Positions 1 through 64,000 of a stretch of DNA of 64,000 bases are shown here, piece by piece; positions within the stretch are counted from its first letter, which is position 1; the number at the start of each line of letters is the position of its first letter. The notes beneath the pieces were generated by a model. It was not told the origin of the DNA and did no database searches. It worked only from the letters and a program-made list of their open reading frames with translations. The translations under genes were made by a program, and so were the position numbers. This stretch comes from Hansfordia pulvinata (Eukaryota; Ascomycota; Sordariomycetes; Xylariales): the NCBI GenBank assembly GCA_006538405.1, contig BJKQ01000008.1, positions 310,001 through 374,000 of the forward strand, read 5' to 3'.

Positions 1-1
1 G

Positions 2-616
2 CGCTCAGTCGCCGAGCATCTTCCCTTCACCTACACGGGAGCCGACTTTTACGCCCTTTGCAGTGATGCCATGCTCAAGGCAGTGACCAGACAATCGGCA
101 GCGGTGGATGCGCGGATCAACGTCATCAACCAAGAGCGCAGTCGCGGTCAGGACGATCAGGGCCGGGGTTCGATGCCTCCGATTTCAACGGCCAACTTCT
201 TCGACCATTACGCGACACCTGCCGACCTGGCGGTCCTGGTGACAGAGCAAGATTTCCTCGACGCCAATCGCGAGCTCATCCCGAGTGTCAGTGCCGGGGA
301 ACTACGGCATTATGAGTCTGTCCGCGCTTCATTCGAGGGCGCCCGTGAGAAGCAACAGGCTGAACAGGACCCGGTTACCGAACCTGCAGCTAAAAAAGGC
401 AAAGGAAAGGCCATGGCAGGCCGGGATTATAAGGGCAAGGGCAAAGCAATTGCCACGGGGAGCGAGGACGAGGACGACGACATACCTTTCCCCAATCCGA
501 ATTTGAACGGACGATCGTCACGAGACAGCAGTAACAGCTACAGCGGAAAGGGCAAGGGCAAGGCCGTAGCGCGATTTCAGGATTCAACCGCCAGCGACGA
601 CGAGGGTCTTTACTAG
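2..616 (+). CDS. PEX6: PEX6 peroxisomal AAA ATPase, C-terminal end (5' truncated by window)
   Basis: Pex6 is the AAA ATPase that, with Pex1, pulls the import receptor Pex5 off the peroxisomal membrane. The reading frame is open from base 2, so the true start lies outside the window. The visible part begins with the end of the second ATPase domain (PFTYTGADFYALCSDAM) and continues through the family's C-terminal helical region (FFDHYATPADLAVLVTEQDF, then SVSAGELRHYESVRASFE). After this comes a tail of about 75 residues of low complexity with three copies of KGKGKA separated by acidic and Ser-rich stretches, ending in DDEGLY. Such charged tails vary between fungal Pex6 proteins. The stop is TAG at 614-616. 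No intron is visible in this part. The identification rests on the conserved block before the tail and is secure; the tail alone would not identify it. Confidence 0.93.
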   Translation, partial: RSVAEHLPFTYTGADFYALCSDAMLKAVTRQSAAVDARINVINQERSRGQDDQGRGSMPPISTANFFDHYATPADLAVLVTEQDFLDANRELIPSVSAGELRHYESVRASFEGAREKQQAEQDPVTEPAAKKGKGKAMAGRDYKGKGKAIATGSEDEDDDIPFPNPNLNGRSSRDSSNSYSGKGKGKAVARFQDSTASDDEGLY

Positions 617-1099
617 ATAGGCGAGTGGGCAGGCGCCGTGTATAGTACTGGAAATAAGCCAATGCCAATCTTGCCGAGCATTGTCGGCTGCGCTGTGATC
701 TGCCTGCGATGTGAAAACGGACCCTGAAGGCGGTGGTCCAGGGTAAGACGGTGCTGCATACGGGAGCAGGCATTTGGTCGAAGTTGCTGTCGCCCGGCAG
801 CGCTGTCAGAAGAACACGAACATGCTCAATCGTCGCGGGATTTCGCTGTTTGGGCATGTGACACAGCCGTCTGATCTAAATCACCAACAGACAGCCACGG
901 AATCTCGACTGGCCTCTCGGCATCTATATTCAGGCCCTGTGGCGCGTTAAATCACAGCCCCACAGGGCGCGATAGATCGCTGTGTTTCTATTGTGCAGGT
1001 AGGATGGTGACAGCAAGAAGTGAACCCAAATCCCGAGCCTGCTGAACAGTCATCGCTCCCCTCCCCCCCCCCCCGATCCAGCACCTGACTCGGGATTGC
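617..1099. other. Gene-free stretch between PEX6 and the interrupted methyltransferase
   Basis: Holds the PEX6 3' flank and, at its right end, the 3' flank of the minus-strand methyltransferase pseudogene. The only simple feature is a C homopolymer of about 13 bases near 1062-1074. No convincing gene was seen on either strand. Confidence 0.6.
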
Positions 1100-1159
1100 T
1101 CAAAAAGACAGAGGTGAGAACGTGATGAAGCCATAGTAATTAGCCTCACGGGAAGTATC
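1100..1159 (-). pseudogene. 3' tail of the methyltransferase gene, cut off by the retrotransposon
   Basis: When the retrotransposon and one copy of its CGGGC duplication are ignored, the minus-strand frame ending at 6700 continues without a shift at 1159. It runs 19 codons to a TGA at 1102-1100, giving a tail that ends ANYYGFITFSPLSF. That the frame stays open across the reconstructed empty site is direct evidence that the element landed inside the coding sequence, close to its end. The main part of the gene is at 6700-7508. Whether this tail was used in the ancestral protein cannot be proven from sequence alone. Confidence 0.6.
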
Positions 1160-1164
1160 CGGGC
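1160..1164. repeat. Target-site duplication, left copy (CGGGC)
   Basis: The five bases directly before the left LTR match the five directly after the right LTR (6700-6704). Five bp is the usual duplication for Ty1/copia integrases. Confidence 0.9.
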
Positions 1165-1306
1165 TGTTGAAAGGAGGGTCACTGACTGCTCTAAGTGACA
1201 TGGGCAGTACGGGAACATGGCTCACGAAGGGTATATAAGGCAGGGCTTCCTCCCACTTCTGGTAGACTTTAATAAAATCAAGCTTCCTCTTACACATATT
1301 TTAACA
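1165..1306 (+). repeat. 5' LTR (142 bp) with TATA box
   Basis: Begins TGTTGAAAGG and ends ATTTTAACA; the terminal bases form a short inverted repeat (TGTT/AACA). A TATATAA box at 1232-1238 is the likely promoter core for the element's RNA. Compared with the right LTR there are nine differences, all transitions. In this copy the mutated (A/T) bases are confined to the inner, 3' third. Confidence 0.92.
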
Positions 1307-1322
1307 GGTTATAAGCCCGGCG
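1307..1322 (+). other. Primer-binding site matching the anticodon arm of initiator tRNA-Met
   Basis: GGTTATAAGCCCGGCG starts at the first base after the left LTR. The reverse complement of the initiator tRNA-Met anticodon loop region is GGGTTATGAGCCC, so the match is near perfect apart from one G-to-A change of the RIP type. Priming from an internal cut in initiator tRNA (a half-tRNA) is known for Drosophila copia and some fungal copia elements, unlike the usual use of the tRNA 3' end. Confidence 0.75.
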
Positions 1323-4300
1323 TTCTCTGCCCGTAATCGACCCTTTAAGATATTATTACTTATTCTTATTAATCTCGCGTAACGGTCGATATACACATTA
1401 ATAACGCTATATAAATTTATTACTTACCTATTTATTTCGGATCATTTAATCACCGATTAATTAAGTGATAAATAAAGTTAAGTTACCCCTTATTTCTTAT
1501 TAAAAAGTTAACTTTTATTATTATAAAAAATTAAAGGAAAAGTAATAAATAAGTACGCTTAACGATTAGACCTTAAACCTTAAATTAATAAGCGTTCCTT
1601 AAACTTACCTTCACGATCTTTAAACTTTAAAATCACGATAACGATCCTTAAAATAATAACGATAACGACTTTTAATTAAGCCCCTTTTAAAGCAGCCTTA
1701 AAAGAACCTCTTTAATAAGGGACACGGTGTTTATACTTAAAGTCCTTAATTTAACCGACCTTAAAAAAGCTTAAGTTTAATCTTTATTAAAAGTTAAAAT
1801 AATATTAAGGGCTAATATTAATAAGCTAATTATTAAGGCCTTAATAATATTAAAAGCTAAGTAAATAAAGGAGAGATCGCCCTTAAAGCCTTTAAAACAC
1901 GAAAACGACGTTAAGAATAAAGACGCGTCCGCCTTTATAACCGATAAAAAAAAGCTTATCTCCACGTTAATTAAAGCTAAATAAACCGAACGTTAAGACG
2001 AGGATTAAAGTATAAAAGATATTAAGGATAAGGATAAGCCACACCCTTAATAACAATATATATAACCTTTATCCTTATCTTTATTATAAAATATACCGAA
2101 TTCGTTAATAAAGAGAAACGGAGCCGGCCAATTTATTATTATAATAAAGAGCATAATCGATTTAAACGCACCCTTATTCACGATTATTCTTACGTTAAAA
2201 CTTAATAATATAAAATTTAATTCCCTTTTATAACTTAAAAATTAAAAGGATTATCTTAAGTAGCGTAAGGCTATAAAGCTGTATTTAAAAGCTGTTTAAG
2301 TGGCTATTTTTCTTTTTAATAGTTCTTATAATATCTTATTTAACTTAATACTTAAAAATTTAATAAATACTTAATTAAAAGGATAACGAGTAAGCGTTAT
2401 ACTTCTTAATTACACCCTTAAGGACTCCTTTAAGCATGCCACTCGCGATATTATAATTATTAAAGGCCTCTTTAATTAAGTTAAACGGGAATTTAACACG
2501 GATACCACCTTATTTATTTATAAGCTAGTTTAATAATAAAAAAAAATCTATATAAATAACTTTAAAAATACTAAGGAATTCGCCGACGAGATTTAAAGTA
2601 TTTAAGATAATTATATTAAAATCGACGTTAAACACATGTTACCGGTTAATTAATTAACCGCCCACTTTATTACTTAACTTAACTCTTACCTTTTTTACTT
2701 TATAAAGACATTTTAAGCTATTAATATTAAAGACCTTTTAAACCTCTTTAAAACGCTTTAATAAGCGGAAGGATATAAGTACTTCGTAAAGGACTCCGGT
2801 AAGGGATCGGTTACGTTAACGGTATTTTTAATTAAGTTATTAAAGAGGGGATGTAAGGTAAGCACGGTTAATAACGGTAAATAAGCCTGTGTAAAGTAAC
2901 GTACTTATTATAAAAAAACATATTATATAACCGAGACTTATTAAGATCTTTACCTTTATCTTTAAAGGGATAAAAAAGGGAAGAAAAAGGATTTAAAGAT
3001 TAAAATAAAATAATATTAAGCCTTATTAACTTATTAAGACTTAATTTAAGCCTTAATTCTTTATTTTTCCTTAATCATGCACCTTATCCTTATCTTACGT
3101 GCAATTTCGCTTATAATAATATATCCTTATTACCTTATATAATCGATTAAGCTTAAGTTATCGACTTTAAATATAAATAGCACGTTACACACTTATAAAA
3201 CCAGTTCTCTTATTTTAATAATATTAACCTTAAGTAAAACATAATAATTAAAGGTATCGGCAGTATTTAAGTTTTAATCCTTAATAAAAGGATAATTAAA
3301 AAAGATTATTAAATAATAATTAGCGTTCGCACGATCACCTTTATTAACGTTCTTTTTATATTATAAATCGGTGTAAATTTAATCTTTATTATTTAATTAT
3401 TAAATTAAAACGTAATGCTTAACCTTATTAAATCGGCTTATTTATTAAAATTAAAGTCCGGTATTATCGTTAAAGTAATAAAGTATAATAATTTATTTAT
3501 TTTAACCACGGTATAAGCCGTTAACACCGCTTTTATAATATACGTTATCGACCTTAAGTATAAACTTTAATATAAGCGGATAAGCCACTTTAATAAGTAA
3601 AACCTCTTTAAACTTAAATATATTATATAAGGTATATAAGACGTTAAAGCTTATTACACTTATAACCCTTATATTAAAAGAAGAATAAGAGAGGGACCTT
3701 ATTAATATAAGCTTTTTAAAGGCTATTAAGTAAGAGATGTGGTCTTTTTTAATATATGTGGCCCTTTCTATTATATAAGCATAAATAATGAACGTTATTA
3801 GCTTACTTATATTAACGCTTATAGCCGGTATAGCTTTATAATCCTTATAGTTTTTAAAGACTCGGTATAAGTATAAGCATAAATTAAGGCCTTTATTAAG
3901 GTATTAAAGAAATGTGTAATATTAAATTATAAATGTTAAATGATCCATACCGATTAAGGGGGAGAATTCGTTTTTAACACGGGAAAGTAATAGTGTTTTA
4001 AAGAAGGAATCCACCTTTAAACCTCCTTAATTAAGCAACACGAAGTTAATAGCTTAATAAAAGTCTTTAATATTAATATTCGGGATAAACTTCTTTTAAT
4101 TATAATTAATAATAAATTTAAGCTATAACATTAACCACACCTTCTCCTCGCCTCTTATTACCTTTAAAACCGAAGTCCTTAAGTAAGCATCGATATCACA
4201 CCTTTTAAACTAATATATAAATATTAATTAAATATTAATTATATTAAAACCCTTAAAACGAAAGTATAATATCTTCTCTTTTTCACGAAATAAAGGAAAC

Positions 4301-5334
4301 TCGATAATAAATTAATAACGGGGCGACTTATCGGATATACGGGAAAGAGCGAATACCGGATCTTAACCGACACAGGAAATATAATCCATATAATAATTTA
4401 AAATATTCACTTTAATATAAAAGAAACCGTGAGGTTAAAAGAAGTCTTAACAAGTATATAAATAAAAGAACTTAATTAACTTAAAAAGGTAATTATTATA
4501 AGCCCTTTAAGTTAATTTAAGTTAAAACTGCGTCTTAAATTAATTTTACCGCTTAAACGCCTTAAATTTTAATCCGATTCTTACTCGGTACGGGACTTAA
4601 CGTGTTAAATAAAGATATAAGAAATAAAGGCTATAATTAAAGAACTCCTTTATCTTATAATTAACACGGTTAAGCCTAAGGATTAAGATTAATAAAATTC
4701 TTTAACTCCACTTAAAGCCCTTATCTTAAATTATCTAGAACTTTATTACGACCTTTAACCTTAATTTAACGAATTAAATAAAGATACGTAAGCCTTATAT
4801 GCCTTACTTTCCTTTACCGTTAAAAACGAATTAATTTAAAAGGACTTTAATACTTTATAAGAAGCGTAAGTAAGCATCTTTTAACTTAAATAAGAAAAGT
4901 TAATAAAAAAGGAGTATAACTTATTAATAAAAAATAAGACTTAATAATTAATTAAGCGTACTAATTCGATATATATATTAAGTGGTAAGTAAGTGTATAA
5001 AAGGAAGATGAACACCGATAATAAGGTGACTTAATTTAAATCACGTTAAGTTACTTAAGGATTTAAGTAGATTATTAATATTAACTTCTTTAAAACCTTT
5101 ACTTTAATTATAAAGCTTATATTTTATAAGATTTTTTTTACCTTTATAATAATACACGACCTTAAGATAAAATAAATAAACGTTAAAACCGCTTTCCTTT
5201 ACGGTAATATTAATAAAGACATTTACGTTAAGCAGTTAACCGGTCTTAAAAACAGTATTAAGCGTGTTTATAAGCTTAATAAGGCCTTATATAACCTTAA
5301 ATAGGCTTTTAAGGTTTAATTTAACACTTTTAGC

Positions 5335-5526
5335 GTGTTTATAGCTTTTATTAGCTTTTTCCCTTTAAGTGCTGATCCTGGTGTCTTTTATTATTTTAAA
5401 AAGAAACTTTACATTATTATTTATATAAATAACCTTTTTTTAATAAGAAAAGACATAAGATTAATCTTAAAAGTGAAAAAGGCCCTTAACGAGAAATTTA
5501 AGATGTTTAACTTAAGTCCTTATTAA
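5335..5526 (+). pseudogene. Decayed copia reverse transcriptase fragment
   Basis: The longest readable piece of the element. It contains SADPGVF, then hydrophobic residues leading to YINNLFLI, where active copia enzymes have YVDDLLI, followed by a VKKALNEKFKMFNL segment that matches the usual VKK-L--FKM-DLG. Both catalytic Asp codons now read Asn (GAT/GAC to AAT/AAC, a G-to-A change expected from RIP), so it is inactive. YINN lies at 5422-5433. Confidence 0.8.
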
Positions 5527-6548
5527 TATTACCTTAATATACGGATTAAGAGAAATAAGATAATTAAAACGATCTTATTAAATTAAAAGGGGTATATCGA
5601 TAAAATCCTGTAATTACATAGATTCGCGAAAGTGAGTATAGCCTTAACCCTTATAATTAAGAAATTAAAGAAACCGGATTTAAACTGGTTATATTTAAAG
5701 AAAGATCGGCTCTTTTATTAATCACTTATTAATAGCTTTATATACTTAATATTAAGGATAAGGCTTAATATTATATTTATTATCTTTTTAATTAATAAGT
5801 TTAATTTTAATCTTACCTTAATATATTTAAAGGCCGTAAAGCGTATCTTTCGATACTTTTAAGATATTAAAGATTATATACTACGATTTATAAAAGAATT
5901 GAAATGGTTAAGTGGTTATATTAATAATAATTAAGTAAAAGATCTTAATATTAAAAGGTTAACCTTTAATTATATCTTTAACATCGGTAATGCTATTATT
6001 AATTAATCCTTTTAAAGGTAAAAGAGTGTCGCACTCTCTTTATACGAAGTAAAATATTATAATTAAACTTAAGTTATTAAAAAGGTTATCTTTTTAACTC
6101 GGCTCTTCTTTAAACTCGCTCCGATTAAAAGGGAGAGGGAAGACTTTATAAAAGTATTTTAAGCACGGATTATAATTATTTACGGTGATAATTAAAGGGC
6201 TATAGCCTTAATAAAAAATCACACGTTATATAATAAGTTTAAATATATTAAAATTTAAATATAATTCGTCCGTAAGCAGGTTAATGTTAAGGTAATTAAT
6301 TTTAAGTATATACGCTTAAAAGAAATGGTGGTTAACGGTTTAATAAAGCTATGAAGACTTATAAAGTGGCCTTACTTTATAAAAGGGTTAAGGCTTATAA
6401 AACTTTATAAAGAGAACACTTAACCGTAAAAAACCACGTAAGAATGTATCGTACGGGGGCTAAGTACTTAACGGGAGCTGGATTTAACGGGAGTACTTAT
6501 TATTTTAAAAGATATAAGACTTAAGAGTCACTTAAAAGTCACGATAGT

Positions 6549-6557
6549 GAGCGGGAG
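6549..6557 (+). other. Polypurine tract before the 3' LTR
   Basis: GAGCGGGAG, purine-rich and directly next to the right LTR, is where plus-strand DNA synthesis would start. It is short, and it has kept its G residues although the sequence just inside is heavily mutated. Confidence 0.6.
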
Positions 6558-6699
6558 TGTTAAAAGGAGGGTCATTAACTGCTTTAAGTGACATGGGCAG
6601 TACGGGAACATGGCTCACGAAGGGTATATAAGGCAGGGCTTCCTCCCACTTCTGGTAGACTTTGGTAGAATCAAGCTTCCTCTCACACACATTTTAACA
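6558..6699 (+). repeat. 3' LTR (142 bp)
   Basis: Same length as the left LTR, with TATATAA at 6625-6631 at the same offset (67 bases in). The 79 bases from LTR position 28 to 106 are identical in the two copies. Mutated bases in this copy lie only in its inner, 5' fifth (LTR positions 5, 18, 20, 27). Confidence 0.92.
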
Positions 6700-6704
6700 C
6701 GGGC
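6700..6704. repeat. Target-site duplication, right copy (CGGGC)
   Basis: Perfect copy of 1160-1164. Confidence 0.9.
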
Positions 6705-7508
6705 GACCGTCCTCGCGAATACTGTGGAAGTTGGCCAGGGCTGAATGGGCCTGGGCCACAGCGAGCCAGACTCCCTTGAATTGGGCGACCGTGAAGCCGC
6801 GGGACCCCTGGAAATCGACGTAGAGGAACGGCTGGGTCCTCGCATCGAACCTGAGCAGCTTGAACAAGGTGCGGATGGCGCTCATGATATCGCGCCGGTC
6901 CCCGAGTGTTCCGAAGACGTTGGTGACGTTGATGGCGGTGGCCTTGCCCCCGAGCTTCGCGACCAGGGCCCCGTCCGGGTCGCGCGGGTCGCGCAGGTCG
7001 GACGGGGCGACCACGTTGCTCATCAGCGGTCCCCCTCCCGGTACCCGTCGCCGAAGGCGTTGTAGGACTGCTCGAACACCCCGGCCTCCAGGTTGCTCGT
7101 CCAGAGCTTCTCGGCGGGCGCGCCCATGTGGATGAGGTATCGCATGTCTGCGCTAAAGTACCCTCCGACGTCGAGGAAGAGGGCGTCCGGGTCGCCTAGA
7201 AGAGGGTTGAGGTAGAATTCTTGGATCGTGGGCAAATCGAAGGTGGACAGGGTTGGCATTGCTGGTTTATACCACTCGCCGCCGGAGTTGTAGCCGTAAT
7301 CCTCTAGTCTGGAAGCTTCGGTAACGGCTGCACGGAAATTTCGCCTCACCCTGTTGATGCTCAGCCCAGTGTATTGCGTAAGGAACTCAACCAGGGCTGG
7401 GAACTGCTCAATCCCGGTGCGCGGCTGTATCTCGTGAGGTTCAGCTGATGATGCGTGCAGCCCGCTGACGCCGAGGGCGAGGAAGAGAGCCTGAGTAGTC
7501 AGAAGCAT
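6700..7508 (-). pseudogene. Secondary-metabolism-type SAM methyltransferase, frameshifted and interrupted by the retrotransposon
   Basis: The minus strand reads DPDALFLDVGGYFSADMRYL, then HMGAPAEKLWTSNLE. This fits the fungal methyltransferase family found in polyketide and meroterpenoid clusters (AusD-like), whose SAM-binding core is typically DPDALFLDVG-FG-D-RKL. The upstream WYKPAMPTLSTFDLPTIQEFYLNP also fits. The likely start is the ATG at 7508-7506 (MLLTTQALFL...). The frame stops at 7023 just after GYREGDR, while the next frame carries on with MSNVVAPSDLRDP and INVTNVFGTLGDR, as the family expects. One extra C (CGC CTG ATG instead of CGC TGA TG) would join them, so a single base is missing near 7024. 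The frame then runs into the LTR at 6699. Two lesions make it a likely pseudogene, though the frameshift could be a sequence error. No other biosynthetic genes lie beside it. Confidence 0.72.
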
Positions 7509-10500
7509 GGTGGCAGGTGACAATGGATTGAGGAGGCGTGCTTGAAGCAAGGGTGAACGTTTGGACTCTGACTGAGGGACTGACCACAGGCTTAATATGA
7601 GGCTGGCTCCAACATGCATGCATGCATGCATCGCGGCAGCTATGTTCGTTGGTCTACAAGTTGGGCCCTTGCACCGTTTGCCGCTGCCAGCCACGCCCTC
7701 TGGCTTCAGCTAACAGGGTGAGGCTGGTGAAAGGCGGGTTTGACCCCTCCCCACCCTGCAGCGCTTGCTTGACAAGGAAACAAAATGCGTATTGCCTGTA
7801 TGTAGTATCTTTATACGCAATGTGTCATACTCATACGTAGATAGGCGACGGGAAGGGGGGCAAGATGCATGAATAGCCGAACTGTATCAACCTTGAAGAG
7901 GAGAGGTTTCGCCGGCAGGCCTTACGCCGAATAATGGCTTGAGTATGTACTTTTCACAGGGTTTTCCCTTTTACCGGTACGACACAATAAACATGTGCCC
8001 ATACGAGCATGCCGATCGTAACAAACGACCTGACTTTCCCATCTTTATGAGTTGTGCCTAGGTCGAAGCGAAGACGGTAGGAGCACTCAACTCGGGCCTT
8101 GCAAGTCGTGCGGCCCAAAGTTTGTCTGCGTGAACAGATGTCTGCAGAGCTACGGGCAGAACCATCCAAGGCCCGAGCTGAGCGCCTTTTTCCTTTTTCT
8201 TGTTCTTTTTTTTTTGGGGGGGGGGGGGCAGGCTGAGCTGAACTGAGCTGAACCCAACTGAGCCTCAGCCCGGGCTAGCTGATGGCGAGCGCCCCCGATG
8301 CCAGCCTGGTGTCTTGCCTGACCTGATTTTCTGCATGGCTGGATGGTGCCCGGTAGAGGGCGTCGATCTTGAGTCCAGAGCTCAACAGGCCAGGCTTGTT
8401 CGTCGAGCTGTTCAGTCCGAGGACATCCGGAACGGTCGCGTGGGAGAACTTGAGCTGGTAGGCTGCTGACTTGCACGAACGTGCGAGGCTGAAGCCATTA
8501 ACCGCCAGGGGGGCCCTTCTTCTCCAGTGTCGCTTTCCCGACCTGGTTGGATTGGCAGTGCCACAGGCGAGCGTGCCCTTTCTCTCTTTGCCGAAGACGC
8601 GACGTCTGGCTTCGAACCGCCCGGCATGGCGATGCATCCAGCCGGGTGTCTGCGAGAGAACCTGAAGCGATGAATGGGACAAAATTGGATAAGAAGAATA
8701 GACCCAGTCAGCATCAGGCTGGCAGTAGCGCGAATGGATTGTGCTCCAGAAGAGAAGGCGGTCGCCGAGGCGCCTACTCGTAGACGCTCAAGTCCGACGT
8801 TCTTCGCCGCGACAAGGCAGCCATGACCCATGGGCCCTCATTAAAAGCTGCTAATAATGTTTCTTCGCCAAAAGTTCGGGAGGTGGTGGCTGTCTCATCA
8901 ACTTGGCGTCGCTTACCGCTACGCCACCCACCTCTTCAAGGTGAAAAGTGGCGAGGTGGGTGGATGGCACGACCCTGTCTTGATTGCGCCCCAAAGGTAG
9001 ATCAGCGCCTCGCGGGTGTTTGAAAAGAAGAAGAAAATCCCGTCTTCGTACAGGCCCTCGTCGCCTCAACACCGAGATCGTGGGTTGTCAGACTGACTAA
9101 CTTAGGAGGCGAAGGTGGTTAATTCCCCGCTCCCGGCGGGCTGTTCATGGTTTTGCGCCCCTGCGGCGGCAACACACTGTGTGAGTGAGCGACTTCCAGT
9201 CAGCTCTGGTTCCGTTCGCCGTTTGAGCGTCTATTTTTGAATAAGTCGGGTGCATGTGGCAAGTTCACAGACTGTCTTTGAACTTGCTCGTGCTTCGACA
9301 CCACGGGCCGCCGGACTGGGGTGCCGAACCCCAGAGCTGTGTAGTCACCAAGCACATGCCATGGCTACGTGCATTGTAACCATCGGCGGAAGCCTTCTTT
9401 TCGCGCTTGCAATTTGTTGTACGAGTATGTGTTGCCACCGGGGACATAGTTAGGAAATGTAGCCCGCATGTGGCTAACTCGGGCTTCCTCAGGCCGTGGG
9501 CTTGCCTCTAGGACATTCAAGAGTCTCCGGAGCTTTTCAGTCCTCTCGTCAGTGACACTTCGTTCAGCTGGATGGGCATAAGCATGTCGGCATCGAAGCT
9601 TGCCCGTCGACGGTTGGGCTTTTTGCCGACGAGCCAGGTGGAGATTTACCGGCAGGTACCTAGAAGCATTGACGGGGGTTCCGGGTTTTGTCAGTTTTGC
9701 TTCTCTCTTGCCATGAATCCATCCTTGGCCCACGTGGACCCGTAACTTGTAAGCTTAGCTGAGGCGAGGCGGAAGGGCGGGCACTGATGCCGGGGATATG
9801 GGCGGCTGCCGTCGTGGTATGGGCGGGACCGCTCACCAGCCAGTGTGCGTGCGGCGAACGAGGGCGAGGTGCGAGACGAACGCGGTGGCGAGGTTGCAGT
9901 GCACGAGTACTCTCGGACGGGCTTATCATTCCGCAACTCCCCGAGTGGGTGGACCTTTTTTGCCATGTCCGACTCAAAGCTCAGGGTCGGCTTTTGGCTG
10001 GGCGGCCGGCCGGCGCGCACCGCGACCGCTTCACTCCCTGCTCTGGATGGGAGGGAAATGTCAGCACTGTGAAGCAAGATGGTGAAGAGACCAAGGGAGG
10101 GCAGGCGGCCTGCCTGGACGGTGCCGTTCGCATGTGAGCGCAGGAGGGCTTTCTGGCTCTCTTCGAACCGCCGTCAGACGCCGTGGTCGTGGCATCGGTG
10201 GGTGGGGGACAGTGCTGTGCCCAGCAATCGCCTCACGGCCGAAAGCACCGGGAGTGGCGTTGATGAGCCGCCCTCTGGAGTCGTGTAATAATAAGACTTG
10301 GAAGAAGATTGATGAATGAATGAACGGACAGAACCTGCCTTCCAGAGTAAAGTAACCCGGATGTAAGGCACTAACTTTACCTACCTAACGTAAGGCGAAT
10401 AGGTCGCGGTACATGAAGGTACATGAGCACCAGCTCTCCAGGTACGGATGACCGCGCGTACTGTAGGTAAACACAGAGGTACTCTCCCTCGCACGCGATC

Positions 10501-11224
10501 CATACCTTGAGTACCCGACCTCGCGTGCTCGCCTACTCGTTAGGTACTCGGAGATAGCCTTCCTTACCCTTTACCTAGCCGCTTAGGTGCATCCGTAAGG
10601 TATAAGGCAAATGGCACGCAGAAGCCGCCGCCCGTGAGCCAAGAGTTATCGCCCCGTCGCGGCCGCCCAGCAGGGCGCAGTATTCGGCGACTCAAAGAGG
10701 TGGTCGGCGACTCGACGATTTCGGTGGCGTCACTGCCCTACTCGACGGCGAGCCCAAGCAAATGTTTAGGTACTTACCTAACTGCATGTACCTAACCTAC
10801 AGCTACCGGGCTCTGTCGTTTCAATGTTTCTTGCTGCAAACCGTGAATACCATACCGTCTACCTCTACCTACTTTCAGGTGTACGGATATCCCACATGGG
10901 CAGCCAGACATGATCCAGAACAGATCAATTCATCAATACATGCACGGCCACACAGGCAGGCCTGCCCTTCGCTCAGTCGCCCGGCCTGACGCCCGGCCTC
11001 GGTAGGTAGGTACGCAAGGTAAGAGGGGCAGTGGCCACTCACGTGCCGTGTGGCGTTTGCTGCCTGGCTCAAGGCTTAGGTACGCCGAGTGGCCAACATG
11101 GAAATGCTGCATCCGCGCCCCCTCGCACGAGCCGGCAAACGAGCTCGCTCGCTCGCCCGCCCGCCGCACCAGCCGCCGACGTCCATATAACTCCGGCCCC
11201 GGGCGACCGCCCCCCGTTGCAGCC
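7509..11224. other. Intergenic region without recognisable genes
   Basis: About 3.7 kb of normal GC content. It holds a GCATGCATGCAT microsatellite at 7615-7630, a T/G homopolymer block at 8208-8228, one TACTCGTA motif at 8775, and TACCTA/TAGGTA-type repeats from about 10,370 to 11,020. Short open frames on both strands look like chance frames in GC-rich DNA, with no domain or signal. The rightmost part is the promoter of the next gene. Confidence 0.5.
11186..11190 (+). promoter_or_regulatory. TATA box of the secreted-protein gene
   Basis: CCATATAACT lies 39 bases before the first ATG (11225) and 75 before a second in-frame ATG (11261). The short distance to 11225 would leave almost no leader, which favours use of 11261. 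Confidence 0.4.
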
Positions 11225-12645
11225 ATGGCGCCCTTCTGGATCGTATCATCCGCCGTCGACATGTATCGCTCTACCCTGGGCGCCCTCTTCTGGGCTGCGG
11301 CCTCGCTCGCCTACCCCAACCACCGCTACCACGTCGGCAGCGAGCTCTTCGCCCGCGACAACGCCATCTTCTCCATCGGCAACCTCGTCGTTCCCGACCT
11401 CATCGTCGACCCCGACCCCTCCCTCTTCCCGGGGGCCAGAACATCATCCTGCACTCCGACGTGCTCGACTATGGCTACCTGCCGTGGGAGGGGGCCTTCG
11501 AGAAGCGCGTCTGGAACGAGAGGCTGGACCGCCTCGTGGCGGGCCTCGCCAAGATCAAGGCGAAGCACCCCGTAGAGTGGAAGGTACTGGCCATCATGCC
11601 CACCGCCAACGATGACAAGTTTGAGATTCTCAAGCTCGCCGTCCCCAGCTCCAAGCAGGCGAGGGCCATGTACCGCGTCATCAAGGTCGACTCGGGCGTC
11701 GGCGAGCAGCCCGACAACTACGCGGGCAAGGAGGGCTCGGACAACCGCATCCGCAACGCCGTCAAGAGCTTCCTGCGCGGCAGCTTCGCCGTCACCAAGC
11801 CGAAGGGCGAGGAGTGGAAGAAGGGCGACGTGCTGGAGAAACACGACGCCTTCGTGGTCGGCCACGAGGACCAGAAGGAGCTGGACGAGGACGTCAAGGT
11901 CGGAAAGGTCCTGGAGTGGTGCGAGGAGCAAATGGTCGGCGAGATCCTGTTCCCCAGCATCGAGAACTTCATGGCCGGCATCCGCACCAAAATCGACGGC
12001 CTGATGGACACGCAGCCGCTGGGCTGGGACGACGAGACCAAGCCGACGGAGACGGACAAGAACCGGGAGATTGCCAAGATCATCGAGGATCATGTCCAGG
12101 CCGGGTACCGGAAGGCGCTCAAGGCGCACGAGGAAGAGGGCAAGGCCGAGCCCGTCAAGCCGCAGAAGCCCGAGTTCAAGACGGCGCTGAAGAAGGCGAC
12201 CGACTACGGCTGCGCGTCCGTCTTTGACCCTATCAACAAGAAGCTGTTTCGGACCTTCTCCCAGGGCGTCAAGGCCCCGCAGCCCCTGGGGCACGACATG
12301 ACCAGGTTTGCCATGGCGTACGGGTGGGAGACGCACCACAACGAGGAGGAGTGGGACTGGATGTACGGGGCCCTGACGGTGGGCGCCTGCTACGCCCAGG
12401 TCGTCCCGTCGGCCGAGGTTCAGAAGCAGTGGGGCGTGCGAATGGACCAGAACTGGCACTGGGCCGTCGCCAACAACCAGGAAGGCAAGAAGCACAAGCT
12501 GTACCCGAACAATCCGGCCTCGGTGCCCGAGAAGCTGGACAGGTACGACATCCTGAGGGCCTCGATGGAGAAGCTCAACGCCGCCTTGGGCGACGCCACG
12601 CACATCAAGCAGGCAAAGGGCAACGAGTACATCTCGTACGGGTAA
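11225..12645 (+). CDS. Predicted secreted protein of unknown function, about 473 aa, with an apparent 1-base frameshift
   Basis: The family was not recognised. The first ATG gives MAPFWIVSSAVDMYRSTLGA; the second, at 11261, gives MYRSTLGALFWAAASLAYP, a better signal peptide, so secretion is likely. The first frame continues to IVDPDPSLFPG and is then lost. A second frame takes over at once with QNIILHSDVLDYGYLPWEG and runs to TAA at 12645. The switch falls in the G run at 11431-11435, where six Gs instead of five would give one frame of 474 codons. No GT-AG intron fits there. The mature protein is hydrophilic and Lys/Glu-rich, with Trp-rich stretches near the C end (HNEEEWDWMYGALTVGACYA and MDQNWHWAVANN). 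Codon use matches the neighbours. It may be an intact gene with a base-call error or a recently broken one. Confidence 0.75.
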
Positions 12646-13335
12646 AAGGATAGATACGAGTACTACATCAAATCCACAAGGTATAGACAGGTATATTCCT
12701 ACCTTACCTACCTAGGTACCGACATACATTACAGGATACGAGTATACCCTTTTTAAGTCATATCGCGCTTCCCTACCTACCGGCATACCCGCTGCTTGCT
12801 CAGCTCTGCATGTATGTGCGGATGAGAGATTGTACTTGTAGATAAGCTACCAGAGATCTAAGTGAAGCAACTTGCGAGTAATATAAGGTGCTTAATAAGT
12901 TCCGGTCTGGTCTGCAGGTGCATATTGTGAATCAATTCGGGAGTTGTCCCCACACCATCTACCTTAGCACCTTACCTAAGATAGGTACCTAAACTACGTC
13001 CGACCTAAGGTACTACCTGTAGTGAGATGCTCTACCTAAGGGTGTAGGTACCCCATTGTAAACTTAGCGCTACCCCGGGCATTGAACGGGGTAGTCACGG
13101 GTATCCGGGGTAGTCCTCGGCCAGCGCCGGCCCAGAATGACCTCATTCGGATCCTTGTGCATCTGTCTGGTGACGGGAGATGTGACGGGAGATGCCCGGT
13201 GCATGTGGTGATAGCCCACGTACCTATCGTACATGCAGAACTAGAAGAGGCACGGAGCTCGTTCGTGGTGCGACGGCCGGCTTTCCCTCTTCCCTTCTCC
13301 TCCTTATCATCGTCACCGCCGCCGCCGCCGCCGTC
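12646..13335. other. Intergenic region, 3' flank and promoter
   Basis: Contains two TACGAGTA motifs right after the stop codon (12655, 12737), several TACCTA/TAGGTA copies including a TACCTAGGTA palindrome near 12710, and, towards the right, the GC-rich promoter of the next gene. No gene seen. Confidence 0.5.
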
Positions 13336-15066
13336 ATGCCTGTAAAAGCCCCCCACCCCCATCTCGACATTCCCGACGTCGACCTCTGGGACTTTCTCTT
13401 TGAGCGGCGAGACAAGCCTTTCGCCGACGACAAGGGTAGGTGACTAAGTACTCAGACCCTTACGTACATGTACCATGCACGCAGTGCATCAGTCTGTCTC
13501 ACCGCAAACATCTGATGAACCCCCGCTGACGCCGAACTGCAACACCACCACCAACAATAGAGATCTACATCGACCCCGCCACCAAGCGCTCCCACACCTG
13601 GGCGCAGACGAGGCAGGCGGCGACGGCGTTCGGCTGCGGTCTGCGCGCCCTCGGCCTGGGCCGTGGCGACGTCGTCGGCTTCTACTCGCCCAACAACGTC
13701 GACTACGCGCCCGCCCTCTTCGGCCTCTTCTGGGCCGGCGTCGTCGCCACCACCGCCAACCCCACCTACACCGCCGACGAGCTGGCCTTCCAGCTGCGCG
13801 ACGCCGGCGCCCGGGCCCTCGTCACGCTGGCGCCGCTGCTGCCCCGCGCCCTCGACGCCGCCCGCGCCGCCGGCATCCCGCCCGCCCGCGTCTTCCTGCT
13901 GGGCGACGAGCGCCGGCCCGGCCACGCCCACTTCACCGACGTCCGCGGGCCCCCCGTCGCCCGCCGCCCCGTCGCCGCCGCCGCCGACCCCGACTCCGCC
14001 GCCGACCCCGCCGCCGACCCCGCCCTCATCGTCTACAGCTCCGGCACCACCGGCCTGCCCAAGGGCGCCGTCCTGACCCACGCCAACATCGTCGCCAACG
14101 TCTGCCAGCTCGCCCACGTCGACACCCTCAACGGCCTGCACCCCGCCGGCGGGCCCGACGGCCTGGGCGACCGCCAGATCGCCATGCTGCCCTTCTTCCA
14201 CATCTACGGCCTCACCTGCATCGCCCTCCAGGGCCTGCGCATGGGCCTGCAGGTCGTCGTCCTCGCCAAGTACGACCTCGACGCCTTCTGCCGCGTCGTC
14301 CAGGACTACCGCGTCACCTTTGCCTCGGTGCCCCCGCCCGTCGTCCTCGCCCTCGCCAAGGACCCCCGCGTCGACCGCTACGACCTGTCCAGCCTCAAGT
14401 GGATGAACAGCGGCGCCGCCCCGCTCGGCCCCGACCTCATCGACCAGGTCTGGCACCGCCTCACCGTCCCCATCATGCAGGGCTACGGCCTGTCCGAGTG
14501 CTCCCCGACCCTGTCCAAGGGCCTCGTCTTCGACTGGGCCCGCTACAAGGGCTCCGCCGGCAAGCTGCTGCCCGACGTCACCGCCATGATCGTCGACCCG
14601 GACGGCGCCGAGCTGCCCCGCGGCCAGGAGGGCGAGCTGTGGGTCAAGGGGCCCAACGTCTTCCCGGGCTACTGGAGACGCCCCGACCTCGCCGCCGACA
14701 CCTTTTCGGACGGCTGGTTCAGGACCGGCGACATTGGCTACCTCGACCAGCACGCCAACCTCTACATCACCGACCGCCTGAAGGAGCTGATCAAGTACAG
14801 TGAGTCGTCCTGCCCCGCGGTGGGTCATATATTTGATCCCCCCCGTCTGCCCCGTGACGGTCATCCTCTGGCCCCTGTTTCTTTCTGTCCGGTAGGAAAA
14901 CTTGACTGACACTCCCCCGAAAAGAGGGCTTCCAGGTCGCCCCCGCCGAGCTCGAAGCCGTCCTACTCGGCAGCCCCGACGTCGTCGACGCCTGCGTCGT
15001 GGCCGCACACGACCGCGAACAGCACACCGAGGTGCCCCGCGCTTACGTCGTGGCCCGACCGGGCTT

Positions 15067-15106
<40 letters not shown>

Positions 15107-15286
15107 GATCGCGCCGCCGAATCCATCGCCGCATGGGTCGCCGAGCGCGTCGCCCCGCACAAGCGCCTGCGCGGCGGCGTCCGCTTCGTCGAGGAGATCC
15201 CCAAGAACGCCAGCGGCAAGCTCCTGCGCCGGGTCCTGCGCGACCGCGCCAAGCAGGAGGACCGGGCGGAGGGCCCCAAGATGTGA
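13336..15286 (+). CDS. 4-coumarate-CoA ligase-like acyl-CoA synthetase (ANL superfamily), 566 aa
   Basis: Activates a carboxylic acid with ATP and joins it to CoA through an acyl-AMP. Three exons are inferred: 13336-13435, 13561-14799 and 14925-15286, with two introns of 125 bp each (GTAGGT...ATAG and GTGAGT...AAAG). The joined frame is 567 codons with stop. Motifs in order: the AMP-binding signature YSSGTTGLPKGAVLTHANI, PFFHIYGL, GYGLSECSPTLS, GELWVKGPNVFPGYW, DGWFRTGDIGYLD, then [20 protein letters not shown] spanning the second splice, and the catalytic lysine in NASGKLLRR. A run of 12 serines from a TCG repeat lies in the mobile C-terminal domain. The protein ends PKM, a weak relative of the peroxisomal signal SKL; peroxisomal location is possible but unproven. 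The substrate (hydroxycinnamate, fatty or other acid) cannot be read from the sequence. Confidence 0.88.
15071..15103 (+). repeat. (TCG)11 microsatellite coding for a serine run
   Basis: Eleven TCG units followed by TCA encode 12 Ser in the C-terminal domain of the ligase, between the RAYVVARPGFA strand and the helix starting DRAAESIAAW. Confidence 0.95.
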
Positions 15287-15540
15287 AGGCTGTTTCTTCC
15301 TGTTCTCTCCCGGCATGGCCAGGTTGTACTTTTTTTGTTTCAGCGAGATTTCCCACGGTGCCTTCCACGCGCGCGCGCGGCGAGGTATCGCAGGTGTGAA
15401 GTTGTCTTGTGTGGGCAGCGCGTTGGCAACCTTTGCGCTCTAATGTATTCTTTGATTTTCAAGCGGGAATCTTACACTGCCTCTACATTTGCATGCATGT
15501 TACACTACCCTTTCATCAATTACACCAGGTTATATCCAGC

Positions 15541-16632
15541 CTACGCGATCTTCTCGCTCTCCTCCAGCAGGCGCTCGATGGTGAAGGCCGGGTCGCCGCG
15601 GTTGAACTCGGCCAGCAGGGCGCGCTTGGCCGGGTCGGCGCCCCTGGTCTTGTCGGCGCCGTAGAACTTCTGCATGAGCATGACGAGCAGCTGGGCGTCG
15701 GGCATGGCGGCGCCGCGGCCCTCGACCAGGCTGCCGGCCATGAGGACGACGCCCTGGTCGCGGGCGAGGCCCTCGTCGAAGTAGTGCGTGACGCTGGTGT
15801 GGGGCTGGGCGAACTCGCCGCGGGCCTTGAACTCGGCCAGCTGGGTGAAGAGGACGGTGGCCGAGCGGCTGGGGGCGTCGAAGACCCACTGCAGGAAGTG
15901 GATCTCGGCGCCGGCCCCTTCGCGCGGGATGGGCAGCACGAAGGACGGGTGCGCGCGCGCGCTGGCCTCGATGGCCGCCCACGCGTCGGCGGGCACCGCC
16001 GCGCACAGCGACGTCGGCTGCGCCGCGTGCCGCATGCGCCACACCGCGGCCAGCGACTCGGCGTCCAGGCCCCGCGCCTTGTCCAGGTCCAGAATCTTCC
16101 ACAGCGGCGTCACGCTGACTGCCCCCTCCTCCTCCTTCCCCTCGGGCTTCTTATTCTCCTGGTCGTCCTTCTGCCGCTGCTGCTCGGGCGTGCCCTTCCT
16201 CTGCGCCTCGTGCTTGGCCGCGTCCGGGTGCGGCTCGTCGTTGAGCAGCGCGTCCAGGCCCGGCACCGACTCGGGCCCTTCGGACCTGCGCAGCTCCGCG
16301 ATGCGCTCGCGGTACGCCTCGCGCATGTCCCCCACGCTGGCGTGGCCCTCGCGCGCCGCCTTCTCCTCCAGCCGCGCCTTGTAGCGGTCCTCGACCCCGG
16401 CGCGGCGCGGCGTCGTGGCCAGGAACCTCACGTCGTGCACCTGAGCCCAGCGGCGCTGGTGGTGGTGGTGGTGGTGCTGGGGGCGGCCGGTGGTGGTGGA
16501 GGAGGAGGAGGAGGGGTGCAGGAGTCGGTGGAGGGCGCGCGGGGGAGTCGTCGTTGTCGTCGGATGAGCGTGCAGGGCGGCGGCGGCGCGGCACAGCGCG
16601 GTGGCCGGGGCGCGGGAGGCGGCTGCCGCCAT
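15541..16632 (-). CDS. ATP11: Atp11, mitochondrial F1-ATP synthase assembly factor, 363 aa
   Basis: Atp11 (human ATPAF1) binds free beta subunits of F1-ATPase in the mitochondrial matrix and prevents their aggregation before assembly. One exon from ATG at 16632 to TAG at 15541. The first 70 residues look like a mitochondrial presequence: Ala/Arg-rich with no acidic residue, then a Ser/Thr run and six His. The family core lies in the second half: TPLWKILDLDKARGLDAESL, HPSFVLPIPREGAGAEIHFL, TVLFTQLAEFKARGEFAQPH, TSVTHYFDEGLARDQGVVLM. A charged Glu/Lys linker (about residues 130-175) separates the two parts. It is convergent with the ligase gene, with 254 bp between stops. No frameshift or missing segment is apparent. 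Confidence 0.9.
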   Translation of the reverse strand: MAAAASRAPATALCRAAAALHAHPTTTTTPPRALHRLLHPSSSSSTTTGRPQHHHHHHQRRWAQVHDVRFLATTPRRAGVEDRYKARLEEKAAREGHASVGDMREAYRERIAELRRSEGPESVPGLDALLNDEPHPDAAKHEAQRKGTPEQQRQKDDQENKKPEGKEEEGAVSVTPLWKILDLDKARGLDAESLAAVWRMRHAAQPTSLCAAVPADAWAAIEASARAHPSFVLPIPREGAGAEIHFLQWVFDAPSRSATVLFTQLAEFKARGEFAQPHTSVTHYFDEGLARDQGVVLMAGSLVEGRGAAMPDAQLLVMLMQKFYGADKTRGADPAKRALLAEFNRGDPAFTIERLLEESEKIA

Positions 16633-17129
16633 TGTGTTTGTGCGTCTGTGTGGGGAACCTAGTGGCGCACTGCGCGCGCGTGTGTGTGTGTTCTGGTCTG
16701 GGGTCGGTCGGCGTGGAAGAGAGGGTGGTAATCAACTGGCTCCGATGTGTGGCGGCGCGTGAGGTGTGTAAGGTGGTGGTTTTGACGAGGTCGGAGAAAC
16801 TAAAGGGACGTCATCGGGCCGCGCTGCGAGGAGAATGGAAGGATTTGTGTCTTGAGCTTGGAGACTCGGGGAGCCAGACCGGCCCGTTCCATTTGCCAGC
16901 TCCCGCTGGAGCTCGTTATCGATAGCGCCCCCGGGGCCGCGCCCAGGCTCACCCGACGCCAGCGGCGGGCTCATTCCAGTGCAGGGCTTCAGTGCCCGGC
17001 AGCGCTGGCTGGGTCTGGGATACAGTGGGCCTTCCCCCGTCTGTGAGTTACATACTCGTAGGTACCTTCGTGCCCCCAACTTCCAGAGCCCCATACATTT
17101 GCGATGAGATGTTGTGCAAGACCCGTCAT

Positions 17130-18040
17130 TCAACAAGTGACCACTTTCTGATTACATCCAGTCAGCCTCTTCTTCTTCTCCATGTACTGATGGTGTCTCT
17201 GTAGCGTCTCTCTAGCTGAATGAAGGGAGGCCCCGATGCCGACTTCTTGATGAGGCCGGGCCTCGACTGAGGACGGGCTTGCCCGTCCAAGACTGGCAAG
17301 GAACTTGATGTCAAGCACAGACTGTTTATCCCAATGGAAACTGGTAGTATAGTATTCCTCGATGGAAGACAACTGCCCAACTAGCAGCCCCGAGACTTGA
17401 ACGCGTTGTAGACTGCTGTCAACAACAACCACGCGTCTCCGATAACTCGGACTCAATGGCAAGGTCCTCGGCCAATATTGCAAGCTCTTCACTGAGAGGA
17501 GTCAAACGACATCGACGTTGAAGCAGGCGCCGTGTGGAGCGACGTGAAGTCGGGTTCTCCCGATCAAAGGATCCAGCCCGGATGTTGCGGTGGTGGAATT
17601 ACGCACCGGGCGCCGCTTGCGGCAACGGCGTGGTGTTGCCATGTGAGCTTTTCTCACAGATGGCCCCGTACCAGTATGTCGCGGATACAAAAGGGACGTC
17701 TCCTCTCAAACTCAATGTGTTTGGCTCTTTCACACTCGCTCAGCATCACCACAACCACACACATCTCCTCACAGGTCACGTCCCGCGCCTGCGCGGAGGC
17801 GACACACAAACCCAACGTCTCGAACGCCGCGCCATGGGCCCTGAACTCAACTGAGGTTATCGGATCCTACTGGACGCGAGGGTCAAAGACATTGCAGACA
17901 ACAAGGAGTGGTGCAGCGTCTGTCTCTAGGCGGCGCCCTGGAGTGATTTCAGGGAGTCGGCTCTCCTGCTGCAGAGGCCCTTCCATCCGCTGCCGAAAGA
18001 TTTCACTGCCTCGTCTCCGGATTGTTTTAACAAAGTAGCA
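17130..18040 (-). pseudogene. Possible decayed protein-coding gene, family not recognised
   Basis: Several minus-strand segments read like real helical protein but sit in different frames or are split by stops. These are a stretch down to about 17,870 containing RRLETDAAPLLVVCNVFDPR, then (after one stop) VEFRAHGAAFETLGLCVASA, then an Arg-rich piece leading to LSEELAILAEDLAIESELSE, and finally VSGLLVGQLSSIEEYYTTSF through ASLGRASPSSVEARPHQEVG to a stop at 17,130. The change near 17,440 needs a one-base shift. Unspliced introns could explain part of the break-up, but no clean GT-AG set was found. Function unknown. Confidence 0.27.
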
Positions 18041-19901
18041 CGTACAGTTCCTTTTTAAGAGGGGTTAAATGCATTGGCCCTTAAAAGTACGCTCCTCAGC
18101 CTACTGGTCCGCGAGGGTCTTAAAGGTCGTCAGAGATAACGTTAGGCAGACCAGAGCGTCTTAAAGACTTATTAAGTATAAGAAGGGATGGCGAAACCCA
18201 CCGCGCGACCTGCAGATCTGTAGTACAGATCTGTAGCACAGACCTTCGACACGCTGCCAGGCATGGTTAAAGGTTCGCACGGAGTCAGCTTGACGCGTCG
18301 CACAGAGTAAAGACTTGTGAGCCGGGCAGGCGGAACCATTGCCCACAGCCTGTAAGTGTCAAGACTCCTTTCGCAAGCCCCCGATTTACCCCCAAGTGTC
18401 AAGACTCTACTCGTGACACTTGTCGACATCAGGAGCAAAAGCGGCTCGACCGTCGTCGTCTCAGTTTGCAACGGCGCCAGGCGCCGCCTCCAGGACTTGA
18501 CCTGTCCAAGCTCGTCCAGGGCACACAAATCAAAATGGCCCCGAGCCTTGGACACAGACTCGACAACCTTGACGCAATCAGAGGCCCACGGGAGGACCAC
18601 TGAAAAAAGCTTCCTTTTACAGTCCAATGCTTCTTCTCAGAGCTGCTACTCCGGCCATTACACGAGCAACGAGCACAGCTACGGCTGGACTGGGCCGCAA
18701 AACGCAGTAAAACACCGCCGCAAGGAACGGACATTACGCCGGGGAGGACTACCTGGGCTGTAGGTAACGAGCTGCGCGCGAACGAGGATACAACGAGACA
18801 ACCCGGACGACACACCTAGCCATTGCCGAACCGGCTCTTCACAACCTCATAGCTGATGGCTTCCAGCTCCAAAAGTGTGCGGGCCGTCGGCAACGGGGTA
18901 TGGCTCGAACGCAAACCCAGAGACTCCGAATTGGCCTTATGCTGTACGAACCGGGAAATATCAGGGTCAAGGAAGTCTTCAGTTGCCTCCGAGCTCATGG
19001 CAGCCCCGCGCGTGGCATGTTATCACCAGGGCGCCTGGGATTCGCCAGGATTTCAACTGGCTGGGGGTTTGCAATTCTGGTCCCGGTGAGTGCCAGCCAG
19101 CACCCGTGAGAAGAGACGGAGGTATGGTTCAACGACTTGGTCTGCATATGGTCCGGTGTCCCTCCCCGACCGGATAGTCGTATGTAAAGGGAGAGCAGAC
19201 CAGACGCAGGCAAGACTCTTCAATGTGCTCTTGTGAATCTGCACTCGGAAAACATTGTATCGTTGTCGTTCGTTCTCCACGCTTGGGACGGAGCATGCGG
19301 ACACACGGACAGTCACACACCGAACTTCGATGAGCAGCCTCTACCTCCGTAAGAGGAGAGGTATCTGCCTGCCTACATGTACCTTGGGTGATGTGTGTCG
19401 GAGGAGAAGGTTGCGACGGCGCGCGCCTTCCCCAGCGATCACCGTCACTGGCCTCCGACCAATCAAGGTGTCTGCTTATGTAATCGAGAAGGTGGCCCCT
19501 TCGACAGCCTCATCGTCGTCGTTGTCGTCGTCGTCTTCGCATCGCGGGTTTCCAACTTACCTCAAACCGGAGACCGCCCGTCTAATGGTTCAAGTTGCGT
19601 GGGTTGCAGCCAAAGACCCAACGCGAAGAGGGCAAGATCGGATGCATCTCGCCAGGGTGCTGGGCATCGACAACAATCGGATGCACAGGAAAACGACCTG
19701 CTCGCTCCGCCTCTGCCTGCCTGCCTGCCCGACGACTCGCCGGCCCGCTGTCAAAACGACCTTGCTGAGCCCCTTCGCCACGGGACTTGCCATGGCCGCT
19801 GTCCATCTCGGGACGACGACGTGGGCTGTTGTTTATGGAGACAAAAGCTCAGCACCACCCAAAACTGCCCTCCGACCGAATCAGGGGATTGACTGCATAC
19901 C

Positions 19902-22900
19902 TACTCGTAACGCGCATGGCTGAGAGTCGAGGGGTGAGAAGGCAGGGTACTCGTATGCAAAGCGTTGCGGGTCGAGTTGTCAAAGATTCGGGCTACGAGA
20001 GACATGCAGCCAAAGCCGGGGCCGCGCCGCCGAGAGCACTTGGCCTTGGGTCGAGAATGCGACCGCCATGCGCCTGGTGGGTTGGGTAATGTCGGCGTGG
20101 ACGAGGCCAAGAGTGCAGTCGCCGCATTTCTTGGACGCAGGGGGAGGAGCCCGTACGTACGAGTAAAGACAAGGCATCGAAACGGAAAACCGGCAGAAGA
20201 GTTGTCGAAAAGGTTATGCGACAGGGTCTTGCGGCTGCTTCGACGAGAGTCTTCTGGCGGGGGGGGTTCGCAGGGTCAGGGTCAGGTTCTGCAGAAGGCT
20301 GCCTTACATAACACACAGCACTTACTTCTCGGACACAAGGGCCACTTTGAAGGGTTGGCATCACCTAATTCTTCACATGACTCTATAATGTTCACCAGCA
20401 CGTTGGCGTTCCCCGTGTTGGGGAAGTGAGGCATTTCGGGGCGGCACGGCGGCTACGAGGTGAGAGCGGTGGGGCCTACTCGTACAACCCGCAACACGAG
20501 GCGAGCAGTTGTCTAGGCACGCGAGGGCCAAGGGGGCGGAGGGGGGGCGTCCGGGGCGAGCGGTCTGCATTGTCGCCCCCCTCCCCGGATCGCGGGAATG
20601 CTTCGCTCTGGGACTCGGTGATGTTGATGGGGGGGGCAACGGAGTACGCGTAGGGACGGAGGACTCGCAGTACTACTCGTAGGGAGTCCGCGGAACCCAC
20701 ACGCACTCCTCTGTGGTACGAGTCATCGTAAGCGTGGCCCAAGTTGACGGTCGTCGTGTGTGGTCCGGCTGCTGCAAGGCTCATGCATGCATGATGGCCT
20801 GGGATGAAGGGAGAGACAGAGAGACGGGGTCAAAAAAAGGGTGTGGTCCCAGTTTACCTGCCCAGTGGTCTCCTCAGCTGAGGTATCCGTAAAGCCCGAC
20901 GACTCGACTGCGACAGACGCTCCACTCACCGAGCCTCAGCTGGTCGACTGCACTGCCGATCGCTACCCACCGCACGCCGGCGCGGAAGGCCACTGGCCGC
21001 AGACAGTTGCATCGAAGCACGCTGGATGGCTGCATGGGCTCTCTCGCCAGTCTAGAAGTCTTCGAGCACGGGTTTTTTTTTGTCTGACCGAACCCCTCAA
21101 TTTGCCTCACCAGCGGGTGCATGCGCGCCGCACGCGACGTTGACCTGTCTTTGCCCCCCCTTCCCCCTCTTCCCCTACCTCTCCATGGGGTTGTCGAGGG
21201 GGGGGGACAGAGGTTTAGGGTCCTGGGGATGGGGATTGGCAGCTCGGAATTCACCTGGCCTGCTCGGTCACACCCATCCGGACGCGCCGACGCGCATAAT
21301 GCGTCCCGGTTGCCGAAAGTGGTTCGGCAGCTGTTGGGATCGGTGCGTGATGACTGGCTTTCAGGTATAGGAGCGTGTGAAGTTGTTCTCGCGTAAGGCA
21401 TGAAAGAACGCGGCAACAAAGCTGCCGGACGACGACCCTGTGCAGGTAGTTGCTGGCTGAGGCACCGAGCTCTCATGCGCGCAATCTCCGGGGCCACGGA
21501 TTTGCGGTCTCGGCACAGCCGGGCTTCTACGGGTACAGCTGTGTGTGCAAGACGGAGTGCGGATACTCGCGCGTGTGCAGAGACCCGTGCGGTTGATTCT
21601 CTGTCGGTCAGGAGAAGCGGACCCCGTCTGCGAGACTGGCGCCTGTCACGCCCGCAACCACGATCCGAGATCTCTGGGATGCTCGTATGGACAGGGCTGG
21701 GCTGCGCGCTGTGCGGTAGCAAGCAGCAGCTCTTCACATGCGAGAGCGGCCCTGCTATGAGGACCTACTTGCACGGGCGTGGTCGTGAGCATGTGCACGC
21801 ATCCTGGGCCGGCCGCCAGGCCCTTGTCCAGGTCGCGATGTGACAATGCGATGATGAGCGATATAGTGCGCGACTTTGACATTGTGCCGGCCCATCTTTT
21901 TCGGTGGTTGACAAGGTGTATCGTAGCTCGCAGCTACGAGTCCCTTAGGTATACGGGCCACGTACCGACTGGGAAACGCAGGTCGGGTGTCTACGAGTAG
22001 TCGCCAGACCCATGCACCGATCAACGCACCAAGGAATCATTGCTCCGACGGTTTCGCGAACCATGAACCAACCAACTGCGACAGACAGAGGACGACGGGT
22101 GCGCCGCCGTGATAGTAGGTTGGCGGTGGTTGGGCTAGCAACGACCTCTACTCGTACTCCGTATGGTGGGGACGAGCACTGGACCGTCAACCGAGCTGAA
22201 GCCAGGCCGTCGTCCTTCAGCTGAGATGCCTGGCCGATCGGTCTCTTACAGTGATCCGAATATGTGGGAGCACCCGTATTCTTGCTCTCGTACTCTTGCA
22301 AAGAGTGGGAATCCAGACACCGGCCGCAGTGGTCCTTATATCACAAACCTCATGCGAGCATTCGCAGATCAAGGGCTGGCCGGCATTGGCATTCTGACCG
22401 CATGCAGAATCAGGTAGGCGCTCGCGACGTGGAAATGAACGGGTTGATCCTCTGGATCGAAATTTCAAGCCACCCGGCCAGGCCAGGTCGCATGGGTTCT
22501 GGCGCGCAGAGCCAAGCTGCTTTGCTAAGGGTTTCTGAAGCTTGGCAAACCCTAAAAAAACCGGAGAGAGAAGAAAAAGAGAGGGTGTCGGAGAGCCTGG
22601 CTGCTGCTTGAGCACCGCAAGCACCACTCCACGTTCTCGTACGTGGCCAGCCAGGCACATTGTTGGATGGGGCGACTGTAGTGGGAGATTTGAATCTTGG
22701 CTCAACGCTACTCGTACTCTTCCGGGCTCCCGTGAAGGGTTTTGCTGTGATTAATCTCGTTTCACTGTTGCACCCACCCGGGACTCGGTGGTGATCGGCA
22801 CTGGAACAGGTTGGCATCTTGATCCGCCCGCTGGGCGCGCCCATGGCCCGATGCGACCTCGGCTCCCATGTGCCAGGCCCTACGAGTATGAGGGTTGCTT

Positions 22901-24636
22901 TCTTTGGCCGCCTGGCTGCCCTCATCAGCTGCAGTCTCGGCACCGTTTGGTGGGTCGGCAGTCTCGGGCAGCAGCGGTTACGCGAAGGAGCCGTTGCTCA
23001 GCACTCGTAGATGTGCGGTGGCCGTCGTTCGTCTGCTGTGATTCCAGGTGGGCCCCCTTTTTTCTTTTAATCGCCTTTTCTTCTTCTTTTTGTCTTTCTT
23101 TCTCCCACGCGGGTCTGGCAGGCAGCGTGTCTGACGAGACTGATGCTTTGTTAGTCAAACATTCGGGTCAAACTTGCGGATTCGGCAGTCTGTTGCCACA
23201 CAAACCTCATTCGGGGCGCAGGTGTTGCCTGGTTTGGGAGGGTGAACGCCTCCTGGTGGCATAACGCCCCCGCGGTGGGACACAGCGGCTGCTGGGCGCA
23301 AATTCGAGATGGACGGAATACGGAGACTGGAAGCAGGAGATGGCGGGAGTACGAGTACTGGGCTGGCGGACGGTAAGGCGTGGTTAGGAGTTGCCCGCAG
23401 GCAGGCGTAGCAGGCAAGGCGAGTCGATGATGCGCGCACTGTGTGAGATATTAATAGCGGCAAGTGCCGATCGTGAGCGACATGGGGCTAGAAAAAAATT
23501 CGTCGCAAACCCCCCTGCGGAGATCCACCGGCCGAAACGCCCCTTTACGAGTAGGTCAGGTACGTACCTTGAACCAGTAGGTAGGCGGGTACTCGTACGA
23601 CCACCATCACCATCAACAGTCGAGTCCGAGCAGGTTGCACCTCCCACCCATCGTGCCACCACCTCTCCAGGCAGACACCAGGTACGAAGCATCCAATACC
23701 TCGGCGCAGACCTATCTACCGTACCTACCTGGTATCTAAGGCACAGGTAACTACTCGTACCTGGACCTACCTGATGAATACGCGGGTTCATACCACTTCA
23801 CGCAAACCACCAGCGATTCGACACACCACCCACACCACTTCGTTCCCTCAGCCTCCTGCGCGGTTAGCCCGCCGCCCCCTGTCCTGACCTGCATGGCGTT
23901 GCACCCAATGGCAGCTCGCCCGCCGGCTGTTTCCAGTTTCCCCAACCCTTGCCACCTCCATGCGGAGCGCCGAAACACCGCCGCTGCCAACCCCGAGGGG
24001 AATCAGACGTGGGAGCGAGCAGACCTGGGGGAGGAGGATTCCGAGTGGGTTGGAATCGCACGTGGCCGACAGCCCGCCCGCCCATCCTCCGTCGTCGCCG
24101 CCTGCCCCGGCCGGGGAAGCCGGCTGACGACAGACACAAAGCCAAAGACACGTTCGAGCAGACCGCAAAAACCCGGGACAGCAGCGCCGTTGACAGCTTC
24201 GGATCCTCGGTGGATCGACGACAACGCTGTTCAGTGGAGAGCGAGGGCTCCCAGACCTCGCCGTGTTCATTGCGCCGCGTGCACGCGCGCCCTTCCAGGG
24301 TCGCTGGCTCTATCGCCGTCCAGCTTGCACGCGGGCGGGGCGCCGGCGTGGTTAATTACCGGGCATTATGGCCGGCTGACGAGATCTATCCGGCCAGGTT
24401 CCCATCGATCCAAACGCTATTGTTCCCCTGCGCGTAATCAACCGCTCGCCCGCCCTTGCGCCCTTCGCGTGGCCCCGGTTGGCGCCCGTTACGTTGCGCC
24501 ATCCCGACGCCATCCCGTATCGTATGCGTTCGCTTCGTACGCGTTCCCCCGACCAGCGGCTCACACACACACACTCATACGAGTCCTCGTGCGCCACCAG
24601 CCCCCCCCCTGCTGCCCGGTAGTGCAAGTACTCGTA
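19902..24636. repeat. Cluster of 14 copies of the 8-mer TACTCGTA/TACGAGTA
   Basis: Exact copies start at 19902, 19948, 20158, 20477, 20674, 21992, 22149, 22709, 22881, 23350, 23546, 23590, 23752 and 24629, in both orientations and at irregular spacing. Chance would give about one exact copy of either orientation per 33 kb. A further four lie at 27192, 27303, 27634 and 27715. Confidence 0.85.
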
Positions 24637-26578
24637 CTTCCATCAGCAATGGCTCATCCTGCCGCGCGGCGGCGGCGTGGTTAGCAAGTGCCGTGCTGGC
24701 TACGTCCAGTTTCTGCTTAGGCCCTGGCGGGTGGCTTGACAGGATCCTGCACGGACTCGCCCGGTCCCCGGCATCGCGTCAGCCCAGCCCAGCTGATGAG
24801 ATCTGGTCATATGCCGTGCCACCAGTCAGGACCGGAGCGGCTGACTGTCTCATAGGTGCGGCTAGGGCGGCCTGTTGGAGATATCGCTCATCGGAGGAAT
24901 CCTGGCAGAGCGTCGCATCCGGAGGCACCAGCCACAAAGCTTGGATCCCCGACAATGACGTCTCGCCCCTGGCCGGCTGAAACCCGAGCGCGCCAGGCAG
25001 GCAGTCAACTCGACTCGACTCGACTCTTTTTCCTGCATTGCATTGGTGTCGCCTTGCAGCGTCGTGGGATATCGGATTAATCGTCGGGGTTGCTTTTACG
25101 ACATCGCAGCGCCTCTCAGCGTCGGCACCGCCATTTGCAGTCTCCGTAAATTCGCCTCCTCGACCTTGAACTGCACCCGCCCGGGCCTTTCCTCGTTGGT
25201 GGCGGGGATGGCCGAGTTCTTTTCTCGGGGTTTCTCTTACACACCACTTTGCCATTTTCTGCCCCTTTGCTTTGGCCACTTGGGCTGCAATGCCGCTCAC
25301 ACGCGCAAAGTGCCGCGTTCCGGCAAGCCACCCGCCTCCCCCCGCAGAGCCCTCGCCTCGTTTGACATCAAGGAGCGATTACTGCAACCAGGGGACGACA
25401 CGACGTCGTAAGTTTCTCAGCGCCTAGAACTTTGTCGATGGGGTCCTGGGCCCAGGTTTGGGCTGCATCCGGTGGGACCAGGTCTCGTATGTCTCTCGTA
25501 TGTCATGGGCCGTCATTCCGAAGCATCGCGACCGACCAGAAGACGGACAGACAGACCCTTTCTTTGACAGCATCCCCGGATTCACCATCCAGACCCCAAA
25601 AGTCAACTTTGGCCTCGTTTAGGGGACGGTCTTTCTCCGCAGCCCAGGAACCTATCACATTGTTGGAAACGCCCTCGGTGTCTGGCATCAGCACTGTCCA
25701 ATCTCGCCCCAGCGGTAAGCTGAAGACGAGTCTAACTGGGGCGGGCAAGCGTGGCAAACGCGGCGAGGCCGGGGGGGCAATCTTGACGGACCATTTGCGT
25801 TGACCGTTGCGTCTGCAGTGTGTCGCGGTCGCTCGAGCGTTGCGGCTAGGCACCTGGGGCCCCCGTCGCCCTCGAACGCCTCTTTCGGGTTGGACGTTCC
25901 GAAGCCACCGCCCTTTTCTTTTTTTCTCTCTCTCTCCCGTCTTCTTTCTCTCCCACCCTTACGGGATACGGTGACGGTACCCCTACCCTGCCATGCCTGC
26001 TAGGCCGGACGCACACCACGGTTCCGAACAGGCTTGCAGGCTAGTGTACTCCCCTGGCGATGGTCAACCGCGGCCGGTACAGGGCTGGCCCAAGGCCACC
26101 GCGGCGCCTCAGCGCGCTGCTCGCCCACACCCGGCAAGCCTCAACCAGGCGTGCGAGGCAAGGTCACGCGGCACTGCACCTCTCGGCACTTCTCATACAC
26201 ACACCTTGTAGCCCGATCTGGCGTGTGGCTTAATATAGCGCTTCCGCCGCATCCTGACAAAGTCCATGACATCATGGTGAGATCTATAGCCAGGAGAAGG
26301 CATCGCAGGGCTGGGGTCGAAGGGCCGAAGAGAAAAGACAGCCATGACAGCAAACGTGTGGGAGATGCCCGCCCCGTGCCACCGCAAGACCCTTCAGTGC
26401 CTAAGATCTGGAGCTGTGGGTTAGAAATTCTGGAGTCCCCATACTTTGTAGCGTGGCCTTGTGCATGGAACAGAGGGGGAGAAGCCCAGTTTTCCAGTTT
26501 TTCTCCAGACGCTGATCAGTTCTTGTCTTCAGTAAGCTGTCGCCTTCTCGCTTGGCTCGTCGGATGGACGGGCTTGAG

Positions 26579-26581
26579 CAG

Positions 26582-26613
<32 letters not shown>

Positions 26614-26614
26614 G
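26579..26614 (+). repeat. CAG/CAA microsatellite, 12 units
   Basis: Twelve CAG or CAA triplets in a region without a recognised gene. In one frame they would encode 12 Gln within a 150-codon open frame of no known family. Confidence 0.9.
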
Positions 26615-27796
26615 CGCAGTATGGGGTTTGACGGCGTGACGGCGCCCCAGAGAGGGGAATGGGGAGATTGCGGTGCGCAAAACGCGCCCCGGAGCCCAGT
26701 TGCAGCCAAAGAGAGCGAGCGAGACGTGCCAATGGGACAGGTGAAGAGGGATTTTTCGCCTCCGTGGAGGCAATCGGTGACCAAAGGAAGAGAAGTAACA
26801 TGGGATCTCTGGAAATTGTGTGGAACCTGTGGCAGCCGTGAGGCCCGTCGCAAACTGGAGAAGTTGCCACGCTCGCGTGCGTCAATCAGAAGTCTGCAGG
26901 ACCGCAAAAAAATATGCACGCCGCCCTCGGGCTGCCCAGTTTTTTCGGCGACCCCATCGACGATGCTTGCCTCATTCGGTGGGCCGGTAATAGAAGTGGG
27001 CAGCGCACCATGACGGGCCACGACGGGCCACCGAGACGTCGGCCTTAGCGGCGCCAGCTTCCCCTTTGTGTGCGTGTGCGTGTGCGCGCGCGGTGCGCGA
27101 TACGAATCTTTTGCATTGGATGTCTGTATGTCTGCTGTCTGTCTGTATGTCTCGTGTGGTACTATGTAGGTAAGGTATGGATGGATGTGCGTACTCGTAC
27201 CTATCGAAGGTCGAACGATGCCGTGCCCGTGTACCGAACGAAGTAGGTTTCCAATGCGTCCACGTGCCTCTCTACCTATGAGTAGCTCTCTGAACTCGAA
27301 GGTACTCGTATGGATCGCGCGAACTGTGGTGGTCCAGCCTCCCGACTCTCGTCCTCTGAAAACGGCCGCTTGACTCCACTTGTTCCCCGTGTGGACTTGT
27401 TCTCGACTGCGGAGTTCGCCCGTAGTCTATGACAGGACTCACACGCCCACACGACACGATGCGGATGAGACATTGTCTTGGGCCGGGAAGGGGGAAGTGG
27501 AAGGGGGGTTGAGAGTGTGGCCAGGACCAGGACCAGGACCGGGTGCCAGGGTCTACGACAAGAAGACAGCCCAGCCCGTACGGTACGGTACGGTACAAAA
27601 CCCACGGTACCTACACAGGTACGGCATGCCGGGTACTCGTAGGCACTCGTACTCCTGTACCGGCTCGGGAACATCAGGTGGACCTCTCACTCATGGGAAG
27701 GAGCCGGAGGTGGTTACGAGTACGTACTCCCACCGACCGAACGGCGCCGCCTGTGCCGTTGCCGCCAATGCGAACGAACGATCGAAGGCGTCGGCT

Positions 27797-27848
27797 CCCA
27801 TCTCCATCTCCATCTCCATCCCCATCCATCCCCATCCCCATCCCCAGC
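27797..27848 (+). repeat. CCATCT/CCATCC hexamer-type repeat
   Basis: Repeated CCATCT units change into CCATCC and CCCCAT units, a pyrimidine-rich strand in the far upstream region of the MFS gene. Confidence 0.8.
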
Positions 27849-28318
27849 AGCGGCACTAAGATGGTTAGCGTCCTTTGCGGACTGACAGGCAGCGCGGGCG
27901 CGCGCGCGCAGTCGGGTCCCAGTCGCCGCCCCAGTTGCAGCCCCCCGGTCGGTCGTCCCCAGTGCCACTGGCTTACAGGCGCAGGCGGCGTAGAGGCGCG
28001 CGCGCGCTCTCGCACACACACACACACACCTGTTGTGGCGACTCGGGACCGCCTAGTCAGAGCTCATCCATCGTCTCTCTTTTGCCCGCCCGCCCACGTT
28101 TCGCGATGCTATACATAACTGGGGAAATCCCCAGGTTTTTTTTCTTGCTCCCGTCGTTCCTCACGCTCTCGCACTCTGCCTGTGCTGCCTGCCCCTCCCT
28201 TCTCAGACAGCCTCCTGTCACCTCCCCCGCCCCCGCAGGTCCAGAGACACATCCTTGCTGAGTGTCTTATCAGCACCCATCACCACCACCACCGCCATAG
28301 TCTCTCTCCACCGTCGCC

Positions 28319-30347
28319 ATGGCTGGTGAGAAGAACGGCTCCAGCTCCGATTCCACCATCGGGGCTGGCCACGGGTCCGCCGATGCCGCCGGCATGGCCG
28401 CCCGCGCCCAGGAGAAGGAGGCCCGTCTCCACGAGACCGGCAAGCGGGAGCTCAAGGAGGAGGACTGCGAGAGCGAGCTTGGCTTCGCCTACCCGACCTG
28501 GAAGAAGTGGTGGATTCTGACCGTCATCTTCCTGGTCCAGACCTCGATGAACTTCAACACCTCGCTCTACTCCAACGGTCTGCAGGGCATGTCCGAGGCT
28601 TTCGACGTCAGCCTCCAGGCTTGCCGTGCCGGTGCCGCCGTCTACCTCATCACCTACGGTTTCGGCTGTGAGCTCTGGGCCCCCTGGTCCGAGGAGTTTG
28701 GACGCAAGCCCATCCTACAGCTCTCCATGCTGCTCACCAACCTGTTCATTCTGCCCGTCGCCCTGGCTCAGAACTTTGCCTCCGTCATGGTTGGCCGCGC
28801 CCTCGGTGGTCTCTCCACCTCCGGTGGTAGTGTCACCCTCGGCATGGTTGCCGACATGTACGACGCCGACAACCAGCAATACGCCGTTGCCTTCATGTGA
28901 GTTCCTCCCCGTTCCCCTACAGGCCTTGTCGTCGGTTGTCATTCGCCAGAAAGACCTCCCCAGAATACTAATCCGGTAACAGCGTCTTCTCTTCCGTCGG
29001 TGGCTCTATCCTGGGTCCCATCGTTGGTGGTTTCGTCGAGCAGTACATGGACTGGCGCTGGTGCATGTGGATTCAGCTCATCTTCGGTGGCTTCGTCCAG
29101 ATTCTGCACCTGCTCACTGTCCCCGAGACCAGAACCTCGGTCATGATGTAAGCCTTCCCGCCCCTCAGACCCGGCTTCCATTTCACTACCTGGGTCGCCC
29201 GCCGCGGTAATGATTGTCCGCCGCTGACCCGTACCGCAGGAACAAAATCGCCAAGAACCGCAGAAAGACCGGCCAGGACCCCAACATCTACGGCCCCGAC
29301 GAGATCGAGTCCTTCCGCGAGCGCTTCACCTGGGGCGAGCTGTTCCACACCATGTTCCGGCCCTTCCGCATGTTCCTGACTGAGCCCATCGTCCTGACTC
29401 TGTCTCTGCTGTCCGGTTTCGCCGACGCCCTCATCTTCATGTTCATCCAGTCCTTCTCGGTCGTCTTCAACAAGTGGGACTTCAGCCCCTCGCAAGTCGG
29501 TCTCTCTTTCGTCGCCATCGGTATCGGCTACCTCGCCGGCTACCTCATCTTCCTGCCCTCGTTCAACATGTCCCGCAAGAAGCGCGAGCAGAACCCCAAC
29601 GACGAGCACGCCCAGTACGAGTCCCGCATGTACCTCCTGCTGTGGACTGCCCCGGCCCTGCCCCTTGGTCTTCTGATCTTCGCCGTAAGTCCCCATCTGA
29701 CACGACAAGAAACACTCCCGGAGCCTTACTGATCTCGTTTGTAGTGGACCTCCGGCGGACCCCCGGTTCACTGGATGGGCGCCATGGTCGGCGCTGCTGT
29801 TGTCGGTATTGCCAACTACTCCATCTACATGGCCACGATCGACTACATGGTCGCCGCCTACGGCCCTTACAGCGCTTCGGCCACTGGAGGAAACGGATGG
29901 GCACGTGACTTCCTTGCTGGTGTCCTGACGGTGCCGGCCACTCCTTTCTTCACCAACATCGGCGCCGAGAAGGGCATGAACACGCAATACGCGTGCATGA
30001 TCCTCTTCTGCATTTCTGCCATCCTCGTCGTCGCTTGCTTCTGGGTCTACTGGAAGGGTCCCGAGCTGCGCAAGAAGTCTCCCTTTGCCCAGTCTCTGGC
30101 CAGCGGCACTGCCGAGTTCGACGGACGCCGTGTCTCCATCGCTGCCTCGGTGGCCCGTGGCACCCACCCCGAGCGTCCCGGCGGCGGCCTGCGCGTCGAC
30201 TCGCGCCGCGGCTCCTACATGGCCAGCCACAACGCTGCGTCTCGCCGCTCCTCGAAGCAGTACTCGCGCGCCAACAGCCGTGCCAACAGCGTTGACCACG
30301 GCCACCAGAACCTGGAGGCCATCACCTCCATCCCCACTCGCCAGTAG
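28319..30347 (+). CDS. MFS drug:H+ antiporter-type transporter (DHA1-like), 596 aa
   Basis: A plasma-membrane major facilitator protein expected to have 12 membrane segments. Four exons are inferred: 28319-28896, 28983-29147, 29240-29684 and 29745-30347, joining to 597 codons with stop; each intron has GT-AG ends and intron 1 has an ACTAAT branch site near 28,966. The N tail is hydrophilic (about 60 residues). The loop after the second membrane segment has the MFS-A type signature as WAPWSEEFGRKPIL, followed by VGRALGGLSTSGGSVTLGMV, a typical DHA1 antiporter motif region. A long cytosolic loop (MNKIAKNRRKTGQDPN) follows the sixth segment. The C tail is rich in Ser and Arg (RRSSKQYSRANSRANS), a possible phosphorylation target. 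Strong C-ending codon bias suggests good expression. The substrate could be a drug, polyamine or other small molecule and is not readable. Confidence 0.9.
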
Positions 30348-32817
30348 AGCTAAGGGAGCTTCTGGTCACGACCGCTCCCCGAGCCGCGTCCTAGCGACGC
30401 GTCAAAGGCACTGGTGTCGTTCACTTCTCACCACTACAGAGGCCGGGCTCTTCTCTCTTTCTCTTTTCGAAGGTGAAGGAAGATATCCCCCTGTTTGCAC
30501 CCCCCTAAGCGTTTCATCGAAAAGCTTACGATTGATTATATCTCCTGGATTAAAGGTTGCCCATTTTGCATGAGCAGGTGTTTTTGTATGATATCCTAAA
30601 GTACCCCCCCCCAACCCCTCGCCAGTCGTCATTGACGGCGGGTTCATCAAATGTCAATTAGAGCTAGAATAAGTGCTTTCATTGTTGCCAATCAATCGTT
30701 ATCTGAAAACCGGGAGGTCTCCTGCCAATGCGTGACATGATCGAGACGAGACTTGTGTGTGTAAGCGGCCAATCACTGCGGGTGCCTCGCTACACTGAAC
30801 TGATGAGGTGATGATGATGCCCTCGCATTCCGTCGTGGTACTATTTTCGGGAGTCGGTCCCTTGCCGAACACTGCATCTGGTACTTTTCCTACCTACTAC
30901 CTTGTCCAAAGGGGGGGGCTGTCATAAGACCCAGGCGAGTCGCGGCACGCATGCGCGGTCGGAAACGGCTCGAGGTCGTTGCACTCTCCTAGACCAGGGA
31001 GCCAGACCGGACGGTGTGCCCGCACGTGCGGACGTGACCTGGCAAGTCCCAATGCAAAAGTCTCAACTTGGTACGCAGTGACAAAACAGAAGCAGAGCTG
31101 AAAACCCCCGGCTTCGATCCAAGCAGGGCAGGCCGCCCCGCGGTGTCTGAGACATGGCCACGAACGGAACCTTACTGAGACAGCTGGATAAGAGGCGAGA
31201 GCGAATAGGGCTCTTGAGCCGCGACACCACGTGCCGACCAGTCTCGGGCCGGCACCGCTTGCGCCAGTCCGGACACCCGGCTCCGGGTCCGGCCTAGACG
31301 CGGCCTTGCGGGGAGGCAAACCTAATAAGAATACCTGTGCGAAGACTCGAAAAGGGGGGCGGGGTGATCTGGCCCGGCCCTTTGTGGGCGAGGTCACACA
31401 ATGGACTTTGCTTACTCGTAAACCTGCCTACCTACTCGTTGTCGTGGCGGGACAAATGCCTTACTCGTGAGCGCCGCTTGGGGCCCCACTGGTCTCACAT
31501 TCCAGGACGGCACCTGGGCCACTCTCACAGTCCACAAGGGCACCCGGAAGCGCTCGTGGGATGTCGACGGGGATGACCTGTATTTACCTACCTGTTTGAG
31601 GTAAGGTACGAGTAGTCGACGGAAGAAGGTCCTTGGTGAACAGGCTTCGCATCGGTCGTGCTTCCAAGGCAGTGTACCTCTTAGGCAAGGTAGGTGTGTA
31701 GTTGATGAGGCTCTCTGTTACCCCTCACCTTCGTTACCGCGGTGCACGCGCGGTGGGGGAAAGCTGCGGGCACACCGAGAAGAGACCCGTAACCGCGTGA
31801 CCGTGTACAAGGATGCGCACAGCACTAGACTGGAGTGCAACATTGAATGGGGCTTAATTACGTAAGGGAAACGGAATCAAATGTGTTGCACGATGACTTC
31901 ATTTCTATACCATCGGGTAGTGCCTTAGTCCTAAAGTTATAGGCACGGGTACCACATAGACGCGTTCAAGCGGTAGACCGACGGTGCACGAGGTAGCTAG
32001 GAACGGTTGGAACTATAGCTTTGGTGGCATCCACAGTGGTGATATGTGCGGCACGATGAATTCCCTTACCTACCGGACCCCAATTGCCGGGTTGCCTCTC
32101 GTTCATCCTCCCGGCGCATGATCGATGGCCCTCTCAGGCGGGTGCGATAGCGAGGATACTCGTAGCCGGTGCGTGCGGAGACCAACCACATGAACCCTCG
32201 ACGCGCGTGTGCGAACGACATGCGCCCACCCAGACCTGCCAAAAGCTTGGAAAACCGCAACCATCAACCAGCCAGGCCGTCCCATTCTGTCACTCTGTCT
32301 GTCCCCTTTGCCTCACCTTCACGTAACAACATCACGGCAATAGCTCTTTATCTCACCGAGTTCGCATGGAAGAAAAATATTCGCCGAGTGGGTGGGCCTC
32401 CTCGCTCTTAGACAAGCCCGGGCACGCCCCCCGGCGACCTCGGGACTAATTAGAACCACGGCTAATGGAGCCCGTGCCTAACTTACCTAGGTACCCAAGC
32501 CAGAGTATGTCGCTCAAACCACCTGGCAGCGCCGAAGGTGCCCGAGAGGCAGGGAGGTTTCTTTCGTGATATTAATAGCTCTGGAGAATTCTCTAGTGTA
32601 TGAGGGCTGAGTGGTCATGGCTCGAGTCTCCGTCGGGAACGTCGAGAACGGCCAGAAAGTTGAAGGATAAAAGGGTAGGCTGGGCCAGTCTCGTTTTTGG
32701 ATGAGGGGGACAAATCAAAGTCATCTGCCTTAACACCAACTAACTCTTCATCATCGTCATCATCAGTTTCAGTTCCTCATACACAACGAGCTCTGTCAAC
32801 GGGCTTCCAAGACCGCC
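30348..32817. other. Intergenic region, about 2.5 kb
   Basis: Downstream flank of the MFS gene and promoter of the next. Holds TACTCGTA-type motifs at 31413, 31607 and 32157, TACCTA repeats, and a TACCTAGGTA palindrome near 32,484. A possible TATA element (GATAAAAG, near 32,666) lies about 150 bases before the next ATG. No gene seen. Confidence 0.5.
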
Positions 32818-33167
32818 ATGCACTTCTCTACCGGAAAGGCTTTTCTCGCTCTTGCGGCGCTTGCTGCGACGGCGGCTGCGTCGGATGGGCCGTCCGTGTG
32901 GGTTGAGGTCACCAACATATTCGGCCAGAAGATCCAGGGCCCCTTGAGCATCTCGCGCGGCTGGACGGCGCTGGATGAGAACTACAGCACCCTCAACGTC
33001 CTGAAGCTGCCCCCGAACCGGTATATCACTCTGGCTTCGAGAGAGACCGAGGAGTACGAGAGTGAGCACCAGATAGGCGCCACGATCAAGGGGAAGGCCA
33101 GACGAGCCTGCCCAACCACGCTGCAGGCTTCTTCGTCGTGGACCGTGCTGCCCTGACGATCCTCTGA
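32818..33167 (+). CDS. Small secreted protein, 94 aa, two exons
   Basis: Family not recognised. ATG at 32818 opens a clear signal peptide (MHFSTGKAFLALAALAATAAA), with cleavage likely near residue 21. The mature part reads VWVEVTNIFGQKIQGPLSIS, then NVLKLPPNRYITLASRETEE. The preferred model has a 65-bp intron, 33062-33126 (GTGAGC...CTGCAG), and ends YESFFVVDRAALTIL with TGA at 33165-33167. Without splicing the frame would run to 33156 through a basic, less protein-like end. The spliced mature protein is about 73 residues and has no cysteine, so it differs from the common Cys-rich effectors. A role at the host or cell surface is only a guess. Confidence 0.6.
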
Positions 33168-33958
33168 GCTTGAGGTGGTCATCTGACCGGGGTTGTTAAC
33201 ACACACCTGTCTCTGCGCTTCAACAAGCCGGGGCCCGGGAGTGAGATCGGATACAGCGTGCAAACTAACATAGACTACCTAGATTAGAAGCAATAGACAT
33301 GTGCAGCAATCATTGCATCCATAAATCACACAGATTCCAGCACATGGCAGTACGTGACATTGAACCTACCTTACGTATCACTCCAGAGTCCATATGCACA
33401 TAGTGGGGAACACCATATAACCGTACTTGCCTACATGTAGGTAAAAGTAGATATGAAGCTGGCCTCTGTACACGCGAAGAGGCCCCCTTCCATTTATTTG
33501 TTGGAAGGTCCGACCCTGGCGCTGCTGGGACCGCCCGGCTGCCTCAGTCCAGGAGGAAGGTACAGACCATGACGTATGGGTAGGTAGGTAGTGCTGATGT
33601 TAGGTACCTAGGTAGGTATCTAGAGTCAATCTTCCATCGCCCGCATGGAAAGTCTTCTCACTCGTTCTCTTCACATCGCAACATCCATGTCCCGCCCCGA
33701 GCGGTCATCGTTGCTTGGCTCGAGGAGTCTTGACCTCCGCTCCAACCTGTCTGGTAGCTCCCGACTACCGAACGACATCCCAGTGAGTGCCACACGCCGC
33801 GGATCTATGAGGTGCTCCAGAGTCCAAGGCCTACACGTTTCGCTTCCCATCTCATTGTACTCGGCTTCTTTTGCTGATGCAGCCCGGCGAGCCGGCCACT
33901 CTGCTAAGGAGAATGGATTGCAGGGGCCCATACAGGCATGCATGCATACACTCTCAAC
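33168..33958. other. Intergenic region between convergent genes
   Basis: Contains TAGGTAGGTA/TACCTAGG repeats at about 33,580-33,625 and a GCATGCATGCAT stretch near 33,935. No gene supported. Confidence 0.5.
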
Positions 33959-35427
33959 TCAACTATTCCCGATGACGCAGTTGGCGTAAAAGGAGGTCGT
34001 CGCGGACCAGTCGGAGAAGACGCCCTCGACGCCCACCTTGCCGCGCAGCGCGTCAATCATCTCGAAGACGTCGCCATCTCCGACCTCGTACATCGCGCCG
34101 CCCTTGCCCGCACGCCCCCGGTACGGGAGGGTCTGGTACTCCGGCGCCTTCTCGGCGGTCCACGCCAGCAGCTTGAAGCCGAGCGTTTTGGCGCGTGTCG
34201 CGAACTCGGACTCGACGAACCTCGTGCCCGCGGTCTCTTTGCCGTCACCGTCGACCTCGAGCAGGTAGGGCAGGAACGCGCCGATCCACTTGATCCCTCG
34301 GTCCCGGTACTCCTCCAGCATCGCCAACTGCGTGTCGTAGGCCTTGGGCTTCCACTTGTCCTTGGTCACCAGCAGCACGGCCTGGTCGCCGAACTCGGGC
34401 GCCTCCCGCAGCCACGCGTACACGTCTTCGGGCTCGAAGCTCTGCAGCCACACGCGTTTGGGGTCGATCTCGCGCGCCTCGTACTCGCTCACGATTTTGC
34501 TCTGGAACTCGTCCATGGTGAGCCCGAGGTTGTGGCCGTCCTTGAGGCCTTTGAGGTGGTTGGACTTGGGCCGCTTCAGCTCGCTGGTGAAGGCGACGTC
34601 GCCGTCCTGCTCCTTGACAGTCTCCAGGAACTCGTCGTGCGTCAGGGGCTTGATGCACTCCTCGTCGTCAGGCATCACGCTCTTGGAAGCCCGTAGGCCC
34701 AGTCGGGCGGGTTGTCGATGTACGCTTCGGGGTCCGTGACGAAGTGCCCGCGGGTGTCTTTCTTCCCGGCGTGCGCGGCGCATAGCGTCTGGTACTCCTT
34801 CAGTGTCAGGTGGTAGGTGCAGCACTGCGCCTTGTCGTCGGACCAGTGCGGCTCGCATCTGCTGGCGAGGGGCGTGCTGACGATGTTGGTGGTCAGATGG
34901 AGGTCGCCTTCACCAGCAACATGATGTCAGTTCCCAGAGTCTTCAGGTTTTTTTTTGCCTTGCCTCGCCTCCCGGCTCCCTCTGCACTGCAAGGTTGTTT
35001 TGAGCCGGCGGCGTCTATCTGGGGATCGATACTTACACGCCGAATGCTGGCAGACCAGGTGGCCGTCGCTGGTGAAGCTGACGTCGCACTCCTGGATGCC
35101 GGTGCCCAGCATGTGCCCGGCCTTGTACGCCGGCAGCGTCTCCTCGGGGAACTGCTTGACCGACCCGCCACGGTGCCCGACCGCGAACCGGTGGGGCTGC
35201 AGGCCCTTTCCGCCCAGGCGGGAATCGAGGCACCTGTGCAGCTCGCGTTTGAGGGTCGAGGCCTCCATGGCGGTGATGAGGGCCTCGGGCCGGGCGAGCG
35301 TGGCCTTGATCTCGCCATGGCTCGGCTCCCGGGGCGCGAGCGACGACAAGCGCGCAGGGCCCGCGCCGTCGGTGGCTCGGATCAGGGCGCAGAGGCCGGC
35401 GAGGACGAGCGCGCTTCTGATGGACAT
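33959..35427 (-). CDS. Secreted glycerophosphodiester phosphodiesterase-like protein, about 430 aa, with an apparent 1-base frameshift
   Basis: Members split glycerophosphodiesters into glycerol-3-phosphate and an alcohol. The signal peptide is MSIRSALVLAGLCALIRATD. Exon 1 is 35427-35037, then a 129-bp intron (35036-34908, GTAAGT...AAG, branch CTGAC), then exon 2 from 34907 to 33959. The metal and active-site block is visible in exon 1: FAVGHRGGSVKQFPEETLPA, ECDVSFTSDGHLVCQHS. It continues in exon 2 with DLHLTTNIVSTPLASRC, the fungal secreted-GDPD pattern. Near 34,683-34,688 the frame breaks: WAYGLP is followed by a stop, whereas the next frame resumes with SVMPDDEECIKPLTHDEF and runs to the end (WLQSFEPEDVYAWL, LLAWTAEKAPEYQTLPYRG). 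Three Cs instead of two at that point restore a single frame. Downstream ELKRP and WLQSF elements fit the family. Either a sequence error or a fresh lesion. Confidence 0.8.
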
Positions 35428-36987
35428 GGCTGGCTGGCGTTGAGCGAGCGAAGAGGGGCCTGCGGCAAGCTGAAGCGGCAGGTCTCCGGCTTCGACAGAG
35501 GCATGCAGAGGTGAGCCAGATCGGTGACGCCCAGAATGAACCTGCTCTCTACATTAATCAGGCTGGAGCGGTCTCTTCTTAATAATTGATAAGGTTGACG
35601 CCTCCGGCCCATGCTCGCGTAAGCCGGGCAAAGTCTCGCCTGCAGCTTTCTCTAGTTCCGCACCAGATCGGACTGGCCTCAGGCAGCGGTGGCAACTCAG
35701 CCGCCACCGCTATGAAATAAAATAGGCAGCGCGCGCGAGCCTAACAAGCCCTCTACACTATAAGTTACGTGAGCTCTCGGGGTTTTAACTAGACCCTGGT
35801 AGGTCGTGGGTGGCTTAGAGGAAGCCCTAACATCCCCGGGGCGGGCGCCCGCCCTCGTTTGTGGCTTCGCATTGCCACCGCATACGAGTAGAGCTGCGGT
35901 GGGGGGGAGGCTTCGGAAGACAAGCGAGGAGTCTTTTGCCATCCGGTAGTTGTGCCCTGGAATGGTTAGGTAGGTAGATTATGAGTTTCTACCCATCTGC
36001 CTTGGGTAATAGTTGCCCGGGCACCACAACGTTGGAGTTGGACCGCGAGCACGGAACCGAGGCAGATGGCACCGGGAGAAGCCACCTGGATACCTTACCC
36101 ATTTAAGTTGACCCACGGCCAGGTACTTAACAGATATGTCAGCCAGAGGAAATGGAGACTTTGCGGGCACAACGAATTCCAGCAGTTTCGCGGTGGCGCA
36201 TGGCAGAGTGCGTGTCTGATGAAGGTGTGATGTAAGCATCGCATTCTTGTTGCTACACGACATCTGTGGCACTTGGTCGAGTGCAGAGAGAAGTGAAAGA
36301 AAAGGGGGGGAAAACAGAAGAGGGAGAATAAAAGAAAGAGAAAGGAGAAAAAGAAGGAAGAGGAGGAGAAGATAAGGCACGGTACCCAAAGCAACCCTGA
36401 TACCCGCTCTCGGGCTCCTGACTTGCGCCGATTATCACAGCACGCTTTGACTTGAGTCATCATGTATCCTTGTATAGACCTTGTGAAACCCACAGGTGAA
36501 CTCTGTGAAACTGCAGGCTATCCCTGGGGAACACGCCCTTTAGACATGGCTGTATCCCAATTCAATGCCACGCCTGATGTTGCCAGGGTCACACAGAACG
36601 CGGCAGCCCAACGAGAGGAGGTATTCAATCTAGGTACATTGCCCCGCGGCATGGAAGCTCACCCGGTGAATGACATGGACTCTGCCCATTGAATGCGTGT
36701 GTCTGCGACATTTGGCCCGTTCGCCCCGAGCACCCAAATCACCGGGACTCTCCGTACCAACAAACACCTCGAGGCTTGGGTTAACCCGGGGCCGGCTCCC
36801 GCCCTGACCTTGGGGGCCTCTTGCCGGCGAAGTCTCTGGGGGTTTCCCTGGAAGACTCGGCTCTCTGTGGCACCCTTCCCTCTCGCCTTTTTCACCTCGC
36901 TGATCCACCCCCGCGTTCTCCGTTGCTGAACAACAACAAAAACAACAACAGCATAGAACATAAAACAACACCAGCGACAGCGGAAAC
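35428..36987. other. Intergenic region between divergent genes
   Basis: Promoters of the phosphodiesterase (leftward) and of the acidic protein (rightward). One TACGAGTA at 35883. A purine-rich block of A/G lies at about 36,290-36,370. CAA-rich sequence just before 36,988 is probably the leader of the next gene. No gene supported. Confidence 0.5.
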
Positions 36988-37831
36988 ATGTTCACTGCAT
37001 ACGATACCGAGAGGCGCGGCGGCGGCGGCGGCGGCAGAGCCAGGGCCGACGACGAGGGCCAGCAGCGCGGCGAGAGCGCTACCACCACAACCGCCGATCG
37101 CGCCCGGAGAAACGAGACAAACCACCACGCCCGGGAGGAGGCGGCCACCGGCCCCGGGGCGGCGGACGGCGGTCGCCAGCCACGCAACGAGGACCCGGGC
37201 AGCAGTCGTCGTCCCCGGCACGACAACGATGACGACGACGACGACGACGAGCAGCCGAGAATGACCATGACCAGCCGGTCCGGACGCGCCGGCCTGGTCC
37301 ACGAGGACTGCTTCGACCTTGGGGCCCCCGACCCCTGCCGCGACTACAGGCGCTACCTCGCCCTCCCCTCCCACGAGCAGGACCGACGCACGTCTACGTA
37401 CTGTGAGTTTTTTTTCTTCTTTTTTTTTTTTTTTTTTTGGGCTGCCCTGCCCGGATACCGAGGATCGGACACCACCCGGCCCGCACGCACGCACGTACCC
37501 ACGACGTTATGGAGTACTGACCAATGTATATGGGTGGGCAGGCCGGCTCGTCATCGCAGAGTGGGAGGACCAGGAGCGGCTCCGGGAGGACCAGTGGTCG
37601 CTGGTCGACGACGACCCGGAAGGGTGGATCGTTCTCAAGAAGGACACCACCACCACCCCTCGGCGGCCGGGCTGTCACTTCCGCGGCGAAGTGGTCGACG
37701 GGGACGACGACAAGGAAGATTGGTCACTTGTAGTAAAGCGCCCCGCGTCGCCGCGGCCGTCGCCCGGCGAAAAAAGAGGGAGGAGGCAAAGAAACGCCAG
37801 CCTCGAGCTGCGCCCCGTCAGGATTCTCTGA
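36988..37831 (+). CDS. Acidic low-complexity protein of unknown function, 234 aa
   Basis: Not recognised. Two exons are inferred, 36988-37402 and 37542-37831, with a 139-bp intron (GTGAGT...GGGCAG) that begins with a long T run; the joined frame is 235 codons with stop. Residues 1-100 are low complexity: a run of six Gly, Arg/Glu-rich sequence and an eight-residue run of Asp. A more ordered part follows: VHEDCFDLGAPDPCRDYRRY, then after the splice RLVIAEWEDQERLREDQWSL. The short unit WSLV occurs twice (DQWSLVDDDPEGW and EDWSLVVKRP) about 50 residues apart. The C end is basic (EKRGRRQRNASLELRPVRIL). There is no signal peptide or membrane segment, so an intracellular protein is likely. The splice is well supported because the second exon reads cleanly only after it. 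Confidence 0.6.
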
Positions 37832-39395
37832 AACCCGCGCGCGCTTCAAAAGTAAGTGGTTCACACAGACTGGACACACTGTGGGATGGATTGTCGACCA
37901 TGAATGCCCGCGTCGGGTCGGGTGTTTGCTGACGATGCCTCCAGGACGATACCTGGGTAGGTCCGACCTTATTGCCCTTTGAGATGCGGACCGAAACACG
38001 GACAATGAGTGACTGGAGGAAAGATCGGTAGTTTGTTCACAGGCGCTGCTTCCTGACGGCAAAGTCCAGCGGGACATCGTTTCGGCTCTGATAACAGGTG
38101 GCGAGGGCCGCAAGGAGAGAGGGGTCGGAGGGAGCCTTGTCACTTCATTGACGCGGTATGCTGGGCCAAGTCTGTTCATTATCAGGCCTGTTCCATGTCC
38201 AGCCTGTTCCATGTCAAGCCTGTTCATTGTCTTTCCGTAAACACCGCCAACTATGTACGATAGGCACATCTTAGTTGCCGGCCCCGCACGGTCATGCGTT
38301 GCGCCATGAGAGTCAAAGTCACACAATAGACTGCTGTTGACATTGGCGCACGAGCTGCGGTGTTGTATACACCGTAGACCACCTCAACTGCCGCATCCCA
38401 CGGTTACCGTGTCTCCAGCTTCCACCGCACCTATTCAGGTGGTCCTCCTCCTCCTCAGGCAGGAAGAGGTTAAAACACCACAGGGCAACTACTGAGGATC
38501 GACATGGGATGCTTCCACCAGACGACACCTTTGGCCGTTCAGGGGCATCCCGGCTCCGGCTCGGGGGGCTGGTCATCAAATGACCACGCATATGAGTCGA
38601 TTTATCACGAAGAACCCTGCAGCGGATGAAAGAACACTACTCAGAGCGATATGGCTCCAGAGACCGAATCCGCTCGCGCTGATAGCATCACAATTGGAGC
38701 TGAATAGGGCCATCTTAGAAACCGAGAGCCCACCGGACATGGTGCAACAGCCGAGTCCATTTGAGTGGTGGTGCCGTGAGCAGCAGCCCCTTGACAGACG
38801 GTGGCAACGCCTCGGAGCATACACGAGCCATGCTGCTTGGGATAGTGCCGTACGCGCTCCATGGATCCTGGCACCTGGGTGTCACACCCTCACGTGCAAC
38901 GCCGCCCCAGCTTGCAAACATGGTGGTGATCATAGCGTCGTATATTACCGTTCGTAAATAGCGATCCATCCCTGCTCTGCAGTTATCCATACATGGGTAC
39001 ATTACCGCGTCACTTGCGCATCTCCTCCCGGGGTATCTTCTGCGTTTCCTCGCCTCCTTGTTTCCTCCCCATTCTCTTAGAATCTGCTTTGCACTCCCGC
39101 TGCACTCTCCAAACTTCGAGGTGCTAGGCGTCAACAATGCCATCACGACCAACGCAAGCCTGTCCAAGCTGACAGACCTCCTGCCAGGAATCCCTCGTCA
39201 TTCGTCAGCTGGTCCCGCAACTCCCACTCCAGCGCGGTATTGATCCGGATTAGTTCTGTAGCTCCAGCCACCCGAATCGATGTGTGTCGCACCTCTGCTA
39301 CTGTGCAAGTGAATGGCCCATCGAACCGGTGCTGTGCAATGGCGTCCGTGCCAGGGCCAAGAGATATTGAATGATGAATGCTTCGTCACTGTCAA
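37832..39395. other. Intergenic region, about 1.6 kb
   Basis: Includes an imperfect local repeat of the CCTGTTCCATGTC type at about 38,185-38,230 (CAGGCCTGTTCCATGTCCAGCCTGTTCC, broken here for length at 38,183-38,227). A 125-codon open frame at 38,580-38,957 has no recognisable content. No gene supported. Confidence 0.45.
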
Positions 39396-42300
39396 TCAGA
39401 GCTCGTCACGAACATTCTCCGCAGCTTCCTTGATCTTGTCAGTGGCAGAGGAGATCCTTTCCGCAGCAACCTTGGCGGCAGATTCTGCCGCGTCTGTGAC
39501 GTCACTCGCGGCGCTGGCAGCTGTCTGAGTAGCGGCATTGGCCAGACTGGCAGCAGAGGCAGACTGTGACGAGTACGCTACGGCCAGCCTGGAGTAGACA
39601 GACTCGGTAAAGGTTGGTTCCTTGCCCACGACGAGCTCCGAAACGAGGGAGCTCACTGCCGAGTACTGCGACGAGGCGGCATCAGTGGCGGAGCCAGCAT
39701 ACTCTCCGGCAACCGAGGTTGCCGAGAAGATCTGGTTCTCCGCGGCTTCTGAGGCGGCAGCGGCGTACTCACCCGCAACAGATGCGTAGTCGCCAGCAGC
39801 CGAGTACAAGTCCTGATACCAAGGAGTCGGGGTGGGCGCACCGTAGACCTGGGAGCTGACGCGGCTCACCAGCATGTCCCAGCTCTCACCCACAGACTCA
39901 CCAGCACCAGACGCAGCGTCCGAGGCGGCCGAAGCAAGCGACTCGGCAGCCTCTGAAGCAGCCGAGACATATTCCGCAGCAGATTCGCTGGCGACTGACG
40001 CGGCCGACGAGGCAGACTCCTGCAGATTGGTGGGCGTCGGAGTTGCCGTCATGGAACTAACAGCCGTGGAGGCAACGGAGATGAATTCCGAATAGCGAGC
40101 ATGGGCGAGGCCGAGACCTGCGTAGTAGTTGTGTCTGGCCTGGTCGAGCATCTTCTCGGCGCGTTTTTCGGCACCTTCAAGAAAGGTGCTGGGCGTCGGC
40201 TCAGCGGCACCAATGGCAACCTTGGCGGACTCGTACTGACTATTGGCCCACTCGACTGAGTCTTGCAGGTTTTGCTGGGCGATGGACTGCACCTTCTCCC
40301 AGTCAACAGAGGGCATGGTGGGCATGTCGGGCATCCACTTCGTGGTGGGGGTGCCATAGACACCGTGGGAAGCGGCCGTGACGGCTTCATTCAACTTGGA
40401 GTTGGCTGTAGCGATAGCGTCAAAGTAGGCGTCGGACACCGAGCTGAACATCTCCTCGTGAGCTGGTTTGGGCTGCCCTGAGACCTGGATGGAGACCGCA
40501 GACATGGCCCCCGAGTAGTGGGCGGCGGCCTGCGCAAGAGCTGCCGTGTAGGCAGCACGGGCTGCGGACGTGATGCTGGCAGGCACGTCAGACTGGACGA
40601 CAGAGGCCACACTTGAGGCCGAGGACAAGACCTCGTCTTCATCAAGAATAGGCTGGCGCGTTGGGACCGATTGCGCGGCCGCCCCAAAGAGAGCCGACTT
40701 CACAGGCGTCTCCTTGGCAGGGGCTCTGACTTCTTCGGGCTCATCGAGGAACGCCTCAGAATCGCCGTCATCCAGATTGCTGGCGCTTTCAGTGGGCTCA
40801 GCAGAGAGGCTGTCAAGAGGTGGAAGTGGCGAGGTTCCCTCGTCGAGAACTTCTGCCAGGGTGACCGTCACTGCTTCGTCAGTGTTGGTGACGGTAATGA
40901 CTTCGGGGGCTTCCGACTCTTCATCCTCGGAAACAGTCTCAGCCTCCGGCTCGCTGGTGGTCTCGGGCTCGGATTCGGCAGCAGCAGCAGCGGATTGACT
41001 TGCTTGCGCTGCCAGTTCAGCCTCTTCCGCTGCCTGCTTCTCAGCCTCTGCGGCCTTCCGTTCGGCTTCAGCTTTAGCCTCTGCGATCTTCTCTTGGGTG
41101 GCCTGGGCAGCTTGACGCATGGCCTCCTGGTCAAAGTTGTCCGTAAAGTCGCCAGCAATAGCCTTCCAGGCAGCTACTTGCTTGATAGCACCCAGCTCCT
41201 CAGCGGCACCTTGAGCGATCCCCATGGCCTCGTCTTCCAGCTGGGTACCGGCGTTCTGAGAAGCAGTCAGGCCAGGGTGAGAGGTGATCAGGAGCTTAAG
41301 ATCTCTTGTCCACTCCTCGAACTTCCCCTTCAGCTGATGGTATTCTTGCCAGTGTTTGTAAGTGACACCATCCATCCAAGCCCACTTCATTCCGATCTTC
41401 TGCAGAGCGAGGTCGCGTGTCTCTTCGAGAATAGCAAAATGGTCCTGAGCAGCGTTCGTAACAGCCGTCTCGGTATCCTGCTCGTAATCCTGACGCCAAG
41501 CGCGGACATCTTGGGCCTTGTCTTTGATGGCGCGCCCGACGGCTCGTACAGCCGAAGCGACTTCCTGGTCCGCTTCTTCAGGGGCGTTGTCCTTGTTCTT
41601 CTCAATGATGGAGACTATCTTGGTGCGAAGTTGGTCAATTTCGTTGCGGACGGTCGACTCGAGCAGTTCCACCAGAGTCTTTCCTTTCACGTTTGCATTT
41701 TGCTCGATTAGACGCGAGGCAATCTCATCGATGCTATTCTCAATCTCACTGGCACCTTCATCGACGACTTGAGAAAACTTGGTCTCCCAGAGCTTGAGAT
41801 CATCGGCCACGGTCTGAGCGGCGAGCTTGCGAACTTCTTCACGCGACTCGGGGGACGAATTGCGGTCAAGCTTGACCTGCGCCGGGGGCTCCTCATCGAT
41901 GTCGACCTTGATAGGTTCAGGTGTCTCCGAGGCCGCATATTCGGAAGAGATCGACGAAGCGACAGAAGAAGCAGCCGAGGTGATGGAAGAAGCCGGCCTG
42001 GCAAAGGTGGACTTGATAGCAGAGCTGGCAATTCATGCGTTAGCAGTGGATGGAAGTGAGATGGTCGTTATCAGATACGTACGCTTCAGCCTCCGCTTCG
42101 TCCAGGGGGGTCTTCGATTTCTTGTCGTTGTAGCGGCCGAGGCGCTCACCAATACGAACGAGCTGTGGCTCAACCTTGGCAACATAAACATTGCGGACTT
42201 GGGGCCAAACAGCGGAGTCAAGGAAGACATAAGTCTTGTTCCAGGCCCAGAGGGTTGAAGGAACAGCGGTGTTGGCAGTGAAGGCGTGAGCCGCATTGTA

Positions 42301-42942
42301 GCCCTGTAGTGCGTAGGGCTGGACCACCAAGTAGGCAGGCAGCAGGAAGTCATGGTAGGTCTGCTGGGCGTTGGTCTTGGTTATATCGTAATACGGCGCA
42401 AGGACAGTGGTTGCCTTGTCGACGTGAGGGGAGACGACAACACGGTACTTGTCGTAAGCCAAATCCTGATACTTCAAGAGCTGGGGTTGCACATTCTTCT
42501 CCCACAGCGACAGCGTGTAGTTCTGTGCCTGATAGATACGAGGGCTGCCGTGCTTGGCAGCGTAAGTGTAGGCAGGAGTGAGGGCGTGGCGGTCTACCGT
42601 GTCGTAGTAGGGCTTGGCCAGGTCGACGTAAGGGGCTGCGTAGGTATCGTAGTAAGGCGTCAGGTGTGGCGCAATGGTGTTCTTGAGGCGGAAATACGGA
42701 GCGCAAACGGGCGGCGAGTGCTCGTCACAAGCATCGAGGCCAGAGGGGCAGCGAAACAAGACGCTGACAATGCAATACCATGTGAGGCAGCGGGCGACGA
42801 TGCCAAAGGACCAGGGCAGGACGCCGCGGTTCTTGGCCTTGGTGGGGCTGGGCGTAGGCCTGGGCGGTGTTCTTGAGGGCGTCTTGAGGGCGCCGTTGCC
42901 GTTGCCATTGGGCGTGGCGTGGCCGTCCGTGGCGACGGCCAT
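39396..42942 (-). CDS. Large membrane-anchored Ala/Ser-rich protein, fungus-specific (often labelled hoxa13-like), 1,162 aa
   Basis: Two exons are inferred: 42942-42083 and 42024-39396, with a 58-bp intron (GTACGT...GCCAG, branch GCTAAC); the joined frame is 1,163 codons with stop. Near the N terminus one hydrophobic stretch (WSFGIVARCLTWYCIVSVLF) should anchor it in a membrane. Next comes a Tyr/Pro-rich region with recurring PYYDT, PYVDL and YAAKHG elements, then a charged helical domain with conserved tryptophans (LKLWETKFSQVVDEGASEIE, KWAWMDGVTYKHWQEYHQLK) and a long Lys/Glu/Ala coiled coil (AEAKAEAERKAAEAEKQAAE). The last 450 residues are Ala/Ser-rich with a repeated cassette built around PTPT or YG-PT followed by an aromatic residue. 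Some fungal databases call relatives 'transcription factor hoxa13', but no homeodomain is visible here, so that name is misleading. Function unknown; a role on an organelle surface is a guess from the anchor and amphipathic repeats. Confidence 0.85.
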
Positions 42943-43295
42943 GGTCAAACGGAGCTCAAACAGCCGGGCTAGGGGATCTCCAGTTGGCAGTGAGCAACGC
43001 GTTCGACTGTTGGGACGTGACTTGAAATGTCGGCCAGGAGCGGCGCGGATGGCGATGACGGCGAAAAGCGACTACAAGCAGCGCGTCGGCATCAAAATTG
43101 GCGAGGGCTTTTTTGCTGTCAGTTTGCCTGATCGCTGGTAAATAAAGCAGCGACGCGTCTGATCGAGACTCACAGTATGGCCAGCGCAACCGCGACGTGG
43201 ATGATATTTGGTGAAAACGTCGACAAGGGGAGAATGGGCGACGATCAAGAGGCGGCGGATTGGGGCATAGGGGGGAAGGCGATTATGGGCAGTAG

Positions 43296-43341
43296 AGGAA
43301 GAGGAGGAGGAGGAGGAGGAGGAGGAGGAGGCGGCGGCGGT
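43296..43341 (+). repeat. GGA/GGC purine-rich triplet repeat
   Basis: About 12 GGA-type triplets passing into GGC triplets, 350-400 bases upstream of the hoxa13-like ATG on the strand opposite to it. Confidence 0.9.
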
Positions 43342-45213
43342 GATGTGAATCGGGGACAGAGTCCTGATGGTGGTGAGCGTCGGCTGAGCGAGCTGCCCTT
43401 TCCGAGGCTGGGGGTGATGAAACCGTGCTGGTGCACACCCTTCCATGGATCCATGGGCAAGCAGCTGATCCCCGATAAGCTTAGCTTGGGACGCGACTTG
43501 ACGGCAGCCGGCAGGGACATGGCCGGTGGTGGCCCGCCGCTGTGGAGGACGGCACTGGAGGGTGCGAGCAGGATGTTCTGTGCGGGCGGCTGGGGGTACC
43601 GCTACCTTACCTCCACTACATAACTCGTACACACTGAGGACCCTCGGGTAGGTAGGTAGGCAGGCACGGCAGGCAGGTGAGGTCTCCACTGGAGCTTTGG
43701 TAGGTGCGCGCGCTGGTACGCTGCCTGGTAGGGGACGTCGGGCCTAACCCGCTTCTGGGTAGTTGGTCTCACTTTCCGGTTGTGGTGGCAGGCGCGGGTG
43801 GAGATGCGAGCAGTGATGACACAATCTCGACACCATCCATGGCTGGCGCCGGGCGTATTCGTACTGGACGAGAGTGTCTGGAGGGGCTCGCGCTGAAGTC
43901 GGCTTGCCCAGATACCTCAGCAGAACCAGTATCCGATGATGGCGGGCTTCACGATAGGGAACTTTTTCTGCTGGTACCAAGAAAACGCGGCGGGCTGTGC
44001 CCTACACGGCAGTCAGCTGGGGCTCTCGCCTGGCACCGCGTGGCCCCTCCCTCACCTACGAACGACGGTGCCCCCTGCCACAGATCGTGGTTTGCTTCTG
44101 GTGTCTTGATCGTCCGAGCTTCGACTCTACATCACCTGTTCCTCCCTGCGGGCTTCTATCGGCAACACGATCGCGAAGCTGCGCGACCTGGACGCATACT
44201 CGTAAAGGGCTGCTGTACCAGACCCCTGATTGATACACGATACACGAACCCGACTTCTTCCACGCCTGGAAGAAATGAAATGCTTGTTTACATGTACCTT
44301 GCGCTCACCGCGCCCACTGCTGCCTGTGATAACCAAGAAAACCTGCCACAAGAGCGATGCAGTGACGTATGCCAACGGCCCAGCCAAATCCACACCTTGC
44401 GCAAGCGCTGGCGCCACACTTGCGCAAACTGCATATGCCAACTTCTTGATCGAGAGGGCTGCTCTCATTGCTACTCGTAGTACTTTGGTTGCTCACCTGT
44501 CCCCGATCGATCCAAGGGACGAGCAACCCTGCATCATCACGGCAGCCCTTTGGAAAGTTGACGCGCGCGATATCTAGTCTGGGCAAATTCATATTTGCAG
44601 CCAGCTGCTTCTTCTCGGACACTTACGAATGGAGATAGTCGCTCGCCCCGTCACATCAACGGCTATCCTACCTAAGGCAGCGCTCAACTGGCAATGACGT
44701 ATCCGCGGCTTGAACCGCCCTTCGCCATTCGCAACGTGCCCTTACACACAATCAAAGCTTTGCAGCTTTGCTGCACCAGACCTTGCTGGCCGAGTCCGCA
44801 GAAACCAAGCAGTTCGGGTCGAGAACCTCACGAGTTGCAGACCAAACCGAGCACCAACCAGCCTCACGGAGTATGCCTCTCGACCCTGATAGTTGACTGA
44901 CTGTTCACCAAGGCATTGCTTGTGGTCTCCGGGCGGCCTTGGGCGGGAACTCCGCGCTGGGCGTGATGGACAGTGGTCTGGTGTCCGTGAGCGGAACTGC
45001 GTGGCCGTCCCAAGAGTGCCCCCATTCCGTGGAGAGTTGGAGCACGCGACCCCGCGCCGCCAAAACCCGAGCTGGGAGAGGAGGCCGTTTCCGTTCGAGA
45101 TGTCCCGGAAATGCCTGGTCTCGGGGTTCTGCGAAGCCGCCGGATCAGAAGACAGACACGCGTGGATTCACGGTGATCAACGCCGGGCCAGGTGTCATCC
45201 ATCGCCTCGGTCT

Positions 45214-45282
45214 CCTGCACGCCTGCACGCCTGCACGCCTGCACGCCTGCACGCCTGCACGCCTGCACGCCTGCACGCCTGC
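45214..45282 (+). repeat. 8-bp minisatellite CCTGCACG, 8.6 copies
   Basis: Eight perfect units (45214-45277) plus a partial one. Because 8 is not a multiple of 3, all reading frames are used in turn and no coding role is suggested. Confidence 0.95.
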
Positions 45283-46648
45283 GCTGCCGGCGCCGGGTGA
45301 GGTGAGCAGGCGAGGTTGGGGCCGGCGAGAAAACCAACCTGACAAAGCGGCTGCAGGTGTTACGCCCCGAGGAGAGACGGTTCGTGCATGCTGCCAACCA
45401 GCCAGTCCATGACGAAAGCCCGGGCACATGGATGCAATGGGTACCGTCAATGTCGTGTGGGGGATACGCAGCGAGCCGGCCGGCGCTGGAGAGCCACTGG
45501 GCCGACAGCCGTTCCGTTGGGAACGTCGACGACGCCCAGGTACGGGTACTCCGACGTAGACGGATACTCAACGCAGCGGGTTCGGACCCTCGCAGCTTGG
45601 CTCCCAAAGTCCAACTTCATGGATCCCATCGAGATACCTTAGCACGTGCTTAGATACCTAGGTACCTATGTTGGGTCTCTTCCATACCTGGAGCTCACGC
45701 CCCCGCTGATTGATGCCTTTTTGACCTGGCATGCTCGTACGCCACGAGAGCCTGGTGCCGTTCAAATCCGCTCGATGGATGGCTCGAACATCGTCCCTTT
45801 CCAGGTCCGCTTCGTCACTCCTCTATACAGTTGAAAACTGACTGGACGGCCGATACTCCTGTCATAAAATGTCGAATGATAGAAGACAAGTGGGGCATTG
45901 GCTGGAAAAACTGCTGCTGCTGCAAGCTCGAACACGTTACTCCGTAGGTGCCCCGTACGAGTACATGCGTCCGTCTCGCAGCTCCGTAACCTGGCCGAAA
46001 CCCGTACTCCGTTTCTTCCATACGAGTACCTACTGCCCGGGACAGGTTAACCTTACCCCTAGCTATTATACCTGGATACCTACCTGAGGTAGGTACCGTA
46101 CATGCACAGGCACGGAGTATGTAGGTGCGAGTACCGACTCGTCGATACTGGTGCCGGACACTCATCCAGATTGGATCCTCTGCACGCATCTGCTCCTGTC
46201 GCCACTTCCACTCGACTCGACTCGCGCGTTGCTGGTCCCGTCCCGGCTGGCCCCAAAGGCGCCATCTTTTCTCCTACGCACATTTCCGACCTCAACCCTC
46301 AACAACCTCGACTTCACCTTCCGCATCACAATACACGATAGCGCGCCTCCACGTTTGCCGACTCGCCCGCCGCGTCAACTGTCGCCATCATCCCGTCACC
46401 GTCAGCCTTCGTCCCATCACCGGCAGCCTTCATAGCCAGCAATATACGATAGCACTACCGCCAGCAATACTGTCCGCCATTCCCTCGCACAGCCACGGGT
46501 CGTCTCGCGCCACCACCCCTCGCGTCGATTCACATGGTCCCCGATAGGCTTATGTGCCCTCGGGGCCCGGTACCGTGCCCAGCTTAATCGACCCTCGCCG
46601 TCACGGGCTTCACCGTAGTCCCCCGAGCATCAACCCCTTGCTCTGGCC

Positions 46649-49600
46649 ATGGCTGAAAACGCCTACGTCCACGGCCACGGCCTGCGCCGCCCTTGGGGCC
46701 CGCCCCTCTCCGAATCCATGCCCGACCCCGACCCCTCCTCGCCCTCTGGGCCTGCGCCGGCCGCCGCGCTGGCCGCTGATGGCCCAGCCGACCCCGACAC
46801 GTGCCGCATCTGCCGCGGCGAGGGCACCGCCGACGAGCCGCTCTTCTACCCGTGCAAGTGTAGCGGCAGCATCAAGTTTGTCCACCAGGACTGCTTGATG
46901 GAATGGCTGTCACACTCTCAGAAGAAGCATTGCGAACTCTGCAAGACACCCTTTCGGTTTACCAAGCTTTACGCCCCGAACATGCCCCGCCGCCTGCCGT
47001 TCCACATCTTCCTCAGCCACCTGGCCAGTTATCTTTTTCGAAACCTCCTCGTCTGGCTGCGCGCTGCTCTTGTGGCCAGTGTGTGGCTTGGCTGGCTTCC
47101 ATACCTTATGCGATCGGTGTGGTCTCTCCTGTTCTGGATCAGCGACGAGGGCTTTGGCCCCGCCTCGCCTGCCTCCTTTCGCAACGCTTCCAGCGCAACT
47201 CTCGTCCGCGGCGCCGATACGGTGTCGTTGTCGGTCACTGGCACGACCACATGCCCATCTACCCCCCTGTTGGCCGCCACCACCACATCGGCTTCCATCG
47301 CCGGTGTCGTCAACCAGATACCCGTTTCGACCCTATTGAAGGCCATCTCCAAGCCTCTCAACCTGACTGCGACCCAGTCATGGCTTTCCTCTCTCCTCCG
47401 CCTGTCCGTCGGCTCTTCGAACGGCCCTGAGAGATCCGCCCTCGATGCCATCAACAACTCGAATTTATCCCACATAGATAAGATCACCGTCTCCTCCACT
47501 CCCAATCACCACGCTTCCCTACTCAGCGACGTCGCCGCGCTGAAGAACCTGACGCGACACCCCGCCATCAATCGCACGGTCATTGCCGTCCTTGAGGGGC
47601 AGATCATCACCGTTCTTGTCATCGTGTGCTTCATTCTCATCATCTTGGTAAGGGACTACGTTGTTCAGCAGCAGCCCGAGATTAACATGCGAGCTGCTTT
47701 TGCCGCGGCCGAGAACGAAGCCGCCCCATTCCAAGCCGCCGCTGATGCCCGTGATGATCCCGCGATGCCTGGCCCGCAACTGCCCCCGGAGCATGATGGC
47801 CGCGGTGTCGAGGCAATGGACGGGGGGAATGCCGAGGGCCTCGGCCAAGAGGCTGCGTTGCACCATCGAGCACCAGCCCAAAGACCGATAGCCAGGGCCC
47901 GCAGACGACAAGTTCGTGAACATCAGAACCATCCCCAACCTCGGCCGGAAGGCGCAGAGGCAAGTGCTTCTGCTGGACCAGCCAATACTCCTGCTGAACA
48001 GGTCGGGTTTGCGGGGGCATCAACAGGCTACGATGGCCAGTATGAATCAATGCCGGCAGCTGAAACGGACGGCGGGGATTATGCGACAGCTTTCGAGGGT
48101 GCATTGGACGGCTCGTCTTCGCAAAGCACTGTCAGCATCTACTTGCGGATTTACCGTCTTGCGCACGGGGATCGCGACGAAATTTTGCGCATCATACAAG
48201 AAGAGGGCTTGGAAGACCGCCTTCAACACTGGGTCCGCATTACTCAGTCCATGCCCTCTGCGGCCTCCGATGCGGCGGATGACTCAACATTTGCGGGGAT
48301 ACCCGCGGGTTTCCCTTCAACAGAGGCCCTTTCCGACGAGCCATCTACCTCGGAATCAGACGGCAACGAAAGTCGCACTCGGAGCGCGGCTTGGGTTGAT
48401 ATTGGCGGCGATTCGCAGGAAGGAGAACAGGAACGATCCTCCCGCCGCAAAGGCAAGGAGGTGGAAACCGACGCGACAGCAGAGGGCCGTGCCTCCAGCC
48501 AGTGGGAAGACGCTCCATGGTCGGAATGGGAAAAGCAATTCGACGGCCCTGCGTGGCCGAGGCCCTCTGCCGCCGACCCTGCACCTGCGTATGCGCGCCC
48601 AAGAGCGGTATCTGATGGACCGCAACGACACGAGACCATTAACCCACTGGCCAACAACAGCTGGTCGTTTGCTAATCTACCCGCGGACCCGGAGCCGGAG
48701 CTCGTGCCTGCGCAGTCCACGGTGCCGCCGGCCGGCAACAGCCCATATGTGCAGGCACAATCAGTTTCATCTGATGAGTCTGCCCTTGACCTCCAACACT
48801 CGACTCCCGAAGACACTGCACCCAACGACGAGTCGAGAGATCACTTGCAGGATGGCAGTGACCACCGGCTAGGCACTCCCGAGGTTGGACAGCCCGAACC
48901 CAATCAGGAGCCGGTCCCCAGAGAAGCAGAAGCCAGGCAGCAACCCGGTATCGGGGATGTTGTGGCCGAATTTGTCGACTTTGCAGCAGACTTCATGTGG
49001 GGTGACATGCTGGCCGGAGTTGGCGACGATTTGGACCAGGGCGAGGCCGTCGACATCTTTGGCGACAACCAAGAACCTCAATTCGCCCTGGAAGGTGTCG
49101 ATGAGGAAGAGCAGGACGATGGCGGCAACGTGCTGAATGGAATCGTGGACGAGGGTGCCGACCCAGGCTTCGATGCTGACGCACTTGAGGATGCCGAAGA
49201 CTTTGAGGGTATCATGGAACTGATCGGCATGCGTGGTCCGCTTGCTGGTCTGTTCCAGAACGCCATCTTCTGCGCCTTCCTCGTCTCCTTCACGATTTTC
49301 CTCGGTATTTTCGTGCCCTACAACATGGGTCGACTTACAGTGTGGATTGTCGCGAACCCTGTCCGCCTGGCCAAAGTGATGTTCAGCGTCTCTAGATTCC
49401 TTCAAGACGTGGGCATGTTTGCCGTTGGCGTGACTTCGACGTTCTTTCTGAATGTTCTTGAACTGTCGCGGCAACTCCTGAAGACGAATCTTGGACGCGA
49501 AGGCCTTTCTGTCGCCAGGCACGCCGCCAGTCAACTATCCGACTCATCGCTGAACAGGATTGCGGACAGCCTTGTTTCTGAAATGCCTCTAATATCAGCC

Positions 49601-52049
49601 ACCGAGATTCGCAATTTCTCGGCAGTCAGCCACGAAGCCTTGATTTTCGTCAAGTCCCAGCTTCTCAATGTGGCCTCCCAACTCTGCAAACTCATTTCAT
49701 TCGTCTTTACTGGCGATTATGCCGAGAAGTTGACAACCACAGTCCCACTCTTCTCAGATGCGCTGCCTGCTATCTGGAACTTCCTCTGCGACCTCCCCCA
49801 CGCCATCCTCAGACCCGACTTCTGGAAGACTATTTCGCTGTCACTGCCCGACACTGCTTCAACCTTGGACCCGGCTTTGTCGTACTGGGACGCAAAAGAC
49901 CGCATGTGGGCCGTTCTGGCCGGTTATGTCTCCATTTCGGTAGCTGCCGGTCTGTATCTGGGCAGGGGCCGACCCTTCTCCTCCGCACCCACAGCCCAAG
50001 ATTGGGAAGCCTCCGTCATCGACGCCCTGAACCAAGCCAGTGGCGTGATGAAGGTCATCTTGATCATCAGTATTGAGATGCTGGTGTTTCCACTCTACTG
50101 CGGTCTGCTTCTCGACTTTGCTCTGCTCCCTCTCTTCGAAGATACGACGCTCAAGTCGAGACTCTTGTTTACTTACAACTTCCCCCTGACGTCGATCTTT
50201 GTGCATTGGTTCGTCGGCACGGGCTACATGTTCCACTTTGCGCTCTTCGTCTCCATGTGCCGGAAGATCATGCGTAAGGGTGTTCTCTGTAAGTTGACGC
50301 CGGCTATGGTTACATGACTTGTACTAATTCCATGCAGACTTCATCCGCGATCCCGATGATCCAGAATTCCATCCGGTGCGAGATGTCCTTGAGCGCAACG
50401 TTGCCACGCAGCTGCGGAAGATTATGTTTTCCGCATTTGTGTACGGCGCACTGGTTGTAGTCTGCCTCGGCGGCGTTGTCTGGGGACTGTGGCTGGCCGT
50501 GCCGAATGTACTGCCTGTCCATTACTCATCCAATGAGCCTGTGCTCGAGTTTCCCATTGACCTCCTCTTTTACAACTTTCTCATGCCGCTCGCCGTCAGG
50601 TTCTTCAAACCGTCTGACGGCTTACACGTCATGTACACTTGGTGGTTTCGGCGATGCGCCAGGGGGCTGCGACTCACGTGGTTTCTTTTTGGAGAGCGAC
50701 GCGTCGACGAAGAAGGCCGTCTCGCTCTTGCAGCGAATTCCGAACACCGAAAGTTGCCAAGCTGGAGCAAGTGGTTCCTTGAAGTCGACAATCAGCAGAG
50801 CCAGGTTGTGCCGAAGACGTGGCTCGACACTTTCGAAGGTGGAAAGAAAAAGCCCGTCACCAAGGTGGATCATGACGAAATGTTCCGGCTCAACCTGCGA
50901 AAAGCCCGCCTGGTCGAGTCTGGGCAGCTCAAACCAGACGGCCGCTTCGTTCGTGCCCCGGCGTCGGATCAGGTCAAGATACCCAAGGGCACCCGTGTCT
51001 TCTTCGACGTGACGGAGCAAAATGTGAGAACGGATAACAAGGCGGACCTGCCTGACTCGGATCTCTACTCGGGCGCGCACTACCAGTTCGTCTACGTTCC
51101 GCCATGGTTCCGGCTGCGAATCTTCCTGTTTATCCTGTCGATATGGATCTTTGCGGCCGTGACCGGCGTCTCCTTCACCATAGTCCCTCTCGTCTTTGGC
51201 CGGCGCATGTTCAAGGCCCTGATACCGTCTCACATCCGGACCAACGACATCTACGCCTTCAGCATTGGTATATACATCCTAGGCTCGATCAGCTACTTCG
51301 CCTTTCACCTCAAGCCTCTGCTGAACAAAGCCCGCAACTCAATCGCGGTGGCGGTATCCACCATGCTTGACCAAGGGGCTGTTCAGCGCGCCCTCGGGTT
51401 CGCCATCAAGGCTTCTCGCCTGGCATACACATACACATGCCTGCTGGTCATCTTCCCGCTGCTCATCACTCTTCTCATGGAGCTGTACGTGCTGGTGCCC
51501 CTGCACACGTACATGTACTCTCCGTTGAGGAATGACAACGCCCTGAACGGCGATCCCGATCACGGAGGCCACACGATCCGTGTGATCCAGGCGTGGACCT
51601 TGGGGATACTTTATCTCAAGCTCGGCTCCCGGGCTGTGACGCTGTGCGGCGGACGTCCAGCCAACGCCGTGCGTGCGGTCCTGCGCAATGGCTGGCTGGA
51701 GCCTGAGGTCGGTGTCCTCACGCGAGCCTTTGTGATCCCTGGGGTTTCAGCAGCACTTCTGATGCTGTTGATGCCGCCCATCGCAGCCAAGGCGGTTGTG
51801 CAACGTCTCATAGCCGGCGGGACGACTGCTCAGCCTCAAGCCCTGCAAGTGTACGTCTATCGCATGGCATATCCGGCCGTGGCGGGCTTGCTGCTCGCGC
51901 TTCTTGTCATGCGCAAAGCTGCGCGGGTCTTTGAAGGTTGGCAAGTTCGCATCCGCGACGAGGCCTACTTGATGGGCGAGCGGCTGCACAACTTCGGTGG
52001 CGCCGCTGTTAAGAGCGGGGGCGCCTGGAAGGGAACCAGAAGAGTCTAG
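46649..52049 (+). CDS. SSM4: Doa10/Ssm4-type RING-CH ubiquitin ligase of the ER and inner nuclear membrane (ERAD), 1,783 aa
   Basis: Doa10 (yeast Ssm4, human MARCHF6) tags misfolded cytosolic and membrane proteins for the proteasome, with the E2 enzymes Ubc6 and Ubc7. Two exons are inferred, 46649-50288 and 50338-52049, with a 49-bp intron (GTAAGT...GCAG, branch ACTAAT); the joined frame is 1,784 codons with stop. The RING-CH (C4HC3) is at residues 52-98: C52, C55, C69, C71, H79, C82, C95, C98. Two membrane segments follow closely (from about residue 115), then one near residue 315. Next is a long acidic, Pro/Ser/Glu-rich loop up to about residue 860, and then many hydrophobic segments to the end. 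The family's conserved C-terminal element is present as EAYLMGERLHNFG, which is needed for Doa10 function in yeast. Size and order match filamentous fungal orthologues. Confidence 0.94.
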
Positions 52050-52137
52050 ACCCACGAGCCTCTCGGGGGCAAACATATAACCCCTAGCAAGTAAAAAAAA
52101 AACACAATGAATTGCGCAGCACGTTTCTCGTCTAATC

Positions 52138-53891
52138 TCACAATGTGAACCTAAAGGCCGGATGGCTGTCACCCAAGTTGTCGGCCTGTTCGGGAGGCAA
52201 AAGCAACCGATCAACCCTCTCTCCCCTATCGCGCTTCTTGTTCTCCATCCACATCAGCAGAGCCATGGCAAGGGCGCTGATTCCGCCCATCCACATCATG
52301 CCGAGAGTGACGCCGTAGCCTGTTAGATACCGGGGGGATTCCCGCTCCAAGAAGACGGTCGTCCCCACGATGCCCGCCAGGTTGCCCAACATGACCTGGA
52401 TGGAGCTGCTGAAGGCGCGCTTCCAGTGCCCCGCGACGTTGTTTGCGAGCCACCCCAGCGACAGTGGAGTGCCTATGTAGCCGCCGAGGGCCGCCAGGAA
52501 GATGGCAGCGTACTTCACCTCGGAGCTCCAGCTGTTCTGGCCTTGCGTCAGCAGCAAGGCGTAACCCACGGTAGACAGCGAGCAACCCAAGAGGATGAAG
52601 CCGCAGCGGTGACGAAGGTGGTCCGACGCCCAGGCTGCCCCTAGCATGCCCGCAGCGCAAGCGACGTACACGGGGATTGTGTGAATCTGGGCCGACTCGG
52701 CCGTCCACCCAAACTCGACCAGCACCGTCGGCATGAAGAAGGTGGTCGCGTAGCCCGTGGTGCCGACACCCATGTAGACAAGCGCACCGAGCCAGATCTT
52801 GAAGTCGGACAAAATCAAGCGCATCGCGCGCGCATCCAGCGTGTCCATGCGGAACGCGACACCTCGGCTGCCATCTCTCGGGTCGGGAAGGTCTGCAGCC
52901 AAGCGACGGCGAAGGAGCTCTTTCTCATCCGCGTTCAAAAATCGCGTCTGCTCCGGCCAATCGACGATCAGGAAAGCCGCCGCAATTGCCAGCAACGCGG
53001 TCGCGGTGCCCTCAAGGATGAATATCCATCTCCAGGCTGCCAGCCCCGCGAGACCGTCGAGTTTAGCGATGGCATATGCCAGCAACTATGTCGTGCCGCA
53101 GACACATCTCGTTTGTCAGTAGTCGTACTCTCGGGAAGAAGAAGAGGGAAAGCGCTGTTTAAAAAACAGAGAGCGAAGCACACAGCCCGTAAGCAGGGTA
53201 TTCGAGGAGGATACGAGACCCTGTCTTGTATTGCTGGGAAATGTCTGGCGTCCGGGGAGATTAGTTGACTCACCCCTCCGAAGGCGCCGCCGATCAGCGT
53301 CGAGCAGAAGAAGAAGCTCATACGAAGCTGGAACTCGTGCTTTTTGTAGTACATTGAAGTCAGGTAAATAATCCCGGGCAAGACGCCGGCTTCCGCGGCT
53401 CCAAGCAAGAAGCGCAGGCCCACGAGCGACTCGTACGACTGGACGAAGCCCATGCACAAGCTGATGACTCCCCACATGAGAGCAAGACCCGACAGGTACC
53501 ACGATGGCCGCGTCTTGCGGATGATTATGTTGCTTGGGACCTCGAGGAGAATGTACGGGATGAAGTAGATCTGCTGGTCAGCTTGGGCGTGTACGGCGGA
53601 TTCCGTGGCGACTCGACTCACGAAGAGGGCAATGTTGTAGTGGTTGCCGCTGAGGTCGAGGTCACGGTCCATCTTCTGGATGCGGGCATTGCTGATGTTG
53701 ATGCGGTCGAGGAAGCTCATCATATAGAGAACAAAGAGAATGGGGAAGACGGTCATGTCGATCTTGCGGAGCAGGCGCTTCTCAGCTTTGGCATCGAGGG
53801 CCGCGGAGCTAAGCGAGGGGCTCTTGCCCCCTGGGGCGGCTGATCCGAGCCCATCCTCGGGGTGGTCGTGTTTCTCCAGCGGAGAAGTCAT
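52138..53891 (-). CDS. MFS anion:cation symporter, Dal5/allantoate-permease family, 504 aa
   Basis: Plasma-membrane symporters of this family take up vitamins, allantoate, nicotinate or other organic anions with protons. The start ATG is 53891 (MTSPLEKHDHPEDG). Exons are 53891-53622, 53570-53274 and 53085-52138. Intron 1 (51 bp, GTGAGT...CAG, branch CTGAC) is a multiple of three without a stop, so the frame reads through it; splicing gives YNIALFIYFIPYILLEVPSN, as the family requires. Intron 2 (188 bp) joins GGAFGG to LLAYAIAKLDG. Family motifs: DRINISNARIQ near the first membrane segment, LRFLLGAAEAGVLPGIIYLT, and WRWIFILEGTATALLAI. The C tail is short and charged. It is convergent with DOA10, with only 88 bp between stops, so the 3' ends may overlap. 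Substrate unknown. Confidence 0.9.
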
Positions 53892-56430
53892 GTCTGCCCC
53901 GGACGAGACTGAGGAAGACAAGGCGCGTAAAGCCGTGTTGGCAAGCAAAGATCGCGAGCCGGGAAGCGGTTCGACGGCCGAGGTCGAAGGTTCTGTTTGT
54001 GTTCTCGAACGGAAAGATGTTCAGATAGCCACGTCGAGGGGGACCAGAGCAAGGATCTCAAACCCCGCTCGAGGGTGCGGCCGCGTCGTCAGAAAGAATG
54101 TAACACAATGTCCTACCCGAGCACGTAAGGATCTTATCAGCAACCACTTTACCGGAGGACGGTGAAAGCCAACCATGAAAGCAGATCTGCGACATGTACC
54201 CAGAAGTGATCGAGGGTGAGTCGTATTTATCAGGGCCGGTGTTCAGGCGATGACACGGGTCTGGACTCGCAGGGCCGTCAGAACCTCGGCGCCTTTGTCG
54301 GGCGACGGCTTTCCCCTGGGTCGCGTGTTGGATGACCAAGCACAGCTAGCTGCTTGCCATTGCCTCGTAAAAAGCATGTTTGCGTTTGCCAGTCGGGTCG
54401 CGACGAAGAGCAAAATGCGGCGCGTGCGGGCGCCCCGGACGCGACGGGGTGGCTCATCTGCTGCGGTATGGATTACAGAAGATGGACAGGCGGAGCCCAT
54501 TCGCCGGCCGCGGGAGCCGGCAGCCGGCAGCGGCGCGCGCTGGGCCAGGGGCTTGGGCGTGTTCGAGGGCAGTGACGGCGGCCGCATCTGTATGATGAAA
54601 TGGGACTGTCTCAGAGAGGGCTGGGTTGGTCGGGTGTGGTCTCAGGCTGAACATCGAGGCGCGGCGAACCGGAGGAAGAGGGGGGAGGAGGTCCATCCAT
54701 GAGCCGGGCTCCGGCAGATTGCGACGAAATGCAGGTCCAAAATGAGGTGGAGGAAGGGCGTACTCGTACACGAGTATTCCTTGCTTCTGCTTCTGTCGGT
54801 GCATCCATTTTCAAGTACCTCAGGTGTAGTCAAGACGGGAGTGACGGGTGGTGAGATCAGCGGATGAGCGTCATGGAACGGGCGTGGAAGAGTTGCTGGA
54901 AGAGCCGGGCTGAGATCCTCTCACGCCCACACACTGTCTCCCAATGGATATTGGATGGCCCAAGCAAGGCAGTCGCGACCGAGTGATTTGGCACGGAGAG
55001 ACGACACAGGCTCGATCGGGAAGTCGTCACCTTTCGCACTTATCTTACCAGTACGGATACCTACCCAAGTAGGTAATTCATCATGCTACATATAAGGCAT
55101 GCATACCTACGCGTACGCGCAAGGCACCTTACTCATACGTCCTATTCTCCTCGCCATCACCAATGGAATCTCGACATCGACACCGACAATGTCGGTGAGG
55201 CCCACGCCCGATCGCACCAAGGGGCTCCGGCAGTCATTGTCTGGATCAGCGGTCGCCCCTACGGACAAAACAAAACACGCACACCACCAACAAGATGAGA
55301 TGGAAGACCCGGCCTCGAACATGCAGAAAAAGCAAGCGGTTCCCCGGCGTCGGACACCGTTAAGAACCAACGTGCCAACCCTCCCACCTTTCTCCACCCG
55401 CCGATGCGAGACATCAGCGCCCTTCTGAGACCCTCATTTCACCGCGCCATCCCTTGGCCCGCACGGGAGTCTCCTCCAGCTGCGGCCCGCCACACGGAGC
55501 GTGGTACCCGTCGTCTGCCGCCGCCGCTGCCGCCGCCGCCGCCACCCGCAGACCACCACCGTTTTCGCCCTTTGGCCATGTGAAGGGAAGGGAAGGGGTT
55601 CCGAGGGGCTCTTGGTTGGCCGGCAAGGCGCTGTCTTTTGCGGACGATGTCCTCGCAAGCTTCCCGCGTCATCCCCAAGCCCGTGGCTGGGTCGTGCAAG
55701 ACGAACAGCAGCTCGACGTTTTCGCGGTCACAATAGCCAAGATTCAACGGTGTCGGTGCATCGCAGACAGTCGCGAGAGGACATCCACATGTTTTCTTCC
55801 AAAGCTTCCAGAATGACTTACAAGGGCTTCGGTCTCTGTACTGGAATGATCCGCCATATCAGTCCAAGTGCGAGCTTCTGAAATGCCTCCCCCCACGAGA
55901 TCAAGACAAATGGTTCACCGGACCGAGACAAGGTCGCTCCCAGCTTCACGCTTCGGCCAGGCCGTCGGGGCCGCCCCTTGACGGAGCTCAGGGCAGATGG
56001 CGTCCCTCTTCACACGATGCCGATGGGGTTCGCATTCCAGTGATCGCCACATGGGAGTCGCTCCATGTCTTCAAATAACTCCTAACCCCTCAGACTTGGC
56101 TGCCGGCTGGTCGCTCAGGCATGCTCCTCCGCAGAACTCTCCCTGCATCTTCGTCTCGAGAGCTTCTCCAGCCCACGTGTCGTGGGAAACACGATCTTTG
56201 ACGCCGTTGCGTACCCATTAGCAGCTTACTGCGGCTCGAGACGGATTCCGAGCCACTATCTCTCTTGCACTGAATCCGAAAGCTCCTCTTTGTCCGGCCC
56301 AGGTCTGGCCCAAGCCAATCGCTCGCAAACACGCTGGATCGTTGTTTTCGTCTTTCCTTGTTCTTCTCAGTCCTTTTGGATGCGCCTTGTCGCTCTTCCG
56401 CCGCCCTGAGCTTTCCTCCTGCTCCTCACC
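53892..56430. other. Intergenic region between divergent genes, about 2.5 kb
   Basis: Promoters of the Dal5-type permease and the rhodopsin-domain gene. One TACTCGTA at 54761, followed at once by an overlapping-type ACACGAGTA, forming a partial inverted pair. A GCC/CGC triplet-rich stretch lies at 55,513-55,545. No gene supported. Confidence 0.5.
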
Positions 56431-57723
56431 ATGATGGATCTTGTCGCGCGAGGATGGGGAGCCGAGGGGAATGTGCCCGGCCCTAGCAATGCTCACACCA
56501 TCTATATTCCCGTCGCCATCTTCAGCGTTCTGTGTCCAGTCGCCGTAGGAACCCGAGTTTGGTCTCGGAAGAGGAAAGGGGGCGACCTAGGCATGGATGA
56601 CTGCACCGCTTTGCTGTCGTTGGTAGGTTAAAGAACCTGTCCGCCTGAAGCCGGGCTAATGATGACGCAGCTTTTCGCTCTCGCCTCAAGTGGCCTAATG
56701 CTGGCAGGGTGCTTTTACGGCTATGGGCAGCACTCAAAAGCTCTGTCACCAGCGAATCGGGTTGAGTCTTTGAAAGTAGGTGGCCACTCTCTCTCATTTT
56801 CACCCGATTGTATCATAGGCTGACAAGCGATCTTTGTAGTATTTTTATCTGTGCCAGATCACATACAAGGGTTCGATCAACCTCACCAAGATGTCCATCT
56901 TGTTTCTTTATTTGCGAATTTTCAAAACAGCCAGATGGTTTACGTGGACCAGATGTACCGCCATCTTCGTCCTTGGCTGTGTAGCCATATACCTGATCGC
57001 GTCAGTTGTGGCGACGATCTTCCAGTGCAACCCACTCCCACGAGCCTTCGACAAGAGCGTACCGGGGACATGCATCAACATCCTCTCGTTCTGGTACGCC
57101 AATGCATTCTTCTCCATCATCACCGACCTCATCATCTTGGTTCTGCCAATGCCGCTCGTCTACGGTCTCAAGGTCCCCCCGGTGCAAAAGGCCGCCCTGA
57201 TTATTGTCTTCGCCTTGGGGATATTGTACGTTGCCCTTGGAGTGTCATCTGCGAATAGCTCCTCTCCTTGCTAACGTGGTTCCGTCAGCGTCGTGATCAC
57301 CTCCTGCCTCCGACTTACGACTATCGACATACAGGCGACGACTACCGACCAAACATACGACATTGCCTCGACCATGTGGACTATAGTGGAGATGAACGTG
57401 GCAATTCTGTGTGCCTGCCTGCCACAGATCCGTCCTTTACTCTTCAAGCTATTCCCAAGATCATGCCGTACTACGGCAGTAAAGGAAAGGAGTCGGATCC
57501 GCCCAGTAGCGGAGAACAATCCAAGCCCGTTAAGCGCGATGACATAGACTGGGCGATCCGGACCGAGCTTTCCGAGGTCACAAAGACCCATACCAACCAG
57601 ACCAGCATACGCGCCAAAGACGACGCAGGCTCCGAGGAGAATATATTGCAAGGGGACCACATCTACGTGCAAAGACAGGTGCGGCTCAGTGTCGAATATC
57701 CAGAAGCTCGGGGAGCGTTATGA
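56431..57723 (+). CDS. Fungal rhodopsin-domain integral membrane protein, about 372 aa, with an apparent 1-base frameshift
   Basis: Seven-segment membrane proteins of this family are abundant in filamentous ascomycetes and mostly uncharacterised; they resemble GPCR-like receptors but lack retinal-opsin landmarks. Four exons are inferred: 56431-56622, 56671-56775, 56840-57225 and 57289-57723, with introns of 48, 64 and 63 bp, branch sites GCTAAT, GCTGAC and GCTAAC. Typical features are IPVAIFSVLCPVAVGTRVWS, GMDDCTALLSL, LTKMSILFLYLRIF, PGTCINILSFWYANAFFSII and MWTIVEMNVAILCACLPQIR. There is no CFEM domain at the N end. After LRPLLFKLFP-type sequence at about 57,454 the frame is lost and the next frame continues KIMPYYGSKGKESDPPSSGE to the stop at 57721-57723. 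Four Cs instead of three at 57454-57456 restore it. The affected part is only the cytosolic tail, so even a real frameshift might leave a working protein. Confidence 0.82.
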
Positions 57724-59172
57724 GATGTGCGCAACATGGAAACGTTTGCTGCATTACCTGGGAGGTAGCATATCGCAGATTGCCGAAAGCATCCGAATAA
57801 AAATAGCTCATCTGAGCCTTCAAGTAGCTGCTCGTGACGCAGGGCGACACAGCAGTTCCGACTGACACGCCCCGCAATGCTCCTACTCAATTCGGGTCCG
57901 AAAATCAAAAAACACACGCGGTAGTTGAGAATTCCCCTTTCGAGCCTCCGGCGTGGTGTCAGCATCTAATAGTGGTGCCCAGCAACGAACCTTGCATTTA
58001 CGGAGATGAGCAGCAGCGCAGTCTGGGGCTTACAGAGGCGTGAAGCCGCGCAAAGGGGGTACCCAGAGTCGTCCGACAGCGACAGATTCTGTGCGTCTAC
58101 CATCCGTTCTCAAGGACCGGGGGGGGGGGGGGGGCGGGAGCGGTCTTTGTGCGAACGTTAGGGACAGAACCCCTCCCCCCCCCCCCAAGCCAGCCGCCGT
58201 CCGAAGCACGCCCGAAGGCGGAGTCTGTGCATCTGCGATTAAGCATTCATGAAGACAGCGGTCCCCTTGCTCGGAGAGACGTCAGGCAGAGGCCTCCCGA
58301 AGCCGGGACGAGGGTCCATGCGGGCCTCGGTTGGTCCGAAAGGGGGGGGGGGGGGGGGGGTTAGAAGGGGGAGTCATGCGCGGCGATGCCACTTACAGCA
58401 ATTGACGAGTATGATGTCGCGTCGGAGAGTGGAAAGAACCAACGTCGCGAGATTCGCTACTAAGTTATTACTGACGCGCCGGTTTCCAGAGCCGCCCGTC
58501 CCGATCCCTGTCTAGCGCTGCCCGGCGATCGACGGGGGGGCACGCCGAGATCCGGCATTGCTTACGGATATAGGTAGTATGGGCTACTTTGACTGATTGT
58601 CTATGCAGGTAGTGTCGTAGCTGTCGAGTTGGTCGCTGGATAGCACACTTGATGGCATGGAGTCATGCCACGGACGGAGAGTCGGACAAAGGGTGCTGGA
58701 GAATGCGAATTGAGGATTCCCGAAATCAGAGTAGGTAGTGCATGCTGGAAACTGGAAGAGGGCGTGGACCCAACCAGCCTGCGGCGTTGGCTACCTACCT
58801 ACCTGGGCCAGTGAAGCGATGCCGCCGAGGATTGGAACGCAGCAGGATACAGCCGCCGTCCTGCCCTCGAACACGGACTCGCAAGAGGCATCCGGGGGAC
58901 ACCCTGCCTTCTCCGCATTCCGCTAATGCGGCTTGATCCATGGCCGCGAGAGGTCGATCTGGGGTACCGGGGTTAGCGACGAGAACCCACAGCCCGGGAT
59001 GGACAGACTCGAGAGTGCCGAAGCCCATGCAAGAAGGCTTGGATGTCGACTGTAACATAGCTTGCCTGGAATTCCCTTTAAATTTTCCTTTCCCATGTTA
59101 CATTCTCTCCCGGACTGCGATGTGTTTCAACCTGATTCATCTCCCAACCGGACAACTAGAATATCACCTACC
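57724..59172. other. Intergenic region with long G/C homopolymers
   Basis: About 1.4 kb. The middle (58,119-58,360) is dominated by poly-G and poly-C runs. Further right there is TACCTACCTACC at 58,792-58,803. The right end is the leader of the YAT permease (CTACCATGG start context). No gene supported. Confidence 0.5.
58119..58360. repeat. Three G/C homopolymers within 240 bp (G16, C12, G19)
   Basis: G16 at 58119-58134, C12 at 58175-58186 and G19 at 58342-58360. Run lengths this long are hard to sequence and may be inexact. They could form G-quadruplexes on one strand or the other. Confidence 0.85.
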
Positions 59173-61069
59173 ATGGCCGACACGGAGGCACCCGGCTCAG
59201 GGCGGCAATCCCCCGTCCAAGTCGACAAGACGAAGAGCCTGGATGCGGGCTCCGAGAACCCGTCGCTGAACATCGAGGAGTCGAGGCAGATCGCACAGTC
59301 CGGCAATTCAGACGGCATCCGACGGCATCTGAGCAACCGCCAGGTGCAGCTGGTGTGCCTGGGAGCCTCGATTGGGACGGCAATCTTCGTCAGCATCGGG
59401 GGCGCGCTGCACGCCTCGGGTCCCGGCCACCTGCTGCTGGCCTTCCTGGTGCAGAGCTGCGTGGTGTGCGCCATCAACAACTGCATCGCCGAGATGTCGG
59501 TGTACATGCCGGTTAGCGGGGGGTTCATCCGCCTGGCGGGCCGGTGGGTGGATGACGCCCTGGGCGCCGTCGCGGGCTGGAACTTCTTCATCTTCCAGGT
59601 CATTCTGATCCCGTTCGAGATAACCGCTCTGACGCTGGTGCTGTCGTACTGGTCGGACAACATACCGGTGTGGGCCATCTGCGTGGCCTGCATTGCACTG
59701 TACACGTGAGTAAAAAAAAAACGAATCAAAAAATAAAACCCCATCAGGCTTTGCTCACTGTATCCCATCAAGACACCAGAAGAGCTGACACGCGAGCGGG
59801 AGGGAATAGGGTACTCAACGCCTTTGCGGTCAAGGTGTACGGCGAGGCCGAGTTCATCCTGTCTTCGGGCAAAGCCCTGTTGCTGTTCATGCTGCTCGCC
59901 TTCACGTTTGTGACCATGGCGGGCGGCAACCCGCAACACCACGCATTTGGCTTCCAGTACTGGGCGACGCCCGGCGCGTTTCGGGAGCACCTCAGCAGTG
60001 GGGGGTTGGGCCAGTGGGAGGGCTTTCTCGCTGCTCTGTGGTACACGGGTGAGTCGGCCGTCATCAGCTGGCGAAGCTTGGGACTGATCAGCCTGTGTTA
60101 TATATAGGCTTCAGCGTGATGGGCCCCGAGTACGTCTCCATCGTGGCGGCAGAGACCAAGGCGCCGCGGACGTACATCAAGACGGCCTTCAAGGCCGTCT
60201 ACTGGCGGGTGTTTGTCTTCTTCTGCGGCAGCGCGCTGGCGGTGGGCATCCTGGTGCCGTGGGACGACCCGACGCTGGTGGAGGTGTACGAGGGCGACGG
60301 GGGCGGCGCGGGCAGCGCGGCGGCGTCGCCGTACATCATCGCGATGAGCAACATGGGCGTGTCGGTGCTGCCGCACGTGGTCACGGCGCTGCTGTGCACG
60401 ACCATCTTCTCGGCGGGCAACACGTACACGTACTGCGCGACGCGGACGCTGTACGGGCTGGCGCTCGAGGGGCGGGCGCCGGCCGTCTTCGGGCGGCTGT
60501 CGGGCCGGGGCCTGCCGTCGTGGGCGCTGGCGGCGGTGATGCTGTTCCCGCTGCTGTCGCTGCTGCAGCTGTCGAGCGGGACGGCGCAGGTGCTCGACTG
60601 GCTGGTCAACCTGTGCACGGCGACGATCGGCATCACCTTCTTCATCATCTCGCTGACGTACCTGCGCTTCCACCGGGCGGCGCGCGCGCAAGGGTTCGAC
60701 CGCTCCAGGCTGCCGTACACGGGCTGGCTGCAGCCGGGCTGCGCGTGGCTGGGGCTGGTGTGGATGCTGGGCCTCGAGACGTGCTACGGCTACGCGTCGC
60801 TCAAGGCGGACCCTTTCGACGGCGCCGCCTTTGCGACGTCGTACCTGCTGGTCATCGCGGAGCCCGTCTTGTTCCTGGCGTGGAAGTGGGCCAAGGGGAC
60901 GAGGTTCGTGCGCGCCGCGGACGTCGACCTGGTCTGGGAGGCGCCGCTGCTCGCGGCGTACGAGGAGGCGCTCGAGGAGGAGCCTGTCGGCTTCTGGCGA
61001 GAGGTCGGGCAGTACTTCCACGTCGTGGCCCGGGGATCGTCGCGGGGGAACTCGGAGAATGTGTGTTAG
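59173..61069 (+). CDS. Amino-acid permease of the yeast amino acid transporter (YAT/APC) family, 577 aa
   Basis: Proton-coupled uptake of amino acids across the plasma membrane. The start is the ATG at 59173 in a good context (ACCATGG); a longer frame begins at 59062 but lacks family similarity. Exons are 59173-59705, 59810-60048 and 60108-61069, with introns of 104 and 59 bp (branches GCTGAC and ACTGAT); the joined frame is 578 codons with stop. Family blocks in order: RHLSNRQVQLVCLGASIGTA (first membrane segment), EMSVYMPVSGGFIRLAGRWV, AGWNFFIFQVILIPFEITAL, VKVYGEAEF, GPEYVSIVAAETKAPRTYIK, then SAGNTYTYCATRTLYGLALE and the C-tail element PVGFWREV. Twelve membrane segments are expected. An insert of Gly-rich sequence (GDGGGAGSAAA) sits in an outside loop. 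Substrate range cannot be told. No frameshift. Confidence 0.92.
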
Positions 61070-62218
61070 GGGAAGGGCGCGTTGGCGGGGGCGGGTGAGT
61101 CAAAGGGGCGTAGAGATGCGGTATTGAAGCCATGTAGTGCCTACCTTTAAGGTAGATAGGTTAGGTAGGTAGGTAGCGGATAGAATTCAACACATCGGAC
61201 GATGAACGAAGGGCAGAAGACCGGATGAGATCTTGTCCTCGGAGAGGTTTCTGGGCGAGCATGCTGACTGCACAGTGCTGTGCTGCTATTTCCCTCGTAT
61301 GCATTTATTGATGATGCCTTAAGTACATTGATGTAATGTTGGGTTGCTACCTCCCTATCCGAACTTCAGGTATGTACTAAACATATAGGCATGTGTGGCA
61401 GGAACGTCCTGCTACATTGGGCAGTACCTGCCATCTCGAGATCTCTACTTTATATTCGTCCTTGCCTGAGAGGTTCCGACTTGGCCTCAGTCAAAAAAAA
61501 AAAAGCTCCGCGCCCACGTAGTAGTTACGTGTACATAGATACACAGAATCCTGCGACTACGCGGGTATGAATGAAGTACCCGAGAGAGCTCTTATGTGCA
61601 CGTAGCTTGGAGACCGTACCTCCAGCAAGAGGTGGCAATTCACAATGACAGTTTTGCTTCAACAGTCTCGGGCAGAGAAAAGCTCCTCGGGCATCGCCCC
61701 CTCTCGACCGCCCAGTTTGAGCCCATCCGCTCGAGCGATAATCCTGTCAACCACTTATACTCTCCCCCGCAGGCTCCCATACTTTGGGAATATCAACTCA
61801 GCCCTGTCCGGGGGGAAGAAGGGCACAATATGGAGATGCCAGGCCGAAGAACCGCAGCCTCGCCCGGCCTGGCATCGCAAACGGCCCTTCCCGCGAGCCG
61901 TCCGATCCCTGCTTGACGGAGAAGCCACCTTCGGAACTCGTAGTGGGGTATTTCAAGGACCGGGGTCGGGAGCGGGACCCGAGGGGCCGGGACGTCAACG
62001 TCGTGTGGGTATACTAGTAGGCTGTCCAGGGGCACTTAGGTAAGGTTTAGCGAATACACGACATCAGTAGATAATATGAGTCTACCACTTGCACAATCAC
62101 CACGGGCAGCTCTTATGTACCACATGTACTCGTGTTTGCATGATTTCCCAATACTCGAGGCTCGCGTGAATGAAGCATTGCATTTCATCAAGACGTAAGA
62201 AAGCTAGTATCATTCTCG

Positions 62219-62252
<34 letters not shown>

Positions 62253-62267
62253 ACACACGCCACTCGC
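61070..62267. other. Intergenic region between convergent genes
   Basis: TAGGTAGGTAGGTAG at 61,160-61,175, an A run near 61,495 and a CT repeat at 62,221. Open frames at 61,596-62,043 have no recognisable content. Confidence 0.5.
62221..62249 (+). repeat. (CT)14 microsatellite
   Basis: A CT dinucleotide run 19 bases beyond the stop codon of the glycyl radical enzyme gene, in its 3' flank. Confidence 0.95.
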
Positions 62268-64000
62268 TTAGTGGGAGCAGACGGCCCTGGCCACGTGGCC
62301 CGTCTCACCCTCCTTGGGGGCGTCAAAGTACTGGCGGCGCTGCTGGTGCTTCTGGTAGGAGGGGAACATGACGCAGAAGAACTCGGACCAGCCGCCCAGG
62401 CGGCAGCGGACGAGCTCGTACTTCTCCGTGTCGCGCACGGCGGCCTCGTAGGTCGCGAGGTCGGCGCACGTCAGCGTGACGTAGTTGCCGCCCGTCTCCC
62501 CCTCGGCGAATCGGCGGACGAAGCGCTGCAGGTCCTCGAGCGGGAAGTCCTCGGGGATGTTCATGTCGACGGGCGCCGCGCTGGACACGCCGATCTCGAC
62601 GGCCGAGTTCTTGTAGGTGCGCAGGGCGTCGTAGATGTTGCGGTGGGACGGCGCCGCCGCCAGGTCCTGCGGGGCCTGCACCGGCGAGCAGTCCGACGCG
62701 ATGGGCTCGCCGCTCCGGCGCCCGTCGGCCGACGCCCCGATCCCTTCGCCCGCGCCCACGTAGCCCTCGAACGTGCCCACGCCCGGCTCGATCATCCACT
62801 CGAACCCGGGCCCGTAGGCGTCGTAGACGCGCTGCAAGCCCTCCTTGAGGAAGGGCGCCGGCTGGCGGATGGCGTCGACCGACATGCGGACGCAGTTCTC
62901 GATGAGCCAGACGCCCAGGTCGTTGAGCTCGTCGCCGCCGTCGCCGCTGCCCCACTTGGGCAGCGCCAGCGCCTCCTGCCGCAGCTCCTGGTACCGCACC
63001 GCCTTCTCGGCCGCGTTGGCCTCGCCCAGCGTGCTGTCCTGGAACGGCTCGCACATGTTGCCGCCCCAGTCGCAGAGCAGGCACATGACCAGCTCCTTGA
63101 GGGTGCAGCGCGCCGTCGCCGGGTCGAAGACGAGCTTCTTGATCGCGTACAGCGAGCTGATGGTGTTGGCGACGCCGACAAACATTTGGGAGACTTTTGG
63201 GGAGTTGATGTCAGTAACGTGTCAAGGAAAGGAGTGGAGATAAAAAGAAAAAAGAGAGAGAGAACGAAAGGGGAGGAAGAAAAAGGGGAGAAAAAATAAG
63301 GGGGAAAAAAAAAAAAGGGGGGGGGGGGGGGGGTATAATGAGAAAAGACATACTAATGTGGAATTTGGCGCCGCCGTTGGTCAGGTCGCGGCCGGACTCG
63401 GTGCAGCCGCCCAGCAGGGGCGACAGCAGGGGGGAGGGGCAGACCTTGGCCAGGTTGCCGTAGTCGTCAAACATCTGCTTGTAGCACTTGAGGACCAGCC
63501 ACCAGACGTGCTCGAGGAAGATCTCCTTGAGGTGTTCAAAGTCGCGGATGTCCTTGGCCAGCGGGGAGCGGAAGGTCTGCTTGAGGCCGTTGAGGTAGAT
63601 GGGGCCCGCGGCGCGCATGGTGGCGCCCTGGTTGAGGGCCTGCTCGAGGGCGGGCATCAGGTCGACGTTGTTGAAGACGAACTCGCTGGCGCCGCCCAGC
63701 AGGGGCTCGTAGCAGCCGTCGGCGGCGTAGTCGCGCGAGGCGGCGCGGGTGACGCTCTCGCCGGAGCGGAACAGGCCCTCGCACAGCTTGTCGTCGTTGT
63801 AGATGGTGGGCTGGGCGCCGCCGGCCAGGATGGACTTGGCGGCCTCGTCGACGTACTTCTGGTCGATGCCGCGGAAGACGCGCAGGGACAGGGAGGGGGC
63901 GTTGACGGGGATGCGGCGGGCGGCCTTGAGGCACAGCATGGTGACGGCGTTGCAGCCGTCCTCGGGGACCGGCGAGTCGGTGGCCTTGTAGCCGCCGACG
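62268..64000 (-). CDS. Glycyl radical enzyme (pyruvate formate-lyase / dehydratase superfamily), 3' part; N-terminal part outside window
   Basis: The frame is open from the right edge. Two exons are inferred: 64000-63354 and 63193-62268, with a 160-bp intron (GTATGT...AAAG, branch ACTGAC) containing a long C run on the coding strand. About 520 residues are visible; the family is usually 750-900, so roughly 250-350 are missing. The thiyl cysteine motif is DGCYEPLLGG (Cys codon at 63714-63712), with the family's GC-E pattern. Downstream are NGGAKFHISQMFVGVANTIS, SLYAIKKLVF and SADGRRSGEPIASDCSPVQA, which matches the S-GR-GEP--D--SP block of glycerol/diol-dehydratase-like members. Near the end YELVRCRLGGWSEFFCV matches the glycyl-radical loop (usually RV-GYS); the radical glycine is one of the two Gly at 62396-62391. 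About 46 residues follow the loop, somewhat more than in bacterial members. The reaction is undetermined: a lyase or dehydratase acting on a small polar molecule is likely. An activating radical-SAM enzyme would be needed and is not in the window. Confidence 0.85.

Follow-up and report, generated by a model that had tools for sequence, protein, structure and literature searches.

Glycyl radical enzymes (GREs) carry out textbook oxygen-sensitive chemistry that depends on a radical-SAM activase. Pyruvate formate-lyase (PFL) proper has a Cys-Cys active site.

A fusion of a DyP-type B peroxidase with PFL (hereafter DyP-GRE) has already been published for Chaetomium, where its significance was called elusive (Zamocky et al. 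2016, PMC5041501). According to the available part of that paper, the fusion gene is induced 3-fold by H2O2 and 18.5-fold by peroxyacetic acid, a putative PFL activase is reported, and a proteobacterial origin of the fusion is inferred. Our literature search, by titles and abstract beginnings and with few subscription papers covered, returned no further paper on the DyP-GRE fusion, and the available part of PMC4420034 does not mention it.

Here we describe a gene of this kind from Hansfordia pulvinata. Its 3' part lies in a 64,000-nucleotide stretch of DNA (the window), which corresponds to C8:310001-374000 of an assembly of 46.8 Mb in 63 contigs. The gene resembles the Chaetomium fusion, as presented in the available text (PMC5041501), in its N-terminal DyP domain, its C-terminal PFL-like domain, its ascomycete host and its proposed proteobacterial origin. 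In contrast to that fusion, the window copy has one intron and a one-base frame change in the assembly, and it evolves faster.

Structure of the gene in the window

The GRE gene that an earlier note on this DNA had reported for 62268-64000 is confirmed. On the minus strand, this region is the 3' end of a fungal gene, interrupted by an intron, that encodes a PFL-like GRE (Table 1). In profile searches PF02901 matches the last exon with E 1.3e-13 to 2e-13 and the upstream exon with E 4.9e-35 for the in-window part and E 2.6e-74 when extended. The GCYE and RLGGWSEFF motifs are found where the note had placed them. Splicing out the intron yields a stop-free product that can be aligned with homologues, which, together with the splice sites, bears out the earlier description of a typical fungal intron.

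Table 1. Features of the DyP-GRE gene within the window (window coordinates)
Feature	Position	Strand	Evidence or detail
Stop codon of the DyP-GRE gene	62268-62270	minus	
Last exon: C-terminal part of the GRE barrel, RLGGWSEFF loop, stop codon	62268..63193	minus	PF02901 and spliced translation
Glycyl loop codons Gly-Gly-Trp	62388..62396	minus	Gly before Trp at 62391-62393
Intron, 160 nt	63194..63353	minus	GTATGT donor, TACTGAC branch-like site, AAAAG acceptor
Upstream exon, visible part: GRE barrel with GCYE	63354..64000, runs past the window end	minus	PF02901
GCYE codons Cys-Tyr-Glu	63706..63714	minus	Cys 63712-63714, Glu 63706-63708

The glycine before the tryptophan of the loop is presumably the radical site, by analogy. 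The glycyl loop was recognised by eye and by alignment, despite the failure of PF01228 (Gly_radical) to match in profile searches of the H. pulvinata genome and of the exon pieces of the window gene. The same model is also without a match in 17 of 24 bacterial genomes that carry DyP-GRE. Because the loop is present by alignment, PF01228 seems too narrow for the DyP-GRE branch.

Bacterial contamination, against which the earlier note had already argued from codon use, is rejected: the gene has an intron, its third-position G+C is host-like (0.98, against 0.94 for the adjacent transporter ORF), and it sits on a 2.83-Mb contig. True PFL is rejected as well, since the window gene has GCYE. The best solved relatives by sequence are glycerol dehydratase, choline lyase and diol dehydratase, in agreement with the earlier placement closer to the dehydratase and C-N/C-O lyase branch than to PFL. 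Compared with the glycerol/propanediol dehydratase and choline lyase GREs, DyP-GREs are at about 20% identity, occupy their own long branch, have a DyP partner and lack an adjacent activase.

The surroundings of the gene include an amino-acid/polyamine transporter-like neighbour on the plus strand (59056-61069), with at least one intron by eye. The intron of the GRE gene contains long C, T and other homopolymer runs, where assemblies often err, and a (CT)n run at 62225-62250, just beyond the stop codon, is likewise an assembly-error-prone kind of place.

The gene beyond the window

The window covers about 42% of the DyP-GRE gene (about 523 of some 1,244 codons). The earlier note had proposed following the sequence past 64000. 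In C8:372000-381999, the GRE frame continues to about C8:374890, and a second minus-strand frame, which overlaps it at an offset of one base, extends to a start codon at C8:376164. Its product begins MSLNSKSNPH, is 424 aa long and carries a DyP-type heme peroxidase domain. The two domains are arranged head to tail on the minus strand with a one-base shift between them in this assembly, whereas homologues are continuous.

The DyP piece matches PF20628 above cut-off (E 1.6e-17) and TIGR01413 with E 4.8e-27 but with 95.1 bits, below the cut-off of 100.5. The distal Asp, the proximal His and the distal Arg are all at aligned positions, and the last Gly of GxxDG is a His. By profile and heme-site residues, the domain of the window copy is predicted to be a DyP-type peroxidase. 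Unlike the DyP-type peroxidases YfeX and KpDyP, the DyP of DyP-GRE is fused or genetically linked to a GRE, and its motif reads RYxD[GH] or, in clade B, RFSEN.

A low-complexity insertion rich in K/N/D/E was observed within the DyP domain of the window copy, about 1.3-1.4 kb beyond the window end (offset 3300-3420 in the C8 region from 372000). It is absent from aligned homologues; expansion of a microsatellite or an intron that went unrecognised may account for it.

These features raise the question of whether the copy is decaying, in which case H. pulvinata would make the DyP part at most. We regard this reading, which concerns this copy only, as possible though somewhat doubtful. The frame change separates the two domains, and the end branch of the window copy (0.58) is the longest in the fungal clade, with other fungal rows at 0.37 or less. 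Of the 115 columns that are invariant in the other 37 rows, 7 are altered in the window copy, two of them immediately preceding the Gly pair, compared with no more than 3 in any other fungal row and no more than 5 in any row besides it. The K/N/D/E-rich insertion adds to this side. However, the 820 GRE codons and the 424 DyP codons are free of internal stops; in the GRE part, unconstrained change along its branch would, by a rough estimate, have produced about 20. Both domains also keep their catalytic residues, third-position G+C is 0.955-0.988, and the one-base change is possibly an assembly error. A recent loss of function and an error in the assembly would both fit these data. Loss within a homopolymer run, considered for the frame change at the junction, was dropped after comparison with homologues.

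A conserved fusion family and its catalytic residues

Used as a query, the spliced window GRE retrieved 331 proteins. PF20628 and PF02901 are both present in 111 of the best 120 listed (hand count), and the fused proteins among these best 120 of 331 are mostly 1,165-1,235 aa long. The matches listed name Xylariales, Sordariales, Fusarium and other Hypocreales, lichen fungi and Lindgomyces among the fungi, and Collimonas, Janthinobacterium, Massilia, Chromobacterium and Andreprevotia among the bacteria. By its domain content, the window gene belongs to a DyP-GRE fusion family that is conserved in ascomycetes and bacteria.

We examined an alignment of 56 fused relatives, consisting of 29 of the 31 fused bacterial loci (without L026 and L068, which are interrupted by stops) and 27 listed fungal proteins. 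The GRE Cys and Glu, the Gly-Gly-Trp, the DyP proximal His and three Trp residues are invariant in all 56. The DyP distal Asp/Glu is present in 54 and the distal Arg in 54. Fused proteins from a Scalindua MAG (L021) and a Gemmatimonadota MAG (L023) have lost the DyP distal acid and Arg and keep all GRE residues. These two loci constitute a natural test of the need for the DyP domain; Scalindua, the host of L021, is presumably an anaerobe.

The predicted model of a homologue from Daldinia (P0007) aligns over 348-1182, with the GRE fold complete. A GRE lacking its N-terminal domain, which the earlier note had named as an argument against a working enzyme, is rejected for the family by this model. 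For the window copy, the N-terminal part of the GRE lies outside the window, beside the frame change.

Among the bacteria that carry DyP-GRE are Massilia, Janthinobacterium, Collimonas, Sphingomonas and two cyanobacteria, all of which we take to be aerobic or oxygenic. With such carriers and with the GRE paired with a heme peroxidase, the low-oxygen use that the earlier note had envisaged is not supported.

Phylogeny

We built an unrooted tree of 81 GRE sequences, comprising 58 of 66 loci, 22 of the 120 listed proteins and the window GRE; loci L026, L046, L050, L052, L053, L062, L068 and L074 are outside it. The tree was made by a quick method with SH-aLRT support only, and branches among the classical GREs are long. 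The DyP-associated GREs fall into a single 62-row clade (SH-aLRT 100), well apart from the classical GREs collected in the same scan. Within it, 20 fungal rows, including the window copy, group together (98) next to a set of 10 proteobacterial rows (98), with a joint support of 100, and the window copy groups with five Xylariales rows (99). The topology is as expected from the bacterial ancestry suggested earlier, and it fits a single transfer of DyP-GRE from bacteria to ascomycetes.

In the same tree, the DyP-GREs of Paracidovorax anthurii (L011) and Pseudomonas cichorii (L017) are close sisters, with end branches of 0.021 and 0.034. Because they are close sisters though their hosts belong to different classes, a recent transfer between bacteria is suggested.

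An unfused sister clade and the bacterial neighbourhoods

A sister clade contains unfused GREs of about 850 aa (14 loci, L040-L053; 10 tree rows). At 12 of the 14 loci the GRE is followed immediately downstream by a separate DyP gene. In the two exceptions, the contig stops within the GRE (L046) or the locus is a fragment that shows no DyP (L052). The gene order GRE-DyP is the reverse of that in the fusion; therefore, the association exists in two arrangements. Pattern searches found the FxDG[IV]xN motif in all 11 unfused DyPs examined and HxxK in 10 of them, and the glycyl loop is kept in all 11 unfused proteins examined. As far as our literature search goes, a DyP encoded as a separate gene right behind the GRE is new.

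PLD-like genes lie nearby at 9 loci, including the fused L023 and L030. Trypsin-NucA fusions occur at L043 and L032 and a trypsin-PLD fusion at L041. Locus L045 has a subtilase, an amidase and a glyoxalase-NucA protein, and L040 and L051 have glyoxalase-type proteins. A mixed blast cluster in which glyoxalase, NucA and other neighbours were joined was excluded from the counts. A KAP NTPase and a cytidine deaminase were also observed near bacterial DyP-GRE genes (within the set L040-L051, L023, L030 and L032). Nearby proteins with an N-terminal DFDDN-type stretch, HAD-like by eye, gave no Pfam match.

The peptidase, NucA and PLD neighbours are a possible link to conflict systems. The trypsin-NucA proteins near DyP-GRE resemble the core of 'System 3' (trypsin and NucA endonuclease) as given in the available part of its description (Kaur et al. 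2020, PMC7159879); in contrast, the words peroxidase, glycyl, formate and DyP have no occurrence in the text of PMC7159879. PADLOC matched neither the fused protein P0052 nor the L040 GRE, the L040 DyP or the L045 glyoxalase-NucA protein, and it gave weak matches only (best E 1.5e-16) for the PLD- and trypsin-type neighbours.

Search for an activase

We searched 45 genomes with DyP-GRE (24 plus 21), several of them MAGs of unstated completeness, and two Clostridia as controls. An activase was scored where TIGR02494, a model possibly blind to very divergent activases, matched over its cut-off or with E <1e-30. On this basis G002 (E 9.9e-37) and G003 (E 4.7e-37), which are under the cut-off yet beside a classical GRE, were counted as positive. 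Weaker matches in 13 genomes were scored as absent, the best being 3.9e-12 (G045), 8.7e-11 (G021, through stops) and 1.8e-10 (G043). The 45 include two genomes in which the GRE is only fragmentary (L062 in G046 and L052 in G045).

TIGR02494 activases were found in 6 of the 45 genomes (5 of 24 and 1 of 21), namely G002, G003, G010, G015, G016 and G031, and these are precisely the genomes that also hold a classical GRE. The activase adjoins the classical GRE in the first five, and in G031 one of two does. The other 39 genomes, all without a classical GRE, had no TIGR02494 match over the cut-off (best E 3.9e-12). The chance probability of this split (6/6 versus 0/39) is near 1.2e-7, calculated by hand with kinship ignored. 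Both Clostridia controls contain many TIGR02494 activases. The confinement of the classical GRE activase to genomes with a classical GRE is, as far as our literature search goes, new.

The neighbourhoods show a similar distribution. Among the loci scanned, some of which are short, 12 of the 20 classical GRE loci (every non-Lokiarchaea one) have an ORF with an activase-like CxxxCxxC motif within 10 kb, compared with only 1 of the 31 fused loci (L038, 8 kb off). The L021 neighbourhood contains a MiaB-like ORF, and short, chance-like matches were seen at L015, L016 and L019.

A PflX-like query found nothing better than E 3.8e-7 in 24 DyP-GRE genomes, compared with 1e-51 or better in the two Clostridia controls. 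Full typing was carried out for one bacterium, Collimonas. Its 11 radical-SAM matches at E <= 1e-6 comprise MoaA, MiaB, LipA, RimO, HemN, BioB, HemW, a PA0069-type protein, RlmN and two below-cut-off proteins, one SPASM-type and one B12-type, with no GRE activase among the 11. The SPASM protein (L118) was rejected as a shared activase, its best match in the other 19 genomes being 39% over 190 residues. These sequence comparisons speak against a dedicated PFL activase in bacteria with DyP-GRE, whereas the work on Chaetomium, in its available part, assumes one (PMC5041501).

A six-frame search of H. pulvinata, in which exons may be missed, gave seven radical-SAM matches: MoaA, BioB, LipA, a viperin-family protein, TYW1, Elp3 and one protein that we take to be PflX-like (L010). 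The viperin-family protein (L007, C4:1023556-1024023) matches NF038283 over cut-off, with 243.5 bits. The earlier note had held that the lack of an activase in the genome would argue against a working enzyme. The fungus does have one candidate, the PflX-like protein, although its absence would not discriminate for the window GRE because 39 of 45 bacterial carriers also lack a recognisable activase. The PflX-like family is listed in Colletotrichum, Trichoderma, Apiospora, Pestalotiopsis, Claviceps and others (120 of 7,989 listed), and these five genera are not named among the best 120 of 331 fusion matches, both listings also containing rows without a name. For this reason the PflX-like protein is a poor candidate for a dedicated partner of the fusion, though it could still serve.

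These data bear on a conventional mechanism, in which a radical-SAM activase (in fungi the PflX-like L010) would set the glycyl radical at low oxygen and the DyP would only remove peroxide, protecting the enzyme. The PflX-like protein of H. pulvinata is in keeping with this, and many listed fungal PflX homologues carry the source name pyruvate formate lyase activating enzyme. A putative PFL activase is also reported in the available text on Chaetomium (PMC5041501), and a peroxidase beside an oxygen-sensitive radical enzyme would be a plausible guard. We nevertheless consider this mechanism unlikely, given that PflX is found in none of the 24 bacterial genomes searched, that the five genera given above for PflX are not named among the best 120 fusion proteins, and that a recognisable activase is missing in 39 of 45 bacterial genomes.

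Proposed mechanism

Alongside the family membership, the conserved active sites of both domains, the recurrent pairing, the bacterial ancestry and the lack of a recognisable activase in bacteria without a classical GRE, all read from sequence, the explanation that we tentatively favour is a horizontally acquired DyP-GRE gene whose DyP heme, with peroxide, makes a glycyl or thiyl radical. The heme would react with peroxide to form Compound I as the oxidising equivalent. A relay from Compound I, perhaps via the Trp residues that are invariant in the DyP domain and linker, would then produce a glycyl or thiyl radical in the GRE barrel. Such a peroxide-driven start could enable the enzyme to begin in air. 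DyP-GRE would thus be the GRE counterpart of class I ribonucleotide reductase, in which an O2-dependent radical generator is paired with a PFL/RNR-fold barrel. That generator is a di-metal protein, not heme as in DyP, and we do not claim homology. Judging from the GCYE Cys/Glu pair and from the nearest folds, the enzyme probably cleaves a small substrate in the manner of a dehydratase or lyase.

That H2O2 and peroxyacetic acid induce the Chaetomium gene, as given in the available text, fits a DyP-driven mechanism (PMC5041501). Against it stand L021 and L023, which lack the distal DyP residues yet have intact GRE residues, and the fungal PflX-like protein, which could be an activase. In addition, peroxidases can equally be mere protectors.

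It is improbable that the barrel works without a glycyl radical, with the DyP oxidising the barrel Cys or a bound substrate directly or with the barrel as a binding scaffold for the peroxidase: the missing activase in 39 of 45 bacterial genomes and the lack of PF01228 matches to the fused proteins in most of those genomes would agree with this, but the invariance of Cys, Glu and Gly-Gly-Trp in all 56 fused proteins, with the loop also in 11 unfused ones, is difficult to account for unless radical chemistry takes place at the Cys as well as at the loop.

Generalised to the family, the DyP-driven radical would make DyP-GREs a class of glycyl/thiyl radical enzymes powered by peroxide or oxygen, with a heme peroxidase taking the place of the SAM activase. 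The class would be spread over many bacterial phyla, including aerobic ones, partly beside trypsin/NucA/PLD conflict genes, and would have passed once to ascomycetes. We offer this wider proposal with greater reserve.

The conserved peroxidase-paired GRE branch, with its presumably aerobic carriers, cyanobacteria even among them, and with 39 of 45 bacterial genomes lacking a recognisable activase, makes a peroxide start of GRE chemistry directly testable. If true, it would provide a role for the ascomycete gene that was left unexplained in 2016.
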